In this document: one piece after another, positions 1-57,593 of the stretch | Layout: every line of letters starts with the position of its first letter | Position numbering within the stretch: position 1 is the first letter of the stretch | Assembly: GCA_027066325.1 (NCBI GenBank) | Contig: JAMONY010000006.1 | Span: forward strand, 1 to 57,593 | Direction of reading: 5' to 3' | DNA from: Helicobacteraceae bacterium | Lineage (GTDB): Bacteria; Campylobacterota; Campylobacteria; Campylobacterales; Sulfurimonadaceae | Length of the DNA: 57,593 bases | Translations under genes and position numbers: made by a program | Notes under the pieces: model-generated | What the model saw: only the letters and a program-made list of their open reading frames with translations | Database searches by the model: none | What the model was told of the DNA's origin: nothing

Positions 1-1487
1 TCTTTTTTAAGTCCATGACGAGTAGTTGCCAGTTTTATAATGCGCTCTGCAACCTCAAGTTTATGCTCAACACTCTTTGCCATACCAACTTCATCGATGG
101 TAAGACACACTAAAGCTGTTCCAAATTTCTTAGCCAGAGCACAAACCTCGTCAAACTTCTCTTCACCATCTTCAAGGTTCACAGAGTTTAAAATAGGGCG
201 ACCACCTATGTTTTTAAGTGCAGTCTCAAGACCTTTTACCTGTGTAGAGTCTGGCATAAGAGGGATGGAGATTTTTTGGTTGTACATCCCCATAACCGCG
301 TTCATATCTTTAGTCTCATCCCGACCGGCAAAGCCGACATTGACATCAATTACATGAGCACCTGCACGAACCTGCTGTTGTGCAACTGAGAGAGTTCCCT
401 CATAATCTTCTGCCAAAAGAAGTTCACGAAATGCTTTTGAACCCGTAGCATTACTACGCTCACCCATAAGCAGAGGAGCCGGTTCTTGCATAAGTGGTAC
501 TGTTGAGAAAAGTGAAGCAAGAGAGTTCTCTACACTTCCTGAAGGAGGTTTTGGAGTTGTGTTTTGTACTGCATTGACAAGTGCACGAATATGTTGGGGT
601 GTTGTTCCACAACATCCACCAAGAAAACTCACACCATCATAGTTTAAAAACTCAAGTTGTTTTTGAGTGAACTCATCAGGTCCCATCGGGTAGTAAGTGT
701 AACCACCACGGTTTTGTGGAAGTCCTGCATTGGCATGAACACTTATGGGTTTGTGCCATAATTGACTGAGCGTTTTGACATGTTTGAGAACCTGCTCGGG
801 TCCTGTTCCACAGTTAAAGCCAAGACTTAAAATATCAAATGGCTCAAGTATGGTGGTGATGGTTGCAGCATCAGTTCCTATAAGCATTGTTCCGCTTAGC
901 TCAATGGTAACAGAGACCATGATGGGAATATCTACATTTTTATTTTTTGAGGCTCTTTGGCAGGCATGAAGGGCTGCTTTGATCTGGAGTGGATCTTGAC
1001 AGGTCTCAAGTAAGAAAACATCCACACCACCATCTATAAGTGCCTCACAAAACTCTGTATAACCCTCAAACATCTCATCATAATTGATGTGCCCGAGTGA
1101 AGGGAGTTTTGTTCCCGGACCAACTGAGCCTAAAACAAAACGGGGATGTTCAGGAGTTGAGAATTTCTCACACTCTTTTTTTACCAACTCCGCACCCGCT
1201 TTGGTAAGCTCATAAGCACGATGGCCTATCTGGTACTCATCGAGAACCCAGGAAAATGAACCAAAAGTGTTTGTTGTTATAAAATCTGCACCAGCAGTCA
1301 AATAGGCATGAAAAATCTCACTAAGTACTTCAGGAGCAGTCACATTAAGAAGTTCATTACACCCCTCATTACCTTCCCAAGCCTCTTTAGATATCTCATC
1401 ATCTCTTTGTTGTAGTTGTGTGCCCATAGCCCCGTCTATAATCAAAGGGCGTTTTTTGATGGTGTTTAAGATGTGCTGCTTGACCAA
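1..1487 (-). CDS. metH: Methionine synthase (cobalamin-dependent), 5' part
   Basis: Transfers the methyl group of 5-methyltetrahydrofolate to homocysteine via cobalamin; cytoplasmic. About 495 N-terminal residues are in the window and the gene runs off the left edge. The homocysteine-binding barrel comes first (DGAMGTQLQ near residue 21, later a NCGTGPEQ stretch and the zinc-ligand motif GGCCGTTPQ). It is followed by the start of the pterin-binding domain (GERSNATGSKAFRELL, then DVNVGF). The chosen start is a TTG at 1487, because the ATG at 1427 lies inside the conserved DGAMGT motif and would cut off the first strand. A better ribosome site (GAGG) precedes an in-frame ATG at 1523, but that ATG is followed by AAC and then a TAA stop. 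Identity is sure; the start is not. Confidence 0.93.
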   Translation of the reverse strand, partial: MVKQHILNTIKKRPLIIDGAMGTQLQQRDDEISKEAWEGNEGCNELLNVTAPEVLSEIFHAYLTAGADFITTNTFGSFSWVLDEYQIGHRAYELTKAGAELVKKECEKFSTPEHPRFVLGSVGPGTKLPSLGHINYDEMFEGYTEFCEALIDGGVDVFLLETCQDPLQIKAALHACQRASKNKNVDIPIMVSVTIELSGTMLIGTDAATITTILEPFDILSLGFNCGTGPEQVLKHVKTLSQLWHKPISVHANAGLPQNRGGYTYYPMGPDEFTQKQLEFLNYDGVSFLGGCCGTTPQHIRALVNAVQNTTPKPPSGSVENSLASLFSTVPLMQEPAPLLMGERSNATGSKAFRELLLAEDYEGTLSVAQQQVRAGAHVIDVNVGFAGRDETKDMNAVMGMYNQKISIPLMPDSTQVKGLETALKNIGGRPILNSVNLEDGEEKFDEVCALAKKFGTALVCLTIDEVGMAKSVEHKLEVAERIIKLATTRHGLKK

Positions 1488-1842
1488 TATATTGCTTTCT
1501 AAATTAAGATAATTTTAGTTCATATTTTACCTCTAAAAGCCTTTAAAGATCCCAAGTAATCTAAATTGATATCTAATTTTCTAAATGCCAAATACTAGGT
1601 CAAGTTCTAAAATAAGTAGAGTAAAATATAAAAAATATATCTTGCACATTTTAAATATGCACTAAAATTTTTAAGTAAAACTACATAAAACATAGATAGA
1701 TATCAGCGGGTTTTAGAGTTTTTTTGCTCTTAGCTCTCCTAAAAGATCTTTATAGGCTTAAAAAAGATAGAGTTAAGGCTTAGTTTGAATCTCTTTGTAA
1801 TATTATTTGCGCTAAAATGCTAAAAAAGTTTAAGGGTATAAA
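1488..1842. other. Intergenic region between divergent metH and DUF507 genes
   Basis: 355 bases without a convincing gene. It holds the metH leader on the minus strand, including a three-codon start-stop ATG-AAC-TAA at 1515-1523 preceded by GAGG, and the DUF507-carA promoter on the plus strand. The rest is AT-rich. I see no riboswitch-like fold that I can name. Confidence 0.6.
1813..1818 (+). promoter_or_regulatory. Putative -10 box of the DUF507-carA operon
   Basis: TAAAAT, preceded by TTTGCGC, 24 bases before the DUF507 ATG. An AAGGG ribosome site (1832-1836) lies between. No good -35 is visible, which is usual for sigma-70 promoters in Campylobacterota. Confidence 0.5.
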
Positions 1843-2397
1843 ATGAAGATTTCGCTCTCACATGTGCCACATATCTCCAATAAGATTGCAGTAGATCTTC
1901 TAGCTAGCAAGCTAGTTGTTATGACACATGGCTTAGATCCTGTGGTAGCAGAAGCAACTAAAGTGTTAGAGTATAGCTTAAAACAAGAGCGAGAGTTAGA
2001 GGAGAAAGTCAAAGATATCATCTATGATAATGAAGATGAGATTGACTTTTATCAAGCAGATGATAGGCAGCTATTTTTTATGATCAAGAAAAAGTTAGCT
2101 CCTGAGTTTGGTGTGATTTTATCATACGAGGAGAGATACTCTGACATAGCACATAAGATATTGGATGCAATTTATGAGGAGGATCTGATGGCGTATGATA
2201 TAGATGAGAACCGACTTAAAAATATCATATATAACGCTATAACATCTTTTATAGCTAGCAATGAAGAGATACAAGATATCGTGTATGAGAAGATGCGCTC
2301 TTTTAGAGATAAGTTTACGCCTGGTACTGATGAGTACGAGATCCGTTTTGAAAAACTATATCGTGAAGAGTTAACACGCAGAGGTCTATCGTCATGA
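1843..2397 (+). CDS. DUF507 family protein
   Basis: A 184-residue soluble protein of the DUF507 family, rich in acidic and amphipathic helices, with no signal peptide or membrane segment. Its function is unknown. The family is typically found beside carA in Campylobacterota, as here, where its stop overlaps the carA ATG by four bases (ATGA), so the two are probably translationally coupled. The start is the ATG 7 bases after AAGGG. Being first in the operon with the small subunit of carbamoyl-phosphate synthase gives a context but does not show a role. Confidence 0.9.
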   Translation: MKISLSHVPHISNKIAVDLLASKLVVMTHGLDPVVAEATKVLEYSLKQERELEEKVKDIIYDNEDEIDFYQADDRQLFFMIKKKLAPEFGVILSYEERYSDIAHKILDAIYEEDLMAYDIDENRLKNIIYNAITSFIASNEEIQDIVYEKMRSFRDKFTPGTDEYEIRFEKLYREELTRRGLSS

Positions 2398-3521
2398 CAC
2401 CTGTATGGATATATCTAGAGAATGGGCTATTTTTAGAGGCTAAAAGCTTTGGTGCTAAGAGAACGGCTGTGGGTGAGATAGTCTTTAATACATCTTTGTG
2501 TGGCTATCAAGAGATAGTTAGTGACCCATCCTATGCTGGACAGTTTATCACCTTCACAATGCCAGAGATAGGCATAGTAGGAGCCAATGCTCAAGACATG
2601 GAGAGCAGAGGAGCTTTTGCTAAAGGTGTGATTGTACGCCAATACCATAAGCGATACTCAAACTTTAGAGCAGAAGAGTCACTAGATGAGCTACTTAAAA
2701 AGTTTGACATTATGGGTATTTGTGATATCGACACTAGAGCGTTGACTAAGATCTTGCGAGACGAGGGTTCTATGATGATGATCGCCTCAACTATAGTGAG
2801 TGATAAAGAGGAGCTAAAAGCACAACTACAGAGTGCGGAGCGCATAGAACAGATCAACTACATAGAGCAGGTGAGCACTAAAGAGCCATATCTTCACACT
2901 AGCGGAACATACGATCCAGTAACTTTTACCTACAATAAGCCAGCACCATCTCAAGCCAAGATAGTAGTTATAGATTTTGGCATCAAGCGCAATATCTTAA
3001 ACGAACTAGTTCAGAGTGGCTTAAGTGTGAAAGTTGTGCCAAATAGTTTTGATGAAGAGCAGCTTATTGGGCAGTATAGAGATGGTGAGATAGATGGAGT
3101 TTTTTTATCTAACGGACCTGGTGATCCACTGATACTTAAAGATGAGCAGGTGAAAATTAGAGCTCTCATAGAGGCTAAAGTACCCATGTTCGGTATATGT
3201 TTAGGACATCAACTTTTGAGTATTGCACATGGCTATGAGACCTATAAGCTACCTTTTGGGCACCATGGAGGCAATCATCCAGTTAAAAATGAGAGTAGCG
3301 GTAGCGTAGAGATAACAGCACAAAACCATAACTATAATGTACCTAGTAGCATTAAAGAGATAGCCTCTATAACACACACCAATCTATTTGATGATACTAT
3401 TGAGGGTTTAAGCTACAACAACTCACCAATTTTTTCAGTCCAACACCACCCAGAATCTAGCCCTGGACCAAAAGAGAGCGCTTACATATTTAACAAATTT
3501 GTAGAACTTATTAAACGGTAG
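2394..3521 (+). CDS. carA: Carbamoyl-phosphate synthase small subunit
   Basis: Glutamine amidotransferase subunit that supplies ammonia to CarB for carbamoyl phosphate, used in arginine and pyrimidine synthesis. At 375 residues it has the usual length. The N-terminal CPSase_sm_chain domain is about residues 1-130. The class I GATase domain has the nucleophile elbow MFGICLGHQ near residue 267 and the HHPESSPGP His-Glu pair near residue 350. No carB is adjacent, which is common in this phylum. It lies in an operon with DUF507 upstream and a membrane protein 7 bases downstream. Confidence 0.97.
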   Translation: MTPVWIYLENGLFLEAKSFGAKRTAVGEIVFNTSLCGYQEIVSDPSYAGQFITFTMPEIGIVGANAQDMESRGAFAKGVIVRQYHKRYSNFRAEESLDELLKKFDIMGICDIDTRALTKILRDEGSMMMIASTIVSDKEELKAQLQSAERIEQINYIEQVSTKEPYLHTSGTYDPVTFTYNKPAPSQAKIVVIDFGIKRNILNELVQSGLSVKVVPNSFDEEQLIGQYRDGEIDGVFLSNGPGDPLILKDEQVKIRALIEAKVPMFGICLGHQLLSIAHGYETYKLPFGHHGGNHPVKNESSGSVEITAQNHNYNVPSSIKEIASITHTNLFDDTIEGLSYNNSPIFSVQHHPESSPGPKESAYIFNKFVELIKR

Positions 3522-3528
3522 TATTGAG

Positions 3529-4317
3529 TTGAGCAGTGTTGAGATAGTAGCCATTATATCTTTTGCTCTTTTAGGCTCTGTTGGACACTGTATTGGTATG
3601 TGTGGCGGATTTATAGTATCTTATACGGCTGCTAAGATCAAAAAAGAGACAACTAAGCTACATCAAGCAATATACCACTCTCTTTACAACCTAGGTAGAG
3701 TTAGTAGTTATGTTTTACTTGGAGCACTTTTTGGCTACTTCGGCTCACTTTGGGATATCAATCCACTTGTTAGATCTATCATGTTTGCTATTGCTGGTAT
3801 TTTGATGATACTTATGGGTATCTCATTTGCTGGAAAATTAAAATTTTTGACATCTATAGAGATACCTTTAGCAAAGTTTGAGTGGTTTAAGAAGATATTT
3901 GTATCACAACTAGCATCAACAAGAGCATCAAGTTTTTATACTCTTGGTCTGCTAAATGGTCTATTTCCTTGCGGTCTAGTCTACACTATGTTAGTCACCG
4001 CTGCTACCACACAATCTGCACTGCTTGGAGCTACTGTTATGTTTATATTTGGTATATTTACTACCCCAGTGCTCTTCTCATTTGCCTTTATAGCGGGCGT
4101 ATTATCTCAGAGTAGATGGCGAAATTTGATGATCCAGTTAGCAGCTATTGTAGTTATTATCTTTGGTGCTTGGACATTATATAAGGCATACTTACAGTAT
4201 GATTATTGGACAAACGCAACTCAAGAGCAGAAGAAGAGTGATTCTGAACAGATGGGCAAGTGTGGAGCTGGCAAGTGTGGAGCTGGAAGATGCGGAATGG
4301 GCAAGTGTGGAAGTTGA
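3529..4317 (+). CDS. TauE/SafE-like (COG2836-type) membrane protein with Cys-rich C-terminal tail
   Basis: 262 residues with about six hydrophobic segments. The N-terminal segment contains the GHCIGMCGGF motif typical of COG2836 sulfite exporter/urease-accessory-H-like proteins, and a FPCGLVY motif recurs near residue 145, as in DsbD-like two-Cys transporters. The start is TTG (no ATG nearby) with a weak ribosome site. The last 20 residues are soluble and carry four evenly spaced Cys in a KCGAG/RCGMG/KCGS repeat. Relatives often sit near cbb3 oxidase genes and are thought to handle copper or thiols. Here the gene lies between carA and ccoN, so a part in metal supply to the oxidase is plausible but not proven. 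Confidence 0.8.
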   Translation: MSSVEIVAIISFALLGSVGHCIGMCGGFIVSYTAAKIKKETTKLHQAIYHSLYNLGRVSSYVLLGALFGYFGSLWDINPLVRSIMFAIAGILMILMGISFAGKLKFLTSIEIPLAKFEWFKKIFVSQLASTRASSFYTLGLLNGLFPCGLVYTMLVTAATTQSALLGATVMFIFGIFTTPVLFSFAFIAGVLSQSRWRNLMIQLAAIVVIIFGAWTLYKAYLQYDYWTNATQEQKKSDSEQMGKCGAGKCGAGRCGMGKCGS

Positions 4318-4458
4318 ATGATACCATTTTACACACTTTAATAAAAAAAACCTTAAATAATTCACCAAATCTACATTTTATGCTAAAACTTCAAATCTTT
4401 AAGATTTATCAAATGCTTCTATGGTTAATATATCGGTGTCAAACAGTCTCTAAAAACT

Positions 4459-4503
4459 GGTACCTGCGAAATTCTGCTTAAACTTTAGAATTTCATAGGC
4501 ACC
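4459..4503 (+). promoter_or_regulatory. Long interrupted hairpin upstream of ccoN
   Basis: A symmetric inverted repeat: GGT-a-CCT-gc-GAAATTCT, an 11-base loop, then AGAATTTC-at-AGG-c-ACC. Fourteen pairs form, with two symmetric mismatched positions. It ends 45 bases before the ccoN ATG and has no T-run after it, so it is more likely a leader hairpin or operator than a terminator. A second short palindrome (AAATCTTTAAGATTT) lies farther upstream, near 4394. Confidence 0.5.
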
Positions 4504-4548
4504 ACTAATGGAGACATTGTACGCTTTGAAAATTTTAGGAGGCTTGTA

Positions 4549-6030
4549 ATGGAAAACCGTCCATTGGAGTATGATTATACAGTTGCCAAATTATGGATGA
4601 TTTCGGCAATTGTATTGGGCATTGTAGGGATGTTGATCGGGGTAATTTTAGCTTGGCAGCTTGCGTTTCCTGGTGTAAACCTATTGTTAGGAGAGGGGCT
4701 GGCTGAATATACAAGTTTTGGACGCTTGCGACCACTTCATACAGATGCTGTGATCTATGGATTTACAGTTAGTGGTATTATGGCTACTTGGTACTATGTT
4801 GGACAGAGAGTCCTAAAAGTATCAATGGCTGAGTCTAAGTTTCTTATGGTTACTGCTAAGATTCAGTTTTGGCTCTATGCTATTGGTGTTGTACTTATTG
4901 TTGTATCTCTTCTTTTTGGTCTTAGCCAAGGTAAAGAGTATGCAGAGTTTATCTGGCCAATTGATATCGCTATAGTTATCATTTGGGTACTTTGGGGTGT
5001 TCAGATCTTTGGTCTTATAGGGATCCGTCGCGAGAAGACAATATATATATCTATCTGGTACTATATAGCTTCATTTTTAGCTGTATCTGCGCTATATATA
5101 TTTAATAACATGGCTATACCAACATATTTTGCTTCTGGTGGAATAGGTTCTATTTTTCACTCAGTATCGATGTATGCTGGAACAAATGATGCACTTGTTC
5201 AGTGGTGGTTTGGTCACAATGCGGTTGGATTTGTACTTACAGTTCCAATTATCGCTATGATCTACTACTTCTTACCAAAAGAGTCTGGTCAAGCTATCTA
5301 CTCATATAAGCTATCACTACTTGCGTTTTGGGGTCTTGTGTTTACTTATGTTTGGGCTGGTGGACACCACCTAATCTTTGCAACCACACCAGACTGGATG
5401 CAGACTATGGGTTCAGTCTTTTCTGTAATATTGATACTTCCATCTTGGGGTTCAGCGATCAATATGCTACTTACTATGAAGGGTGAGTGGAATCAGGTTG
5501 CGACCAATCCACTTATCAAGTTTATGGTTTTAGCTTCAACATTCTATATGTTCTCAACTCTAGAGGGACCTATTCAGGCTATTAAGTCTGTTAATGCTCT
5601 TGCTCACTTTACAGAGTGGATTGTTGGACATGTTCATGATGGTGCTCTTGGTTGGGTTGTATTTATGATTATTGCTGCGATGTTGCATATGGCACCTCGT
5701 GTATATGGTCGTGAAATCTACTCAAAATCACTACTCAATACTCAGTTCTGGTTGCAGACACTAGGTGTTACACTATATTTTACATCTATGTGGATTGCAG
5801 GTATTACTCAAGGTATGATGTGGCGTGCTCACGATGAGTTTGGTAATCTAGCTTACTCATTTATCGACTCTGTTATAGCGTTGGAGCCATTCTATATTAT
5901 CCGTGCTGTTGGTGGTACCATCTATCTGATTGGTATGTTTATCTGGGCGTACAATATGTACAAAACTGCTACTGCGGGTCGTCGTGTTGAGGCAAATGAG
6001 CTTCAAAACACTTCACCTATGGCATCATAA
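4549..6030 (+). CDS. ccoN: cbb3-type cytochrome c oxidase subunit I
   Basis: The catalytic heme-copper subunit of the high-affinity terminal oxidase in the inner membrane. It reduces O2 with electrons from CcoO/CcoP while pumping protons. 493 residues, about 12 membrane helices. Visible ligands are the heme b His in RPLHTDAVIYGF (near residue 65), the CuB region WWFGHNAVGF near residue 222, the GGHHLIF pair and the VGHVHDG motif near residue 364. A strong AGGAGG ribosome site lies 7 bases before the ATG. First gene of the oxidase operon. Confidence 0.98.
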   Translation: MENRPLEYDYTVAKLWMISAIVLGIVGMLIGVILAWQLAFPGVNLLLGEGLAEYTSFGRLRPLHTDAVIYGFTVSGIMATWYYVGQRVLKVSMAESKFLMVTAKIQFWLYAIGVVLIVVSLLFGLSQGKEYAEFIWPIDIAIVIIWVLWGVQIFGLIGIRREKTIYISIWYYIASFLAVSALYIFNNMAIPTYFASGGIGSIFHSVSMYAGTNDALVQWWFGHNAVGFVLTVPIIAMIYYFLPKESGQAIYSYKLSLLAFWGLVFTYVWAGGHHLIFATTPDWMQTMGSVFSVILILPSWGSAINMLLTMKGEWNQVATNPLIKFMVLASTFYMFSTLEGPIQAIKSVNALAHFTEWIVGHVHDGALGWVVFMIIAAMLHMAPRVYGREIYSKSLLNTQFWLQTLGVTLYFTSMWIAGITQGMMWRAHDEFGNLAYSFIDSVIALEPFYIIRAVGGTIYLIGMFIWAYNMYKTATAGRRVEANELQNTSPMAS

Positions 6031-6045
6031 AGAGAGGGGGAAAAT

Positions 6046-6738
6046 ATGTTTCATTGGTTAGAAAAGCATCCGTTCTTTTTTGCTGTTGGTGTCTTTGTTG
6101 TATTTTCGTGGGCAGGTCTTATTATGATCTTGCCTACATTTACAAAGGCTTCTCAGCCATTAGTTGGCACTGTGCCTTACACAACTCTTGAGTTGGCAGG
6201 CCGCCATATTTATGTAGCAAATAACTGTAGTGGTTGTCACTCACAGCTTATTCGTCCATTTAAAAATGAGACAGATCGTTATGGCGATTATGCTAAGAGT
6301 GGCGAGTTTGCTTATGATCGCCCATTTCTTTGGGGCTCTAAGAGAACAGGTCCAGATCTTATGCGTGTAGGAAACTACCGTACTACAGATTGGCATGAGA
6401 ATCACATGAAAGATCCTGCTGGAATTGTCCCAGGTTCAATCATGCCAGCATACCGCTGGATGTTTACAAAGTTAGCTGATCTTGATACTGCTTATGCTGA
6501 ACAGCTTACAGTTCAAGCTGCTTTTGCAGTACCATACAATAAACCACTACCTGCTAAAGATGGTGGTACAAATATGGTCAAGCTTGCAGATACACTTGAA
6601 GGTGCAAAAGCTAGCGCACTAGCAGAAGCTAGAACAGTTGCTGCTGACATGAAAGATCAAGATGTAAAAGATCTAATAGCTCAAGGCGAAGTTCCTGAGA
6701 TAGTTGCATTGATTGCATACCTAAATAGACTAAAATAG
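6046..6738 (+). CDS. ccoO: cbb3-type cytochrome c oxidase mono-heme subunit II
   Basis: A membrane-anchored periplasmic mono-heme cytochrome c passing electrons from CcoP to CcoN. 230 residues: one N-terminal membrane anchor (about residues 9-30), a single CSGCH heme-attachment motif near residue 61 and a PGSIMPAYRWMF stretch with the distal Met ligand. GAGAGGGGG ribosome site; 15 bases after ccoN. Confidence 0.98.
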   Translation: MFHWLEKHPFFFAVGVFVVFSWAGLIMILPTFTKASQPLVGTVPYTTLELAGRHIYVANNCSGCHSQLIRPFKNETDRYGDYAKSGEFAYDRPFLWGSKRTGPDLMRVGNYRTTDWHENHMKDPAGIVPGSIMPAYRWMFTKLADLDTAYAEQLTVQAAFAVPYNKPLPAKDGGTNMVKLADTLEGAKASALAEARTVAADMKDQDVKDLIAQGEVPEIVALIAYLNRLK

Positions 6739-6747
6739 AGGTGAATT

Positions 6748-6963
6748 GTGGATATTGAGACATTTTCAGCGTATGCTTACTTCTTCTTAACCGCCTTTGT
6801 TGCGATTATGTTGTGGTGGTACATATACTACCTATATACTAGCAAAAAGAGAGGTGGACGAGACTTTGAAAAGTATGGTAAGATGGCTCTCAATGATGAG
6901 ATCACAGATGCACCAGTAGAGAAAGTCTTAAAAAAAACTAAGACAAAAAAGCAGGAGGCTTAG
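6748..6963 (+). CDS. ccoQ: cbb3 oxidase CcoQ-like small subunit
   Basis: A 71-residue protein with one N-terminal membrane helix (about residues 7-28) and a basic cytoplasmic tail ending in KKTKTKKQEA. It sits between ccoO and ccoP, where CcoQ, which stabilises the oxidase, is expected. GTG start, 5 bases after AGAGGTG. The assignment rests mainly on position, size and topology. Confidence 0.85.
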   Translation: MDIETFSAYAYFFLTAFVAIMLWWYIYYLYTSKKRGGRDFEKYGKMALNDEITDAPVEKVLKKTKTKKQEA

Positions 6964-7884
6964 ATGAATAAGTTAGTATTAGTAGGTATTGTATTTGTAA
7001 CACTTCTTCTTGGTGCTACATTTCTAATGCTTGGTGATGGCGTAGGTGCAAATGATACCATGTTACAGTTGGGGATCGCTGGTGCGGTCGCTATTGCAGT
7101 AATTTCTACATTTGTATCTATCAAATATATCCGTCAGATGCAGACAGATACTGCTAGTGGTGAATTAGCAGATGAGAATTGGGACGGAATTGGTGAGTAC
7201 AAAAATGAGCCACCTTTTGGTTGGGCTATATCATTTTTAGCTCTTACAATCTGGGCTATATGGTATATGCTAGCAGGCTATCCAGTACAGTCATACTCAC
7301 AGATTGGTGAGTATAATGAAGAGGTTGCAGAGCACGATAAAACATTTGCAGCAACGCATGCAAATATGGATGCGGCAACAAAAGTTGAGATGGGTGAGTC
7401 TGTATTTATAGTACAGTGTGCACCTTGTCATGGCTTGAGTGCAGATGGCATAGATGGTAAAGCGGCAAATCTAAATAAAAGACTTGATGCTGTAGCTGTT
7501 AAAAATGCTATCATTCATGGCTCAAACAACCACTTATTGGGCAGTGAGATGCCTATGCCAGATCGTAATGGTCTATTTAACGCAAATAGTGGAGCGCTTA
7601 TCTCAGATGCTGAGATTAATGCTGTATCTGCTTATGTCTCTAATGGCATGAGTGGTAGTGGAGCAGATGTGTTTGCTGGTACTTGTGCAGGGTGTCACGG
7701 TAGTGATGGTAAAGGTATGGCTGGTGTTGCACCAAGTATTGCCAACTATAACCCTGAGCTAGTTAGTAACATCTTAGCTTATGGTAAAAAAGGCGCAATG
7801 GGTACCATGCCTTCATTTAACAATCTAAATAAAACACAGATTGAGGCGCTAGGTGCATATGTCACTAGCCTAAGCAGTAAGTAA
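6964..7884 (+). CDS. ccoP: cbb3-type cytochrome c oxidase di-heme subunit III
   Basis: The membrane-anchored di-heme cytochrome c that accepts electrons from the bc1 complex or soluble cytochromes. 306 residues. Two N-terminal hydrophobic segments are followed by the conserved FixP-type GIGEYKNEPPFGW stretch and another membrane segment. Two c-type heme motifs follow, CAPCH near residue 152 and CAGCH near residue 241. AGGAGG ribosome site inside the end of ccoQ. Confidence 0.98.
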   Translation: MNKLVLVGIVFVTLLLGATFLMLGDGVGANDTMLQLGIAGAVAIAVISTFVSIKYIRQMQTDTASGELADENWDGIGEYKNEPPFGWAISFLALTIWAIWYMLAGYPVQSYSQIGEYNEEVAEHDKTFAATHANMDAATKVEMGESVFIVQCAPCHGLSADGIDGKAANLNKRLDAVAVKNAIIHGSNNHLLGSEMPMPDRNGLFNANSGALISDAEINAVSAYVSNGMSGSGADVFAGTCAGCHGSDGKGMAGVAPSIANYNPELVSNILAYGKKGAMGTMPSFNNLNKTQIEALGAYVTSLSSK

Positions 7885-7895
7885 AGGAGCATATA

Positions 7896-8102
7896 GTGGA
7901 AAACAGACATATTTTTGCGCTAGATGGTATAACTGGTATGCTAATAGCAGTAGTTTTACTGCTTAGTATTGTTGTTACATTTACAATCATGGGCATAGGA
8001 ATTCAGCAGGCAAATGCTGAAAATTTCTATGAGCTTCAAGATGAAAAACAGATCAAGATGTTTGATGCAGGTAATGCAGCTCATCGTGTAAATGTAAACT
8101 AG
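7896..8102 (+). CDS. DUF4006 family small membrane protein
   Basis: 68 residues with one hydrophobic segment (about residues 14-37) and a polar tail. The DUF4006 family is found after ccoP in Campylobacterota oxidase operons and its role is unknown. GTG start, 7 bases after AAGGAG. Probably an accessory or structural subunit of the oxidase, judging from position only. Confidence 0.85.
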   Translation: MENRHIFALDGITGMLIAVVLLLSIVVTFTIMGIGIQQANAENFYELQDEKQIKMFDAGNAAHRVNVN

Positions 8103-8112
8103 GAGGCTTTGG

Positions 8113-8214
8113 ATGAAACTTGATATGAACTTTATAATCACAGTAGCACTTATTATATCTGCTGCTATAACGCTATGGGCAGTTATTACTCCCAACCACC
8201 TCTATGTCGGTTAA
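8113..8214 (+). CDS. Very small single-helix membrane protein in the cbb3 operon
   Basis: A 33-codon ORF beginning ATG-AAA-CTT-GAT, with an AGGAGG ribosome site ending 6 bases upstream, overlapping the stop of the preceding DUF4006 gene. The product has one membrane helix (FIITVALIISAAITLWAV) and ends NHLYVG. The strong ribosome site, operon position and clean helix argue for a real gene. It could be an oxidase small subunit or assembly peptide. I do not recognise a named family. Confidence 0.75.
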   Translation: MKLDMNFIITVALIISAAITLWAVITPNHLYVG

Positions 8215-8224
8215 GGACTCTTAA

Positions 8225-8932
8225 TTGACTCTAAGGCGAGGGCTATACGCCCTCATAATTATCACAACCTTTTTTATCAATACACTACAGGCAAAATATC
8301 TTTACAATAATGATGTAATAGAGAATGAGAAATTTACAACTCAGATTGAAACACTAGGCGAAGATCTGTACCAAAAAACAGGTGTAAGTCTATACCTAAT
8401 AATGAAAAAAGAGCTTAAAACTGAGCAGAGCATAGCAGAGTATGAGCGCTCTTTAGCAGATAAGTTGAAGCAACCATTTGTACTTTTAACATTTGTAGAG
8501 ATGCAAAAAAAAGTAGATATATTTGCACGCCCTAAGTCCATGTATCAAGAGTTTGACAGGGTTCAAGTGTTGAGCCCAAGTGCAACTTTTATTGGAGCTG
8601 TAGCAAATGCTTTGATGTTTGCTAGATCTGCTGATGAGTTTAGCGAACTGCTGCAAAATTATGGAGGCACAATTTTGCCTGTTCTTGCACAAAAAGCAAA
8701 AGGCAAAGATATAGAAGCTAAGTATTCGGTAGCTATGTATAACGGCTACCTAGATATTGCAGACCAGATAGCCAAACATCACAATAAAGAACTTAAGGTT
8801 GGCACAGGTGATGGGGCAAGGTACTTTTTTTATATTCTTAGAGTGATCTTTTATGGTATCATCATCTATGCACTATATATGCTAGCTAGAAATTTTATAC
8901 GCAAAAGAAGAGCTAAACATGAAGATATTTGA
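8225..8932 (+). CDS. TPM-domain-like membrane-anchored protein of the cbb3 operon
   Basis: 235 residues. An N-terminal signal or anchor (about residues 7-24, ending LQA) is followed by an extracytoplasmic alpha/beta domain of the TPM (YgcG) kind and a C-terminal membrane helix (about residues 203-222) ending in a basic RKRRAKHED tail. TTG start, supported by AAGGA 8 bases upstream. Its 3' end overlaps fixH by 14 bases. TPM-domain proteins have varied proposed roles (phosphatase, complex assembly). Position suggests help with oxidase assembly. Confidence 0.75.
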   Translation: MTLRRGLYALIIITTFFINTLQAKYLYNNDVIENEKFTTQIETLGEDLYQKTGVSLYLIMKKELKTEQSIAEYERSLADKLKQPFVLLTFVEMQKKVDIFARPKSMYQEFDRVQVLSPSATFIGAVANALMFARSADEFSELLQNYGGTILPVLAQKAKGKDIEAKYSVAMYNGYLDIADQIAKHHNKELKVGTGDGARYFFYILRVIFYGIIIYALYMLARNFIRKRRAKHEDI

Positions 8933-9431
8933 TGAATCTGGACGACAGTGGCCTATATTTCTTATAAGCGCATTTGTTTTTATTGCTGCACTATGTAGCT
9001 GGACTGTTTGGGTTGCTGTTACAAATCCGGTGCATCTAAGCAGTGGAGAGACAGCAGGATATAAGCGATTTCAACACAGTAACAATGATACTATCTATGC
9101 CAATATAGAGTTTAATAAACGCTATAAAATAGAGTATATAACAGAGCAGTTTAAGAGTGATAATGCCACTATAAAACTAAAAGTAGAAGATGTAGATGGC
9201 AAGGCTATAGATGATGCCACTATAGAGCTTAGGCTTACTCACCCATTTACACATGAGCATGATAAAGAGCTTAGTGTGCTTAGTGTAAAAGATGGAGTCT
9301 ACACATTTGAGCAGACTACACTTCCTACACAGGGTCGCTGGAATATCATTGTCAATATTCAGATAGATAAATACTACAGGATATTAAAACTTAAAGTTGA
9401 TACTAGAAATAACTCACTGTTTGAGTACTAG
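8919..9431 (+). CDS. FixH/CcoH family oxidase assembly protein
   Basis: 170 residues. A short cytoplasmic N-terminus carries the SGRQWP motif, then one membrane helix (about residues 12-33). The periplasmic beta-rich domain has the HPFTHEHDKEL and QGRWNIIV motifs typical of FixH. FixH/CcoH proteins interact with CcoN and stabilise assembly. Last gene of the oxidase operon. Confidence 0.88.
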   Translation: MKIFDESGRQWPIFLISAFVFIAALCSWTVWVAVTNPVHLSSGETAGYKRFQHSNNDTIYANIEFNKRYKIEYITEQFKSDNATIKLKVEDVDGKAIDDATIELRLTHPFTHEHDKELSVLSVKDGVYTFEQTTLPTQGRWNIIVNIQIDKYYRILKLKVDTRNNSLFEY

Positions 9432-9611
9432 AAGTATCTCAGTTTTACTTTAGCTGCAAGCTTATAGCAAAGAGATATACTGGCAAGTTCTATTTTATAT
9501 AAGTAGTTTTATTATAGTTAAAGCCATAGTGACTATACTTATAGCAACGAAACCGCCGTAAATCTTTTATTTAAATTTTTGTGGCTGTTTTTTACAAAAT
9601 AGGGTTTAAAA

Positions 9612-9950
9612 ATGCAGCAGATTGATATGAGTTCACCGGAGTTTTTAGCAGAGTTTGAGAAGACTAAAAAGTTTACAGATAAAGTTAATAAACAGTTTGG
9701 ATGGGTCTATAACCCAAATGATGATGTAAATGAGGGTGTTATCATGGGTCTTGCACGCCATAAGATGCTATATGGAAAAAGATTTTGCCCATGTTTTATG
9801 GTTGTTGAAAATGAAGATGGTAAACATGAGAGTGTTGATAATAGAACTTGCCCATGCAAACCAGCCATAGAGACAGAAGTGAGCGAGGATGGCAAGTGTC
9901 ATTGTGGCATATTCTGTACGCCTGAGTATGCACGAACACACGATCAGTAA
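9612..9950 (+). CDS. Ferredoxin:thioredoxin reductase catalytic subunit-like protein
   Basis: 112 residues, soluble. It contains the diagnostic paired-Cys pattern CPC, about 20 residues, CPC, then CHC and a further Cys (RFCPCFMV, RTCPCKP, GKCHCGIFC). These ligate a 4Fe-4S cluster next to the redox disulfide in FTR catalytic subunits, which pass electrons from ferredoxin to thioredoxin. No variable subunit lies adjacent, as is usual outside cyanobacteria and plants. The recQ ATG follows 5 bases downstream. Confidence 0.88.
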   Translation: MQQIDMSSPEFLAEFEKTKKFTDKVNKQFGWVYNPNDDVNEGVIMGLARHKMLYGKRFCPCFMVVENEDGKHESVDNRTCPCKPAIETEVSEDGKCHCGIFCTPEYARTHDQ

Positions 9951-9955
9951 CATCT

Positions 9956-11755
9956 ATGAGTCAAAAGCGCTCTATACTTAAAAGCCAGTTTGGTTTTGTT
10001 GAGTTTAGGGCATTTCAAGAAGATGCTATAGATGCCATACTCTCGGGTCGAGATCTGTTGATGGTGCTTCCCACTGGAGGTGGTAAGTCGCTCTCTTTTC
10101 AGCTACCAACTCTTATGATGAGTGGCACAACAGTAGTTATCTCACCGCTTTTGGCACTTATGCAAGATCAGGTAAAAGCCTTAAGAGCACGAGGTCTTAG
10201 TGCTACTATGATCTCCTCTATGCAGAGCTCTTTAGAAAATAAAGAGAGCATTTTAGATCTTTACAATGCGGATGTGAAGTTTTTATATCTATCACCAGAG
10301 CGATTAAACACCGACTCCATGCGCCATATCTTAAGTGAGATAGATATTAACTATTTTGTTATAGATGAGGCGCACTGTATTAGTGAGTGGGGGCATGAAT
10401 TTAGGGCTGATTATCGTGAGCTTAAAAGATTAAGAGAGTATTTTCCACTTCACAATATTGCAGCATTTACAGCCACAGCAACCCCAAATGTTCAAGACGA
10501 TATTATCAGCTCTTTAGATCTAAGAGAGCCATTGAGACTACAGGGCAAAGTTTATAGAGAAAATCTTAAAATTAGTGCCAAACAGCGAGTAGGAAACGGT
10601 TACTCTCAGCTTAAAGACTTTATAGATGATCATAGAGATCAAAGTGGCATAGTGTACGCACTATCGCGCAAAAGTGTTGAAGCGATATCGCAGTACTTAA
10701 ACTCTATTGGTTGTAAAACATCTGCTTATCATGCTGGCATGAGTGGCAATGAGCGTGAAGAGACTTTTGATGCATTTGTTAAAGATGAGATCAATATTAT
10801 AGTAGCAACCATAGCCTTTGGTATGGGTATCGACAAGAGCAATATCCGTTTTGTTGTGCACATGAGCCTGCCTAAAACCATAGAGAACTACTATCAAGAG
10901 ATAGGAAGAGCTGGTCGTGATACAGATAATGCCGATCTACTTCTGTTGTACAATAACTCAGACATCATGCAACATAGACGCTTTATTGATGAGGCTAACA
11001 ACCAAGAGCATAGAGAGTTGATGATATATAAACTTAATGCTATCTATCAATACGCTACAAGTCAGAGTTGTCGTCATAAACAGATTGCTAGCTACTTTGA
11101 TGATGTATTAGATGTGTGTCAGACTAATTGTGACAACTGTTTAGATCCTAACCCAGAGTCAGTACAGATTACAAAAGAGTCACAAATGCTTTTAAGTGCT
11201 ATCTATAAAACAGATCAAAGATTTGGTAAAACATATATAGTAGATCTTGTTCGTGGCTCAAAAGAGCAGAAAATCTTAAGTAATGCTCATGACTCTCTAT
11301 CGGTCTATGGTGTAGGCGCTCAGCGCAGTAAAAAAGAGCTCTTTGTTGTGCTAGATAGACTTTTTGAGATTGAAGCAATAGATACTAATGAGTTTGGAGG
11401 CATTATCATCATGACTATTGGTGTGGAGATTTTAAAATCCAAAAGGGATGTTTTTGTGCGAAAAGATAGATTGGAGTTTAAAAAGAGTAGATCAAAAGTC
11501 TCTATTTCAGAAGAGTTTAGATACGATAAAGATCTTTTTGAGTCCCTAAGAGAGTTGCGCTCTAGTGTGGCAAAAGATAACAAAGTTCCTCCATACATAG
11601 TCTTTAGCGACAAAACCTTAAAAGAGCTCTGTGCTAAAATCCCAATAACTAAAGAGCAGATGTTGCAGATTAATGGCATAGCAGAGATAAAATTTCAAAA
11701 ATACGCAGAACCATTTTTACAGTTATTAAAAAAAGTACAAAATAAGAGAGGGTAG
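9956..11755 (+). CDS. recQ: ATP-dependent DNA helicase RecQ
   Basis: 3'-5' helicase for recombination and fork repair. 599 residues with a superfamily 2 core: PTGGGKS (Walker A, near residue 43), [14 protein letters not shown] (motif II), TATATP (motif III) and GRAGRD (motif VI). Then the Zn-binding Cys cluster ([19 protein letters not shown], residues about 365-395), a winged-helix region and a C-terminal HRDC domain (about residues 520-595). Full length. Confidence 0.97.
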
Positions 11756-11759
11756 ATTT

Positions 11760-12212
11760 TTGAGTGAGACTATCGCTAGAAATAAAAAAGCTTACCATGA
11801 CTATGATATTTTAGAGAAGTTTGAGGCTGGAGTTGTGTTGTCTGGTAGTGAGGTAAAAGGCATTCGCGCCAAGAGAGTAAATCTTAAAGATAGTTTTATC
11901 AAGATAGTGCGCAAAGAGGCTTTTTTATTTAATGCTCATATAGGCAAGCTTGAGACAACTCACAGGTACTATGGGCATGATGAGCGTGCTGATCGTAAGT
12001 TGTTATTGCACAGACGAGAGCTCAATAGGCTAATATCAGCAGTACAAAAAGATGGATTAACCATAGTTCCACTCTCTATGTATTTTAATAGACGAAATAT
12101 TATCAAGCTCAGCATAGCGATAGCCAAAGGTAAAAAACAGCATGACAAAAGAGCAGATCTTAAAGCAAAAGATATGAAAAGAGATATTGAAAGAGCATTA
12201 AAAGATATGTAA
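11760..12212 (+). CDS. smpB: SsrA-binding protein
   Basis: tmRNA partner in trans-translation. 150 residues, with the conserved N-terminal [38 protein letters not shown], and the basic tail [23 protein letters not shown] start, with AGAGGG in the end of recQ; only 4 bases separate the genes. The ssrA gene itself is not in the window. Confidence 0.97.
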
Positions 12213-12218
12213 TATAGA

Positions 12219-12232
12219 AGCTTTTAAAAGCT
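12219..12232. other. Perfect 14-bp palindrome after smpB
   Basis: AGCTTTTAAAAGCT directly after the smpB stop. There is no loop and no T-run, so it is not an obvious terminator; it may be a DNA-binding site. Confidence 0.35.
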
Positions 12233-12302
12233 CACTCTGTACTAAAGCTAGACCTTGCCTTTGTTGTATTGTATCTATATTTGACAAAATCAATCAATTT
12301 AC

Positions 12303-12331
12303 TTGACATAGTTCTGGTTTTATACTAAAAT
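12303..12331 (+). promoter_or_regulatory. Sigma-70 promoter of the Rrf2-cysK unit
   Basis: TTGACA (12303-12308), a 17-base spacer, then TAAAAT (12326-12331), the best two-box promoter in the window. A TTGATATTTTAT stretch overlaps the start region. Rrf2 proteins commonly repress their own promoter, so the operator is likely here. Confidence 0.65.
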
Positions 12332-12361
12332 AGAGTTGATATTTTATAAAGGTGGTTGGTT

Positions 12362-12778
12362 ATGGCATTACTTAGCTCTAAAAGCTCTTATGGTCTTGTG
12401 GCAATTTGTGAGCTTGTAAAGCACTATTATGGTGAGAAGCCAATTAAGATTAAGCAGATAGCAGAAGATGCTAGTCTGCCTAGAAACTATCTCGAACAAC
12501 TACTCAATCGTCTCAAAAAAGATGGTTTTGTTAAGAGTGTTAGAGGTGCACATGGTGGATATCTGTTGGCATCTCATCCGTCAGATATTAAGGTTTTAGA
12601 TGTAATCAAATCGCTAGAGGGTGATGTTAATGTTACAGATACACATACTACTAGCGCTGTTATGGAGCTATTTTACGCAGAATCTCAAAAGAAGCTAGAT
12701 AGGATTTTTGATATGTCTTTGGAAGATTTGAAGTTTTATCAACAAAAAGTTGCTAGCCAATTAAACTATAGTATATAA
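12362..12778 (+). CDS. Rrf2-family transcriptional regulator
   Basis: 138 residues. The N-terminal winged helix-turn-helix (about residues 1-70) carries SSYGLVAI, LPRNYLEQLLNRLKKDGFV and RGAHGGYLL, classic for Rrf2/CymR/IscR. No three-Cys Fe-S cluster is present, so it resembles CymR, the sulfur/cysteine regulator, more than IscR. The ATG at 12362, 7 bases after AAGGTGG, is preferred to the in-frame TTG at 12356, which lies on the ribosome site. With cysK only 6 bases downstream, it probably controls cysteine synthesis. Confidence 0.9.
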   Translation: MALLSSKSSYGLVAICELVKHYYGEKPIKIKQIAEDASLPRNYLEQLLNRLKKDGFVKSVRGAHGGYLLASHPSDIKVLDVIKSLEGDVNVTDTHTTSAVMELFYAESQKKLDRIFDMSLEDLKFYQQKVASQLNYSI

Positions 12779-12784
12779 GGAGAA

Positions 12785-13708
12785 ATGATGACATACGCAA
12801 AAGATGTAACAGAACTCATAGGCAATACACCACTAGTAAAGCTAAATGTTCTTTCAGAGCAGACAGGTGCAACAATACTTGGCAAATGTGAGTTTACTAA
12901 CCCAACTAGCTCAGTAAAAGATCGCATAGGTGCTAACATGATCAAGACAGCACTTGCGGACGGGAGTATCACCAAAGATACTGTACTCATAGAGCCAACA
13001 AGTGGCAATACAGGTATAGCTCTAGCTTCAGTTGCGGCAGCACTTGGCATGAGACTTATATTGACTATGCCTAGTTCGATGAGTATTGAGAGGCGTAAGC
13101 TTTTAGCAGCACTTGGTGCAGAGCTTGTGTTGACAGAGCCAGAAAAAGGGATGGGTGGAGCAGTTGTGGCAGCAGATGAGTTAGCAGCAAAAACAGATAA
13201 TGCTGTAGTACTTCAGCAGTTTGCAAACCCTGCCAATCCGCAGATACATAGAGAGACAACAGCATTAGAGATCTTAAAAGATACTGATGGCAAGGTCGAT
13301 ATTTTCATAGCGGCTATTGGTACAGGCGGAACGATTACTGGTGTTGGTGAGATACTGAAAAAGCACAATCCAGATATCAAAATCATAGCAATTGAGCCGG
13401 AGAACTCACAAGTATTGGCAGGCAAAGGTCCTGGTCCTCATAAAGTCCAAGGCATTGGCGCTGGGTTTGTCCCAAAAGCACTCAATACCAATATTTATGA
13501 TGAGTTATTAACCATAACTAATGAGGATGCTAAAGAGATGGCTCTAAGAGTTGCAAGAGATGAGGGGCTGCTAGTAGGTATCTCTTCAGGTTGTAACTTG
13601 CACATATGTGAACAAGTTGCCTCAAGAGAAGAGAATAGAGGCAAAGTGATTGTTACTATGTTGAATGATACAGGTGAGCGTTACCTTAGTAGCGGGCTAT
13701 TTGAGTAG
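12785..13708 (+). CDS. cysK: Cysteine synthase (O-acetylserine sulfhydrylase)
   Basis: PLP enzyme making cysteine from O-acetylserine and sulfide. 307 residues, with PLP-Lys motif NPTSSVKDRIG (Lys near 42), TSGNTGI phosphate-binding loop, the GTGGTITG glycine loop near residue 177 and the terminal DTGERYLS motif. AAGGAGAA ribosome site. Followed by a good terminator, so rrf2-cysK is a two-gene unit. Confidence 0.97.
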   Translation: MMTYAKDVTELIGNTPLVKLNVLSEQTGATILGKCEFTNPTSSVKDRIGANMIKTALADGSITKDTVLIEPTSGNTGIALASVAAALGMRLILTMPSSMSIERRKLLAALGAELVLTEPEKGMGGAVVAADELAAKTDNAVVLQQFANPANPQIHRETTALEILKDTDGKVDIFIAAIGTGGTITGVGEILKKHNPDIKIIAIEPENSQVLAGKGPGPHKVQGIGAGFVPKALNTNIYDELLTITNEDAKEMALRVARDEGLLVGISSGCNLHICEQVASREENRGKVIVTMLNDTGERYLSSGLFE

Positions 13709-13717
13709 AGGTGTAGA

Positions 13718-13742
13718 GTCTGCTTTTAAGCAGGCTTTTTTT
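13718..13742 (+). terminator. Rho-independent terminator after cysK
   Basis: A stem GTCTGCTT/AAGCAGGC with a 2-base loop (one G-T pair) followed by seven T. It lies 10 bases beyond the cysK stop. Confidence 0.85.
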
Positions 13743-13755
13743 AAACAATATAAAG

Positions 13756-13783
13756 TTGAGTAAAAAGATAGATTTTGTATAGA
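13756..13783 (+). promoter_or_regulatory. Putative promoter of the DUF2061-cysHDN-sir operon
   Basis: TTGAGT (13756-13761), a 16-base spacer, TATAGA (13778-13783), with GGAG (13786-13789) before the ATG. It starts just after the cysK terminator, which makes a fresh transcription start likely. Confidence 0.5.
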
Positions 13784-13797
13784 ATGGAGTTTAGGTT

Positions 13798-14034
13798 ATG
13801 CATGAGAAGCCATATAGAAGTGTTGTTAAGACAATATCTTGGCGCGCATTAGGTACGCTAGATACTTTTATTATCTCTTTTTTTATCACAAGCGATACTG
13901 TTATGGCGGCATCTATAGCATCTATAGAGATTGTAACAAAGTTAGTGTTATACTACTTTCATGAGAGGGCTTGGAACAAGATATCTTTTGGGCGCATTAA
14001 AGAGACAAAAGATAATCTAAATTATCACATATAG
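13798..14034 (+). CDS. DUF2061 small membrane protein
   Basis: 78 residues. It starts EKPYRSVVKTISWRALGTLDTF, the DUF2061 signature, has two membrane segments (about residues 17-35 and 38-56) and ends with the FHERAWNKISFGR motif. Function unknown. It heads a sulfate-assimilation operon, so a role tied to sulfate or sulfite is plausible. cysH follows almost at once. Confidence 0.88.
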   Translation: MHEKPYRSVVKTISWRALGTLDTFIISFFITSDTVMAASIASIEIVTKLVLYYFHERAWNKISFGRIKETKDNLNYHI

Positions 14035-14042
14035 GAGTGAAG

Positions 14043-14750
14043 TTGAGAGAGATAGAGCAGCTAAATAAGCGTTTTAGAGATGAATCTGCTCAAGATATAC
14101 TGGAGTATTTTTTGAGTAGATATAGAGATAAGATTGTGCTCTCTACAAGCTTTGGAGCCGAAGATCAAGTGTTAACTGACATGGCGTTAAATATAGATCA
14201 AAATTTAGAGATATTTACACTAGATACAGGTAGGCTCTCAGAGTCAACATATAGGGTGTGGTCTAAAAGTCAGTTGCGCTATGGCGTTAAAATTGAGCCT
14301 TTTGTGCCAGATAGAGCAGAGCTAGAAGGTCTCATTGAGAGTGATGGTGTCTACGGTTTTTATGACAGCATACAGAAGCGTAAAGAGTGCTGTAGAGTTA
14401 GAAAAATTGAGCCTCTTAAGCGCGCTTTGAAGGGTAGGCAGGTCTGGATTACAGGAGTGCGTCGTGAGCAGTCACCAACTAGATCAGATATGGCAATTGT
14501 TGAGTATGATAGCACTTTTGATCTTATCAAAATCAATCCACTTTTAGAGTGGAGCACGGATATGATATGGAGCTATATCAAAGAGCATAACACACCATAT
14601 AATGAGCTTCATGACATAGGCTATCCGAGCATTGGGTGTGAGCCTTGTACTAGAGCTGTAAAGAGTGGTGAAGATATACGAGCGGGAAGATGGTGGTGGG
14701 AAGAGCCAGAACATAAAGAGTGCGGACTGCACAGTAGGAGTAGCAGATGA
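14043..14750 (+). CDS. cysH: Assimilatory adenylyl-sulfate (APS) reductase
   Basis: Reduces activated sulfate to sulfite using thioredoxin or glutathione. About 235 residues: [10 protein letters not shown] nucleotide-binding motif, [10 protein letters not shown], and the C-terminal catalytic ECGLH Cys. Two Cys pairs are present, [11 protein letters not shown] (near residue 118) and GCEPCTRAV (near residue 203). That is the CC...CxxC 4Fe-4S set of APS-type enzymes, so APS rather than PAPS is the likely substrate, which fits the absence of cysC. The TTG at 14043 lies 5 bases after AGGAG; a GTG at 14037, two codons earlier, overlaps that site and is the alternative. The 3' end overlaps cysD (ATGA). 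Confidence 0.95.
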
Positions 14751-15658
14751 TAGATGAGAGAAGATTAACACATTTAAAACAGCTTGAGGCGGAGTCTATA
14801 CATATACTTAGAGAGGTCGCTTCAGAGTTTGAGAGACCTGTTATGATGTATAGTGTTGGAAAAGATAGCGCGGTTATGTTACACCTTGCACAAAAGGCAT
14901 TTTATCCAGCAAAAATTCCATTTCCTATGCTTCATGTAGACACACTTTGGAAATTTAAAGAGATGATAGAGTTTCGCGATCAAAGAGCCAAAGATCTTGG
15001 ACTAGAGCTTATAGTGCATACAAATCCAGAAGGCATAGAGATGGGCGTAGGACCATTTACTCACGGCTCTAAGCTACATACAGACATCATGAAGACTCAG
15101 GCTCTAAAGCAGGCTCTAAATGCAGGCAAGTATGATGCTGTTATTGGTGGAGCTAGGCGCGATGAGGAGAAAAGTCGTGCCAAAGAGCGTATATTCTCTT
15201 TTAGAGATAAGTTTCACAGATGGGATCCAAAGAGCCAAAGAGCAGAGCTTTGGAACACCTACAACACTAAAATCAATCGTGGTGAGAGCGTGAGAGTGTT
15301 TCCTATCTCTAACTGGACAGAGCTTGATATCTGGCAGTATATCTACCTTGAGAGCATACCTATAGTGCCACTGTATCTTGCTAAAAAACGCCCAGTTGTT
15401 GAGATAGATGGTGTTGATATTATGGTAGATGATGATAGAATGCCTCAGGAGTTACGCGATAAGGCTGTAGAGAAGATGGTGCGATTTCGTACCCTTGGAT
15501 GTTATCCACTAACAGGAGCAGTTAACTCAGAAGCTACAACCTTGCCAGAGGTTATACAGGAGATGCTCTTGTCTAGAACTAGCGAACGAGAGGGGCGTGT
15601 GATCGATAAAGATCAAGAGGGTGCTATGGAGAAGAAGAAGATGGAGGGGTATTTTTAA
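14747..15658 (+). CDS. cysD: Sulfate adenylyltransferase subunit 2
   Basis: The ATP-sulfurylase subunit that forms APS from sulfate and ATP, working with the GTPase CysN. 303 residues, with the PP-loop [13 protein letters not shown] near residue 36, [15 protein letters not shown] near residue 135, and a C-terminus of the usual [20 protein letters not shown] form. It overlaps cysH by four bases and cysN by one base (TAATG). Confidence 0.97.
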
Positions 15659-17088
15659 TGAGTAGAGATCTTATAAGTGGTGATATTGAGAGTTACCTAA
15701 AAGAGCATGAAAATAAAGAGCTATTACGGTTTATAACTTGTGGTAGCGTAGATGATGGCAAGAGTACACTTATTGGGCGACTTCTGTACGATAGTAAAAC
15801 AGTCTTAGAAGATCAGCTAAGTGCTGTTAAGAGTGAGAGTAAGAAGTATGGTACAACAGGTGAAGAGATAGATTTTGCACTTCTTATTGATGGGCTTCAA
15901 AGTGAGCGAGAGCAGGGTATCACCATAGATGTAGCATATAGATTTTTTGCAACAGATAGACGCAAATATATCATAGCAGACACACCAGGACATGAGCAGT
16001 ATACAAGGAACATGGTGACAGGTGCTAGTAGCGCAAACTTGGCTGTTATACTTATAGATGCGCGAAAAGGGATACTCACGCAGACTAGACGACACACATA
16101 TATAGCCTCTTTGTTGGGGTTAAAACATATAGTTGTGGCAATCAACAAGATGGATTTAGTTGAGTACAATCAAGAGAGTTATGAGCGCATAAAAGCGGAC
16201 TATCTTAAGATGTATAGCGAACTAGATAGTGTTGATGAGAGTGTAAGTATAGACTTTATACCTATCTGTGCACTTAATGGCGACAATGTTGTAACTCCTA
16301 GCTCTTCTATGCCTTGGTATAAAGACAAAACTCTACTAGAGCTCATAGATACCATAGAGATATCACATGATCTAAATTTAGAAGATTTTCGTTTTCCTAT
16401 CCAGTATGTTAATCGACCAAACCTTGACTTTAGAGGCTTTGCTGGAACCATTACAAGTGGCTCTATTAGTGTTGGTGATGAGATTGTAGTGTTGCCATCA
16501 AATAAAAGCAGTAGAGTTAAAGAGATAGTATTGCCATCAGCTCTAAGTGATCCTGAACTACTAACAGCTCAAAGTGCTCATGCTCCTATGGCTATAACAC
16601 TAACTCTAGAAGATGAGATAGATATCAGTAGAGGCGATATGATAGTACATAAAAATGAGACTATCTTGAGCTCAAATGCTATTGAGGCGATGATTGTCTG
16701 GATGGATGAGAAGAGTATGGAACTTGGGCGTGAATATGAGGTTAAGCGCGCAACAACTACGCTAGATGCAACTATAGATGAGATTATCTATAAAAAAGAT
16801 GTCAACAACTGGCAAAAACAGAGTGCTGAGAAGCTAACTCTAAATGAGATAGCAAGATGCAGGCTCACTCTAACACGCCAGATAGCTTGTGATCCATACA
16901 ATAAGATTAAAGGTACAGGCAGTTTTATAGTGATAGATAAGATGACAAATAGTACAATTGCAGCTGGGATGATCATAGATGTAGCAGCGCAAGCAAGTAT
17001 TAGACACCATACAGAGGCAGAAGTTGCGCTTAACGCCTATGTGAGGGCACACTATCCACACTGGGGATGTAAAAACATAGAGGCATAG
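15658..17088 (+). CDS. cysN: Sulfate adenylyltransferase subunit 1 (GTPase)
   Basis: Elongation-factor-like GTPase that drives CysD. 476 residues. G1 is GSVDDGKSTLIGR (near residue 28), G3 is DTPGHEQYTRNM and G4 is NKMDL, followed by two EF-Tu-like beta domains. No CysC (APS kinase) domain is fused at the C-terminus, consistent with direct APS reduction by the neighbouring CysH. Confidence 0.97.
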   Translation: MSRDLISGDIESYLKEHENKELLRFITCGSVDDGKSTLIGRLLYDSKTVLEDQLSAVKSESKKYGTTGEEIDFALLIDGLQSEREQGITIDVAYRFFATDRRKYIIADTPGHEQYTRNMVTGASSANLAVILIDARKGILTQTRRHTYIASLLGLKHIVVAINKMDLVEYNQESYERIKADYLKMYSELDSVDESVSIDFIPICALNGDNVVTPSSSMPWYKDKTLLELIDTIEISHDLNLEDFRFPIQYVNRPNLDFRGFAGTITSGSISVGDEIVVLPSNKSSRVKEIVLPSALSDPELLTAQSAHAPMAITLTLEDEIDISRGDMIVHKNETILSSNAIEAMIVWMDEKSMELGREYEVKRATTTLDATIDEIIYKKDVNNWQKQSAEKLTLNEIARCRLTLTRQIACDPYNKIKGTGSFIVIDKMTNSTIAAGMIIDVAAQASIRHHTEAEVALNAYVRAHYPHWGCKNIEA

Positions 17089-18654
17089 ATGAAAAAAGAG
17101 ACAAAAGCACAGAGAGTAGAGCGGATCAAAAAAGAGAAAGATGGTCTTGATGTTATAGACACTATCTACACCATTGCTAAAGATGGCACACCTATAGATC
17201 CAGAAGATATAGATCGCCTAAAGTGGTACGGCATGTATACACAAAATCGAAACCTTCAAGATAGCGATGATGATACCCTATATCTTATGTTGCGTATCAA
17301 GATAGAGCAGGGTAGACTCAATGCCACTCAGTTAGCGGTGTTAGCAGAGATATCAGAAAAGTATGCTAGAGGTAGTGCAGATCTTACAACCAGACAAAAC
17401 TTACAGTTTCACTTCATAAAACTTCAAGACCTCGTTGTGATATTTGAAAAACTAGATAGCTGTGCTCTTAGCAGTGTTATGGCAGCTGGTGATGTTGTGC
17501 GCAATACTGTTACCTGTGCTCTAGGAGCAAAAAGTGCAGACTCTTTAGTAGATGTAAGTGATACTATAGATGAGATCAATAGATTTTTCTATAAAAACAG
17601 AGACTACAGTAACTTGCCGCGAAAGTTCAAGATAGGAGTAAGTGGCTGCTCATGCCACTGCATGCCTCATGAGATACAAGATATCAGTTTTGTAGCATAC
17701 AGAGATGCTCAAAGTAGCATAAAATTTGCTCTTTATGTTGGTGGTGGACTTGCTAGCAATAAGCGATTTGCAAGCTATTTGGGCTCTGTAGAAAAAGAGC
17801 AGATACTGCCTCTTACAAAAGCATGCGTGGAGATATTTAAACACCATGGCAATCGTGAGAAGAGAACAAAGGCGCGGGTTGGCCACATAGTGCAGCTCTG
17901 GGGTGAAGATAAGTTTAAGGAGACTCTTGAGTCCATAGCCTCAACCAAGATAGAGCGCTTAGATGAGCCAGAGCTTACTAGACATGCTAATCGACACCAC
18001 AATGGCAAGAGCAGATCTGCTCTTGCTGCACGCACTCACATAGGCTGTACACTTTTTGGTGGTAAGATGGGCTCACAGATGCTAAAAGATCTATCTGCTT
18101 TGATGAAAAAGTATGACATAACAGACCTTCAAACTACAACACGCCAAAGCTTTATACTTTGTGATGTTGTAGATGATGTTGTAGATAGGCTAGAGAAAGA
18201 TCTAGAGAGCATCAATATAGACTCAAAAGCCTCTGCATTTAGAGTGCATCATCAAGCATGCACAGGTGCAGATTACTGCAAGTTTGCCATTACTTACACT
18301 AAACAGCTCTCTGAAGATATAGCTTTACATCTTGAGCAGAGTTTTCCAGACTTTCAAGAGCCTATAACGATAAGTGTTAATGGTTGTCCAAACTCATGCG
18401 CACACCCAAATGTGGTAATGCTGGGGCTTCAAGGAGCATCTTTTAAGAGAGATGGTGTAAGTGTTAAAGGCTTCTCTTTGATGGTAGCTGGCAAACTAGA
18501 TTCATCTTCAAGCCTATTTGCAAAAAAGACAGATATTAAGTTGATGCCAGAAGAGGTACCAGAGTATCTAAAGAGTCTTGTGTCAGAGTATAAGCAGAGT
18601 AGTTTTAGGAGCTTTGAGGAGTTTTTGAGCTCTAGTTTTGATCTATCTAGCTAA
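17089..18654 (+). CDS. Ferredoxin-type nitrite/sulfite reductase, probably assimilatory sulfite reductase
   Basis: 521 residues, siroheme/4Fe-4S enzyme. Two ferrodoxin-like half domains are seen: an N-terminal half with TTRQNLQFHF and KIGVSGCSCHC, and a C-terminal half with TTRQSFIL and the cluster ligands ACTGADYC (Cx5C) and NGCPNSC (Cx3C). Sequence alone does not separate sulfite from nitrite reductases well. The operon (directly after cysN) makes reduction of sulfite to sulfide, feeding CysK, by far the likeliest role. Confidence 0.92.
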   Translation: MKKETKAQRVERIKKEKDGLDVIDTIYTIAKDGTPIDPEDIDRLKWYGMYTQNRNLQDSDDDTLYLMLRIKIEQGRLNATQLAVLAEISEKYARGSADLTTRQNLQFHFIKLQDLVVIFEKLDSCALSSVMAAGDVVRNTVTCALGAKSADSLVDVSDTIDEINRFFYKNRDYSNLPRKFKIGVSGCSCHCMPHEIQDISFVAYRDAQSSIKFALYVGGGLASNKRFASYLGSVEKEQILPLTKACVEIFKHHGNREKRTKARVGHIVQLWGEDKFKETLESIASTKIERLDEPELTRHANRHHNGKSRSALAARTHIGCTLFGGKMGSQMLKDLSALMKKYDITDLQTTTRQSFILCDVVDDVVDRLEKDLESINIDSKASAFRVHHQACTGADYCKFAITYTKQLSEDIALHLEQSFPDFQEPITISVNGCPNSCAHPNVVMLGLQGASFKRDGVSVKGFSLMVAGKLDSSSSLFAKKTDIKLMPEEVPEYLKSLVSEYKQSSFRSFEEFLSSSFDLSS

Positions 18655-18669
18655 GAGAGCACTAGATTT

Positions 18670-19830
18670 ATGGTAGATAAAATATATACCTTCTTTGAGC
18701 ATAAAAACTACAAAGAGATAATGGTACTATATCTCTATTTCATGATCATTTTTATACTAAGTATCACTCTAATCATAGATATCTTAAGGGACTACTATCT
18801 CATTACCAGCATCAAAGTTTTTATGTTGGTGGTGCTAGTGTGTGGTAGCTATTTCTATAGAAGATCAGTATCACCATATAAGGTTGAGACCTATATAACA
18901 CTACTTATTATCCTCTCTGAAATAACCCTAACAGTCATAGTCTTTAAGCAAGATTTTCTTGACTACTCTACAGTCTATCCTATGCTCATAACATTTGCAA
19001 TCTTCTACTTTTATAGATTAAACAAAATATGGATCCTAACTCTCTCTCACCACCTGTATTGGGTTGGTGTCTACTATGTTGGCTATCTAAGCTATCAAGA
19101 TCACCAGATACTTCATAACACTACTGCTATGGTTGGTATGGCGGTCTCTTATCTGTTTATGAATCTATTTGGGTCTGCTTATTATGTGTCGACTGATATC
19201 TATCAACGACAACTAGAGAGATCAAATGCCAAGCAAGAAGCTCTGCTAAAAGAGATTCATCACCGCATTAAAAATAGCCTCAATTTAGTATCTAGTATAC
19301 TTGGTCTTCAACAACAACAACTTACGGCAGATAGCAGTAGAGATTGTAAAAAAGCTCTTGAAGATAGCAGGCTTCGCATCTCAGCTATCTCTTTAGTGCA
19401 CAATACACTCTATAAAGAGGCAGACTTTGCTTCGATTAATTTTGCCTCTTATGTCGATAGTTTAAGTAGTAGAGTTTTGTCTGTTAGTCAAAGAGATATA
19501 GATCTTCAGATAGAGATAGATGATGTGTGGCTAGATTCAGATCGTACTTTGATGTTAGGCATCATTATCAATGAGCTACTTACAAACTCTTTGAAGTACG
19601 CTTTTGGTGATGAAGATAGTGGTAGTATTGTTATATCGTTTGCTGTTGAAGATGGTCTATATACACTTCTCTATCGTGACTACTCAGATAAGATAACCGA
19701 CACTAAAGTGCTATATAGTAGCAGGTCGTTAGGCATTCGTCTTGTCAAGATAGCAGTAGACGAGCTTGATGCAGAGCTCTTTGTAGAGTGTTGTGGCGGA
19801 CTTAGCTATAAGATCATCTTTAGAGTCTAA
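18670..19830 (+). CDS. Membrane sensor histidine kinase (HisKA_2/HWE type)
   Basis: 386 residues. About five or six N-terminal membrane segments (residues 18-175) with very short loops are followed by a HisKA_2 dimerisation domain with phospho-acceptor His in EIHHRIKNSLNLVSSILGLQ (near residue 200), then an HATPase with the N-box LGIIINELLTNSLKYAF and SLGIRLVK. No large periplasmic sensor domain, so it may sense membrane state or redox. It is tail to tail with a response regulator gene, overlapping by four bases. A close relative lies at 41121-42254. Confidence 0.92.
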   Translation: MVDKIYTFFEHKNYKEIMVLYLYFMIIFILSITLIIDILRDYYLITSIKVFMLVVLVCGSYFYRRSVSPYKVETYITLLIILSEITLTVIVFKQDFLDYSTVYPMLITFAIFYFYRLNKIWILTLSHHLYWVGVYYVGYLSYQDHQILHNTTAMVGMAVSYLFMNLFGSAYYVSTDIYQRQLERSNAKQEALLKEIHHRIKNSLNLVSSILGLQQQQLTADSSRDCKKALEDSRLRISAISLVHNTLYKEADFASINFASYVDSLSSRVLSVSQRDIDLQIEIDDVWLDSDRTLMLGIIINELLTNSLKYAFGDEDSGSIVISFAVEDGLYTLLYRDYSDKITDTKVLYSSRSLGIRLVKIAVDELDAELFVECCGGLSYKIIFRV

Positions 19831-20507
19831 GATCTGCTAGATACCATGTATCCACTGCCACTTATGTTTAAGATAAGTTCACTATCTAAGAGCTGTTTGA
19901 CTCTGAACATAAGTGATCTTAGAGTATTTTTACTCTTTATCTCACCCCAGACCTCATAGCAGATCTGTTCGCTAGAGACTATGTTGTCTCTATTTTTTAC
20001 CAAAAGCTCTATGAGTCTTATCTTGCTTTTATTGAGAGGTATAGTCTGATCTAGTCTACTTAACCTCTTGAGTTTAAAGTTGTATCTATAGTGATTTGCT
20101 AGCTCTATCTCTTCTGAATGCTCTATCTTTTTACACTTCTTTGAGAGCACTACTGCTAGAGTAGCTAAGATCTCTATGTCGCGGTATGGTTTAAGTAGAT
20201 AGGCGTCTGCTCTACTTCTAGCTGCAAGCTCAACCATATCTGCTCTTACATGAGATGTGAGATAGATGATCTTTGTATCTAAATTCTCCTCTCGTACACT
20301 AAGGGCTGCGTCACAACCAGTGGTCTCATCTTTTAAGATTATATCCATTAGTATGAGATCGGGCTTTAACTTCTTAGTTGCTGCTACTACTTCAGAGCCT
20401 CTGTTGAGCATCTTGATAACAGAGTGCCCGTTATCTTCTAGCAGCACTTTAAGATACTCAGCCGATATCTTATCATCTTCTACTATTAAGATTTTGTATC
20501 TGCTCAT
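19827..20507 (-). CDS. Two-component response regulator with winged-helix output
   Basis: 226 residues. Receiver domain at about residues 4-120: acidic pair EDD, phospho-acceptor Asp in LILMDIILKD (near residue 55), Thr in IYLTSHV and Lys in YLLKPY. C-terminal OmpR/PhoB-like winged helix at about residues 150-224, with VWGEIKSKNTLRSLMFRVKQLL and a GSGYMV hairpin. The likely partner is the kinase immediately opposite. A TATAAT -10 box lies 18 bases before the ATG. Confidence 0.92.
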   Translation of the reverse strand: MSRYKILIVEDDKISAEYLKVLLEDNGHSVIKMLNRGSEVVAATKKLKPDLILMDIILKDETTGCDAALSVREENLDTKIIYLTSHVRADMVELAARSRADAYLLKPYRDIEILATLAVVLSKKCKKIEHSEEIELANHYRYNFKLKRLSRLDQTIPLNKSKIRLIELLVKNRDNIVSSEQICYEVWGEIKSKNTLRSLMFRVKQLLDSELILNISGSGYMVSSRS

Positions 20508-20524
20508 CTTTTTACCATCTGCTT

Positions 20525-20530
20525 ATTATA
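20525..20530 (-). promoter_or_regulatory. Putative -10 box of the response regulator gene
   Basis: TATAAT on the minus strand (preceded by CTATGT), 17 bases upstream of the regulator ATG at 20507. The leader between has no strong ribosome site. Confidence 0.5.
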
Positions 20531-20540
20531 ACATAGCGCA

Positions 20541-22592
20541 CTAATCGCCAGTAGTTCTTACACATCTATAGTATGCATTAAGTTTAAATGTGAGTAGTGA
20601 CTTACCAGTTCTAAAATCTACTCCCCAGACCAGATCAGAGCTAATTGCGGCTGTTGTTGAAGAGAAGTAGATGCCAGATGTATTGGATTTAAATGTGCCA
20701 TAGAATGCACTACCGCTTAGTTTATTGCGTCTTACTATGCTTAGGAGTTCATTGATATTTGGTAGCCTCCAGTCACCTTTTCCAGAAACATTTAGAACCT
20801 CACAGTTATCAATGGCTTGTGTAAAACTTCCACTTTTGGCCTCATCTCCAACTAACATGGGAAATCCTAACACGGTATGATAAGTTGCTGGATCCCACCA
20901 CTGCAGGTTTGTTTTTGAGTGGTTTACAATATGATTACTAGAGCGAGTAAAGGTTTCAAAAAGAGGCATAGCTCTTTGTATACAGATTACTCTTCTCATC
21001 TTGGTATCACTACTTACAGACTCCACTCCTGTTTTTAGATCAAGAACATAGTATTTATCTACGGCACCACCTCTTGCATACCTAGTTAGTGACCAGGTCT
21101 TCTCTTTAAAAAATGAAGACTGTATTGGATCTGATAGTGCGTGTGCGACAGAGCTTCTGTCGATCAAGAGGTTGAGTTCATCTATGGATGGTAGTCTCCA
21201 AGTGGAGATTCCACCTTTAACTAAAGCAGAACATGTCGCTTGAGCATTTTCATAATTACGCAAACCATAAGCTATCTTAGCTATTTTTAAACCAGTCTTA
21301 GACTCTGTATATATACCTGTGTTGGCTATAAATAATCTTTGAATACCGCTCCGATACCATCCATCATCATGGTTGTAGTATGCTCTTGTCTGACCAGTAG
21401 TGATCACTTTGCTATCACCCTCTAGATTATTGATGCTGACTCGTATGTTTTTTGTTGTGGTGTGACTTGCATCGCTGGCACCCACTTTGATAAAGTAGGT
21501 AGCTTGCTGCTCATAATCTGGCTCCACCTTAAACTCTACAACTCCAGTTGAGCTGTTTATCTCAAAGCTATCTGTATCTGCTCCGCCCTCTAGTGAGTAG
21601 ACTATGGTATCTTCATCAGTATCTGTGGCTATTACTGTAAAGGCGCTTTTTTGATTCTCATTAACCCGTATGAATGAACTTGGAGCTGTGATGATTGGTG
21701 CAGAACTCTCTGCTACATCTAAGATGGTTATGGTGATGTTTTGAGTTATGATGCTTGTGCCATCAGATACTGCTACTATAAAATTGTAACTACTTTTGCG
21801 CTCATAGTTTGGAGCTACCCTAAACCTAACAATACCAGTTGAGCGCTCTATGGTAAAGTAGCTGCAATCATCTAGTCTAACTCTTGGGGTAGCACTTCGT
21901 TCTCTAAGAGAGCATAAGCCAGCAAAAGAGTATGTGAGTGTATCGCCATCACTATCTGTAGCATCTACATCTATGGCAGAGCGTTGATTTTCATTTACGC
22001 TAGCAGTAGAGCTAGAGGTGATTTGTGGAGCATGGTTAACAGGTGTTGTAACTGTTATGGCTATATTTTGAGTTGTGCTTACAGAGCCAGCTGCTGCTTT
22101 GACGCGAAACCTATAGGTGCCAGCATCAACAACTCTTCTAAATGAGACAACTCCATCTGCATCAACAGTAAACTCAGATGCATCTGCGCCATCTAGTGAG
22201 TAGATGATGGTTGTGCCGTTGCTTACTGTAGCATCTACATTGATCGCAATCAGTGCACCTCTTACAACAGTAGCACTATCTGATGAGGTTATAGAGATTG
22301 TAGGTGTTGATGAACTGCTGCTAGTTGTGCTTAGAGCTGATGATCTACTAGATGATACGATACTACTAGTTGAACTTACGCTACTCATTGTGCTAGATGA
22401 TGAGCTACTGCTAGTTCTACTTGAAGTAGATAGGGCACTATTTGAACTACTACTAGATAGAGTACTTGCTGTACTAGATGATAGGCTAGATGAGTCATCA
22501 TCACCGCCTCCGCCAGATGATCCACCACACCCAGAGAGCATAAGTGTCACTAAGAGAAGAGTTAAGATACCATTTTTATAAAAGTTAGACAT
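20541..22592 (-). CDS. Surface lipoprotein with Ser-rich linker, cadherin-like repeats and DUF1566 domains
   Basis: 683 residues. The signal peptide ends in the lipobox LMLSGC, followed by a Gly/Asp stretch and about 60 residues made almost wholly of Ser/Thr, a flexible stalk. Three cadherin-like/He-PIG-like repeats follow (about residues 95-390), recognised by YSLDGADASEFTVDADGVV and repeated SFEINSSTGVV-type strands. Two C-terminal DUF1566 (Lcl-type) domains carry the GISTWRLPSIDEL and GKGDWRLPNINEL motifs, near residues 468 and 615. AAGGAG ribosome site. Probably an exposed adhesion or matrix protein; ligand unknown. Confidence 0.88.
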   Translation of the reverse strand: MSNFYKNGILTLLLVTLMLSGCGGSSGGGGDDDSSSLSSSTASTLSSSSSNSALSTSSRTSSSSSSSTMSSVSSTSSIVSSSRSSALSTTSSSSSTPTISITSSDSATVVRGALIAINVDATVSNGTTIIYSLDGADASEFTVDADGVVSFRRVVDAGTYRFRVKAAAGSVSTTQNIAITVTTPVNHAPQITSSSTASVNENQRSAIDVDATDSDGDTLTYSFAGLCSLRERSATPRVRLDDCSYFTIERSTGIVRFRVAPNYERKSSYNFIVAVSDGTSIITQNITITILDVAESSAPIITAPSSFIRVNENQKSAFTVIATDTDEDTIVYSLEGGADTDSFEINSSTGVVEFKVEPDYEQQATYFIKVGASDASHTTTKNIRVSINNLEGDSKVITTGQTRAYYNHDDGWYRSGIQRLFIANTGIYTESKTGLKIAKIAYGLRNYENAQATCSALVKGGISTWRLPSIDELNLLIDRSSVAHALSDPIQSSFFKEKTWSLTRYARGGAVDKYYVLDLKTGVESVSSDTKMRRVICIQRAMPLFETFTRSSNHIVNHSKTNLQWWDPATYHTVLGFPMLVGDEAKSGSFTQAIDNCEVLNVSGKGDWRLPNINELLSIVRRNKLSGSAFYGTFKSNTSGIYFSSTTAAISSDLVWGVDFRTGKSLLTFKLNAYYRCVRTTGD

Positions 22593-22653
22593 GTAGAGCT
22601 CCTTTAAGAGTTTTAATACTACAAGTTTAAGAGAATAAAATTTTAAAAAAGTT

Positions 22654-24573
22654 CTATTGGTCTGCTCTATTGATCAGATCTTGAGTGATAGCCAAAGATG
22701 CTCTGTAGCGTTTAGCACACTCTATATCATTGGTACTTTTGGCTTTATCTAGTTTAAATACACCATCACTACTTACAAGCAAGCCTGAGTCGTTAAAGCC
22801 ACAAGGTGTCTTGTAGGAACGATATAGATCGTCACCCAAAGAGATGTAGCTAGCTTCTGATAGAGTAAGGTTGTAGAGAGTTGCAAATAGATCTTTATGA
22901 GAGCTTGCTACCTCTAAGTTGGGAGGTGATTTTTTAAGATGTGGCGGTAGATGGATATAAAATGGTACCTTTTTGCTCTTGTGGCGCATTATGCCCTCTA
23001 TGGTGTTATTGTCTGCTGTGATTGCTACTACGCTCTTATTGGCTAGAGCAGTATCAGTTGTTATGAGATCTAAAAATAGTCCAGCTTGATCTAGCGCATA
23101 CTGATAGTCATACAATCTTTTAAGGGCTAGGTCAATATCTGCTACAATATTGTGCTTAAGCTTTTTTGGTAGTAGAAGTGGCTTTGAGCTATATTTTGAT
23201 GAGATCTCATATGGTGGATGGTTATTTGTTGTTAAGATAAAAATAAACTGTGGCGATGTTGCATTTTTTAATCTGTCATATACAAACTGATATGTATATC
23301 TATCGTACACCCCCCAGTCATGATCTTCTGTCTCTAGCCTCTCTTTAATAGCAGCTTTTCCATAGACACCATCAAACCCTTGTCGTTTAAGAAAAGAGCC
23401 TATATTTCGCCATGATAGATCTCCACCATACACAAAACTTGTCTCATACCCCTTATTTTTATAGACTCTAGCAGCTGCACTCTTGAAGTTAGTCCCCATA
23501 AGATTGCTTTGTGCATAGCTTATGCTGTTGGGTCGAGGTATAAGATTGAGTAAAAGTGGCTCTAACGAGACTATGGTTCCATTGGCTCCACTTATAAAAT
23601 TATTGAATACTATATCTTTATCAAAATATTTTTTAAGTGAACGCAATATATCGAAACTATCACTCTGGTATTGAAGTATGTCGCTACCAAAGCTCTCAAC
23701 CATAACCACTACTACATGCGGCGGATTTTGCTCTAGTATGTGCTCTTTTTTTGTCATGTGAACAACTGTTCTATTAGTATCTAAATACTCCTTATATGCG
23801 CGTTCTATATCACCACCGTAGCCCATCTGTTCAATAAGATTGTTGCTGTTCGATTTGGCTTTGTTGTAGTGTGAGAGAGCCTCTTTAAACTCAAAAACAC
23901 CATTGCGTGCAGTAGCATTTATAAACTCATCTGAGCTGATATTTGGTATATCTTTTAAAAGTGGAAATAGTCCTATAGAGCCTCTAGCACCAAGAGCTAT
24001 GATAACTACAGTACTGGCAAATAGTGCTATAGCCTGCTTGAGATTTAGCTGTTTTGGCTCTAGTCTGCTCTTAAATATAAGCAGTTGCACTATATAAATA
24101 GTACCTATTATATAAAAAATTGAAAAAAGTACAATATAGAAAATATTATAGTTTTTATATGCTATGTTTAAAAGAGCTGTTGTGTCATCATCAAAAAATC
24201 CAAAAATTAACATGTTGGTTCGTTCACCAAAGTATGAATAAAATGCCATATCTGCGCCCACAATAGCACCAAAGAGTAGGTATATAGATATAAAATATAG
24301 ACAAATAACTATCTTGCTATGTCGTAAAGCCAATATGTGAGAGATAAAAATATAGACAACTGGCAAGATAGAAACATAACAGATTAGAGCTAGGTCTATG
24401 CGTAATCCAAGCCAAAAAGAGCTTAACAAGTCTAGCGTAGGTAGAGTCTCATACTCTGGCTGAAAAAGGAGAAAAAAGAGCACTCTGCTAAGTGTCAGCA
24501 CTACAAGAGCTATGCTCTGTAGCTTTACAATCTGTATCAAAAGTGCTAGAGTGTGCTCTTTAGAGTTGCGCAT
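22654..24573 (-). CDS. LTA-synthase-like membrane sulfatase/phosphotransferase
   Basis: 639 residues. Five N-terminal membrane helices (to about residue 200) are followed by a periplasmic sulfatase-fold domain: VVVVMVESFGSD (first metal-binding Glu) near residue 290, and the predicted Thr nucleophile in GANGTIVSLEPLL near residue 335. This is the architecture of LtaS, OpgB and related phosphoglycerol or phosphoethanolamine transferases. The substrate cannot be read from sequence; a Gram-negative envelope glycan or lipid A is likely. Its ATG shares a base with the stop of the upstream phnA-like gene (TAATG). Confidence 0.85.
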   Translation of the reverse strand: MRNSKEHTLALLIQIVKLQSIALVVLTLSRVLFFLLFQPEYETLPTLDLLSSFWLGLRIDLALICYVSILPVVYIFISHILALRHSKIVICLYFISIYLLFGAIVGADMAFYSYFGERTNMLIFGFFDDDTTALLNIAYKNYNIFYIVLFSIFYIIGTIYIVQLLIFKSRLEPKQLNLKQAIALFASTVVIIALGARGSIGLFPLLKDIPNISSDEFINATARNGVFEFKEALSHYNKAKSNSNNLIEQMGYGGDIERAYKEYLDTNRTVVHMTKKEHILEQNPPHVVVVMVESFGSDILQYQSDSFDILRSLKKYFDKDIVFNNFISGANGTIVSLEPLLLNLIPRPNSISYAQSNLMGTNFKSAAARVYKNKGYETSFVYGGDLSWRNIGSFLKRQGFDGVYGKAAIKERLETEDHDWGVYDRYTYQFVYDRLKNATSPQFIFILTTNNHPPYEISSKYSSKPLLLPKKLKHNIVADIDLALKRLYDYQYALDQAGLFLDLITTDTALANKSVVAITADNNTIEGIMRHKSKKVPFYIHLPPHLKKSPPNLEVASSHKDLFATLYNLTLSEASYISLGDDLYRSYKTPCGFNDSGLLVSSDGVFKLDKAKSTNDIECAKRYRASLAITQDLINRADQ

Positions 24574-25088
24574 TATATCTTTTTGAGAAACTTCGAGAGT
24601 AGTACTATGCGCACTTTGTTAACTCTACCTTCTATCTGTTCTGGATTTGATGTTAGTGTGATATTGCGTACCACGGTGCCTCTTTTGGCAGTAAAACCAG
24701 CTCCTTTAACCTCAAGATCTTTAATGATAGTGACACTATCACCACTCTTTAAGATATTGTTATTGCTATCTTTAGTTGGCTCTGTTGGTTCATTGTTACT
24801 ACTACTGTTGGCTATCTCTAAGATCTCATCTTCAAGATAGAGCATATCTAACATGTCTTCTCTTTTAAGCCTTTTAAAGAGCCTGTAGCAGATGATCTGT
24901 ACTGCTATGTTTTCACTCCACATGCTCTCATTGAGACAGTGCCAGTGAGCTTCATCTAGCTCATCTGAGCTATCTATTTGAGACCTACAGACCTCACACA
25001 TTAGCAGATTAAGATTACTATCTACCTCATAAACATTAACACCATCTGTGTTGGCACAAAGCTCACATTTTAACTCTTGACTACTCAT
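24573..25088 (-). CDS. PhnA (YjdM) family zinc-ribbon protein
   Basis: 171 residues. The N-terminal CxxC pairs (LKCELCANTDG and MCEVCRSQ) form a zinc ribbon. The C-terminal SH3-like domain carries LKSGDSVTIIKDLEVKG and KRGTVVRNI, typical of PhnA/YjdM. The family was named after the phn operon, but its role is unproved. Ser/Asn-rich linker at about residues 93-108. Preceded 22 bases upstream by ccoS. Confidence 0.9.
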   Translation of the reverse strand: MSSQELKCELCANTDGVNVYEVDSNLNLLMCEVCRSQIDSSDELDEAHWHCLNESMWSENIAVQIICYRLFKRLKREDMLDMLYLEDEILEIANSSSNNEPTEPTKDSNNNILKSGDSVTIIKDLEVKGAGFTAKRGTVVRNITLTSNPEQIEGRVNKVRIVLLSKFLKKI

Positions 25089-25110
25089 AATAACATCTCC
25101 TTAACTATTT

Positions 25111-25341
25111 TTAATCAGGTGGTCTATATCCACTATTTTTGCGTTTTTTGGCTAGCTCTTTATTTTGCTCTCTTTGAGCCGCATCTTGCAACTCTTCGTT
25201 CCCATCATGTTGTACCTGATTTAAAAATCTCTCTTCATCATCAAAGTGACCATTTTTAATTGCCCACATAACTGCTAGTAGCGATATGAGCCCAAGTGTA
25301 AGTGAGACTCCCATCATCATGATCAATACCCAACTATCCAT
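25111..25341 (-). CDS. ccoS: cbb3 oxidase maturation protein CcoS
   Basis: 76 residues. One membrane helix (about residues 5-28) followed by the CcoS hallmark WAIKNGHFDDEER, then a polar tail. Needed in other bacteria for cofactor insertion into cbb3 oxidase. One base after ccoI, so the two maturation genes are co-transcribed, although ccoNOQP lies about 17 kb away. Confidence 0.93.
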   Translation of the reverse strand: MDSWVLIMMMGVSLTLGLISLLAVMWAIKNGHFDDEERFLNQVQHDGNEELQDAAQREQNKELAKKRKNSGYRPPD

Positions 25342-25342
25342 T

Positions 25343-27745
25343 TTAATCCTTTCTGGCTATGTGTCGTAGCCTCATAGAGTTTGCTACTACTAGAAGTGAG
25401 CTAAGCGACATAGAGATAGCAGCTACTAGCGGTATGATATAGCCCGCCATTGCTAGCGGAATAGTAAGTGCATTATAGAGTAAAGAGATAGACAGATTTT
25501 GCTTAATGACTCTAAATGTTGCTCTTGAGAGCTTGATTGATCTATGTAGTGAGGTTAGTGAGTTGTTGAGAAGTACAATATCACTTACATCTATAGCTAT
25601 GTCACTTCCATGACCCATTGCTATGCCTATCTCTGCACATGATAGAGCTAGTATATCATTAACTCCATCACCAGCCATGATAACTCTGTTGCCATCTTGT
25701 TGTAGAGCGTTTATGTAGTCTGCTTTTTGCTCTGGTGTTAACGAGGACTTAAACTCATCTACACCTACACTTTTTGCCACTCTTGATGCTACTTTGTCAT
25801 TGTCTCCTGTGAGCATTATGACCTTAAGGTTAAGTGCTCTCATGTTAGATATCGCCTCTATGGAGTCATCTTTAAGAGTGTCATCTAGACCAAAATAGGC
25901 TACTACTTTAGAGTTGATTGCAAAGTAAAACTCTGTATGTGAACCTTTGGACTCTATGTCGATACCAAATTGGCGCATAAGATCTAAGCTGCCGCCTAAG
26001 AGAGTATCGCCACTATAAGTAGCCATTATGCCCTTTGAGCTAATCTGCTCCACATTTTGTAGTTCATACGCTGTATTGGTTGTGATGTGCCTACTAACAC
26101 CTAGGGCTACAGGGTGTTTTGAACTCTTAAGAAGTGAGTTTAGAAGTGTGAGATGGTGGCTATCAAATGCACTATCTAGCTCCTCATGTACCACCTCCAG
26201 TAGACCTGTGGTTATAGTACCTGTTTTATCGAGCACAACTGTATTGATCTGTGCTAGAGTTTCAAGTTGTGCTGCTTTCTTGAAGAGTATACCATCTTTT
26301 GCCCCCTCTAAAACTCCTATGAGTGTTGCAACTGGAGTAGCTAGAGCTAAAGCGCAAGGGCATGCTATGATGATAACTGAGATACCAACCATAAAGGCAG
26401 TTTCAAAGTCGTGCGGGTAGAGCCACCAGGCTATAAATGTTATGAGTGAGAGTAGTAGTATGGCGGTTGAGAAGTGTTCTGATAATCTATTGGCTAGCTG
26501 CTCTATTTTAGGCTTTTTAGCAAGGGAGCGCTCTAGAAGATCTAGTATAACAGATAGTGTAGAGTGGCGAAACTCTTTTGTTGCTCTAAAGTGGATAATA
26601 CCATCTATATTGGTTGTTCCGCTTATGATCTCATCTCCTACACATTTGTGTATCGCTCTGCTCTCTCCTGTAAGGCTAGACTCATCAAAACTACTCTCAC
26701 CATGCACAAGTACACCATCAACTCCAGCTCTCTCTCCAGCCCTAAGGAGTAGTATGTCACCAACTGATATATCGTTTACGCTTATGCTGATCTGTTTGCC
26801 ATCTTGTAATAGTATGGCTTGAGATGGTCTATGTTTATGTAGTGTGTCTAGTGTATCTGCTACACCTTTTCTACTTAAGACTTCTAAAAATTTGCCAACT
26901 AAGATAAATGTGATAATCATGATAACAGAGTCAAAATATGCCTCTTGATCGGTAAAGATTGTAAGGTAGATAGAGTAGAGATATGTTAGTGTGGCACCTG
27001 TTGCTACAAGTACATCCATGTTGACGCGTTTGCGCTTTATGGCGTAGTATGAGCCTCTGAAAAAGACCCAGCCACTATAGAAAAGCACACCAGTTGCAAG
27101 AAGCCACCCACCCACATTTAAGATAGTTCGCACATTTTGACCCATGCCAGAGAACATGCCAGCGTATTGTGCTGTTGAGATGATCATGATATTCATAAGT
27201 GCTACTACTGCTGCTACTATCTTAAGATAGTACTCTCTACGCTCTTTTTGAGCTTTTTGTTCCAATACGGAGCTATCGTATGCATAAGCATCATAGCCTA
27301 TAGAGCGGATCATCTCTATGATGTGTGATAGCTCTATAACCTCTTGATCATAAGTGATTTTTGCTTTATTGTTTGTGTAGTTTATGTAGACCTCTACAAC
27401 TCCATCAAGATTATAGAGTGCTTTCTCATTAAGCCAGACGCAAGCTGCACAGTGGATATGTTCAATAATGAGTGAGACTTCACAAAATCCATCACTATCT
27501 ATCGTGACAAACTGCTCATAAAATGCTTTTGAGTCAAAATCACTACTTGGTGTGAAGTTGTGTAGCGCTGGACTTAAAGAGGTTTTCCCTAGCTTGTCAT
27601 AGAAACTATCTAGTCCTGAGTCTTGAAGTAGATGAAATACACCTTGACAACCTGTGCAGCAGAAGTGATTTCCATCATCTTCTATCATTACGCTCTCGTT
27701 GAACTCCAGTTTACAGTGTGTGCAGCTTAGCTTAGACAACTTCAA
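25343..27745 (-). CDS. ccoI: Copper-translocating P-type ATPase CcoI/FixI
   Basis: 800 residues. Exports Cu(I) for cbb3 oxidase assembly. An N-terminal Cys-rich metal-binding region (CTHCKLEF, CCTGCQGVF) precedes an HMA domain with CAACVW near residue 100. Eight membrane helices contain the CPC motif (ACPCALALATP). TGES, DKTGT and GDGVND motifs of the actuator, P and N domains are all intact. The start overlaps the upstream asparaginase-like gene by 14 bases. Confidence 0.95.
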   Translation of the reverse strand: MKLSKLSCTHCKLEFNESVMIEDDGNHFCCTGCQGVFHLLQDSGLDSFYDKLGKTSLSPALHNFTPSSDFDSKAFYEQFVTIDSDGFCEVSLIIEHIHCAACVWLNEKALYNLDGVVEVYINYTNNKAKITYDQEVIELSHIIEMIRSIGYDAYAYDSSVLEQKAQKERREYYLKIVAAVVALMNIMIISTAQYAGMFSGMGQNVRTILNVGGWLLATGVLFYSGWVFFRGSYYAIKRKRVNMDVLVATGATLTYLYSIYLTIFTDQEAYFDSVIMIITFILVGKFLEVLSRKGVADTLDTLHKHRPSQAILLQDGKQISISVNDISVGDILLLRAGERAGVDGVLVHGESSFDESSLTGESRAIHKCVGDEIISGTTNIDGIIHFRATKEFRHSTLSVILDLLERSLAKKPKIEQLANRLSEHFSTAILLLSLITFIAWWLYPHDFETAFMVGISVIIIACPCALALATPVATLIGVLEGAKDGILFKKAAQLETLAQINTVVLDKTGTITTGLLEVVHEELDSAFDSHHLTLLNSLLKSSKHPVALGVSRHITTNTAYELQNVEQISSKGIMATYSGDTLLGGSLDLMRQFGIDIESKGSHTEFYFAINSKVVAYFGLDDTLKDDSIEAISNMRALNLKVIMLTGDNDKVASRVAKSVGVDEFKSSLTPEQKADYINALQQDGNRVIMAGDGVNDILALSCAEIGIAMGHGSDIAIDVSDIVLLNNSLTSLHRSIKLSRATFRVIKQNLSISLLYNALTIPLAMAGYIIPLVAAISMSLSSLLVVANSMRLRHIARKD

Positions 27746-28214
27746 ACTTTCCTAATGATCTATTTTTTCTAATCTGTTCATGGGGAGCTATGATGCCACT
27801 CATACAGATGTAGACGCCATTGGCGGGTTGTGACGCGGCAAATCCTAATGCTAGACCGATATTGAGACTAGCTTCAGTAGGATCTATCTCATACGGTCTC
27901 ATAGCACCTGTAAAGACTATGACTCTATCATCTACTACTTTAGAGACTATCTCAGCAGAGATATTTATGCTATCTGTACCGTGCACCACCACCAATACTT
28001 TGGAGGTATCAGCTTTGATGATAGAGGCTAGTTGTAGTCGATCATCATCTGTAAATTCAAGTGAGTCTTTGTAGATCATACCAGCGATCTCAACTTCATA
28101 CGAGAGGCTCTGTAGTATCTGATCTATGGCGTTGTTGTCAAATGCTACCTCAAGCTCTCCACTCTTTTTGTTGTAGCGCTTGTTAAGTGTGCCACCTGTA
28201 TTTAAGATCTTCAT
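27732..28214 (-). CDS. Single-domain asparaginase-like protein
   Basis: 160 residues matching only the N-terminal domain of type I/II L-asparaginases (usually about 330 residues). ILNTGGTLNKRY gives the first catalytic Thr; VVHGTDS gives the second Thr-Asp pair; VFTGAMRP and NIGLALGFA follow. The C-terminal domain is absent, with no trace downstream because ccoI begins at once. Such short forms recur in Campylobacterota, so this is a stable family rather than a decayed gene. Activity is unknown. Confidence 0.82.
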   Translation of the reverse strand: MKILNTGGTLNKRYNKKSGELEVAFDNNAIDQILQSLSYEVEIAGMIYKDSLEFTDDDRLQLASIIKADTSKVLVVVHGTDSINISAEIVSKVVDDRVIVFTGAMRPYEIDPTEASLNIGLALGFAASQPANGVYICMSGIIAPHEQIRKNRSLGKFEVV

Positions 28215-28705
28215 AGCAGCTCTTTTAAAGATCTGATGTTATAGCTATTGTCTAGTTGAGATGAGATGAGATAGTACTCTTTTAGACCCGCATTTTTAGC
28301 AGCTTCGATATCGCTACTGTTATCACCAATAAGAGTTGACTTTTCAAGAGATATATCTAACTCTTTAGCGGCTTTAAACAACATGCCAGCTTTTGGTTTG
28401 CGACATTGACACTCTTTATCTATAGTTGGTAGGTGCGGGCAGTGATAGATCTTGGCTATCTGCACACCTTTTTGGGCAAACTGATCTATCATCCACTCTG
28501 AGAGAGTATCAAACTGCTTTTGGCTATAGTACCCTCTTGCTATGCCTGATTGATTTGTTACAATGACGATAATATAACCATCTCTTTGGTACTTTTGACA
28601 CACCTCAAATATCGCTTCGCAAAACTCAACATCTTCTATTTTGTAGAGATACCCTTTGTCAATATTGATAACTCCATCGCGATCTAGAAAGAGTGCTTTA
28701 GTCAC
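28211..28705 (-). CDS. gmhB: D-glycero-D-manno-heptose-1,7-bisphosphate 7-phosphatase
   Basis: HAD-family phosphatase in ADP-heptose synthesis for LPS or glycan. About 164 residues: LFLDRDGVIN nucleophile motif at residue 4, VTNQSGIARGYYS, the zinc loop CPHLPTIDKECQCRKPKAGM, and GDNSSDIEAAKNAG. The GTG at 28705 is preferred because GAGAG lies about 7 bases upstream and the HAD motif starts right after. A GTG at 28732 in the same frame has no ribosome site. Overlaps gmhA by 8 bases. Confidence 0.93.
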   Translation of the reverse strand: MTKALFLDRDGVINIDKGYLYKIEDVEFCEAIFEVCQKYQRDGYIIVIVTNQSGIARGYYSQKQFDTLSEWMIDQFAQKGVQIAKIYHCPHLPTIDKECQCRKPKAGMLFKAAKELDISLEKSTLIGDNSSDIEAAKNAGLKEYYLISSQLDNSYNIRSLKELL

Positions 28706-29276
28706 AAAATATCTCTCTTTCGATAATGTCACACAGTATGTGACCTATAAGTATATGTGCTTCTTGAATACGCGGTGTTTGTGATGATGGCACCACAATC
28801 GATATGTCAGATATCTTTGCCATCTCTCCGCCATCTCTTCCTGTAAGCGCTACTGTTGTGATTTTTTTCTGTTTTGCGCTTTTAAAAGCATTTATGATGT
28901 TGCGTGAGTTGCCAGATGTTGAGATGCCTATAAAGATATCTCCGCTACTACCTAGACCCTCTAGTTGGCGTGAAAATATCTGATCATAGCCGTAATCATT
29001 TCCTATGGCTGTAAGTGCTGATGTGTCTGTGGTGAGTGCTATGGCACTTAAAGAGGCTCTATCAAATGCATATCTGCCTACAAGCTCTGCTGCTATATGT
29101 TGTGCATCTGCCGCGCTTCCGCCATTGCCAGCTAAGAGCATTTTGCCACTATCTGCATATATTTTAATAGATAGTTCGGCTACTTTTTGTATGTTGAGTA
29201 GAAGCTCATGGTTTTGCAGGAGCTCTTGTTTAGTCTGTATAGACTCTGATATCTGCTTTTTAATCTGCTCTATCAT
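28698..29276 (-). CDS. gmhA: Sedoheptulose-7-phosphate isomerase
   Basis: 192 residues with one SIS domain: LLAGNGGSAADAQHIAAELVGRY near residue 47, and GISTSGNSRNI near residue 117. First step of heptose synthesis. It heads the dense minus-strand run gmhA-gmhB-asparaginase-ccoI-ccoS-phnA-sulfatase, all overlapping or within 22 bases. Confidence 0.95.
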   Translation of the reverse strand: MIEQIKKQISESIQTKQELLQNHELLLNIQKVAELSIKIYADSGKMLLAGNGGSAADAQHIAAELVGRYAFDRASLSAIALTTDTSALTAIGNDYGYDQIFSRQLEGLGSSGDIFIGISTSGNSRNIINAFKSAKQKKITTVALTGRDGGEMAKISDISIVVPSSQTPRIQEAHILIGHILCDIIEREIFCD

Positions 29277-29310
29277 ATCGACTTCCTAAGTTCTAATTGC
29301 GATATTGTAC

Positions 29311-29757
29311 CTAAAGTGCGCTTCTAACTCCAATAGCGTACCATAATACAATGAGATTTAATACAAAGATTGCCAAGGAGCTACCGCGTGATAAGAGGTG
29401 TTGAAGCTTAGTTCTTGAACAGGTGTGCGTTTTAAAAGCTATGTATAGATGTATAAATGTGAAGAGGGTGAGAAGTATAACCATATAGATCTTATCATGC
29501 ATCATGTGTGACAGATCTGAGTTATAAGAGAAGCGAAATACATCATTAAAACCGTGATAGAGATATAGGTATGTACCGCTAGCCCACAAAGAGAGTAGCC
29601 AAAAAGTCTCAAAATAGCCATAGATAGGACCTAGATGCTCATAGGTTTGCTTCTGTGCACACCTATCACGCAAGAGTATGCCAAGTGCAAACAGTAGAAG
29701 TGAACCACCAATCCAAGCAGTAGCTGACAGTATATGGATATATAAAATAATCTGCAT
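29311..29757 (-). CDS. CopD/DUF2269-like integral membrane protein
   Basis: 148 residues with four membrane helices. The first has YIHILSATAWIGGSLLLF, resembling the histidine-bearing first helix of CopD-type and related heme- or copper-linked membrane proteins. Further His lie in HLGPIY, YLYHGF and MMHDKIY. The ATG at 29757 is chosen over an in-frame TTG two codons earlier; neither has a clear ribosome site. Function not known. A shorter protein of similar topology is at 39757-40170. Confidence 0.7.
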   Translation of the reverse strand: MQIILYIHILSATAWIGGSLLLFALGILLRDRCAQKQTYEHLGPIYGYFETFWLLSLWASGTYLYLYHGFNDVFRFSYNSDLSHMMHDKIYMVILLTLFTFIHLYIAFKTHTCSRTKLQHLLSRGSSLAIFVLNLIVLWYAIGVRSAL

Positions 29758-29800
29758 TTGCAAGTTTAGTGTAAACCTCTATGATAGTTGATGATATAGA

Positions 29801-30085
29801 TCAATGTTTATGCTCTATCTCTCTTAAAAAATCTCTATACTTAGCTTCTGTTTTGCCATCTGTAGCATGTTTGATACCTAGTTTACAAGAGCGCAAATAG
29901 TTACCATCTCTATGTGCAAAGTCTGTTTTTTTATGACAGACTTGCATAGCTTCACTAGCTGAGTTTTCTGAGTTGCTTGCGTATGAGTAGCCAAGAGTGT
30001 AGTAGTCATAGTAGCGCTCATATAGAGCATCATTGTGTGCATGTAAAGAGAGTGCTACTAGAGGCAGTAAGAGTAATCTCTTCAT
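29801..30085 (-). CDS. Small secreted protein, unknown
   Basis: 94 residues. A cleavable signal peptide (RLLLLPLVALSLHA) is followed by a Tyr-rich stretch (YERYYDYYTLGYSYA) and two Cys (MQVCHKK, LRSCKLG) that could form a disulfide. Starts 2 bases after the nifU stop, so it is probably co-transcribed with nifSU. I do not recognise a named family. Confidence 0.75.
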   Translation of the reverse strand: MKRLLLLPLVALSLHAHNDALYERYYDYYTLGYSYASNSENSASEAMQVCHKKTDFAHRDGNYLRSCKLGIKHATDGKTEAKYRDFLREIEHKH

Positions 30086-30087
30086 CT

Positions 30088-31065
30088 CTATATCGGTAGT
30101 ACTCTGATCTTGTCAGAGAGCTTTGTTTTTAGAGATGACTCTATGGCATATAGAGTTCCTGTGCTAGAGCTAGCACATCCAGAACATGCACCAAGGTAGC
30201 GTATGTAGATATCTATATGTCCATCTGCATCTTTGATATCTATAATCTCCATATTGCCCCCATCCATGATGAGGAATTGACGAATATCTTCATCTATAAC
30301 AGCATCAACAGCTTTGATCTTCTGCACAAGAGTCATCTGCTCAAACGGCATATCACTACCACCTTCTGCTGCATTTTGTAGCTTCTCAACATTGATCTCA
30401 CGGCGTACATCTGCTAGTATGTCAACTAGATAGTACTCTCTATCTTCATGTCCACCTGGCTTGATGCAGCTCTTACAGAACCCACCCGCTTTTGTGTAGT
30501 CTGTAATCTGCTCTACTGTTGTAAGATCGTTAAGTTTGATCACTTCGCGCAAGGTTCCAAGTGTCACCCTAGCACACTCACACACTATGATCTCCTCTTC
30601 AAAGCTCTCTGCATCAACACCAAGATATAGCCCTGCTGCTTTTTTGATAACATCGTATGCCATAACTGAGCAGTGCATTTTTTGAGGCGGGACTGCTGGT
30701 GTATCTGGATCATCTCTTAGGGCTAACTCTACATCTATGTTGGTTATCTTGACTGCATCTTGTACTTTTTTGCCTATGCATAACTCAGTCATAATGTCTG
30801 ATGAGGCGATAGCAGTACCACACCCAAAGCTTCTAAATTTTGAGTTTACTATGATATCAGTCTTTGGATCAATCTCCCAGTAGAGTCGTACAGCATCACC
30901 ACAAGACTCTGCTCCAAAGTCTGCAACTATAAGTTTGTGTCCTCTGCTAGCTGCCTCATCTTCACTAATCTCACCTTGATGATTTGGGTTGTTCATCAAT
31001 TTTGTCACTTTATCTGAATATGCATCCCATAAAGATTCACCCAATAAGTCATTTTTTGCCATCAA
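30088..31065 (-). CDS. nifU: Fe-S cluster scaffold protein NifU
   Basis: 325 residues with all three NifU modules. The IscU-like N-terminal scaffold has Cys in GAESCGDA, SFGCGTAIAS and MHCSVMA. The central BFD-like 2Fe-2S domain has CECARVTLG and GGFCKSC. The C-terminal NifU domain has the CxxC GACSGCASSS near residue 293. Builds clusters from sulfur supplied by NifS, encoded immediately upstream with no gap. This NIF-type pair is the usual general Fe-S system in Campylobacterota and does not imply nitrogen fixation. Confidence 0.96.
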   Translation of the reverse strand: MMAKNDLLGESLWDAYSDKVTKLMNNPNHQGEISEDEAASRGHKLIVADFGAESCGDAVRLYWEIDPKTDIIVNSKFRSFGCGTAIASSDIMTELCIGKKVQDAVKITNIDVELALRDDPDTPAVPPQKMHCSVMAYDVIKKAAGLYLGVDAESFEEEIIVCECARVTLGTLREVIKLNDLTTVEQITDYTKAGGFCKSCIKPGGHEDREYYLVDILADVRREINVEKLQNAAEGGSDMPFEQMTLVQKIKAVDAVIDEDIRQFLIMDGGNMEIIDIKDADGHIDIYIRYLGACSGCASSSTGTLYAIESSLKTKLSDKIRVLPI

Positions 31066-32349
<1,284 letters not shown>

Positions 32350-32457
32350 TTATAAAGTGCTTAATGATATCTGATACTTAAAATAGTTTAAGAATAGTCA
32401 TAATGAGAAGTAGAGTAGATACTATGATTTATAGAGGTGTACTTAAGTTATTTACGC

Positions 32458-32463
32458 TATAAT
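32458..32463 (+). promoter_or_regulatory. Putative -10 box of rpmB
   Basis: TATAAT preceded by TTACGC, 30 bases before the rpmB ATG. AAGGAG ribosome site between. Confidence 0.6.
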
Positions 32464-32493
32464 TCGCCACAAAATTTATACAAGGAGCACGAT

Positions 32494-32682
32494 ATGGCAA
32501 GAAGATGTGCTATAAGCGGTAAAGGTCCTATGAGCGGAAACAATGTTTCACACGCTAAAAATAGAACAAAAAGACGCTTTCTACCAAATCTTCGTACAGT
32601 TCGCATACAGCTAGAAGATGGTACAACTAAAAAGATCAAAATCTCTGCTGCTATGCTACGCACGATGAAAAAACAGTCATAA
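32494..32682 (+). CDS. rpmB: 50S ribosomal protein L28
   Basis: 62 residues, [24 protein letters not shown]-type N-terminus and basic C-terminus, the normal L28 length. The ATG 6 bases after AAGGAGC is chosen; an upstream in-frame TTG would lie in the promoter. One Cys only, so no zinc-binding L28 form. Confidence 0.97.
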
Positions 32683-32702
32683 GCCAAGTCTGAGGCTTTG
32701 AC

Positions 32703-33833
32703 TTGAATCTCATAGATAAGATTCGTTCAACTCTACATTGGGAGAAGAGTCCCACACCAGACCCCAGTATACTCCCAGAATTATATGTATTACTTAAAGC
32801 TTTTCGTCTACCATTAATCTTCACTGTACTTACCATGTTTGTGGGCACCATAGGCTATATGGCTATAGATGACTTTACCCTTATGGGAGCTATCTATCAG
32901 ACTGGTGTCACTTTTACTACAGTAGGGTTTGGAGAGATTGAGCCCATATCTGATCTTGGCCGAATCTTTACTATTACACTCATTATCACTGGATTTGCAC
33001 TATTTTCAATGGCTATAGGTATCATGGTCTCTGAGATAAACCGTGGAGATCTGCTAAAAATCATGAAGGAGCGAAGCATGCTTTACAGGATTGCTAGATT
33101 AAAAAATCACTTTGTTATATGCCATCACAATGAGTACACGGTTGAGGTGAGTAAGCAGTTGCGCCGTAGCCATATACCGTTTATTGTTGTAGATCCGCGT
33201 GCTGATCTTGAGGAGATTGCATTGGAGCATAAGTATCCATACTATCTACAAGAGGAGCCGCATACTGAAGTAGCAATGCTAAAATCTCACCTTAGCTCTG
33301 CTGATGGTGTTATAACTCTCTCAGACTCCATAGCAGACAATATCGCTATCATAGCCTCTGTTAGACTGTTTGAGAAAGAGCACTTTTTACCACGACCATA
33401 TAATCTCATAAGCTCTGCTAACTCTGTTAGTGATGTTGAGAAGTTGAAAAAACTTGGTGCAGATACTGTGGTTTCACCCAAAAAGCTAACAGCTCAACGC
33501 GTAACATCTATGGCAACGCGTCCAGATATGGAGAACCTTCTTGAGGAGTTTTTGTTTCAGAGTGATATGCCCCTAAACATGGAGGAGATCTTTGTGCCAA
33601 AATATAGCTGGATGGTGCTAAATCGTATCAAAGAGCTACATCTACAAGAGAAAGCAAACATTAGTATCGTAGGGCTTATGAGAAAAGATGGCAAGTTTAC
33701 ACCGATGCCAAAACCTGATGATCTTGTAACTAGTGAGTGTAAGTTGCTAGTGATAGGCACACAAAAAGGTGTCTCTACAGCCAAAGAGATTGTGCGTGCT
33801 CGAAATAAGCCTCAAGAGTTAAAATATGTCTGA
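32703..33833 (+). CDS. Two-helix potassium channel with RCK domains
   Basis: 376 residues. Two membrane helices flank a pore loop with the K+ filter TVGFGEIEP (near residue 76). An RCK_N Rossmann domain (NHFVICHHNEYTVEV) and an RCK_C-like domain (ISIVGLMRKDGKF) follow, so this is a Kch/MthK-type ligand-gated channel. TTG start with GAGG upstream; no ATG is well placed. Shares 8 bases with argJ. Confidence 0.9.
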   Translation: MNLIDKIRSTLHWEKSPTPDPSILPELYVLLKAFRLPLIFTVLTMFVGTIGYMAIDDFTLMGAIYQTGVTFTTVGFGEIEPISDLGRIFTITLIITGFALFSMAIGIMVSEINRGDLLKIMKERSMLYRIARLKNHFVICHHNEYTVEVSKQLRRSHIPFIVVDPRADLEEIALEHKYPYYLQEEPHTEVAMLKSHLSSADGVITLSDSIADNIAIIASVRLFEKEHFLPRPYNLISSANSVSDVEKLKKLGADTVVSPKKLTAQRVTSMATRPDMENLLEEFLFQSDMPLNMEEIFVPKYSWMVLNRIKELHLQEKANISIVGLMRKDGKFTPMPKPDDLVTSECKLLVIGTQKGVSTAKEIVRARNKPQELKYV

Positions 33834-35013
33834 AATTAGAAAGATAGGTGGTGGAGTATGTGCACCATTGGGTTTTTTCTCAGATGGCATAAGTGCTGGT
33901 TTGAAAAGCAGAGGAGCAAAAGATCTAGCATTTATATACTCAGACTCACTATGTAGTGTTTCATATGTGCTAACTACCAACAAAATGTTGGCAGCTCCAC
34001 TACAGCACCTAAAGTCTATGGGTAATTTTAAGAGCAATTTTATCCTTATAAACTCTAAAAATGCCAATGCTATGACAGGCAAGGCGGGGTTAAAAGATAT
34101 AGATGAGATATTTGGTGATTTGTGTACCAAGTATCCAGATATCTCAAATCCTATCATGAGCTCTACTGGAGTGATAGGCGAGAGGTTGCCACTACTAAAG
34201 ATCAAGAGTGCAATAGCAGATCTAGATCTTAAAAACCAGAACTCTACAGCTGCAGCCAAGGCGATAATGACAACAGACGCTTTTTATAAGATGGGAGCAG
34301 TTGAGGTGGTCTTAGATGATGGTAGCTCATTTAAGATAGGTGCTATTGCTAAGGGAGCTGGTATGATAGATCCATCTATGGCGACCATGCTCTGTTTTAT
34401 AACAACAGATGCGGATGCCCCAGAGGATCTGCTGCAAGACTCACTTGTTAGAGCAGTTGATGGTAGTTTTAATGCCATTAGTGTTGATGGTGATAGATCT
34501 ACAAATGATACAGTGTTGCTATTAAGTAGCAATAGAAGTGGAAGATTTGATCAAAGACTATTTGATAATGCTCTAGAGATGCTTATGTTAGAGTTAGCAC
34601 AGATGATGGTTAGTGATGGTGAGGGGGCAACCAAGATGGTGACATACCACATTGTAGGTGCTGCTAATGTCACAGATGCTTCATTGGCAGCCAAAGCTCT
34701 TACAAACTCACTACTTCAAAAAACAGCACTCTTTGGAGAGGATCCAAATTGGGGCAGAGTAGCAGCGGTTATAGGTGCTAGCGGTGCTGAGTGCTCTGAG
34801 CGCACGCTTAGTATCTACTTTGATGATATTGCTCTATATGAGAGAGGTGAGATACTATTTGATGATAGAGTTGAGAGTATGGCAGCAGCTGTTATGAAGC
34901 GTGATAGATTTACAATAAGGTGTGATCTAGGGCAGGGAGATGCAGAGTTTAAGGCATATGGTTGTGATTTGGGACATGAGTATATAAAAATTAACGCAGA
35001 CTATAGGACATAG
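33826..35013 (+). CDS. argJ: Bifunctional ornithine acetyltransferase/N-acetylglutamate synthase
   Basis: 395 residues. Moves the acetyl group from acetylornithine to glutamate in cyclic arginine synthesis. The self-cleavage site is KGAGMIDPSMATML with the nucleophile Thr near residue 188, separating alpha and beta chains. FGEDPNWGR and a C-terminal ADYRT are conserved. Confidence 0.97.
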   Translation: MSEIRKIGGGVCAPLGFFSDGISAGLKSRGAKDLAFIYSDSLCSVSYVLTTNKMLAAPLQHLKSMGNFKSNFILINSKNANAMTGKAGLKDIDEIFGDLCTKYPDISNPIMSSTGVIGERLPLLKIKSAIADLDLKNQNSTAAAKAIMTTDAFYKMGAVEVVLDDGSSFKIGAIAKGAGMIDPSMATMLCFITTDADAPEDLLQDSLVRAVDGSFNAISVDGDRSTNDTVLLLSSNRSGRFDQRLFDNALEMLMLELAQMMVSDGEGATKMVTYHIVGAANVTDASLAAKALTNSLLQKTALFGEDPNWGRVAAVIGASGAECSERTLSIYFDDIALYERGEILFDDRVESMAAAVMKRDRFTIRCDLGQGDAEFKAYGCDLGHEYIKINADYRT

Positions 35014-35027
35014 CGTCCGCCAACAGC

Positions 35028-35624
35028 CTATCTTTTATAGATGCTTTTAAGCTTATCTATAAACACTTCACACTCATTTTGTAGATGTTTTAGATCTTGA
35101 TTATTGTCTATAACCCAAGTTGAGAGCTCTCTTTTTTCATCTATCTTCATCTGTGAGTTTATGCGTCTAAGAGACTCCTCTTCGGTAAAGCCATCGCGTC
35201 TCATAAATCGCTCTAGTTGAGTCTTAGTAGAGGTGTATACAACTACAGATCTATCAATAGGGTATGAGTTGTTTTCAAAAAATAGCGGTATATCGATGAG
35301 GTATGGAAATTTAAATCTATCTTGCGCACTGCTTTGTAACTCTATCTCTTTGCGAATTAGAGGGTGTAAAAACTGCTCAAGTTTAGTCTTTGCATCTGCA
35401 TTAGAGAAGATGAGAGAGCCCAATTTTTTACGCAATACTTTAGAGTTTGAGACAAACTCTGCACCAAATTCATCTTCTACCCAAGAGCTATGTTGATCTA
35501 ATAGCTTGTGAGAGATAGTATCTGCATCTATAACACGCACACCACCAAGTGCCATCAAAGAGGCAACAGTGCTTTTTCCAGTAGCAATTCCACCAGTTAG
35601 AGCTATAGCGTACTCGTAAGCCAT
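35028..35624 (-). CDS. coaE: Dephospho-CoA kinase
   Basis: 198 residues. Last step of CoA synthesis. P-loop TGGIATGKSTVA at residue 10, DADTISHKLL, PLIRKEIE, and LIDIPLFFEN. Its ATG overlaps the stop of the upstream SpeE-like gene by one base. Confidence 0.96.
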   Translation of the reverse strand: MAYEYAIALTGGIATGKSTVASLMALGGVRVIDADTISHKLLDQHSSWVEDEFGAEFVSNSKVLRKKLGSLIFSNADAKTKLEQFLHPLIRKEIELQSSAQDRFKFPYLIDIPLFFENNSYPIDRSVVVYTSTKTQLERFMRRDGFTEEESLRRINSQMKIDEKRELSTWVIDNNQDLKHLQNECEVFIDKLKSIYKR

Positions 35625-36166
35625 CAGTTTTTGATGACCCCTAGGTACTCTTTTCGTATGTGTTGAGGCATGGCAAAAGAGGCTATATGTATGTCACAGT
35701 TATAGTAAGATTGCCCATCTAACATATCACTTCTATGCAGATTAAGATCAGCTGTTGGGTGTGTGCTTCGGCTTGCTAAGAGAAGTGTCTGATCTTCCCA
35801 TAGCTTATATGGCATAATAATCTTAAAAGTGGAGCCTAGTATGCCCATTAAGACCTCGTTAGCGCGCTTTTGAGTTAGCGATGGATGGATCATACTTACA
35901 ACGCCATCATCACTTAGTACTCTTGATATGTGTGAAGCAACAACAGCGTCAACCTCCTCGTCACACACGATAACATCAAAGCTTTTTTCATCAACATCAC
36001 TCAGTTTTTTACTATCTACTGATAGAGTATGTTGAATATCTCCATATCTATCTAGCTCACTTATAAGCTCTGCTGGATCTTGACTTATTACTAGCACTCT
36101 TGATGGCTCTTTGTGTGTACATAGTGGCACATGTACTATCATCTCGCTATAGGCTTTGATTTTCAT
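35624..36166 (-). CDS. Short spermidine-synthase-like protein
   Basis: 180 residues against about 260-290 for typical SpeE. It resembles the short Campylobacterota spermidine synthase homologues: a Rossmann-like core (RVLVISQDPAELISEL, FDVIVCDEE, VLSDDGVVSMIHPS) and the C-terminal IASFAMPQHIRKE. The N-terminal beta domain and the usual GGGDG glycine loop are missing or degenerate (VISQDPAE). Whether it still makes spermidine is open. Upstream of coaE. Confidence 0.72.
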   Translation of the reverse strand: MKIKAYSEMIVHVPLCTHKEPSRVLVISQDPAELISELDRYGDIQHTLSVDSKKLSDVDEKSFDVIVCDEEVDAVVASHISRVLSDDGVVSMIHPSLTQKRANEVLMGILGSTFKIIMPYKLWEDQTLLLASRSTHPTADLNLHRSDMLDGQSYYNCDIHIASFAMPQHIRKEYLGVIKN

Positions 36167-36244
36167 ATCTCTCTTCTTTTATGTTAGTTAGCGCGGATTG
36201 TAACATCTTTGGTTTAAATAGATATTACGGCGCTATATAAATTA

Positions 36245-36898
36245 TCATTTTTTAGAGTTTAGTCTTGACTGGTACTCTTGTGGGTGTTTGCATACAGGAC
36301 AGACCTTAAGTGCTTTTTTGCCACGATGTACATGTCCGCACACCTCACAGATCCACTCCTCTTGCTCATCATCACTTACAAACTCTGCGCCAGACTCTAG
36401 TCGATGTAGTAGCTCTTTGTACATATTTTCATGCTCTATCTCAACCTTGCCAATAGCATTAAAGAGTCTTGCTGCTTCACTAAAGCCCTCCTCTTTTGCA
36501 ATAGCTGCAAAGTCTGGATACATGTGTTGATTCTCATAGCTCTCTCCTGCTATCGCCTCTTTTAGGTTGGCAACTGTATCACCTAGCTCTACACCATCTT
36601 TGAGCAGGTTGTGCATTTTTAGCTCTAATTTTGCATGCATCTTCTCGTTGTCTGCTGCGCGTTGAAAGTGTGCTGCTATATCTCTATAGCCCTCTTTTTG
36701 TGCCACTTTAGCAAAGTACTCATAGCGGTTTCTAGCTTGTGATTCACCAGCAAATGCCTTAAGTAGGTTTGTCAATGTAACACTCTCATCAACACAGACC
36801 ATGGCGTTGCCACAGCAGACAAGCTCACCACCTCCTACACTCTGTATCTCAACTTCATTTCCACAGCTTTTACATAGGTACTTTTGGTACTTTTTCAT
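36245..36898 (-). CDS. Desulforubrerythrin (peroxidase-type rubrerythrin)
   Basis: About 217 residues in three modules. N-terminal desulforedoxin-like domain (YLCKSCGNEV, LVCCGNAM, residues 6-34). Four-helix diiron ferritin-like domain (AGESQARNRYEYFAK, DNEKMHAKLE, KVEIEHENMY; residues about 50-180). C-terminal rubredoxin (WICEVCGHVHRGKKALKVCPVCKHP). This three-part architecture is known in Campylobacter as a peroxide-reducing desulforubrerythrin. The ATG at 36898, 6 bases after GAGGAG, is preferred over an upstream in-frame start that precedes the promoter. Confidence 0.93.
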   Translation of the reverse strand: MKKYQKYLCKSCGNEVEIQSVGGGELVCCGNAMVCVDESVTLTNLLKAFAGESQARNRYEYFAKVAQKEGYRDIAAHFQRAADNEKMHAKLELKMHNLLKDGVELGDTVANLKEAIAGESYENQHMYPDFAAIAKEEGFSEAARLFNAIGKVEIEHENMYKELLHRLESGAEFVSDDEQEEWICEVCGHVHRGKKALKVCPVCKHPQEYQSRLNSKK

Positions 36899-36929
36899 CT
36901 TCAGCTCCTCTTGGTAGTTTCTTTTGTAC

Positions 36930-36935
36930 ATTGTA
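36930..36935 (-). promoter_or_regulatory. Putative -10 box of desulforubrerythrin
   Basis: TACAAT on the minus strand (TTTTTTGATACAAT), 31 bases before the ATG. It lies back to back with a divergent TACAAT at 36948-36953. Confidence 0.5.
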
Positions 36936-36947
36936 TCAAAAAATGGG

Positions 36948-36953
36948 TACAAT
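36948..36953 (+). promoter_or_regulatory. Putative -10 box abutting the ATG at 36960
   Basis: GGGTACAAT six bases before an ATG with no ribosome site, so the transcript would begin at or next to the start codon. Confidence 0.5.
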
Positions 36954-36959
36954 TTGACC

Positions 36960-37247
36960 ATGAGAACAGTAAAAGGTTTTGGGAAAAACTATTTTAGACT
37001 TCAAGCGGTGCAAGCTTATAGCACATCCATCAATCTTGAGTCTATATCTAGTAGCATGCAGCATCACCAACATAGAGACATAGAAGTGTCTAGTGAGCTA
37101 GAAGAGCTAGAAGAAGAGAGCCCCATACACCTCGAAGCAAACTCAACAAAGGAGTGTGATCAGCAATGTTTGTCTATAGAGACTAACAGTTCACTCTTCT
37201 ATAAAACCCCACCCCAAAATTATCTTCACAAAGGAACTACCTTATGA
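36960..37247 (+). CDS. Small unknown protein upstream of a TonB-dependent receptor
   Basis: 95 residues from ATG 36960, in front of which lies only a TACAAT box. The protein has an N-terminal basic part (TVKGFGKNYFRLQ), a His cluster (MQHHQHRD), an acidic Glu-rich stretch (SSELEELEEES) and a Cys pair (KECDQQC). No signal peptide or membrane segment. Its stop overlaps the receptor ATG by four bases (ATGA), which argues for translational coupling and a real gene. The His and Cys groups could bind metal, but no family is recognised. Confidence 0.55.
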   Translation: MRTVKGFGKNYFRLQAVQAYSTSINLESISSSMQHHQHRDIEVSSELEELEEESPIHLEANSTKECDQQCLSIETNSSLFYKTPPQNYLHKGTTL

Positions 37248-39196
37248 ATAAGAGAGCCCTAAATATGGCAGCACTATTTGTAGCTGCTTCATCACTTAGT
37301 GCAGGCACGGTTGCACTTAAACCACTAACAGTTCTATCGTCTACTTTACAGATAGATGAACTTAGCGCACCTCAGTCATATGAGATATATGACTCAAATG
37401 ATATAGCTAAAACATCAGTAAGTACTCTATATGAATTTTTAAATAACTACACCTCACTCAATATCACGCCATCATATGGCAATCCACTAAGTCAGCGTAT
37501 AGATATGAGAGGCTATGGTGGCAATGGGTATCAAAATATTGTTATCAATATAGACGGTAAAAGATTAAATAATATCGATATGGTACCACAGCTTTTGAGT
37601 TCGATACAGCCACAAAGTGTAGAGCGCATCGAGATACTACAGGGTTCTGGTTCGGTAGTAGATGGTGATGGAGCAAATGCTGGAGTGATCAATATTGTCA
37701 CAAAAAAAGGCAATCTAAAAGAGTTGACAATGTATGGTGGTGTATATAACACCTATGGTGCTCAGCTTAATCTATCTCACACAGATGAGCTTGTAAGCGC
37801 AACAGCGTCCGCTCAACTCTATAGCACAGACGGTGATCGCCATATAGATAGTGATCAAAATCGTAACAAGCAGCGACTTACTAATGGTCTGTTAGATATT
37901 GCAGTAACACCATTGGATGAACTTGAGGTTAGAGTTGGAGCAGCTATCTCAAGAGTTCAAGCATCTTATGGAGGACCTATGAGTCTATCTGAACTTAAAG
38001 AGAACTCCACACAGCCTGGATCTGGCTATGGTTGGGGTCCATCACCTAGTGAACAAAAGTATGATAGCGATAGATTTAGTGGTGGTGCCACATACGATAT
38101 GGGTGAGAGAGTCTCACTCAATCTTGATCTCTCCACAGAAGATAAAACATCAAATTTTCTTACCTATAACTCTATCTATAAATACAACTACAAGACACTT
38201 CGTGCTACTATCGACTATAGAGGTAGCTTGTTTGCGCTACATGGCGGATTTGATATGTTTGATGGAGTTAGAGATGCTAAGGCATCAGCTTATAAAAATG
38301 CAAATGAGACTAGTAAAACAAATAGAGCTCTATTTGCCATGCTTAAAACTGGTTTTGGAGCACACACTTTTAAGCTTGGTGTTCGAAGCGAAGAGGTTGA
38401 TTATGACTACAGTGATCAAAATAGTTCACTAGAGCAGTCCCATAGATTGAGTGCAGTTGAGTTTGGTGCTAACTATAGATTGAGCGATAAAAGATCTATA
38501 TTTGTTAGTTATGCACATAGCTATCAGGCTCCAGATGTAGATAGATTTTTTAGTGGTGATGGTAAAAGCTCTAAGTTTAACGAGTTCATAGACCCCATGA
38601 GTGCCGATAGTTTTACGGTTGGCTTTAATCATATAGACAATACTCTTAAGTTTAAAACTAAGCTCTACTACACGCTCTTAAAAGATGAGATATACTACTA
38701 TGCTGATCGATCATTTGTTGCATCAACCAATACAAATATAGATAACTCAACTAAGTATGGGTTAGATATCTATACAAAATGGCAAGCAGATGAGTTTTTA
38801 GCACTATCTTTTAACTACAACTATATCATCGCTACTATTGATGATGAGACATACAATGGTGAGAAGTTTAGTGGCAACACCCTACCTGGTGTTAGTGAGC
38901 ACAATCTTAAGATGAACATAGAGTTGCAAGCCACACAAAATACACTGCTATTGTTATCGCAGACATATCGCTCAGGAGCATACGCGCTAGATGACTTTAA
39001 CAATAGTTTTGAAAACAGACAAGATGCCTACTATAGCACAGATCTAACCATAAACTACACCCAAGGCAGGGTTAGTTACTTCGCTACTATAAACAACATA
39101 TTTGGCAATACCAATAGCGTAATGGTAAAAGAAGATGTCTACTATCCAACAACACACACTACCACAGCTAAAGCTGGAGTTAAGATAAGATTCTAA
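37244..39196 (+). CDS. TonB-dependent outer membrane receptor
   Basis: 650 residues. A signal peptide (about residues 1-22) is followed by a plug domain (IDMRGYGGNGYQNIVINIDGKRLNN, then ERIEILQGSGSVVDGDGANAGVINIVTKKG) and a 22-strand-type barrel ending in the outer-membrane sorting Phe (AGVKIRF). The upstream TonB box is not obvious. Ligand not evident: vitamin, siderophore or copper are all possible. Followed without a gap by a 6-TM protein. Confidence 0.93.
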   Translation: MNKRALNMAALFVAASSLSAGTVALKPLTVLSSTLQIDELSAPQSYEIYDSNDIAKTSVSTLYEFLNNYTSLNITPSYGNPLSQRIDMRGYGGNGYQNIVINIDGKRLNNIDMVPQLLSSIQPQSVERIEILQGSGSVVDGDGANAGVINIVTKKGNLKELTMYGGVYNTYGAQLNLSHTDELVSATASAQLYSTDGDRHIDSDQNRNKQRLTNGLLDIAVTPLDELEVRVGAAISRVQASYGGPMSLSELKENSTQPGSGYGWGPSPSEQKYDSDRFSGGATYDMGERVSLNLDLSTEDKTSNFLTYNSIYKYNYKTLRATIDYRGSLFALHGGFDMFDGVRDAKASAYKNANETSKTNRALFAMLKTGFGAHTFKLGVRSEEVDYDYSDQNSSLEQSHRLSAVEFGANYRLSDKRSIFVSYAHSYQAPDVDRFFSGDGKSSKFNEFIDPMSADSFTVGFNHIDNTLKFKTKLYYTLLKDEIYYYADRSFVASTNTNIDNSTKYGLDIYTKWQADEFLALSFNYNYIIATIDDETYNGEKFSGNTLPGVSEHNLKMNIELQATQNTLLLLSQTYRSGAYALDDFNNSFENRQDAYYSTDLTINYTQGRVSYFATINNIFGNTNSVMVKEDVYYPTTHTTTAKAGVKIRF

Positions 39197-39754
39197 ATGA
39201 AGATCAAAATACGCAATTACGCATACTATAAACTTGCAAACTCACTCTTTGCAGGCCTTAGCATAGGAGCAGTTTTTACCATCTACTCTCCACTTGAACC
39301 GTCTATATTTTCACTTGGAGGAGTGTTGCTTGCAGTTGGTCTTTTGCTCATTGCTAGGCTCTATGGCATGCTAATCAAGATAGAGCGTTTTTTTATCATA
39401 TCACTAACTATTGAGATTGTAATGCTTCTTATGGTAGTCTATTATCTATTGTCTGTATCTAGCTACACAACAGCATTGATTATATATCTGGGCTATCAAT
39501 TTACCTTTGTTTTTGGTTCATACCTTATACGCGCAGAGACGCTATTTATAAAAAAAGCACCTCTCTTGGGCTTTGTAGATATCTATAAACAGATAGGGTA
39601 CCTAGCAGGTCTTGCAATATCTTGGGTCTTCTTTCAGCTACTAAAGAGCCAGCAGATTGTATCAAATATTGATCAGATATATTACCTACACTACATACTA
39701 TTGATAACTCAGATATCTATCATTATCCTTATGATTAAAGCATTTTCAAGATAG
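39197..39754 (+). CDS. Six-TM membrane protein co-transcribed with the receptor
   Basis: 185 residues, six hydrophobic helices with short loops. It looks like half of an MFS-type transporter (GLSIGAVFTIYSPLEPS between helices 1 and 2, then LIARLYG), but no firm family is recognised. Its ATG follows the receptor stop with no gap, so it is probably the inner-membrane partner of the same uptake pathway. Confidence 0.7.
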   Translation: MKIKIRNYAYYKLANSLFAGLSIGAVFTIYSPLEPSIFSLGGVLLAVGLLLIARLYGMLIKIERFFIISLTIEIVMLLMVVYYLLSVSSYTTALIIYLGYQFTFVFGSYLIRAETLFIKKAPLLGFVDIYKQIGYLAGLAISWVFFQLLKSQQIVSNIDQIYYLHYILLITQISIIILMIKAFSR

Positions 39755-39756
39755 TT

Positions 39757-40170
39757 TCAATAGTACATTAGTTGTGATAAAATAACAATAATAACAACTA
39801 GCATCAGAGGAAATATATGACCTTTAAAAAGCCATGGGTTTATCTTAAAAAATTTCTGATTAAATCCACGCAAGCCAAGCCATATGCCAAGTGTTGCTTT
39901 TATAAGAAGGATGATTTGAAATGAGCTTAAAGAGTCATCTATTGGACCAAATACAACACTGATCATATATAGACCAGAAGCAACAGCGCTTAGTAGCGCA
40001 TAGGGTACAACTTGTCGGACATGGATCATGATCGCTTCACGCGCTTTAGCACTCTCTTGCTGTGTTAAAGATTGACCCATTTTTGATAAAAAAAGATTAT
40101 CTACAATCAAAAAACCAGCATAGATAAGTACCGAAAATATATGGATAGTATGGATTAGTAAATAGGTGAT
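39757..40170 (-). CDS. CopD/DUF2269-like membrane protein with apparent AUC start
   Basis: 138 residues if begun at the AUC at 40170, four membrane helices. The usual choice would be a TTG at 40110, but that would lack the first helix (YLLIHTIHIFSVLIYAGFL), which matches the His-bearing first helix of the protein at 29311. The reading frame is open from a TAA upstream and holds no ATG, GTG or TTG before 40110. An AAGGAG ribosome site (40177-40182) sits exactly 6 bases before AUC, and a TATAAT box lies upstream. So either AUC is used, or an ATG has been lost by mutation or sequencing error. Confidence 0.7.
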   Translation of the reverse strand: MTYLLIHTIHIFSVLIYAGFLIVDNLFLSKMGQSLTQQESAKAREAIMIHVRQVVPYALLSAVASGLYMISVVFGPIDDSLSSFQIILLIKATLGIWLGLRGFNQKFFKINPWLFKGHIFPLMLVVIIVILSQLMYY

Positions 40171-40201
40171 GTAGGTCTCCTTGTTTGTATCTTGTAGTTA
40201 T

Positions 40202-40207
40202 ATTATA
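40202..40207 (-). promoter_or_regulatory. Putative -10 box of the CopD-like gene
   Basis: TATAAT on the minus strand, 31 bases before the AUC at 40170 and followed by an AAGGAG ribosome site at 40177-40182. It supports initiation near 40170 rather than at the downstream TTG. Confidence 0.5.
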
Positions 40208-40268
40208 CATAAAAAAAGTTATTTGGCTAAGAAGTTTTGCGGTTTCACCAAAACCATAAAACTTAGGG

Positions 40269-40274
40269 TACAAT
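40269..40274 (+). promoter_or_regulatory. Putative -10 box abutting the cvfB ATG
   Basis: GGGTACAAT then seven bases then ATG. No ribosome site fits in the space, so the mRNA is likely leaderless or nearly so. Confidence 0.55.
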
Positions 40275-40281
40275 ACTGTTT

Positions 40282-41124
40282 ATGAATAGAACAATAGAGT
40301 TGGGTTGTATCAATACATTGAGATTGGATCGTTTTACGGCTCCTGGAGCGTACCTTATGAGTGAAGATGGCTCTGATGTATTGTTGCCAAATCAGTATAT
40401 ATTAGATGAGATGCAGCTAGATGATCTTCTTGATGTATTTATATATACAGATTCAGAAGATAGGCTTGTGGCAACTACAGCTAAGCCTAAAGCAATGCTT
40501 AATGAGTTTGGTATGTTTGAAGTTGTTGATGTGGCAAAGTTTGGTGCTTTTGTTGATTGGGGTCTTCCAAAAGATCTACTTGTGCCAAAAAATAGACAGA
40601 AGAAACCATTTAAGATTGGCGATAAGAGATTTTTAAGAGTTGTAAAAGATACTCAAAGTGAGCGACTTATTGGTGTGGAGAAGATCGGCTCATACCTAAG
40701 TACAAATCCTAAAGGATACCATCAAAATCGTGAAGTTAAAGCTCTTATCATAGCATCAACACCACTTGGATTTAAGGCTATTGTTGATGATAAGTTTGAA
40801 GGTATGTTTTTTGCCAATGAGATTTTTACCGAAGTGGTTGTTTCCCAGACATATAAGGCTTTTGTAAAACATGTAAGATCAGATGGGCATTTTGATCTAT
40901 CTATGCAGAAGATTGGTACAGTTGCAAGAGCTAGTGATGATACAGAGTCTATTATGCAGAAGTTAGAGCAAAATGGAGGCTCTCTTCCTTATAGCTCCAA
41001 AAGTGATGCCACTCTTATAAGCAAAAACTTTTTTATGAGTAAAAAAGCATTTAAAAGAGCTCTTGTTGTGTTGCAGCAAGAGGGTAAAATTATCTTAAAA
41101 GATAGTGGCATATATCGTGCCTAA
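40282..41124 (+). CDS. cvfB: CvfB-like S1-domain RNA-binding protein
   Basis: 280 residues. The family has several S1-like OB domains followed by a winged helix. Here: GCINTLRLDRFTAPGAYL at the N-terminus, an S1 repeat EFGMFEVVDVAKFGAFVDWGLPKDLLVP near residue 75, KDTQSERLIGVEKI, and the C-terminal winged helix FFMSKKAFKRALVVLQQEGKI. Post-transcriptional regulator in Gram-positives; role in Campylobacterota not established. The 3' end overlaps the convergent kinase gene by four bases. Confidence 0.88.
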   Translation: MNRTIELGCINTLRLDRFTAPGAYLMSEDGSDVLLPNQYILDEMQLDDLLDVFIYTDSEDRLVATTAKPKAMLNEFGMFEVVDVAKFGAFVDWGLPKDLLVPKNRQKKPFKIGDKRFLRVVKDTQSERLIGVEKIGSYLSTNPKGYHQNREVKALIIASTPLGFKAIVDDKFEGMFFANEIFTEVVVSQTYKAFVKHVRSDGHFDLSMQKIGTVARASDDTESIMQKLEQNGGSLPYSSKSDATLISKNFFMSKKAFKRALVVLQQEGKIILKDSGIYRA

Positions 41125-42254
41125 ACCCTAAAGTAGATATGATACTCAAACTTCTGCTCTCCCGTTTGCAGTCTTCCTTGTAGCTGCTGGACTGAGAGAT
41201 GTAGTAGTCTTAAGCCAAAGCCTTCTTTGCTATCTGTATTGATCTCTTCACCAGAGTCTTTGTAGTGTAGCAAGTATCTATCAGCATCTTTTGTCAGCTC
41301 TATAGTAATCTCTCCTCTATCTTTGGGGAATGCGTATTTTAGTGAGTTTGTTATGAGCTCGTTGAGTATGATACCTAGATGAATGATGGTGTTGCTGCCA
41401 AAATAGATATTGTCAATATTCAACACTATATCAATCTTTTTAGTAGGGGTTAAATTGACGATATGTGCTACAAGTTTTTCTGTATATGTGTGAAAATTCA
41501 CATTGCCTAAATCTTGACTCTGATAGAGCAGTTCGTGTACCAAAGAGATAGATCTTATGCGTAGAGTGTTTTGTTGAACAAAGTTCTGTATCTCCATGGA
41601 GCTAGACTCTGGAGCCTGTAGTCCTAAGATAGATGTCATAAGATTTAGATTGTTTTTTACACGGTGGTGAATCTCTTGAAGTAGGTATGTCTTCTCTTCA
41701 TTAGCTTGTGCTAAAAGTCTATTTGCCTCCTCAAGAGAGTCATAAAACTGATTGGTAGATTTATGATAGACTACACTAAAGCTCATGGCAAAAAGAAATA
41801 TGATGGATGTTACAGCAATAAATGCATCATTTTGAAGGTATGGATATAGCTCTTTATGGGCAAAACCATAGCCAAGCAGAAGTGCAAATAGAAGTAAAAA
41901 TAGCGCACCATGTCGCATAAATGTTCTAGTGTTTAAGACAATAGACGCTGAGAGTGGCACAAGGATGATCTGTATGATCTCAAGTCCATACCCTAGATGG
42001 TATATATAAAAAAATAGAAAAAATGAGATAAACCAAAATAGCAGAAGAGAAGAGAAGTTCACATCATGTCGTCTCTCATAATCAAACATAATCAATGCAA
42101 CAACAAGTATGGCAGCAACATCAAGCGCAGCAATTGTGTACTGCTCTACCCAGAACCTTAAGATGCCACCTATGGATGTGACAAAGAAAAATAGTGCAAA
42201 ATAGCCATAAAGAAATCTCTCTTTTGGCTTTTGGTAGTGTTTTATATTTAACAT
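41121..42254 (-). CDS. Membrane sensor histidine kinase (HisKA_2/HWE type)
   Basis: 377 residues with six or seven N-terminal membrane helices (residues about 13-165), then HisKA_2 with EIHHRVKNNLNLMTSILGLQ near residue 193 and an HATPase (LGIILNELITNSLKYAF, GFGLRLL). Very similar in layout to the kinase at 18670-19830, and evidently a paralogue. No response regulator adjoins it. It ends the motor/flavoprotein gene run, 42 bases after the Fe-S gene. Confidence 0.9.
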   Translation of the reverse strand: MLNIKHYQKPKERFLYGYFALFFFVTSIGGILRFWVEQYTIAALDVAAILVVALIMFDYERRHDVNFSSLLLFWFISFFLFFYIYHLGYGLEIIQIILVPLSASIVLNTRTFMRHGALFLLLFALLLGYGFAHKELYPYLQNDAFIAVTSIIFLFAMSFSVVYHKSTNQFYDSLEEANRLLAQANEEKTYLLQEIHHRVKNNLNLMTSILGLQAPESSSMEIQNFVQQNTLRIRSISLVHELLYQSQDLGNVNFHTYTEKLVAHIVNLTPTKKIDIVLNIDNIYFGSNTIIHLGIILNELITNSLKYAFPKDRGEITIELTKDADRYLLHYKDSGEEINTDSKEGFGLRLLHLSVQQLQGRLQTGEQKFEYHIYFRV

Positions 42255-42296
42255 ATTACTGTTTACCTTTTTAGATAAAAAATTATAGCAGAAGAC

Positions 42297-42986
42297 TTAA
42301 AACTCCAAGCCACCACCAAAACTACTTAAAAAATTTGGATCCACAAAGCCACTCATAGCACTCAAGTTTCTAAGAGCTACTACATCATCTTTGCTACTTA
42401 TATCTTGTGGGCAGGCCGCACTACACTCTCCACATAGAGTGCACTCATATATGCCATCAGTTTGCAGTAGAGATAAGATCGGTATCTCATCTTTACATCT
42501 AGCGTCTTTGAGATATCTCAGTGCTCTTGTAAATGTAAATGGTGCTATAAAGTTGTGATTGACCTCATATACAGGACATGCACTAAAGCATGCCATGCAG
42601 AGTATGCAGTTACTTTGAAGCTTTGTTGCTGCTTCACTCTCTTGCGTTAGCTCTATCTTGTCTGATTGTGGTATAAGCCAAGTCTGTACCTTCTGATTGA
42701 AGCTTAGTGGATAGTGTGAATCTACCACAAGGTCACGAATCACTTTGGTGTTGCGCAGAGGCTCTATGACCTCGCCACCAACCAGTCTATGTGCACATGC
42801 TAATCTCTCTTTAGAGTCTACTCTAACAGCACAACTTCCACAGACACTAGAGCCACAGCTAGAGTTATATGATAGAGTGCGATCTAGCTCACTCTTGATG
42901 TACTTTAGAGCCTGCAGTAGGGTTGGGTTTTCAAGAGGGATCTCATACTCTCTTAAATTATCTCTTTTTATATAAATAGTCATCAT
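42297..42986 (-). CDS. Sdh/Frd-like iron-sulfur subunit with two 4Fe-4S motifs
   Basis: 229 residues. A plant-type 2Fe-2S domain (SSCGSSVCGSCAVRVDSKE, then LACAH) is followed by two complete CxxCxxCxxxCP sets: CILCMACFSACPV near residue 131 and CTLCGECSAACPQ near residue 187. Classical SdhB/FrdB have a 3Fe-4S cluster with one Cys replaced; here that Cys is present, so two 4Fe-4S clusters are predicted. Adjacent to the flavoprotein with no gap. No membrane anchor gene follows. Confidence 0.88.
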   Translation of the reverse strand: MMTIYIKRDNLREYEIPLENPTLLQALKYIKSELDRTLSYNSSCGSSVCGSCAVRVDSKERLACAHRLVGGEVIEPLRNTKVIRDLVVDSHYPLSFNQKVQTWLIPQSDKIELTQESEAATKLQSNCILCMACFSACPVYEVNHNFIAPFTFTRALRYLKDARCKDEIPILSLLQTDGIYECTLCGECSAACPQDISSKDDVVALRNLSAMSGFVDPNFLSSFGGGLEF

Positions 42987-44492
42987 CTACTCCATATAGT
43001 GTGCGCCACAACTACTCTCTCTTTTTAGTGCAGCTTGTATGATCTGTCTGCTTAGATAAAGAGAGTTTAGAAACTCTAAAAACTCTACTAACTCCGTGTT
43101 ATAAGTCTTGTTAGTATCTAAAACACCCATCTGCTCTACTCTTTGACTCATCTGCTCTACTATTTTTAAAGCCTCTGTTAGCTTAGTTTTTGAGCGTTTT
43201 ATGCCAACATGAGAGTACATTGTGCTATTTAAAAGTCTTCTCTCATGGTAGAAGTTGATCGTAGCATTCTCATTAAAGAGGCTGTCTATAAACTCTTTAT
43301 TGTTTGTAAGATCTATGTCTGAAGTGATCTGGCTTATAGGTGCTTTGAGTGCATTTTCAGCAGCAATAGTTGCAAATACTACCAGCTCAAGCAGAGAGTT
43401 GCCACCAAGTCTATTTGCACCATGGACTTTATGGTTGGCGCACTCACCAGCTACAAACAGAGCTGTTATGGCTGTTTGTGTTTGGTTATCACACTGTATG
43501 CCTCCCATGCTATAGTGTGCTACTGGTCTAATGGGCATAGGTTTATCTACAGGATCTATATTTTCATATAGTTTTGATAGCTTGCGCTCTTGAGGCAGGT
43601 GTTTGTCTATAAAATCCTCTCCTAAGTGGGTTATGTCAAGGTAGACATCTTCACCATCAATCATCTTATCGTATATTGCTCTAGCTACCTTGTCGCGCGC
43701 ATCTAACTCATCCGTGAAGCGCTTCATGTTGGAGTCTAGCAGATACCCACCCTCTCCTCTAGCACTCTCCGATATAAGCACAGAGCTATTTTTTAGAGCT
43801 GTTGGGTGAAACTGTACAAACTCTAAGCCATCACTCATAGCTCCTGATCTTAGAGCCACTGCTATGCCATCACCTGTTGTATTAGATGCGTTTGTGCTAT
43901 ACTCTCCATATAGACCACAGTAGCCACCTGTAGCTAAGATAGTTGCATTAGAGTGAAACTGCTGTAGAGAAGATGTTCTGATATCTAGCGTAACTACACC
44001 TCTACAGATACCATCTTCAACAATCAAATCTATTAACATCTGTTCACATACAAACTCTACACCCACCCTAAGGCACTGGTCATATAGTGTATGTAGTATC
44101 TTTAGTCCCGTGTAGTCTTGCGCATAACAAGCTCTAGCAGCAGATGCTCCACCTAGCATTCTCTGTGCTATAGTATTGCTACTATCTCTACTAAATGGAA
44201 CACCAATCTTATCTAGCCACTCTATAGCTTCTGGTGCTGCTCTACACATAAGCTCTACCATTTTACTATCTGCTTTGCCAAGTGCTGATTTGAGTGTATC
44301 TTGTATGTGTAGCTCTACTGAATCTGCACTGTTTATGGCAGCATTGATGCCACCTTGCGCCATACATGTTTGTGAATTGGTTGGACGCTGCTTACACAAT
44401 ACGGTTACGCTAGCCCCAAGCTCTTTGGCTTTGATCGCAGCTACTAGACCAGCACCTCCAGCACCAACTATGATGATTTTGCTATTTTGCAT
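42987..44492 (-). CDS. Sdh/Frd/NadB-family flavoprotein subunit
   Basis: 501 residues, shorter than SdhA/FrdA (about 570-600). FAD-binding GAGGAGLVAAIKAKE at residue 10, CMAQGGINAA, QFHPTALKNSSVLISESARGEGG, RDKVARAI and RPVAHYSMGG match fumarate reductase/succinate dehydrogenase and L-aspartate oxidase. The His that binds FAD covalently in Sdh/Frd is Gln41 here (TNSQTC), so FAD is probably non-covalent, as in NadB. The C-terminal SRGAH is altered to SSCGAH and the protein ends soon after. With its Fe-S partner it probably reduces or oxidises a dicarboxylate; the exact substrate is not clear. Confidence 0.82.
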   Translation of the reverse strand: MQNSKIIIVGAGGAGLVAAIKAKELGASVTVLCKQRPTNSQTCMAQGGINAAINSADSVELHIQDTLKSALGKADSKMVELMCRAAPEAIEWLDKIGVPFSRDSSNTIAQRMLGGASAARACYAQDYTGLKILHTLYDQCLRVGVEFVCEQMLIDLIVEDGICRGVVTLDIRTSSLQQFHSNATILATGGYCGLYGEYSTNASNTTGDGIAVALRSGAMSDGLEFVQFHPTALKNSSVLISESARGEGGYLLDSNMKRFTDELDARDKVARAIYDKMIDGEDVYLDITHLGEDFIDKHLPQERKLSKLYENIDPVDKPMPIRPVAHYSMGGIQCDNQTQTAITALFVAGECANHKVHGANRLGGNSLLELVVFATIAAENALKAPISQITSDIDLTNNKEFIDSLFNENATINFYHERRLLNSTMYSHVGIKRSKTKLTEALKIVEQMSQRVEQMGVLDTNKTYNTELVEFLEFLNSLYLSRQIIQAALKRESSCGAHYME

Positions 44493-45561
44493 TGATATAC
44501 CCCATAAGCTCTCTTGTCGCCTCCATATTTTTAATCAAGAATCTTACCTCAATTCTCCTAGATGCATTTTTATCTTCTATGTTATCCAATACTATTGGTT
44601 CAGCGTATGATCTACCACTAGCACTAAGGTATTGTCTAAACAGCTTTTGATTTTGTGGATACTCTGTGTAGAGAAACTTCATCACGCTCATAGCACGCTC
44701 TTGTGATAGTGTTAAATTGTATAGATATGAGCCATCTGAATTGGTATGTCCTTCAATGATCACTCTATCTATCTGTTTTGCTATCTCTTTATCGTTAAGT
44801 AGCGTATCTATGTATCGCCCTAGTGTCTGCTTAAGAGCTTTTTGAGACTCTAGTTTTAAAGATGAGCTTCCCTGCTCAAATAGTATATTTGATGAGAGAC
44901 TAAGTGCACCAGTGTGTGGGTTGATGCTCATGTTGGAGCCTAGTTTCTGTTTGAGATGTTGGACTACTTTAACTTTTATGCCTGTTAAGTTTTTAATTTT
45001 GATACGAGTTAGATTTAGATCTTCTACTACACTTTGATACTCTGCATTTTTAAGAAGAAGTATCTTTTGAAGAGCTTGTAGCTCTTGATCTTTAAGTGCC
45101 AATATATGTTTATTTTGCTCTTGAGTGATAGTTAAGTTATCTTCTGAACTCTTTAGCGCCACTCTTGTAGAGTTTAGATCTAAGTTTAGCACCTGTGTGA
45201 TACTTAACATCTTATCTAGGCTCTGATCTTTTTCAAGAAGTAGATTTTTAAGTGTCTCTATCTCTTTTGTGCTTAGTTTGCTCTTTTGATGCTCTTTTGC
45301 TAGATCATCATTTAGTAACACAATAGTAGAGTTTAGCTCACCAACTTGACTCAAGGCTAGTTTAAGATTTTTACGAGTTTTTACAAGAGTGTCACTCTCT
45401 AGCTTCAGGTCTGTACGGATACTCTGTAGATCTTGACGCAAAAGTACACTTTTTACTACAATGGCACCTATAAGCAAGATAAACACAAAGAGTATACCCG
45501 CCATAAGATCAGCGTACGATATCCAAAAATTTTGCTCTTCAGAACGCTTGTCTCTAATCAC
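44482..45561 (-). CDS. MotB/OmpA-like protein with long coiled coil
   Basis: 359 residues. One N-terminal membrane helix bears the proton-path Asp (WISYADLMAGILFVFILL), then about 180 residues of coiled coil (residues 40-210), and a C-terminal OmpA/MotB peptidoglycan-binding domain (FEQGSSSLKLESQKAL, IIEGHTNSDGSYLYNLTLSQERA, RRIEVRF). Stator or motor subunit partner of the MotA-like gene 2 bases upstream. Longer than a flagellar MotB because of the coiled coil. Overlaps the flavoprotein start by 11 bases. Confidence 0.88.
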   Translation of the reverse strand: MIRDKRSEEQNFWISYADLMAGILFVFILLIGAIVVKSVLLRQDLQSIRTDLKLESDTLVKTRKNLKLALSQVGELNSTIVLLNDDLAKEHQKSKLSTKEIETLKNLLLEKDQSLDKMLSITQVLNLDLNSTRVALKSSEDNLTITQEQNKHILALKDQELQALQKILLLKNAEYQSVVEDLNLTRIKIKNLTGIKVKVVQHLKQKLGSNMSINPHTGALSLSSNILFEQGSSSLKLESQKALKQTLGRYIDTLLNDKEIAKQIDRVIIEGHTNSDGSYLYNLTLSQERAMSVMKFLYTEYPQNQKLFRQYLSASGRSYAEPIVLDNIEDKNASRRIEVRFLIKNMEATRELMGYINAK

Positions 45562-45563
45562 AA

Positions 45564-46850
45564 CTAGCTCTTATCTTTAAAGTCAGATATGATCTGTGTT
45601 GTCTGTTTATCTACTGCTTGTAGTGCCTCTTGAAGTTTTTTTAATACCTTCTCATCAAGAGAGTCTAGATGTCTACTTAAGTTCTCTCCTAGCCCATCTA
45701 GTTCTGATTTGAGTTTATCTATGTTGCCAACTACACCACTGTAGAGGTTTTCTATATTTTGAGCATTTAGGTTTTGAAGAGTTGTGTTGAGTGCCTCTAC
45801 ACTCACTGCTAACTCTTTAGCTACAGCTGCACTAGCGCCGTTTTGTACAGCAAGCTCTTGATGTTGTAAGTTTGTGGTTGTGCTACTTTGTGTTATGTTT
45901 TTTGTTAGCTCTTTTAGTGATGATATCATCTGTGCTAGTTCAGCTGTTAAATCTCTCTGTTGTAGTGCAAATAGATTGAGTTTCTGCCTGCTCTCATCTA
46001 GTATAATGCCTACCCCTTTAGCACTTGACAACTCCTGTTCTATAATCTGTTCAAACAGCTCCATTCTCTGCTCTAGAGTCTTGTTGAGAGAGTTGGTAAA
46101 CTCTGATGATGCGATATTGTCAAAAACATAGTTTAACCTCTCATAATTTTCTAAACTTTTTCTAAAGTAGACCTGTTCAACCTCCTCTTTTTGCCAGAAA
46201 AGATCTGCTGTGTCGTATTTGATAGTGTTGATGTCTAAGTCTAACTTACTAAGACCACTCTTCTCAAAAAAGATCCACCATATAGAGAGAAATATACCAT
46301 ATATAGAGATATAAAATGCTGTTCCAACACCACCTAAAAGAGTTGATATCTCATGCTCTAGCGCCTCAGAGCTCTGTGATGTAAAATCTGGCATAGACAT
46401 AGCAATGCTTATAAATGTACCTAAGATACCAAGAGTTGGAAAGATTCCAGATGCAACTGATGAGAAGTTGTCATTGCGCATTGTTAGAAGATGGTTTTGT
46501 AAAAAATCATCAATTGACGCAGATGCTTTTTGAATACCACCTATATCAAGAAGATTTCTGTTTATAAATTGCATCAAGTCTTGTTGGATATTTAGAAATC
46601 CAGATCTAAATTTACAGACCGCATAATAGGCATTGTGCTTCATAAAAAATAGATATATAACAAATATAGCACTAAGCATGACAATGCTATGTAGTTCAAC
46701 CCTAAAGTTCAATACATCTAAAAATCCCAAATAGGCAAAAATTAGTAAGATTAATGGTAGTGATACAAGCCATATAGAGCGCAAAATACAGCTTTTGCCC
46801 CTTTTTGTAATCTTGGCAGTAAGCTCTATGAATTTATCTTGAGTAACCAT
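45564..46850 (-). CDS. MotA/TolQ/ExbB-like proton channel with coiled-coil tail
   Basis: 428 residues. Two N-terminal helices (about 28-70), then a MotA_ExbB core (SVASGIFPTLGILGTFISIAMSM and STLLGGVGTAFYISIYGIFLSIWWIFFE, residues about 130-205), then about 220 residues of cytoplasmic coiled-coil tail. The architecture resembles the ZorA-type motor subunits of Zorya defence systems, but shorter, and no ZorC, ZorD or ZorE is adjacent. Could be a general envelope motor. Strong AAGGGGG ribosome site. Confidence 0.85.
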   Translation of the reverse strand: MVTQDKFIELTAKITKRGKSCILRSIWLVSLPLILLIFAYLGFLDVLNFRVELHSIVMLSAIFVIYLFFMKHNAYYAVCKFRSGFLNIQQDLMQFINRNLLDIGGIQKASASIDDFLQNHLLTMRNDNFSSVASGIFPTLGILGTFISIAMSMPDFTSQSSEALEHEISTLLGGVGTAFYISIYGIFLSIWWIFFEKSGLSKLDLDINTIKYDTADLFWQKEEVEQVYFRKSLENYERLNYVFDNIASSEFTNSLNKTLEQRMELFEQIIEQELSSAKGVGIILDESRQKLNLFALQQRDLTAELAQMISSLKELTKNITQSSTTTNLQHQELAVQNGASAAVAKELAVSVEALNTTLQNLNAQNIENLYSGVVGNIDKLKSELDGLGENLSRHLDSLDEKVLKKLQEALQAVDKQTTQIISDFKDKS

Positions 46851-46917
46851 TTTGCCCCCTTCTTATTTGTGCCATGTTACTTTAAGATAGGTAAATAGCT
46901 CATAAAGCTTACTCTGG

Positions 46918-46923
46918 TATAAT
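46918..46923 (+). promoter_or_regulatory. Extended -10 box abutting the addB ATG
   Basis: TGGTATAAT, an extended -10, ends 7 bases before the addB ATG. There is no room for a ribosome site, so the addBA mRNA is likely leaderless. Confidence 0.6.
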
Positions 46924-46930
46924 ACATCTC

Positions 46931-49267
46931 ATGACAACAGTTCTTCCAACATCTAGGGCTATTAGAGAACAACTTTTAGAGCTTAAAAATAGCAACCAAC
47001 TTATAGATCGCTTTATCACCATAGGTGACCTATTTGAGCGTGCTGTTATGGTTGATGAGCTACTGGTAACCGATGATGATCATAGGGTATTGATGCTGCT
47101 TGATGCCTCATCTTTCGATAGTTTTCAAGAGCTACATATAGAGCGTAATTTTTTTACATTTATACGCAATAGCAGATATATTTTTGGGCTATACAGAGAG
47201 CTATTTTTAGAGCTTGTTTGCATAGAGAAGCTTGAGCTAGAAGATACTTATGAGGATGCTGTAGAGCATGTGCAGATATTGATACATCTTTTAGATCGAT
47301 ATAAAGAGATATGTAAAATACAAGGTGTAGTTGATCCTATATTTGTGCCAAACATATATAGACTCAATAAAGAGTGGGTAGAGGGGCTTGGGGTCTTGAT
47401 GCTAAAAGAGCAGGGCTATTTGAGTAATTTTGAACTAAAAGTCATAAAGGAGATGGCTGCTATTATACCTGTATATCTAGAGTTCTATGCAAATCAATTC
47501 AATACTAAAATGCAACAAAAACTGTCTCAAATGGGTCTTGATATTAAGAGCGGGCAGGTGTACACCATAGATCTCTCAAATCACACCATATTAGATACTA
47601 AGCCATTTCAGTTAAACACAAATATCTCATGTACCCCGCTATCTAGCGTATTGTTGCAGGTGGCTTTTGTAAAACAGAAGATTTATGAGATGATAAAAGA
47701 GGGCATAGAGGCTCAAAATATAGTCGTTGTGCTTCCTTATGAGCATAGGTGTGAGCTATTAAGAGAGTTTGATGATGGGTATTTTAATTTTGCCATGGGG
47801 TATGCGCTACAAAATTCTCATTTTGTACAGATATGTGAAGCCCTTGTAAGCTATGCGCAAGATGGAGGAGTTCAAACTGAGGCGCGCATTAAAAGGTTAA
47901 AAGTTTTAGATGCAAAAGAGTTTCTTAGTAGGTGTAGCACTAAGAGTACGCCAGATGAGTTTTCTCTATTGGTGCACACGCTACTAGAGCAGGAGAGTAG
48001 CGATGAGGTTAAAGAGATTGTGCTGGAACAGCTATTCTATTTTGAACAGCTACTTCTTAAGCTAGATAAGCAGCCTCTTTTAAGTCTTATGAGGCTCTTT
48101 ATAAATCGTCTAAAAAAAGAGAGTATTGATGATATTGGTGGCGGAAAGATTACAGTCATGGGGTTGCTTGAGACAAGAGGGTGCCGTTATGATGGAGTAA
48201 TTATCATAGACTTCAACGACTCTTTTGTGCCTCATAGAAGTGAAAAAGATCTATTTATCAATACCGCACTAAGAAAGAGTGTAGGGCTTCCTACTTCAAG
48301 AGATAGAGAGGATCTGCAGAAGTTCTACTATCATCAACTCATACATAGCGCCCAACATGTAGAGATAGGTTATGTAAGTAGTGAAGATACAAAGCCTAGT
48401 AGGTTCTTAAAAGAGCTTGGCATAGAGCCTAAAGTTGGGTATAGTGATACAGCTTATGCTAGATTGCTATTTTCATCAAGCCCAAAAAGAGCAGATAATC
48501 AGCGATCAATAGTTGAGCACTATGACTTTGCTAGCAGGGCATTATCAGCAACTTCACTAAAGATATTTTTAGAGTGTAAGAGAGCATATTATTACAGATA
48601 TATTCAGAAAATTAGAGAACATGAGATTGCGCAAGATATGCCAAAAGAGCATGAGATGGGCAGTAGACTTCACGCTGCTCTATATAAAGTCTATAGCGCA
48701 AAAGATCACTACAGTAAACCACAAATCCTTAAAGCAGATATAGCTAAAGCACTAGCATCTGTTATAGGAGAGAGTGAGATTGAGAAGTTTTTAAGTTCGG
48801 TATGGCTTAAAAGATTAGAGAAATTTTGTACTCTTGAGATCGATAGGTTTAGACACTCTAGAGTCTATCTTTGTGAGAAACAGCTAAATTTAAACTACGG
48901 CAGACTAAGACTAGAGGGTCGCATAGACCGCATAGACATAAACTCTGATCTGCTAGAAGTGCTAGATTATAAAAGTGGCTCCATTACCACATATAACAAC
49001 AAGAGCGTTGAGAGTGCTACAGATTTTCAACTAGAGTTTTACTACCTTTTAGCATCAACGCTCGGTGAGGTGAAGATGTCTGGTTTCTATGATCTTCAAA
49101 ACTCATCTATCATTACTGAGCCACTATTTGCAAGAAAATTAGAGCTATTAAAAGAGCATCTATCTGCTCTAAATCAACCTCAAGAGATCTCATTTGATCT
49201 GTGTGAAGATATCAAACAGTGCAGATACTGTCCATATACCAATCTTTGTGATAGGGTAAAAGTTTGA
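46931..49267 (+). CDS. addB: AddB-like nuclease subunit of the double-strand-break repair complex
   Basis: 778 residues, matching the Epsilonproteobacterial AddB (PD-(D/E)XK nuclease family). The UvrD-like N-terminal part is degenerate. The C-terminal RecB-like nuclease domain has GRIDRIDINSDLLEVLDYKSG near residue 678. The Fe-S staple is FLECKRAYYYRY (near residue 547) plus CRYCPYTNLC at the C-terminus. Together with AddA it resects DNA breaks for RecA loading. Four-base overlap with addA (TTGA). Confidence 0.92.
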   Translation: MTTVLPTSRAIREQLLELKNSNQLIDRFITIGDLFERAVMVDELLVTDDDHRVLMLLDASSFDSFQELHIERNFFTFIRNSRYIFGLYRELFLELVCIEKLELEDTYEDAVEHVQILIHLLDRYKEICKIQGVVDPIFVPNIYRLNKEWVEGLGVLMLKEQGYLSNFELKVIKEMAAIIPVYLEFYANQFNTKMQQKLSQMGLDIKSGQVYTIDLSNHTILDTKPFQLNTNISCTPLSSVLLQVAFVKQKIYEMIKEGIEAQNIVVVLPYEHRCELLREFDDGYFNFAMGYALQNSHFVQICEALVSYAQDGGVQTEARIKRLKVLDAKEFLSRCSTKSTPDEFSLLVHTLLEQESSDEVKEIVLEQLFYFEQLLLKLDKQPLLSLMRLFINRLKKESIDDIGGGKITVMGLLETRGCRYDGVIIIDFNDSFVPHRSEKDLFINTALRKSVGLPTSRDREDLQKFYYHQLIHSAQHVEIGYVSSEDTKPSRFLKELGIEPKVGYSDTAYARLLFSSSPKRADNQRSIVEHYDFASRALSATSLKIFLECKRAYYYRYIQKIREHEIAQDMPKEHEMGSRLHAALYKVYSAKDHYSKPQILKADIAKALASVIGESEIEKFLSSVWLKRLEKFCTLEIDRFRHSRVYLCEKQLNLNYGRLRLEGRIDRIDINSDLLEVLDYKSGSITTYNNKSVESATDFQLEFYYLLASTLGEVKMSGFYDLQNSSIITEPLFARKLELLKEHLSALNQPQEISFDLCEDIKQCRYCPYTNLCDRVKV

Positions 49268-51987
49268 GTAGGCTAGAGCCATTTGAAGCACTTAGGGCGA
49301 GTGCTGGAAGTGGTAAGACTTATGCCCTTGTTTCACGGTATGTGGCGCTACTGCTTCGTGGTGTAGATGCTGATGAGATGCTAGCGCTCACATTTACCAA
49401 TAAGGCTGCCAATGAAATGCATGAGCGTATAATCAAGACAGTAACCCTATTGCCAGAGTGTGATGAGATTGCACTGATTGAGGAGCTAAGCGGATTAAGT
49501 AGAGCGAAGATCATAGATCAGAAAAGTACCTTATTGCAAAAGCTACTTCGATCCAATATGCGTGTAATGACGATAGATAGCTTCTTTTCAACTATTGTAA
49601 GAAAATTTGCACTTCACGCTTCACTGATGCCAGACTACTCAACCTCTGGCTCGGAACATAAGCTAAAAGTATTGAATCAATTTTTAAAATTATGTCATCT
49701 TGAGGGTAGTAGTGGGGCTCTTGTGCAGATGATGTTAATGCAGCGCAAAAGTGTAGGCAGTATCGTAGAACTTTTGGATGCTCTGTATATCAAAGAGCCG
49801 GAGCTGAGGCATTTGAGCTACAAAAATATAGACATAGTCCCCTATGAGAGTGCCATCATGAGTGAAGCTACTTGTATGCAACAGCTCTTTAGAGATAAAA
49901 ATCTTCCGCTTTCAGCAGCAAAAACTTTAGAGTTTAAGAGCATACAAGAGCTTTTAAAGAAGAGTTGGATAACCAAGCCGAGTATGAACTACTGGAGTTT
50001 TAAAAAGTTTTATGAGCCGCAGATGGATGATCTGCTCCATAAGCTCCAAGACAATATAGTGTACTATTTAAAAGCTAAAGAGCAGACCTATTTTCACAAC
50101 CTTCTTAAGCTTTTGAGTATCTATAAAAGTGCAAGATTGATGATATCAAAAAGTCAAAATGCCTTATCGTTTGATGATGTCAGTACGATAGCATACTATC
50201 TACTTCAAGAGCGTATAGATAGGGAGTTTTTATATTTTAGACTAGATGCAAAGATATCACATCTACTTCTGGATGAGTTTCAAGACACCTCTGTGTTGCA
50301 GTTTGAGATTTTGCGTCCAATTATTGATGAGATATGTTCAAATAGAAGTGAAAATATTGAAAAATCACTATTTTTAGTAGGAGATACAAAGCAGTCGATC
50401 TATAGGTTTCGCGGCGGCAAAAAAGAGCTCTTTGAAGCAGTGACCAACAGATATAAATTATCACAAAAGAATCTTACAGTTAACTACAGAAGTTCAAGTA
50501 GCGTAGTTAAGTTTGTCAATGATACATTTCGTGATAAAATCAATGGCTACATAGATCAAGAGGTAAATGAGGGTCAAGTGATAGGGTGTGTAAAAATCAC
50601 TCAAACAGATGAGATATTGGAGAGTACGCTGTTAAGTGTACAGAGATTACTTGAGCAAGGTGTTGAACTAAATGATATCGCCATACTGTGCATCAACAAT
50701 AAAGATATAGCCGCTATAGATGAGTGTCTACAACTTAATGGCATTGCTACAATCACTCAGACCACTAGACTACTGATAAATCAAAAAAGCATTAGAGCTA
50801 TGATTGAGTATCTAAAATATTGCTACTTTAAAGAGTCGATATACGCTTACAACTTCTGTGCTATTGTCAATATAGAGCAGCACTTACCAGCGCATGCAGA
50901 TATCAGAAAAAAGAGCATGATGCATATCTTGAAGAGTGCTATAGAGAAGTATGGGTTGTTTTATGATGAGATGGATATGGTGCTATTTCTTGATGCTATA
51001 GATAGCTTTGAAGATATAGATAGTCTTATTTTTGAGTATGAGCATCTACAGGCAAAAGCCTACAGCGCATCTATCAAAGGTGTGCAGATTATCACTATCC
51101 ATAAGTCAAAAGGTTTAGAGTTTAAGGCAGTTATTTTGATGGATAGGCTTGGCAAGAAAAATAACAGAGGTGATGATATCATCTTCTCCTATGATGGCAT
51201 ACACCTCAAGTCTCTACACCTTAGAAGTAAGTTGCGACTAGAGCTAGATCCGCAATATCAAGAGATACTTCAGGATGAGCAGAGACTGCAACTAGATGAT
51301 GAGCTCAATACTCTTTATGTGGCAGTTACGCGAGCTAAGGAGCATCTATATATCATCAGCAAAGCCAAAGACTCTCTATTTGAGCCACTAAAACTAACAG
51401 AGACAGTACTTGGTAGCGAGATAGGCATCAGCAGCGATCAAAAGAGTAAAAGTAGCATACTAGAAGAGATAGAGTATCATCCACTTACATTAGGCTCACA
51501 GCAGGAGCTACTTCAACAGGAGAGACAAAAACAGAACTTTACCGCTAAAAACTATGGTGTAGCTCTACACTATACACTAGAGATGATGAACCAATTTAAC
51601 TCCAACTCTCTAGACTTTGCCCTACAGGCAACAGCAAATCGTTACGGCACAACAGTGCAAGTTGGTGCACTAGAGTCTATGCGCAGGCGCATAACATCAC
51701 TCATATCTTGCAGACAGTTCAATACTCTTGTGCAAGATGCTAAAGTACACAAAGAGCAACCCATAACATACAATAAAAAACTATACTACATAGATCTTCT
51801 TATTGAGAGGACAGATAGATGGATAGTTCTAGATTATAAAAGCTCATTAACAGATAGTCATAAACATCAAGAGCAAGTGCAACTATATAGAACAGCCATC
51901 TGCTCTATAGTAGGCATGCAGACAGATGCATACTTATGCTATCTTCTCGAAGATGAGGTAAAAATAGTACAAGTTTTACCAAGGTAG
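49264..51987 (+). CDS. addA: AddA/RecB-like helicase-nuclease
   Basis: 907 residues, superfamily 1 UvrD-type helicase. Walker A ASAGSGKT at residue 11, LTFTNKAANEM (motif Ia), LLLDEFQDTS (motif II) near residue 336, LVGDTKQSIYRFRGG (motif III), VNYRSS (motif IV), IHKSKGLEFK (motif V) and YVAVTRAKEHLYI (motif VI). C-terminal nuclease with LLIERTDRWIVLDYKSS. TTG start with AGGGT upstream, in the end of addB. Intact. Confidence 0.95.
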   Translation: MSRLEPFEALRASAGSGKTYALVSRYVALLLRGVDADEMLALTFTNKAANEMHERIIKTVTLLPECDEIALIEELSGLSRAKIIDQKSTLLQKLLRSNMRVMTIDSFFSTIVRKFALHASLMPDYSTSGSEHKLKVLNQFLKLCHLEGSSGALVQMMLMQRKSVGSIVELLDALYIKEPELRHLSYKNIDIVPYESAIMSEATCMQQLFRDKNLPLSAAKTLEFKSIQELLKKSWITKPSMNYWSFKKFYEPQMDDLLHKLQDNIVYYLKAKEQTYFHNLLKLLSIYKSARLMISKSQNALSFDDVSTIAYYLLQERIDREFLYFRLDAKISHLLLDEFQDTSVLQFEILRPIIDEICSNRSENIEKSLFLVGDTKQSIYRFRGGKKELFEAVTNRYKLSQKNLTVNYRSSSSVVKFVNDTFRDKINGYIDQEVNEGQVIGCVKITQTDEILESTLLSVQRLLEQGVELNDIAILCINNKDIAAIDECLQLNGIATITQTTRLLINQKSIRAMIEYLKYCYFKESIYAYNFCAIVNIEQHLPAHADIRKKSMMHILKSAIEKYGLFYDEMDMVLFLDAIDSFEDIDSLIFEYEHLQAKAYSASIKGVQIITIHKSKGLEFKAVILMDRLGKKNNRGDDIIFSYDGIHLKSLHLRSKLRLELDPQYQEILQDEQRLQLDDELNTLYVAVTRAKEHLYIISKAKDSLFEPLKLTETVLGSEIGISSDQKSKSSILEEIEYHPLTLGSQQELLQQERQKQNFTAKNYGVALHYTLEMMNQFNSNSLDFALQATANRYGTTVQVGALESMRRRITSLISCRQFNTLVQDAKVHKEQPITYNKKLYYIDLLIERTDRWIVLDYKSSLTDSHKHQEQVQLYRTAICSIVGMQTDAYLCYLLEDEVKIVQVLPR

Positions 51988-52320
51988 TTATGAAATGCTC
52001 AAGATTCAGTAGCGCCCATCTAACAGCCTCTTTTTTATCTACACAACCAACACCTCTACCTTAAGGGACACACTGTCCTTTTAATGGATTATGGAACAAT
52101 TAACAGAACACTTTGTCCCATTAATCCCCATTTCAGTGAAAAAAGGACACTTATTTTTTAAGCATACTGACATAAAAATCATAATAACATTAACAACTAT
52201 GGTAATTTGACACATTATCGATAATTAACAGACATTTAGTGTGTCCGTTAATTTGTATATACGGAGTTATTATGATATAGTGTTCCTTTGATAAATAGTT
52301 AGCCAAATAATGAGGGAATC
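51988..52320. other. Intergenic region with GGACA/GTGTCC-type repeats at the island edge
   Basis: 333 bases with no gene. It holds a family of short related repeats: GGGACACACTGTCC (52065-52078), ATTAACAGAACACTTTGTCCC (52100-52119), AAGGACAC (52143-52150) and a strong hairpin at 52224-52252. TTATCGATAA is a perfect 10-bp palindrome near 52215. Composition shifts to AT-rich here. Likely the chromosomal side of the island boundary together with the promoter of the next gene. Confidence 0.5.
52224..52252 (+). promoter_or_regulatory. Hairpin/operator upstream of the DUF4365 gene
   Basis: ATTAACAGACA and TGTCCGTTAAT form 11 pairs (one G-T) around a 7-base loop. It lies about 20 bases before a plausible -10 (TATGAT, 52271-52276), overlapping the -35 position. 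An imperfect related copy occurs at 52100-52125. It may be a repressor site. Confidence 0.45.
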
Positions 52321-53325
52321 ATGAGTAGTTTTGGGTATCCAAAATACGGAAAGAGGCAAAGAACTGGTAAATCTGGTGAGTCATTTGTAGATTATTTTGT
52401 ACACCAAATCTTGGGTTGGATATATCGCCCTGTCCACCAGGAATCAGATTTTGGGATTGATGGCTATATAGATATTGTAAATAACGGAAATGTAACTGGC
52501 CAAACTATTGGCGTTCAAATTAAGTGTGGTGATTCCTATTTTAATAAAAAAACAGATGGCCTAATTAGATATGAAGGAAAGAACAAGCATTTAAACTATT
52601 ATACAAATTCTAATACCCCTATTATTTTAGTTGTGCTGAATAGTGATTGCAGTGAAGGACAATGGGTTGAATTTAATCCTAGTATTACATCACCATGTAA
52701 GTATGGCTGGTGGATTGAAGTGCCAGATAATAATTCATTAGAGGTACAGGCAAAAAACAAATGGGAGCTTATTGCTGGCCCAGCACCTGATAATACAGAA
52801 CAACTTGAACAGTCTTGGAAAATAAATAATACCTTAGATGAATGTGACTTTGGTGTATACGTAATTCCAAAAGAAGATGTTCTATCTTTAGATTATTCTG
52901 GGATCAAAGATATAATAAATAGGCTGTCTCGAAATAAAAAAGCACTAATAAATAATAGGGGTACACTTGAGGTCTTAATTGATGGATTTAACACCGATCC
53001 AAGAGAGGCATATGAAATACCTGAAGTCAGAAACTGGTATTGCGAAAGTATAAATGTAGGCATTCCTTGGTTTTACTTCTTAGGTGAGCAAGCTAAAGGG
53101 ATGGGCTTAACAGTTCTTCTATTTTCATGTTGTGATATTAAAGTAAAATCCAAAGAATCTGGTAATACTTATGTTGAAATACAAGATCCTGACCAAGTAA
53201 TGGAGTGGCTAAATCATAATTTTAACAATCTAAATGAATTTACTGATGAAAAAGTTATTCCAGAAGAAATTAACAAAGAAATGTCAGAAAGAGCTTTTTC
53301 TATTGTCCGTGGAAAATTGCAATAA
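52321..53325 (+). pseudogene. DUF4365 (nuclease-fold) protein, interrupted by in-frame TAA
   Basis: 334 codons to a TAA at 53323, GAGGG ribosome site. The N-terminal DUF4365 domain is PD-(D/E)XK-like: TGKSGESFVDYFVHQ, QESDFGIDGYIDIV, then QTIGVQIKCGDSYF with the QxK element near residue 71 (residues about 10-160). The C-terminal part (residues 170-334) is not recognised. The same frame stays open for 48 more codons after the TAA and looks protein-like (SKWYQQVKKNNTKLEEILDQ), with no start codon of its own until near its end, so the gene appears truncated or read through. Defence-island type gene; DUF4365 proteins are known near restriction and other immunity genes. Confidence 0.75.
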
Positions 53326-53472
53326 AAATGGTTAACAAGCAAATGGTATCAACAAGTTAAGAAAAACAATACAAAATTAGAAGAAATATTAGATCAATAT
53401 TTTGATACAATTTATATAATAATTACTGAAAATGATAAAGTTGTATTACCTACCAAAATGTCAAAAAACTAA
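53326..53472 (+). pseudogene. In-frame continuation of the DUF4365 gene after the TAA
   Basis: 48 sense codons directly following the stop in the same frame, ending KMSKN and TAA at 53472. The only ATG in the frame is four codons before the end. The most economical reading is a nonsense mutation of a formerly 383-residue protein; stop-codon readthrough is possible. In AT-rich DNA a chance open run of this length is not rare enough to exclude. Confidence 0.5.
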
Positions 53473-53476
53473 CAAC

Positions 53477-53736
53477 CATATACAAAGTACAACAAAACGG
53501 AGAAAAAAATCCGTATCCCCAACCGACATTTTGGATGAGCAAAGAAACTTGCTATCATGAGAACTAGAAAAACGGTTGTGAGCAGATACAGATTTTTTTA
53601 CTCGACCGTTGTGTATTAAAGTCGAAACAGATATAATAAAAGGAACGATATGGGGAATACATATGGAGTGCGATTCGTGCTCGTTATAAAGTTAATTATA
53701 ATCTACCTATTTACCCATATTGTTGTATAGCATATG
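53477..53736 (+). ncRNA. Candidate retron msr-msd non-coding RNA
   Basis: A structured, non-coding stretch directly before the reverse transcriptase. Outer arms: CATAT (53477-53481) and TACAACAA (53488-53495) pair with TTGTTGTA (53720-53727) and ATATG (53732-53736), which would be a1/a2. Inside: ACGGA/TCCGT with an A-rich loop (53497-53514); GAT-g-AGCAA/TTGCTATC with loop AGAAAC (53534-53556); AACGGT/ACCGTT plus GAG/CTC enclosing a T7 run (53571-53610); ATATGGG/CCCATAT (53648-53720) enclosing the 7-pair hairpin GAGTGCG-ATT-CGTGCTC (53666-53682) and TTATAA/TTATAA. This fits msr then msd. The branching G and exact ends cannot be fixed by eye. Confidence 0.6.
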
Positions 53737-55473
53737 AATTTAAATCAATTAAACTCATTAGACATAATCTCAAAAAGTTTTAATATACCTTTAGAGTTTT
53801 TACAATCTATCTCCAAAAATCTAAAATCTAAAAAATATATTGAACTTTTTGATATACCTAAAAAAAACCAAAAACGCATAAAAAAATATAGAGAAGTCAT
53901 AAAAATCAATAGTCCATATAATCTATTTTATAAAGAATTACTACACATTATAGAACAAGAAATAGAACAGAATAAAACTTTTTTTATCAGTAATATAGCA
54001 CATGGATTTATCAAGGATAGAGGTGTATTGACAAATGCCAAACAGCATTTAAATAAAAAGTATTTATTTAAAATTGACATCAAAAACTATTTTAAATCAA
54101 TCACAAAAGAAAGTATAAAAAATGTTTTTTTAAAACTTGAATTTTCTAAAGATGGAGCAGAAATTTTTTCAAATTTATGTACATTTGAAGATATATTATA
54201 TGAAGGCTTTAATACCAGTCCCATATTGGCAAATTTGTATTGTTTAAATTTAGATTTAGAACTTAAAAGTTTAGCTGATGAATATAAAGTAGGAATAAGC
54301 AGATATAGTGATGATATAACTTTTTCATCTGATAACAATAGTTTTCCGCCACTAAATGCTATTAAAGATATTTTTGATAAATATAATTTTAAAATAAATG
54401 AAGAAAAAACTATAAGTTTAAAATATGGACAACCTCAATATGTCACAGGACTGAGTATATCAAATAACAAATATCCAAGAGTTCCCAAAAGAATGAAACG
54501 AAAAATTAGGCAAGAATTATACTATCTAAATAAATATCCAGAAAACTATTTTAATATTGAAGATGGTTATTCACAACTTAGAGCTATATATGGGAAGATT
54601 GTTTATATACTAGGAATTGAAAAAATATTAGGTAAAAAATACCAATCAGACTTTATAAGTATATTAGAAAAAAATAACATATATTTAGAAGATCTTTATA
54701 TGGATGCTTCACAAAAAAAGAGTGGTATATTTACATATCATTACATTGATGAAAGTGAAACACCTGATAAAAAAACATTGATTTTGTCACTTATTTCAAT
54801 AAATGGAGATTTTTTAAAAAATACTATTTCTGATAAATTAACTTTGTTACAAAATGACTTAGTTTCAGACCTAAGAAATGGACTGACTGATAATCAGAAA
54901 AGCAAACTTTTTCATTATTGTGAAGATAATATAATGGTGAAAGAAAGATATATACCAATATTGAGAGAGTTAAATATAGAAGCACAAATAATGTTTAAGT
55001 CTGAGCAAAGGTCAATGGATAAACTAGGTAAAGGAGTCTATCAAAAAAACTATTATGCCTTATTTAATAGTTTGATGAAAAATGTATTAAGAAGATACAA
55101 AAACAACACTAACATAATCACGGTTGAAGAAAATTCTAAAATTCCACTAAAAGAACTAGAAAAAATTGTTCAGATGAGAGATAGTTTTTTCCCAAATACA
55201 GTAGTAAAAAAAAGTGGGAAAGATGATATTTTATTGTCCATTCCAGACTATATTTTAGGTATAGTAAGAGATTGTATGAAAAAGAATTTTTCAGAAAGAT
55301 TAAGCAAATTAAAAAAAGAGCAAACACTAAAAGAAAATACAAAATTCTATGAAATTTCAGACAAAATAAGGTTAATTGCAGATTTAACTAATAATCAGTT
55401 TTTTACTCGACAAAATAATAATAAGATGGATTGCTTAAAATTAAACAGTTACATACACAACAAAACAGAGTAG
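53734..55473 (+). CDS. Retron-type reverse transcriptase with C-terminal DUF3800-like extension
   Basis: 579 residues. RT domain at about residues 60-310: KYLFKIDIKNYF (catalytic Asp), GFNTSPILANLYC, and ISRYSDDITFSS (YSDD near 191, a variant of YADD). Retron hallmarks are present: region X TNAKQHLNK (NAxxH, near 101) and region Y YVTGLS (near 236), followed by PRVPKRMKRKIRQELYYL. A further 260 residues begin YHYIDESE near 335 and later show KKSGKDDILLSIPDYILGIV; this resembles DUF3800 (RNase H-like fold, YIDES near its start and a C-terminal (A/P)D-(Y/L) motif), as in retrons whose effector is fused to the RT. No ribosome site is visible; the ATG lies in the a2 arm. Very AT-rich. Confidence 0.85.
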   Translation: MNLNQLNSLDIISKSFNIPLEFLQSISKNLKSKKYIELFDIPKKNQKRIKKYREVIKINSPYNLFYKELLHIIEQEIEQNKTFFISNIAHGFIKDRGVLTNAKQHLNKKYLFKIDIKNYFKSITKESIKNVFLKLEFSKDGAEIFSNLCTFEDILYEGFNTSPILANLYCLNLDLELKSLADEYKVGISRYSDDITFSSDNNSFPPLNAIKDIFDKYNFKINEEKTISLKYGQPQYVTGLSISNNKYPRVPKRMKRKIRQELYYLNKYPENYFNIEDGYSQLRAIYGKIVYILGIEKILGKKYQSDFISILEKNNIYLEDLYMDASQKKSGIFTYHYIDESETPDKKTLILSLISINGDFLKNTISDKLTLLQNDLVSDLRNGLTDNQKSKLFHYCEDNIMVKERYIPILRELNIEAQIMFKSEQRSMDKLGKGVYQKNYYALFNSLMKNVLRRYKNNTNIITVEENSKIPLKELEKIVQMRDSFFPNTVVKKSGKDDILLSIPDYILGIVRDCMKKNFSERLSKLKKEQTLKENTKFYEISDKIRLIADLTNNQFFTRQNNNKMDCLKLNSYIHNKTE

Positions 55474-55535
55474 CCAATAAATTATAAATATAATAGGTGA
55501 TTTTGGATAGAATACCATAATAAAGGATTAGTAGA

Positions 55536-56318
55536 ATGAGTATAATAACAATACAATATTTTAAAGAATATAGAAAAGAACTAGGTTTTACAAATCAAGG
55601 TGATGTAAAAAAGTTTTTTGCAGGAAAAGATATAACACCTACCGTAGATTACAATTATATTGAATTATTAAATACTAGACTTATTGAAATAATTAAAAAA
55701 ATAAATTCATTGGTTTCAAACGAAATTAATTTTAATAATATTGATGAATTTTGTACAAATAATGTAAATGTAGTTTTCGATAAACTAAAAGATAATAATA
55801 TTATTCAAAGATTAAATAATCAAGGAAGAAGACCTGAACAAGTATATTTTTCATGGATGAGAGGTTATATAATTTCAAATTATTTTTTAAAAGCACTAAG
55901 TAAAATATTTAAAGTAAGTCTTGACAATATTTCATTAATTGGAGATGATGATTTAGTAAATATCGAATCGTTCAAAAGAACACCTACAGCTGATTTAGAA
56001 ATTTTATTAAATAATGGTAATAAATTAAGAATTGAAGTTCAATCTGGTTTTGTTGGTGTTAATGATATTAAACAGCATAAAGTATTAGAAGCAAAAAGAA
56101 TTTTTCAAACAGAGGGTATATCATCTTTAGCAATTCATTTTGATCTATTTAATGGTCAGGTAGCATTTATAAAGCTAGATGAAATAGAAGATGATAGTGT
56201 AAATTGGATTACACGACAACAGATGGAAGGTCAAACTGTTTTTAATATAGACCAAAATTATTTTACATGGAAACTAACTGAAATACCTCCATTATTAGAA
56301 GATATATTCCAGAGTTAA
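55536..56318 (+). CDS. Putative type II restriction endonuclease
   Basis: 260 residues, soluble. Likely PD-(D/E)XK core PTADLEILLNNGNKLRIEVQSG (near residue 150), with Asp, then Glu-Val-Gln in place of ExK. The call rests mainly on position: its stop lies 2 bases before the C5-methyltransferase, in the same direction, with the same AT-rich composition. I cannot name its recognition site. AAGGA 8 bases before the ATG. Intact. Confidence 0.75.
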   Translation: MSIITIQYFKEYRKELGFTNQGDVKKFFAGKDITPTVDYNYIELLNTRLIEIIKKINSLVSNEINFNNIDEFCTNNVNVVFDKLKDNNIIQRLNNQGRRPEQVYFSWMRGYIISNYFLKALSKIFKVSLDNISLIGDDDLVNIESFKRTPTADLEILLNNGNKLRIEVQSGFVGVNDIKQHKVLEAKRIFQTEGISSLAIHFDLFNGQVAFIKLDEIEDDSVNWITRQQMEGQTVFNIDQNYFTWKLTEIPPLLEDIFQS

Positions 56319-56320
56319 AT

Positions 56321-57445
56321 ATGATAAGTCAGAAATTTAAAGCTTTAGATTTATTTGCAGGAGTGGGAGGTCTTAGTTATGGATTTGCCCATGATAAAAA
56401 TTTTGAAATTATAGCAGCCAATGAAATTTTATCAGATATGGCACAAGCATATTCTCTAAATCATCCAACTGTTAAAATGTATAATTGTGATATTAAAGAT
56501 TTTGGTATTAAAAATCTTTCAGAAGACTTACAAATTAAAAAAGGGGATATCGATTTAATTGTTGGTGGTCCACCATGTCAAGCATTTTCAACAGTAGGAA
56601 AAAGATTAATTGATGATCCAAGAGGTCAACTTTTTCAAGAATACTATAGAGTTTTAGAAGAATTAAATCCTAAGGTATTTTTATTTGAAAATGTTAAAGG
56701 TCTTTTATCGATGCAAAAAGGTGAATTACTAAAAACAATATTATCACTTTTTAAATCATTAGGATATAAAGTTAAATATGATATTTTAAATTCAGCAGAT
56801 TATGGAGTACCACAAATTAGAGAAAGGGTTATAATTATTGGCACAAAGTTAAATCAAGATTTTAAATATCCAGAACCAACACATTCAAATGAAAATAATA
56901 ATATTTTTAATCAAAATTTAAAACCATATTTGTCATTATCGGAAGCTATTAGTGATTTACCTTTTATCAAAAGTAATGAAGAAAGTTTTGAATATAACAG
57001 TGAACCACAAAATAATTTTCAAAAATTAATGAGATTTAATGCATCAAAAAAATTAATGGATCATAATGCACCAAAAAATAATGATAAGTTGGTAAAACTT
57101 ATGGAATGTCTACCTGATGGTGGTACACCAGCAGATGTTCCTGAAGAATTACGACCAAAAAGTGGATTTAAAAATACATATTGTAGATTATGGTGGGAAA
57201 GACCTGCTCCAACAATTACAAGAAATTTAAGTACACCATCATCTTCAAGATGTATTCATCCTAAAGCACCAAGACCTTTAACTACAAGAGAAGGGGCAAG
57301 AATACAATGTTTTCCAGATGATTACATTTTTTATGGGTCAAGAAGTTCTAAAAATTTACAAATTGGTAATGCTGTTCCTACTTTTTTATCAATTGCTTTG
57401 AAAGAATCAATTAAACGGCATTTAGAAACAGACAACAAAACCTAG
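56321..57445 (+). CDS. DNA (cytosine-5-)-methyltransferase
   Basis: 374 residues, full length. Motif I DLFAGVGGLSYGF, motif IV GGPPCQAFSTVGKR with the catalytic Cys (near residue 87), motif VI FLFENVKGL, motif VIII QIRERVIIIG, variable target-recognition region (about residues 190-300), motif IX RPLTTREGARIQCFPDDY and motif X QIGNAVP. Modification partner of the upstream endonuclease; nuclease-before-methylase order with almost no spacer. Target sequence not readable by eye. Confidence 0.95.
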   Translation: MISQKFKALDLFAGVGGLSYGFAHDKNFEIIAANEILSDMAQAYSLNHPTVKMYNCDIKDFGIKNLSEDLQIKKGDIDLIVGGPPCQAFSTVGKRLIDDPRGQLFQEYYRVLEELNPKVFLFENVKGLLSMQKGELLKTILSLFKSLGYKVKYDILNSADYGVPQIRERVIIIGTKLNQDFKYPEPTHSNENNNIFNQNLKPYLSLSEAISDLPFIKSNEESFEYNSEPQNNFQKLMRFNASKKLMDHNAPKNNDKLVKLMECLPDGGTPADVPEELRPKSGFKNTYCRLWWERPAPTITRNLSTPSSSRCIHPKAPRPLTTREGARIQCFPDDYIFYGSRSSKNLQIGNAVPTFLSIALKESIKRHLETDNKT

Positions 57446-57468
57446 CAACGAACACTAAAGTGTCGTTG
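57446..57468 (+). other. Hairpin immediately after the methyltransferase stop
   Basis: CAACG-a-ACAC(T) and (A)GTGT-CGTTG, about nine to ten pairs with one bulged A and a tiny loop. No T-run follows, so it is not a typical terminator. Confidence 0.45.
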
Positions 57469-57500
57469 TAGTCAACCGTTATACGATAGAGGGTTGATAT

Positions 57501-57593
57501 ATGGAAAAAATCAAAATTTTCTTTGTTATTATTGTTGGAATACTTTTAATTCCTTTCTATGCAATACGTTATATTTTTCAGGGTATAAGTCTA
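57501..57593 (+). CDS. Membrane protein, 5' part only
   Basis: 31 codons open to the window end. Start ATG 7 bases after GAGGG. The visible part is a basic N-terminus followed by one membrane helix (FFVIIVGILLIPFYAI). Nothing more can be said. Confidence 0.5.
   Translation, partial: MEKIKIFFVIIVGILLIPFYAIRYIFQGISL

What the first reader, a model, noticed from the sequence alone, without database searches (positions are those of the whole stretch)
41121..46850. Proton-channel motor genes in one run with an anchorless Sdh-like enzyme and a kinase
The MotA/TolQ-like and MotB/OmpA-like genes overlap or abut an Sdh/Frd-like flavoprotein and its Fe-S subunit, followed by a histidine kinase, all on one strand with small gaps. 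The motor pair has long coiled coils similar in plan to Zorya ZorA/ZorB, but no Zorya effectors adjoin. I know of no described system joining a MotAB-type motor with a soluble dicarboxylate oxidoreductase; it might be a redox-linked motor or simple operon sharing.
Basis: partly seen in the sequence, partly recalled or inferred. Interest (0 to 1): 0.55.

Follow-up and report, generated by a model that had tools for sequence, protein, structure and literature searches.

The report
Zorya-like motor beside unrelated fumarate reductase
In one bacterium, a rotary-motor gene pair found in many Campylobacter relatives happens to sit next to a known type of soluble fumarate reductase and a sensor kinase; the neighbours do not travel together in relatives, but the motor pair itself looks like an unstudied machine with an unusual, precisely stepped shaft.

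Summary
In detail: five minus-strand genes (46850 to 41121) run with spacings of 2, -11, 0 and 42 bp: ZorA-like and ZorB-like motor genes, an SdhA/FrdA-like flavoprotein, its Fe-S partner, a histidine kinase. The proposed joint system is not supported. ZorB follows ZorA in 116 of 120 loci; the other four end at contig edges. The flavoprotein is in none of the 120, 100 of which hold 3.5 kb or more downstream. In four same-genus genomes the Fe-S gene lies 34-53 kb away. The flavoprotein pair has its own neighbourhood and matches the two-subunit cytoplasmic fumarate reductase already proposed for the reductive TCA cycle. The kinase is not conserved. What remains interesting is the motor pair: Zorya-like in sequence and fold, strong in about half of 397 class genomes, no Zorya effector found beside it here, and separate from true Zorya II where both occur. 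Its periplasmic coil varies in length almost only by whole heptads (98 of 107 unique sequences in one class modulo 7), which suggests a rigid, phase-locked shaft.

The parts
45564..46850 (-). ZorA-like (MotA/TolQ/ExbB superfamily) A subunit, 428 aa: N-terminal membrane helices, cytoplasmic domain with a small beta hairpin (res. 100-109), two further membrane helices (my reading of sequence and model), then about 230 residues of helical tail
   Evidence: PF01618 29 bits; PADLOC ZorA1 2.7e-14; NCBIfam ZorA models below cut-off; AlphaFold2 model pLDDT 82.8, pTM 0.55; Foldseek's six hits under E 0.001 are ZorA structures
44482..45561 (-). ZorB-like (MotB/OmpA) B subunit, 359 aa: TM helix with invariant Asp18, long periplasmic coil, OmpA-type peptidoglycan-binding domain
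   Evidence: PF00691 45 bits; PADLOC ZorB1 8e-54; D18 in 32 of 32; AlphaFold2 pLDDT 84.9, pTM 0.50; Foldseek's five best hits are ZorB
42987..44492 (-). SdhA/FrdA-like flavoprotein, 501 aa, Gln at the position of the covalent-FAD His
   Evidence: PF00890 327 bits, PF02910; TIGR01812 493 bits against cut-off 567; alignment
42297..42986 (-). SdhB/FrdB-like Fe-S subunit, 229 aa, [2Fe-2S] domain plus two CxxCxxCxxxCP motifs
   Evidence: TIGR00384 160 bits; motifs read directly in the translation; same in 20 of 20 relatives
41121..42254 (-). histidine kinase (HisKA_2) with a hydrophobic N-terminal half, 377 aa
   Evidence: PF07568 80 bits
46851..46930 (.). 80-bp divergent intergenic stretch between zorA-like and the addB-like gene; presumed to hold the promoter of the run
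   Evidence: position only; promoter-like sites in the region are not more frequent than in shuffles (15 found, 21 expected)

Best explanation
Three independent units have come to share one compact minus-strand run in this probable Sulfurimonadaceae genome. (1) zorA-like/zorB-like: a non-flagellar, non-Zorya ion-driven motor of the 5:2 superfamily, kept in many Campylobacterota. Shown: the pair is conserved, the membrane Asp and OmpA-type peptidoglycan-binding residues are invariant in the sample aligned, the predicted fold is Zorya-like, and the periplasmic coil changes length in whole heptads. Inferred: ion flow past Asp18 turns a ZorA-like pentamer around a ZorB-like dimer that is pinned to peptidoglycan through a stiff, phase-locked coil, and the long cytoplasmic tail passes the motion or a signal to an unidentified partner. 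(2) sdhAB: a two-subunit soluble fumarate reductase used mainly in the reductive TCA cycle (inferred from distribution, sequence features and print). (3) An orphan sensor kinase. Co-transcription is likely here; functional coupling is not.
For: zorB follows zorA directly in 40 of 40 fetched loci and 76 of 80 named loci, 116 of 120 together; the four misses are matches that run to a contig end. sdhA is in 0 of 120 loci, all open frames checked (maps). sdhA and sdhB abut in 18 of 20 fetched loci of their own; in family f1 a purT-like gene is near in 7 of 10 and a YajQ-like gene in 8 of 10 (gene names recalled from the sequences). In G191, G288, G305, G360 sdhB is 35, 39, 34 and 53 kb from zorA. 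Of 52 f1 genomes 51 have this SdhB type but only 13 a strong motor A subunit (hand count). This SdhB type is in 99 of 119 ATP-citrate-lyase genomes and 25 of 278 others. The own genome also holds a separate SdhABE set. Kinase: 27 of 150 genomes, own included, have any match. Motor: invariant residues, heptad steps, PDB and fold matches.
Against: The 11-nt zorB/sdhA overlap could give translational coupling, compatible with a recent, selected link in this one species. The closest A subunits found are about 47-51% identical over most of the length (one partial named copy reaches 61%), so conservation among very near relatives is untested. Ion, rotation and output of the motor are not shown. The 120 loci hold some genomes twice (e.g. 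L175 and G165), and 20 hold less than 3.5 kb downstream. The ACL link is confounded by family membership and imperfect: 20 ACL genomes lack the type at the threshold used (E 8.1e-48) and 25 others have it. A review (PMC6682613, passages) names menaquinone-linked FrdABC as the enzyme that works in both TCA directions in this phylum.
Confidence: 0.85

Rival explanations
1. Redox-linked motor: the SdhA/B enzyme docks on the ZorA-like tail, so that fumarate/succinate state gates the motor or the motor regulates the enzyme.
For: One strand, 11-nt overlap; no terminator-like site on the minus strand between zorA and the kinase gene.
Against: sdhA in 0 of 120 motor loci; the motor is strong in f3 Campylobacter-type genomes whose best SdhB match is weak (E 1e-14 to 6e-33); 51 of 52 f1 genomes have the enzyme type but only 13 the motor (hand count).
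Confidence: 0.03
2. The motor pair is a Zorya anti-phage system, or a decayed one, with effectors elsewhere.
For: PADLOC ZorB1 E 8e-54 and ZorA1 3e-14; Zorya-type beta hairpin in the model (trait described in PMC12505986, passages); best PDB hits are ZorA/ZorB. PMC11890865 (passages) finds Zorya II abundant in Campylobacter.
Against: No effector adjoins here. One ZorC model: 0 of 397 genomes (no control rang, so weak evidence); another ZorC model: 0 in the own genome (likewise); one ZorE model: 7 of 240, not in the own genome. None of 1100 neighbour proteins in 120 motor loci resembles the four ZorE proteins read. In those four ZorE loci a different short ZorB sits directly before ZorE. G093 has the core A subunit and ZorE on different contigs, and G132 has them about 514 kb apart on one contig (the G132 ZorE locus was not read). 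Scores are far below the NCBIfam ZorA/ZorB cut-offs. Fixed synteny in Campylobacter-type genomes is unlike a mobile defence island. ZorD, ZorF and ZorG were not searched.
Confidence: 0.12
3. It is an auxiliary flagellar stator (MotAB paralogue).
For: Same superfamily; MotB-type TM motif YADLM.
Against: MotB-type models score 32 bits or less against cut-offs of 250-300; the A model shows a hairpin and a long C-terminal helical tail; Foldseek ranks ZorA first and the first flagellar MotA at 25.
Confidence: 0.05
4. The flavoprotein pair is a succinate dehydrogenase or L-aspartate-oxidase-like enzyme rather than a fumarate reductase.
For: 501 aa is close to NadB length; the NadB model gives 374 bits against a cut-off of 453; the covalent-FAD His is missing, as in the NadB-like protein on C80.
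Against: The SdhA/FrdA model scores higher, 493 bits; a separate NadB-like protein is on C80 (NadB by length and PF00890 only, not scanned with NadB models); an SdhB-like partner abuts in 18 of 20 loci.
Confidence: 0.15

Closest known systems
Zorya ZorAB motor (type I: PDB 8qyd, 8vvn; type II of Sulfuricurvum kujiense: PDB 8vvi)
   Same: A-B gene order, MotA/ExbB-type A subunit with long cytoplasmic tail, B subunit with TM Asp and OmpA-type peptidoglycan-binding domain
   Different: No effector gene beside it here; B subunit 359 aa with a long heptad-stepped coil, against 233-236 aa in the four ZorE loci read and 246-282 in solved chains; only distantly similar to the type II ZorA of the probable same genus (29% over 93 columns)
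PRK09039-type peptidoglycan-binding protein (NCBIfam)
   Same: MotB-like N-terminus, coil, OmpA domain; 50 bits over 3-341
   Different: Below the 305-bit cut-off; partner gene not compared here
Two-subunit cytoplasmic FrdAB of autotrophic Epsilonproteobacteria (proposed by Sievert et al. 2008, as cited in PMC4674564)
   Same: FrdA plus FrdB without an anchor gene, beside a three-subunit enzyme elsewhere in the genome, in an ATP-citrate-lyase organism
   Different: No difference noticed; here it merely sits beside the motor pair. The 2008 paper itself was not read
SdhABE / MfrABE (CCG-subunit type)
   Same: Related flavoprotein and Fe-S subunits; the own SdhABE Fe-S subunit also has CxxCxxCxxxCP-type motifs (read)
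   Different: No CCG subunit beside the window pair; a full SdhABE set is elsewhere in the genome (C11)

Membership tests
Zorya defence system | ZorA + ZorB adjacent | tested here: met
Zorya defence system | effector genes (ZorC+ZorD, ZorE, or ZorF+ZorG) in the same locus | tested here: not met
   none among 7 proteins scanned; in the own genome two ZorC models and one ZorE model found nothing (for ZorC no control rang); ZorD, ZorF, ZorG not searched genome-wide
Zorya defence system | NCBIfam ZorA/ZorB curated cut-offs | tested here: not met
   best: ZorB1 66 of 400 bits; ZorA 40 of 250 and 28 of 100 bits
Zorya defence system | beta structure in the A-subunit cytoplasmic domain | tested here: met
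   strands 100-103 and 106-109 in the predicted model; trait from PMC12505986 (passages)
Zorya defence system | protects against phage | not testable with these tools
   needs an experiment
5:2 ion-driven motors (MotAB/ExbBD/TolQR/ZorAB superfamily) | MotA/ExbB domain in A, TM Asp in B | tested here: met
   PF01618; D18 32 of 32
5:2 ion-driven motors (MotAB/ExbBD/TolQR/ZorAB superfamily) | 5:2 assembly and rotation | not testable with these tools
   only monomers were modelled
flagellar MotAB | MotA/MotB equivalog scores | tested here: not met
two-subunit soluble fumarate reductase (rTCA FrdAB) | FrdA + FrdB, no anchor gene adjacent | tested here: met
   window neighbours. In relatives: no CCG-type protein by motif in 20 of 20 loci, while the own SdhE is found as positive control; four loci read in full; FrdC-type anchors were not searched with a model
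two-subunit soluble fumarate reductase (rTCA FrdAB) | occurs in rTCA organisms | tested here: met
   ATP-citrate lyase in own genome; 99 of 119 against 25 of 278, so not exclusive
two-subunit soluble fumarate reductase (rTCA FrdAB) | reduces fumarate | not testable with these tools
   needs an enzyme assay

The most novel reading that the evidence does not exclude
Campylobacterota carry a housekeeping rotary motor that is neither flagellar, Ton/Tol nor Zorya: a ZorAB-like unit without defence effectors, whose peptidoglycan anchor is joined to the membrane by a rigid coiled-coil shaft that has been lengthened and shortened over evolution almost only in heptad (or stutter) steps, so that rotational phase between membrane and wall is kept. 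Its output is unknown, and true Zorya systems may be a defensive offshoot of such housekeeping motors.
Probability: 0.5. Interest if true: 0.65.

Novelty: new variant of a known kind. Interest (0 to 1): 0.4.

Why it matters
The redox-motor idea can be dropped, which saves effort. The motor pair itself looks like a conserved, unstudied ion-driven machine in a group that includes Campylobacter, and its heptad-stepped shaft is a natural experiment on how stiffness and phase between membrane and wall matter in this motor superfamily. It also bears on where Zorya defence motors came from.

Tried and rejected
Rejected: a joint redox-motor system (sdhA in 0 of 120 motor loci). Rejected: the kinase as a motor partner (two paralogues elsewhere in the own genome, one at 18670-19830 of this window; only L050 and L205 of 120 motor loci hold a kinase resembling it, about 30% identical, some 3.6 kb upstream of zorA on the other strand). 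Rejected: a hidden conserved third gene; clustering of neighbours in 120 loci found only clade-bound synteny, the widest clusters apart from zorB spanning 22 loci. One of the 22-locus clusters has mixed positions and looks like a sensor-protein family, i.e. paralogy (my reading of its sequence). The ZorA tail was tested for heptad steps: 11 of 44 distinct lengths in the best class, 45 of 110 unique sequences, no comparable signal. My first parsimony count (41 of 50 changes) broke ties in favour of multiples of seven; redone with random ties it gives a mean of 38.6 of 50, lowest run 68%, jitter control mean 15%, highest 36%. My first length measure dropped 12 of 119 sequences by a narrow pattern; a wider one measured 116 of 119, the three misses being short sequences of 150-263 aa; the tree tests still rest on the first 98. 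The ORF map lost motor genes in a few loci to longer overlapping frames (zorA in L038 and L039, zorB in L036 and L038); one search recovers both genes in all 40 loci, and one search checks every open frame for sdhA/sdhB. Promoter and terminator scans gave nothing above shuffles. Papers: Cj0598/Cj0599, which I recall as the C. jejuni copies, appear in 2 papers, seen as passages only; one lists Cj0598 as function unknown, the other names Cj0599 as 'major outer membrane protein' in a cell extract. Searches: ZorA+ZorB+MotA+TolQ (0 papers); three or more of Zorya, ZorA, MotA, ExbB (12); Zorya+Campylobacter+ZorA (3); proton-channel+OmpA family+C. jejuni+transposon (0); ZorAB+homologs+Sulfuricurvum (1); four or more of heptad, peptidoglycan-binding, MotB, coiled coil, stator (9, listing only). 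In these listings and in the passages of PMC12505986 and PMC11890865 that I saw I met no description of this pair or of its length steps; most listed papers were not opened.
Full report
What is there. Junctions: 2 bp between zorA and zorB, an 11-nt overlap of the zorB end with the sdhA start, 0 bp between sdhA and sdhB, 42 bp before the kinase. Upstream, an 80-bp gap separates zorA from a divergent AddB-like gene; downstream, the kinase ends against a convergent S1/CvfB-like gene. The window is dense: 26 of 42 same-strand gaps are 15 bp or shorter, so tight packing is the rule.

Where it comes from. The own genome is 1.69 Mb in 82 contigs and carries ATP-citrate lyase. One same-genus genome has a contig of the same length (4376) as the named record 'Sulfuricurvum sp. 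bin20014', so the genus is probably Sulfuricurvum (inference; Sulfurimonadaceae, Campylobacterota).

Neighbourhood test. The motor A subunit has a match in 232 of 397 class genomes at E <= 1e-3; 193 of them are strong (E 1.1e-34 or better; hand count). In 40 loci taken from these genomes both genes were found and abut on the same strand. A scan of named genomes kept the best 80 of 286 confirmed stretches; zorB follows in 76, and the four others (L168, L169, L211, L222) are matches that run to a contig end. The joint count is 116 of 120. Some genomes occur in both sets, so the loci are not all independent. No open frame in any of the 120 resembles sdhA; one locus (L167) has an SdhABE-type Fe-S gene (29% identical) about 2 kb past zorB with its CCG partner. 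Of the 120, 100 hold 3.5 kb or more downstream of zorA. Two further same-genus loci, L240 and L241, also have zorA-zorB without sdhA (L241 is only 4.4 kb). In four same-genus genomes sdhB lies 34-53 kb from zorA.

The enzyme. sdhA and sdhB form their own pair: they abut in 18 of 20 fetched loci; L126 lacks a recognised sdhA, and in L121 several genes separate the two. Of ten f1 loci, seven have a purT-like gene and eight a YajQ-like gene nearby (names from memory of the sequences). No CCG-type protein was found by motif in the 20 loci, while the same motif finds the own genome's SdhE; FrdC-type anchors were not searched with a model. The His that is taken to carry FAD covalently in the own SdhABE flavoprotein is Gln in the window protein and in 16 of 19 relatives; the other three have His, Gly and Ala. 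Both CxxCxxCxxxCP motifs are present in 20 of 20 Fe-S subunits. From recalled biochemistry, non-covalent FAD and a four-Cys distal cluster fit a fumarate-reducing enzyme fed by a low-potential donor. This SdhB type (by similarity only, E <= 8.1e-48) is in 99 of 119 ATP-citrate-lyase genomes and in 25 of 278 others (six weak PF16114 matches were counted as negative); the association is confounded by family. That a two-subunit, cytoplasmic fumarate reductase serves the reductive TCA cycle in this group is already in print: PMC4674564 (passages) reports it and credits Sievert et al. 2008, which I did not read. A review (PMC6682613, passages) instead names FrdABC for both directions.

The kinase. 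27 of 150 class genomes, own included, have any match; the best outside the own genome is E 2e-35. Only two of 120 motor loci hold a kinase resembling it, about 30% identical and not adjacent. It is best seen as an orphan kinase.

The motor pair. ZorB-like: Y16-A-D-L-M-A-G22 is invariant in 32 of 32 aligned sequences, Asp18 included; so are T273, G277, N282, S286, Q287, R289, A290 and S334-R335-R336 of the peptidoglycan-binding domain. ZorA-like: G141-I-L-G-T-F146 is invariant and the GVGTAFYxSIYGI stretch nearly so in 32. The A model (pLDDT 82.8, pTM 0.55, monomer) shows a beta hairpin in the cytoplasmic domain and a helical tail; PMC12505986 (passages) describes added beta structure as the mark of Zorya-type A subunits. 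Foldseek's six hits below E 0.001 are all ZorA structures, though TM-scores are low (0.25-0.32 by query). The B model's five best hits are ZorB. The solved type II ZorA of Sulfuricurvum kujiense (8vvi) is only distantly similar, its residue 21 matching residue 120 or 121 here, so it is a different system.

Is it Zorya? Pair and fold fit; effectors do not. One ZorC model matched in none of 397 genomes and a second in none of one, but no control rang, so this is weak; ZorE matched in 7 of 240, not here. None of 1100 neighbour proteins of the motor pair resembles the ZorE proteins read. The four ZorE loci that I read, of seven, have their own short ZorB directly before ZorE. G093 also has the core A subunit on another contig, and G132 has it about 514 kb from its ZorE match on one contig. 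In 22 loci, mostly Campylobacter, a class II aldolase-like gene precedes the pair at position -1 (19) or -2 (3), usually with a PEB4-like gene before it (names recalled). I therefore file the pair as Zorya-like in build but not as a Zorya system.

The heptad shaft. The distance from the TM motif to the start of the OmpA domain ranges from 101 to 332 residues. Of 119 sequences 116 were measurable and 107 of those unique; 98 fall in one class modulo 7, 7 in the class four residues on (a coiled-coil stutter; the window copy, 210, is one), 2 elsewhere; 18 of 26 distinct lengths are in the main class (binomial p 3e-10 before a factor of 7 for choosing the class). In the first, narrower measure (98 unique) the counts were 88, 7 and 3, other periods from 3 to 11 showed nothing, and the spacing inside the OmpA domain was 43 in 95 of 98. 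On a tree of the OmpA domain of those 98, a mean of 38.6 of 50 length changes are multiples of seven with random tie-breaking, against 15% in a jitter control. The window model has a helix break at 92-97, which would fit its stutter class. Inference: the coil is a continuous parallel dimer whose phase is under selection, i.e. a stiff shaft between membrane and wall. Heptad-stepped indels are also what long coiled coils in general may show (recalled), so the step size speaks for a continuous coil first and for a torque shaft only by inference.

Verdict. The finding as a joint system is ordinary gene neighbourhood. The motor pair deserves follow-up on its own.

Noticed in passing
44482-45561 and its relatives in L034-L073, L160-L241: Periplasmic coil length of the ZorB-like subunit changes almost only by multiples of seven residues (98 of 107 unique sequences in one class).
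   Followed up: yes
53734-55473 (+): Reverse transcriptase, best PADLOC match RT-DUF3800 type VII-A1 (E 7e-81); a candidate anti-phage retron/RT system.
   Followed up: partly
52321-53325 (+), 55536-56318 (+), 56321-57445 (+): DUF4365/Crr6-like protein with PADLOC matches to restriction-type N-terminal domains, an unknown protein, and a C5 cytosine methyltransferase beside the reverse transcriptase: a possible defence cluster.
   Followed up: partly
18670-19830 (+): Second HisKA_2 histidine kinase, 31% identical to the one in the finding; a third copy (37%) is on contig C11.
   Followed up: no
L244-L247: Zorya II loci (short ZorB directly before ZorE) in other Campylobacterota, distinct from the core pair; G093 has both.
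   Followed up: partly
L062: G361 copy of the pair is odd: 592-aa A subunit and 251-aa B subunit, presumably the shortest coil in the set (101 residues, still in the main heptad class).
   Followed up: no
9956-11755 (+): RecQ-type helicase; a homologue lies in 11 of 80 named motor loci, those displayed being Poseidonibacter, Arcobacter, Aliarcobacter and an uncultured one, but about 34 kb away here.
   Followed up: no
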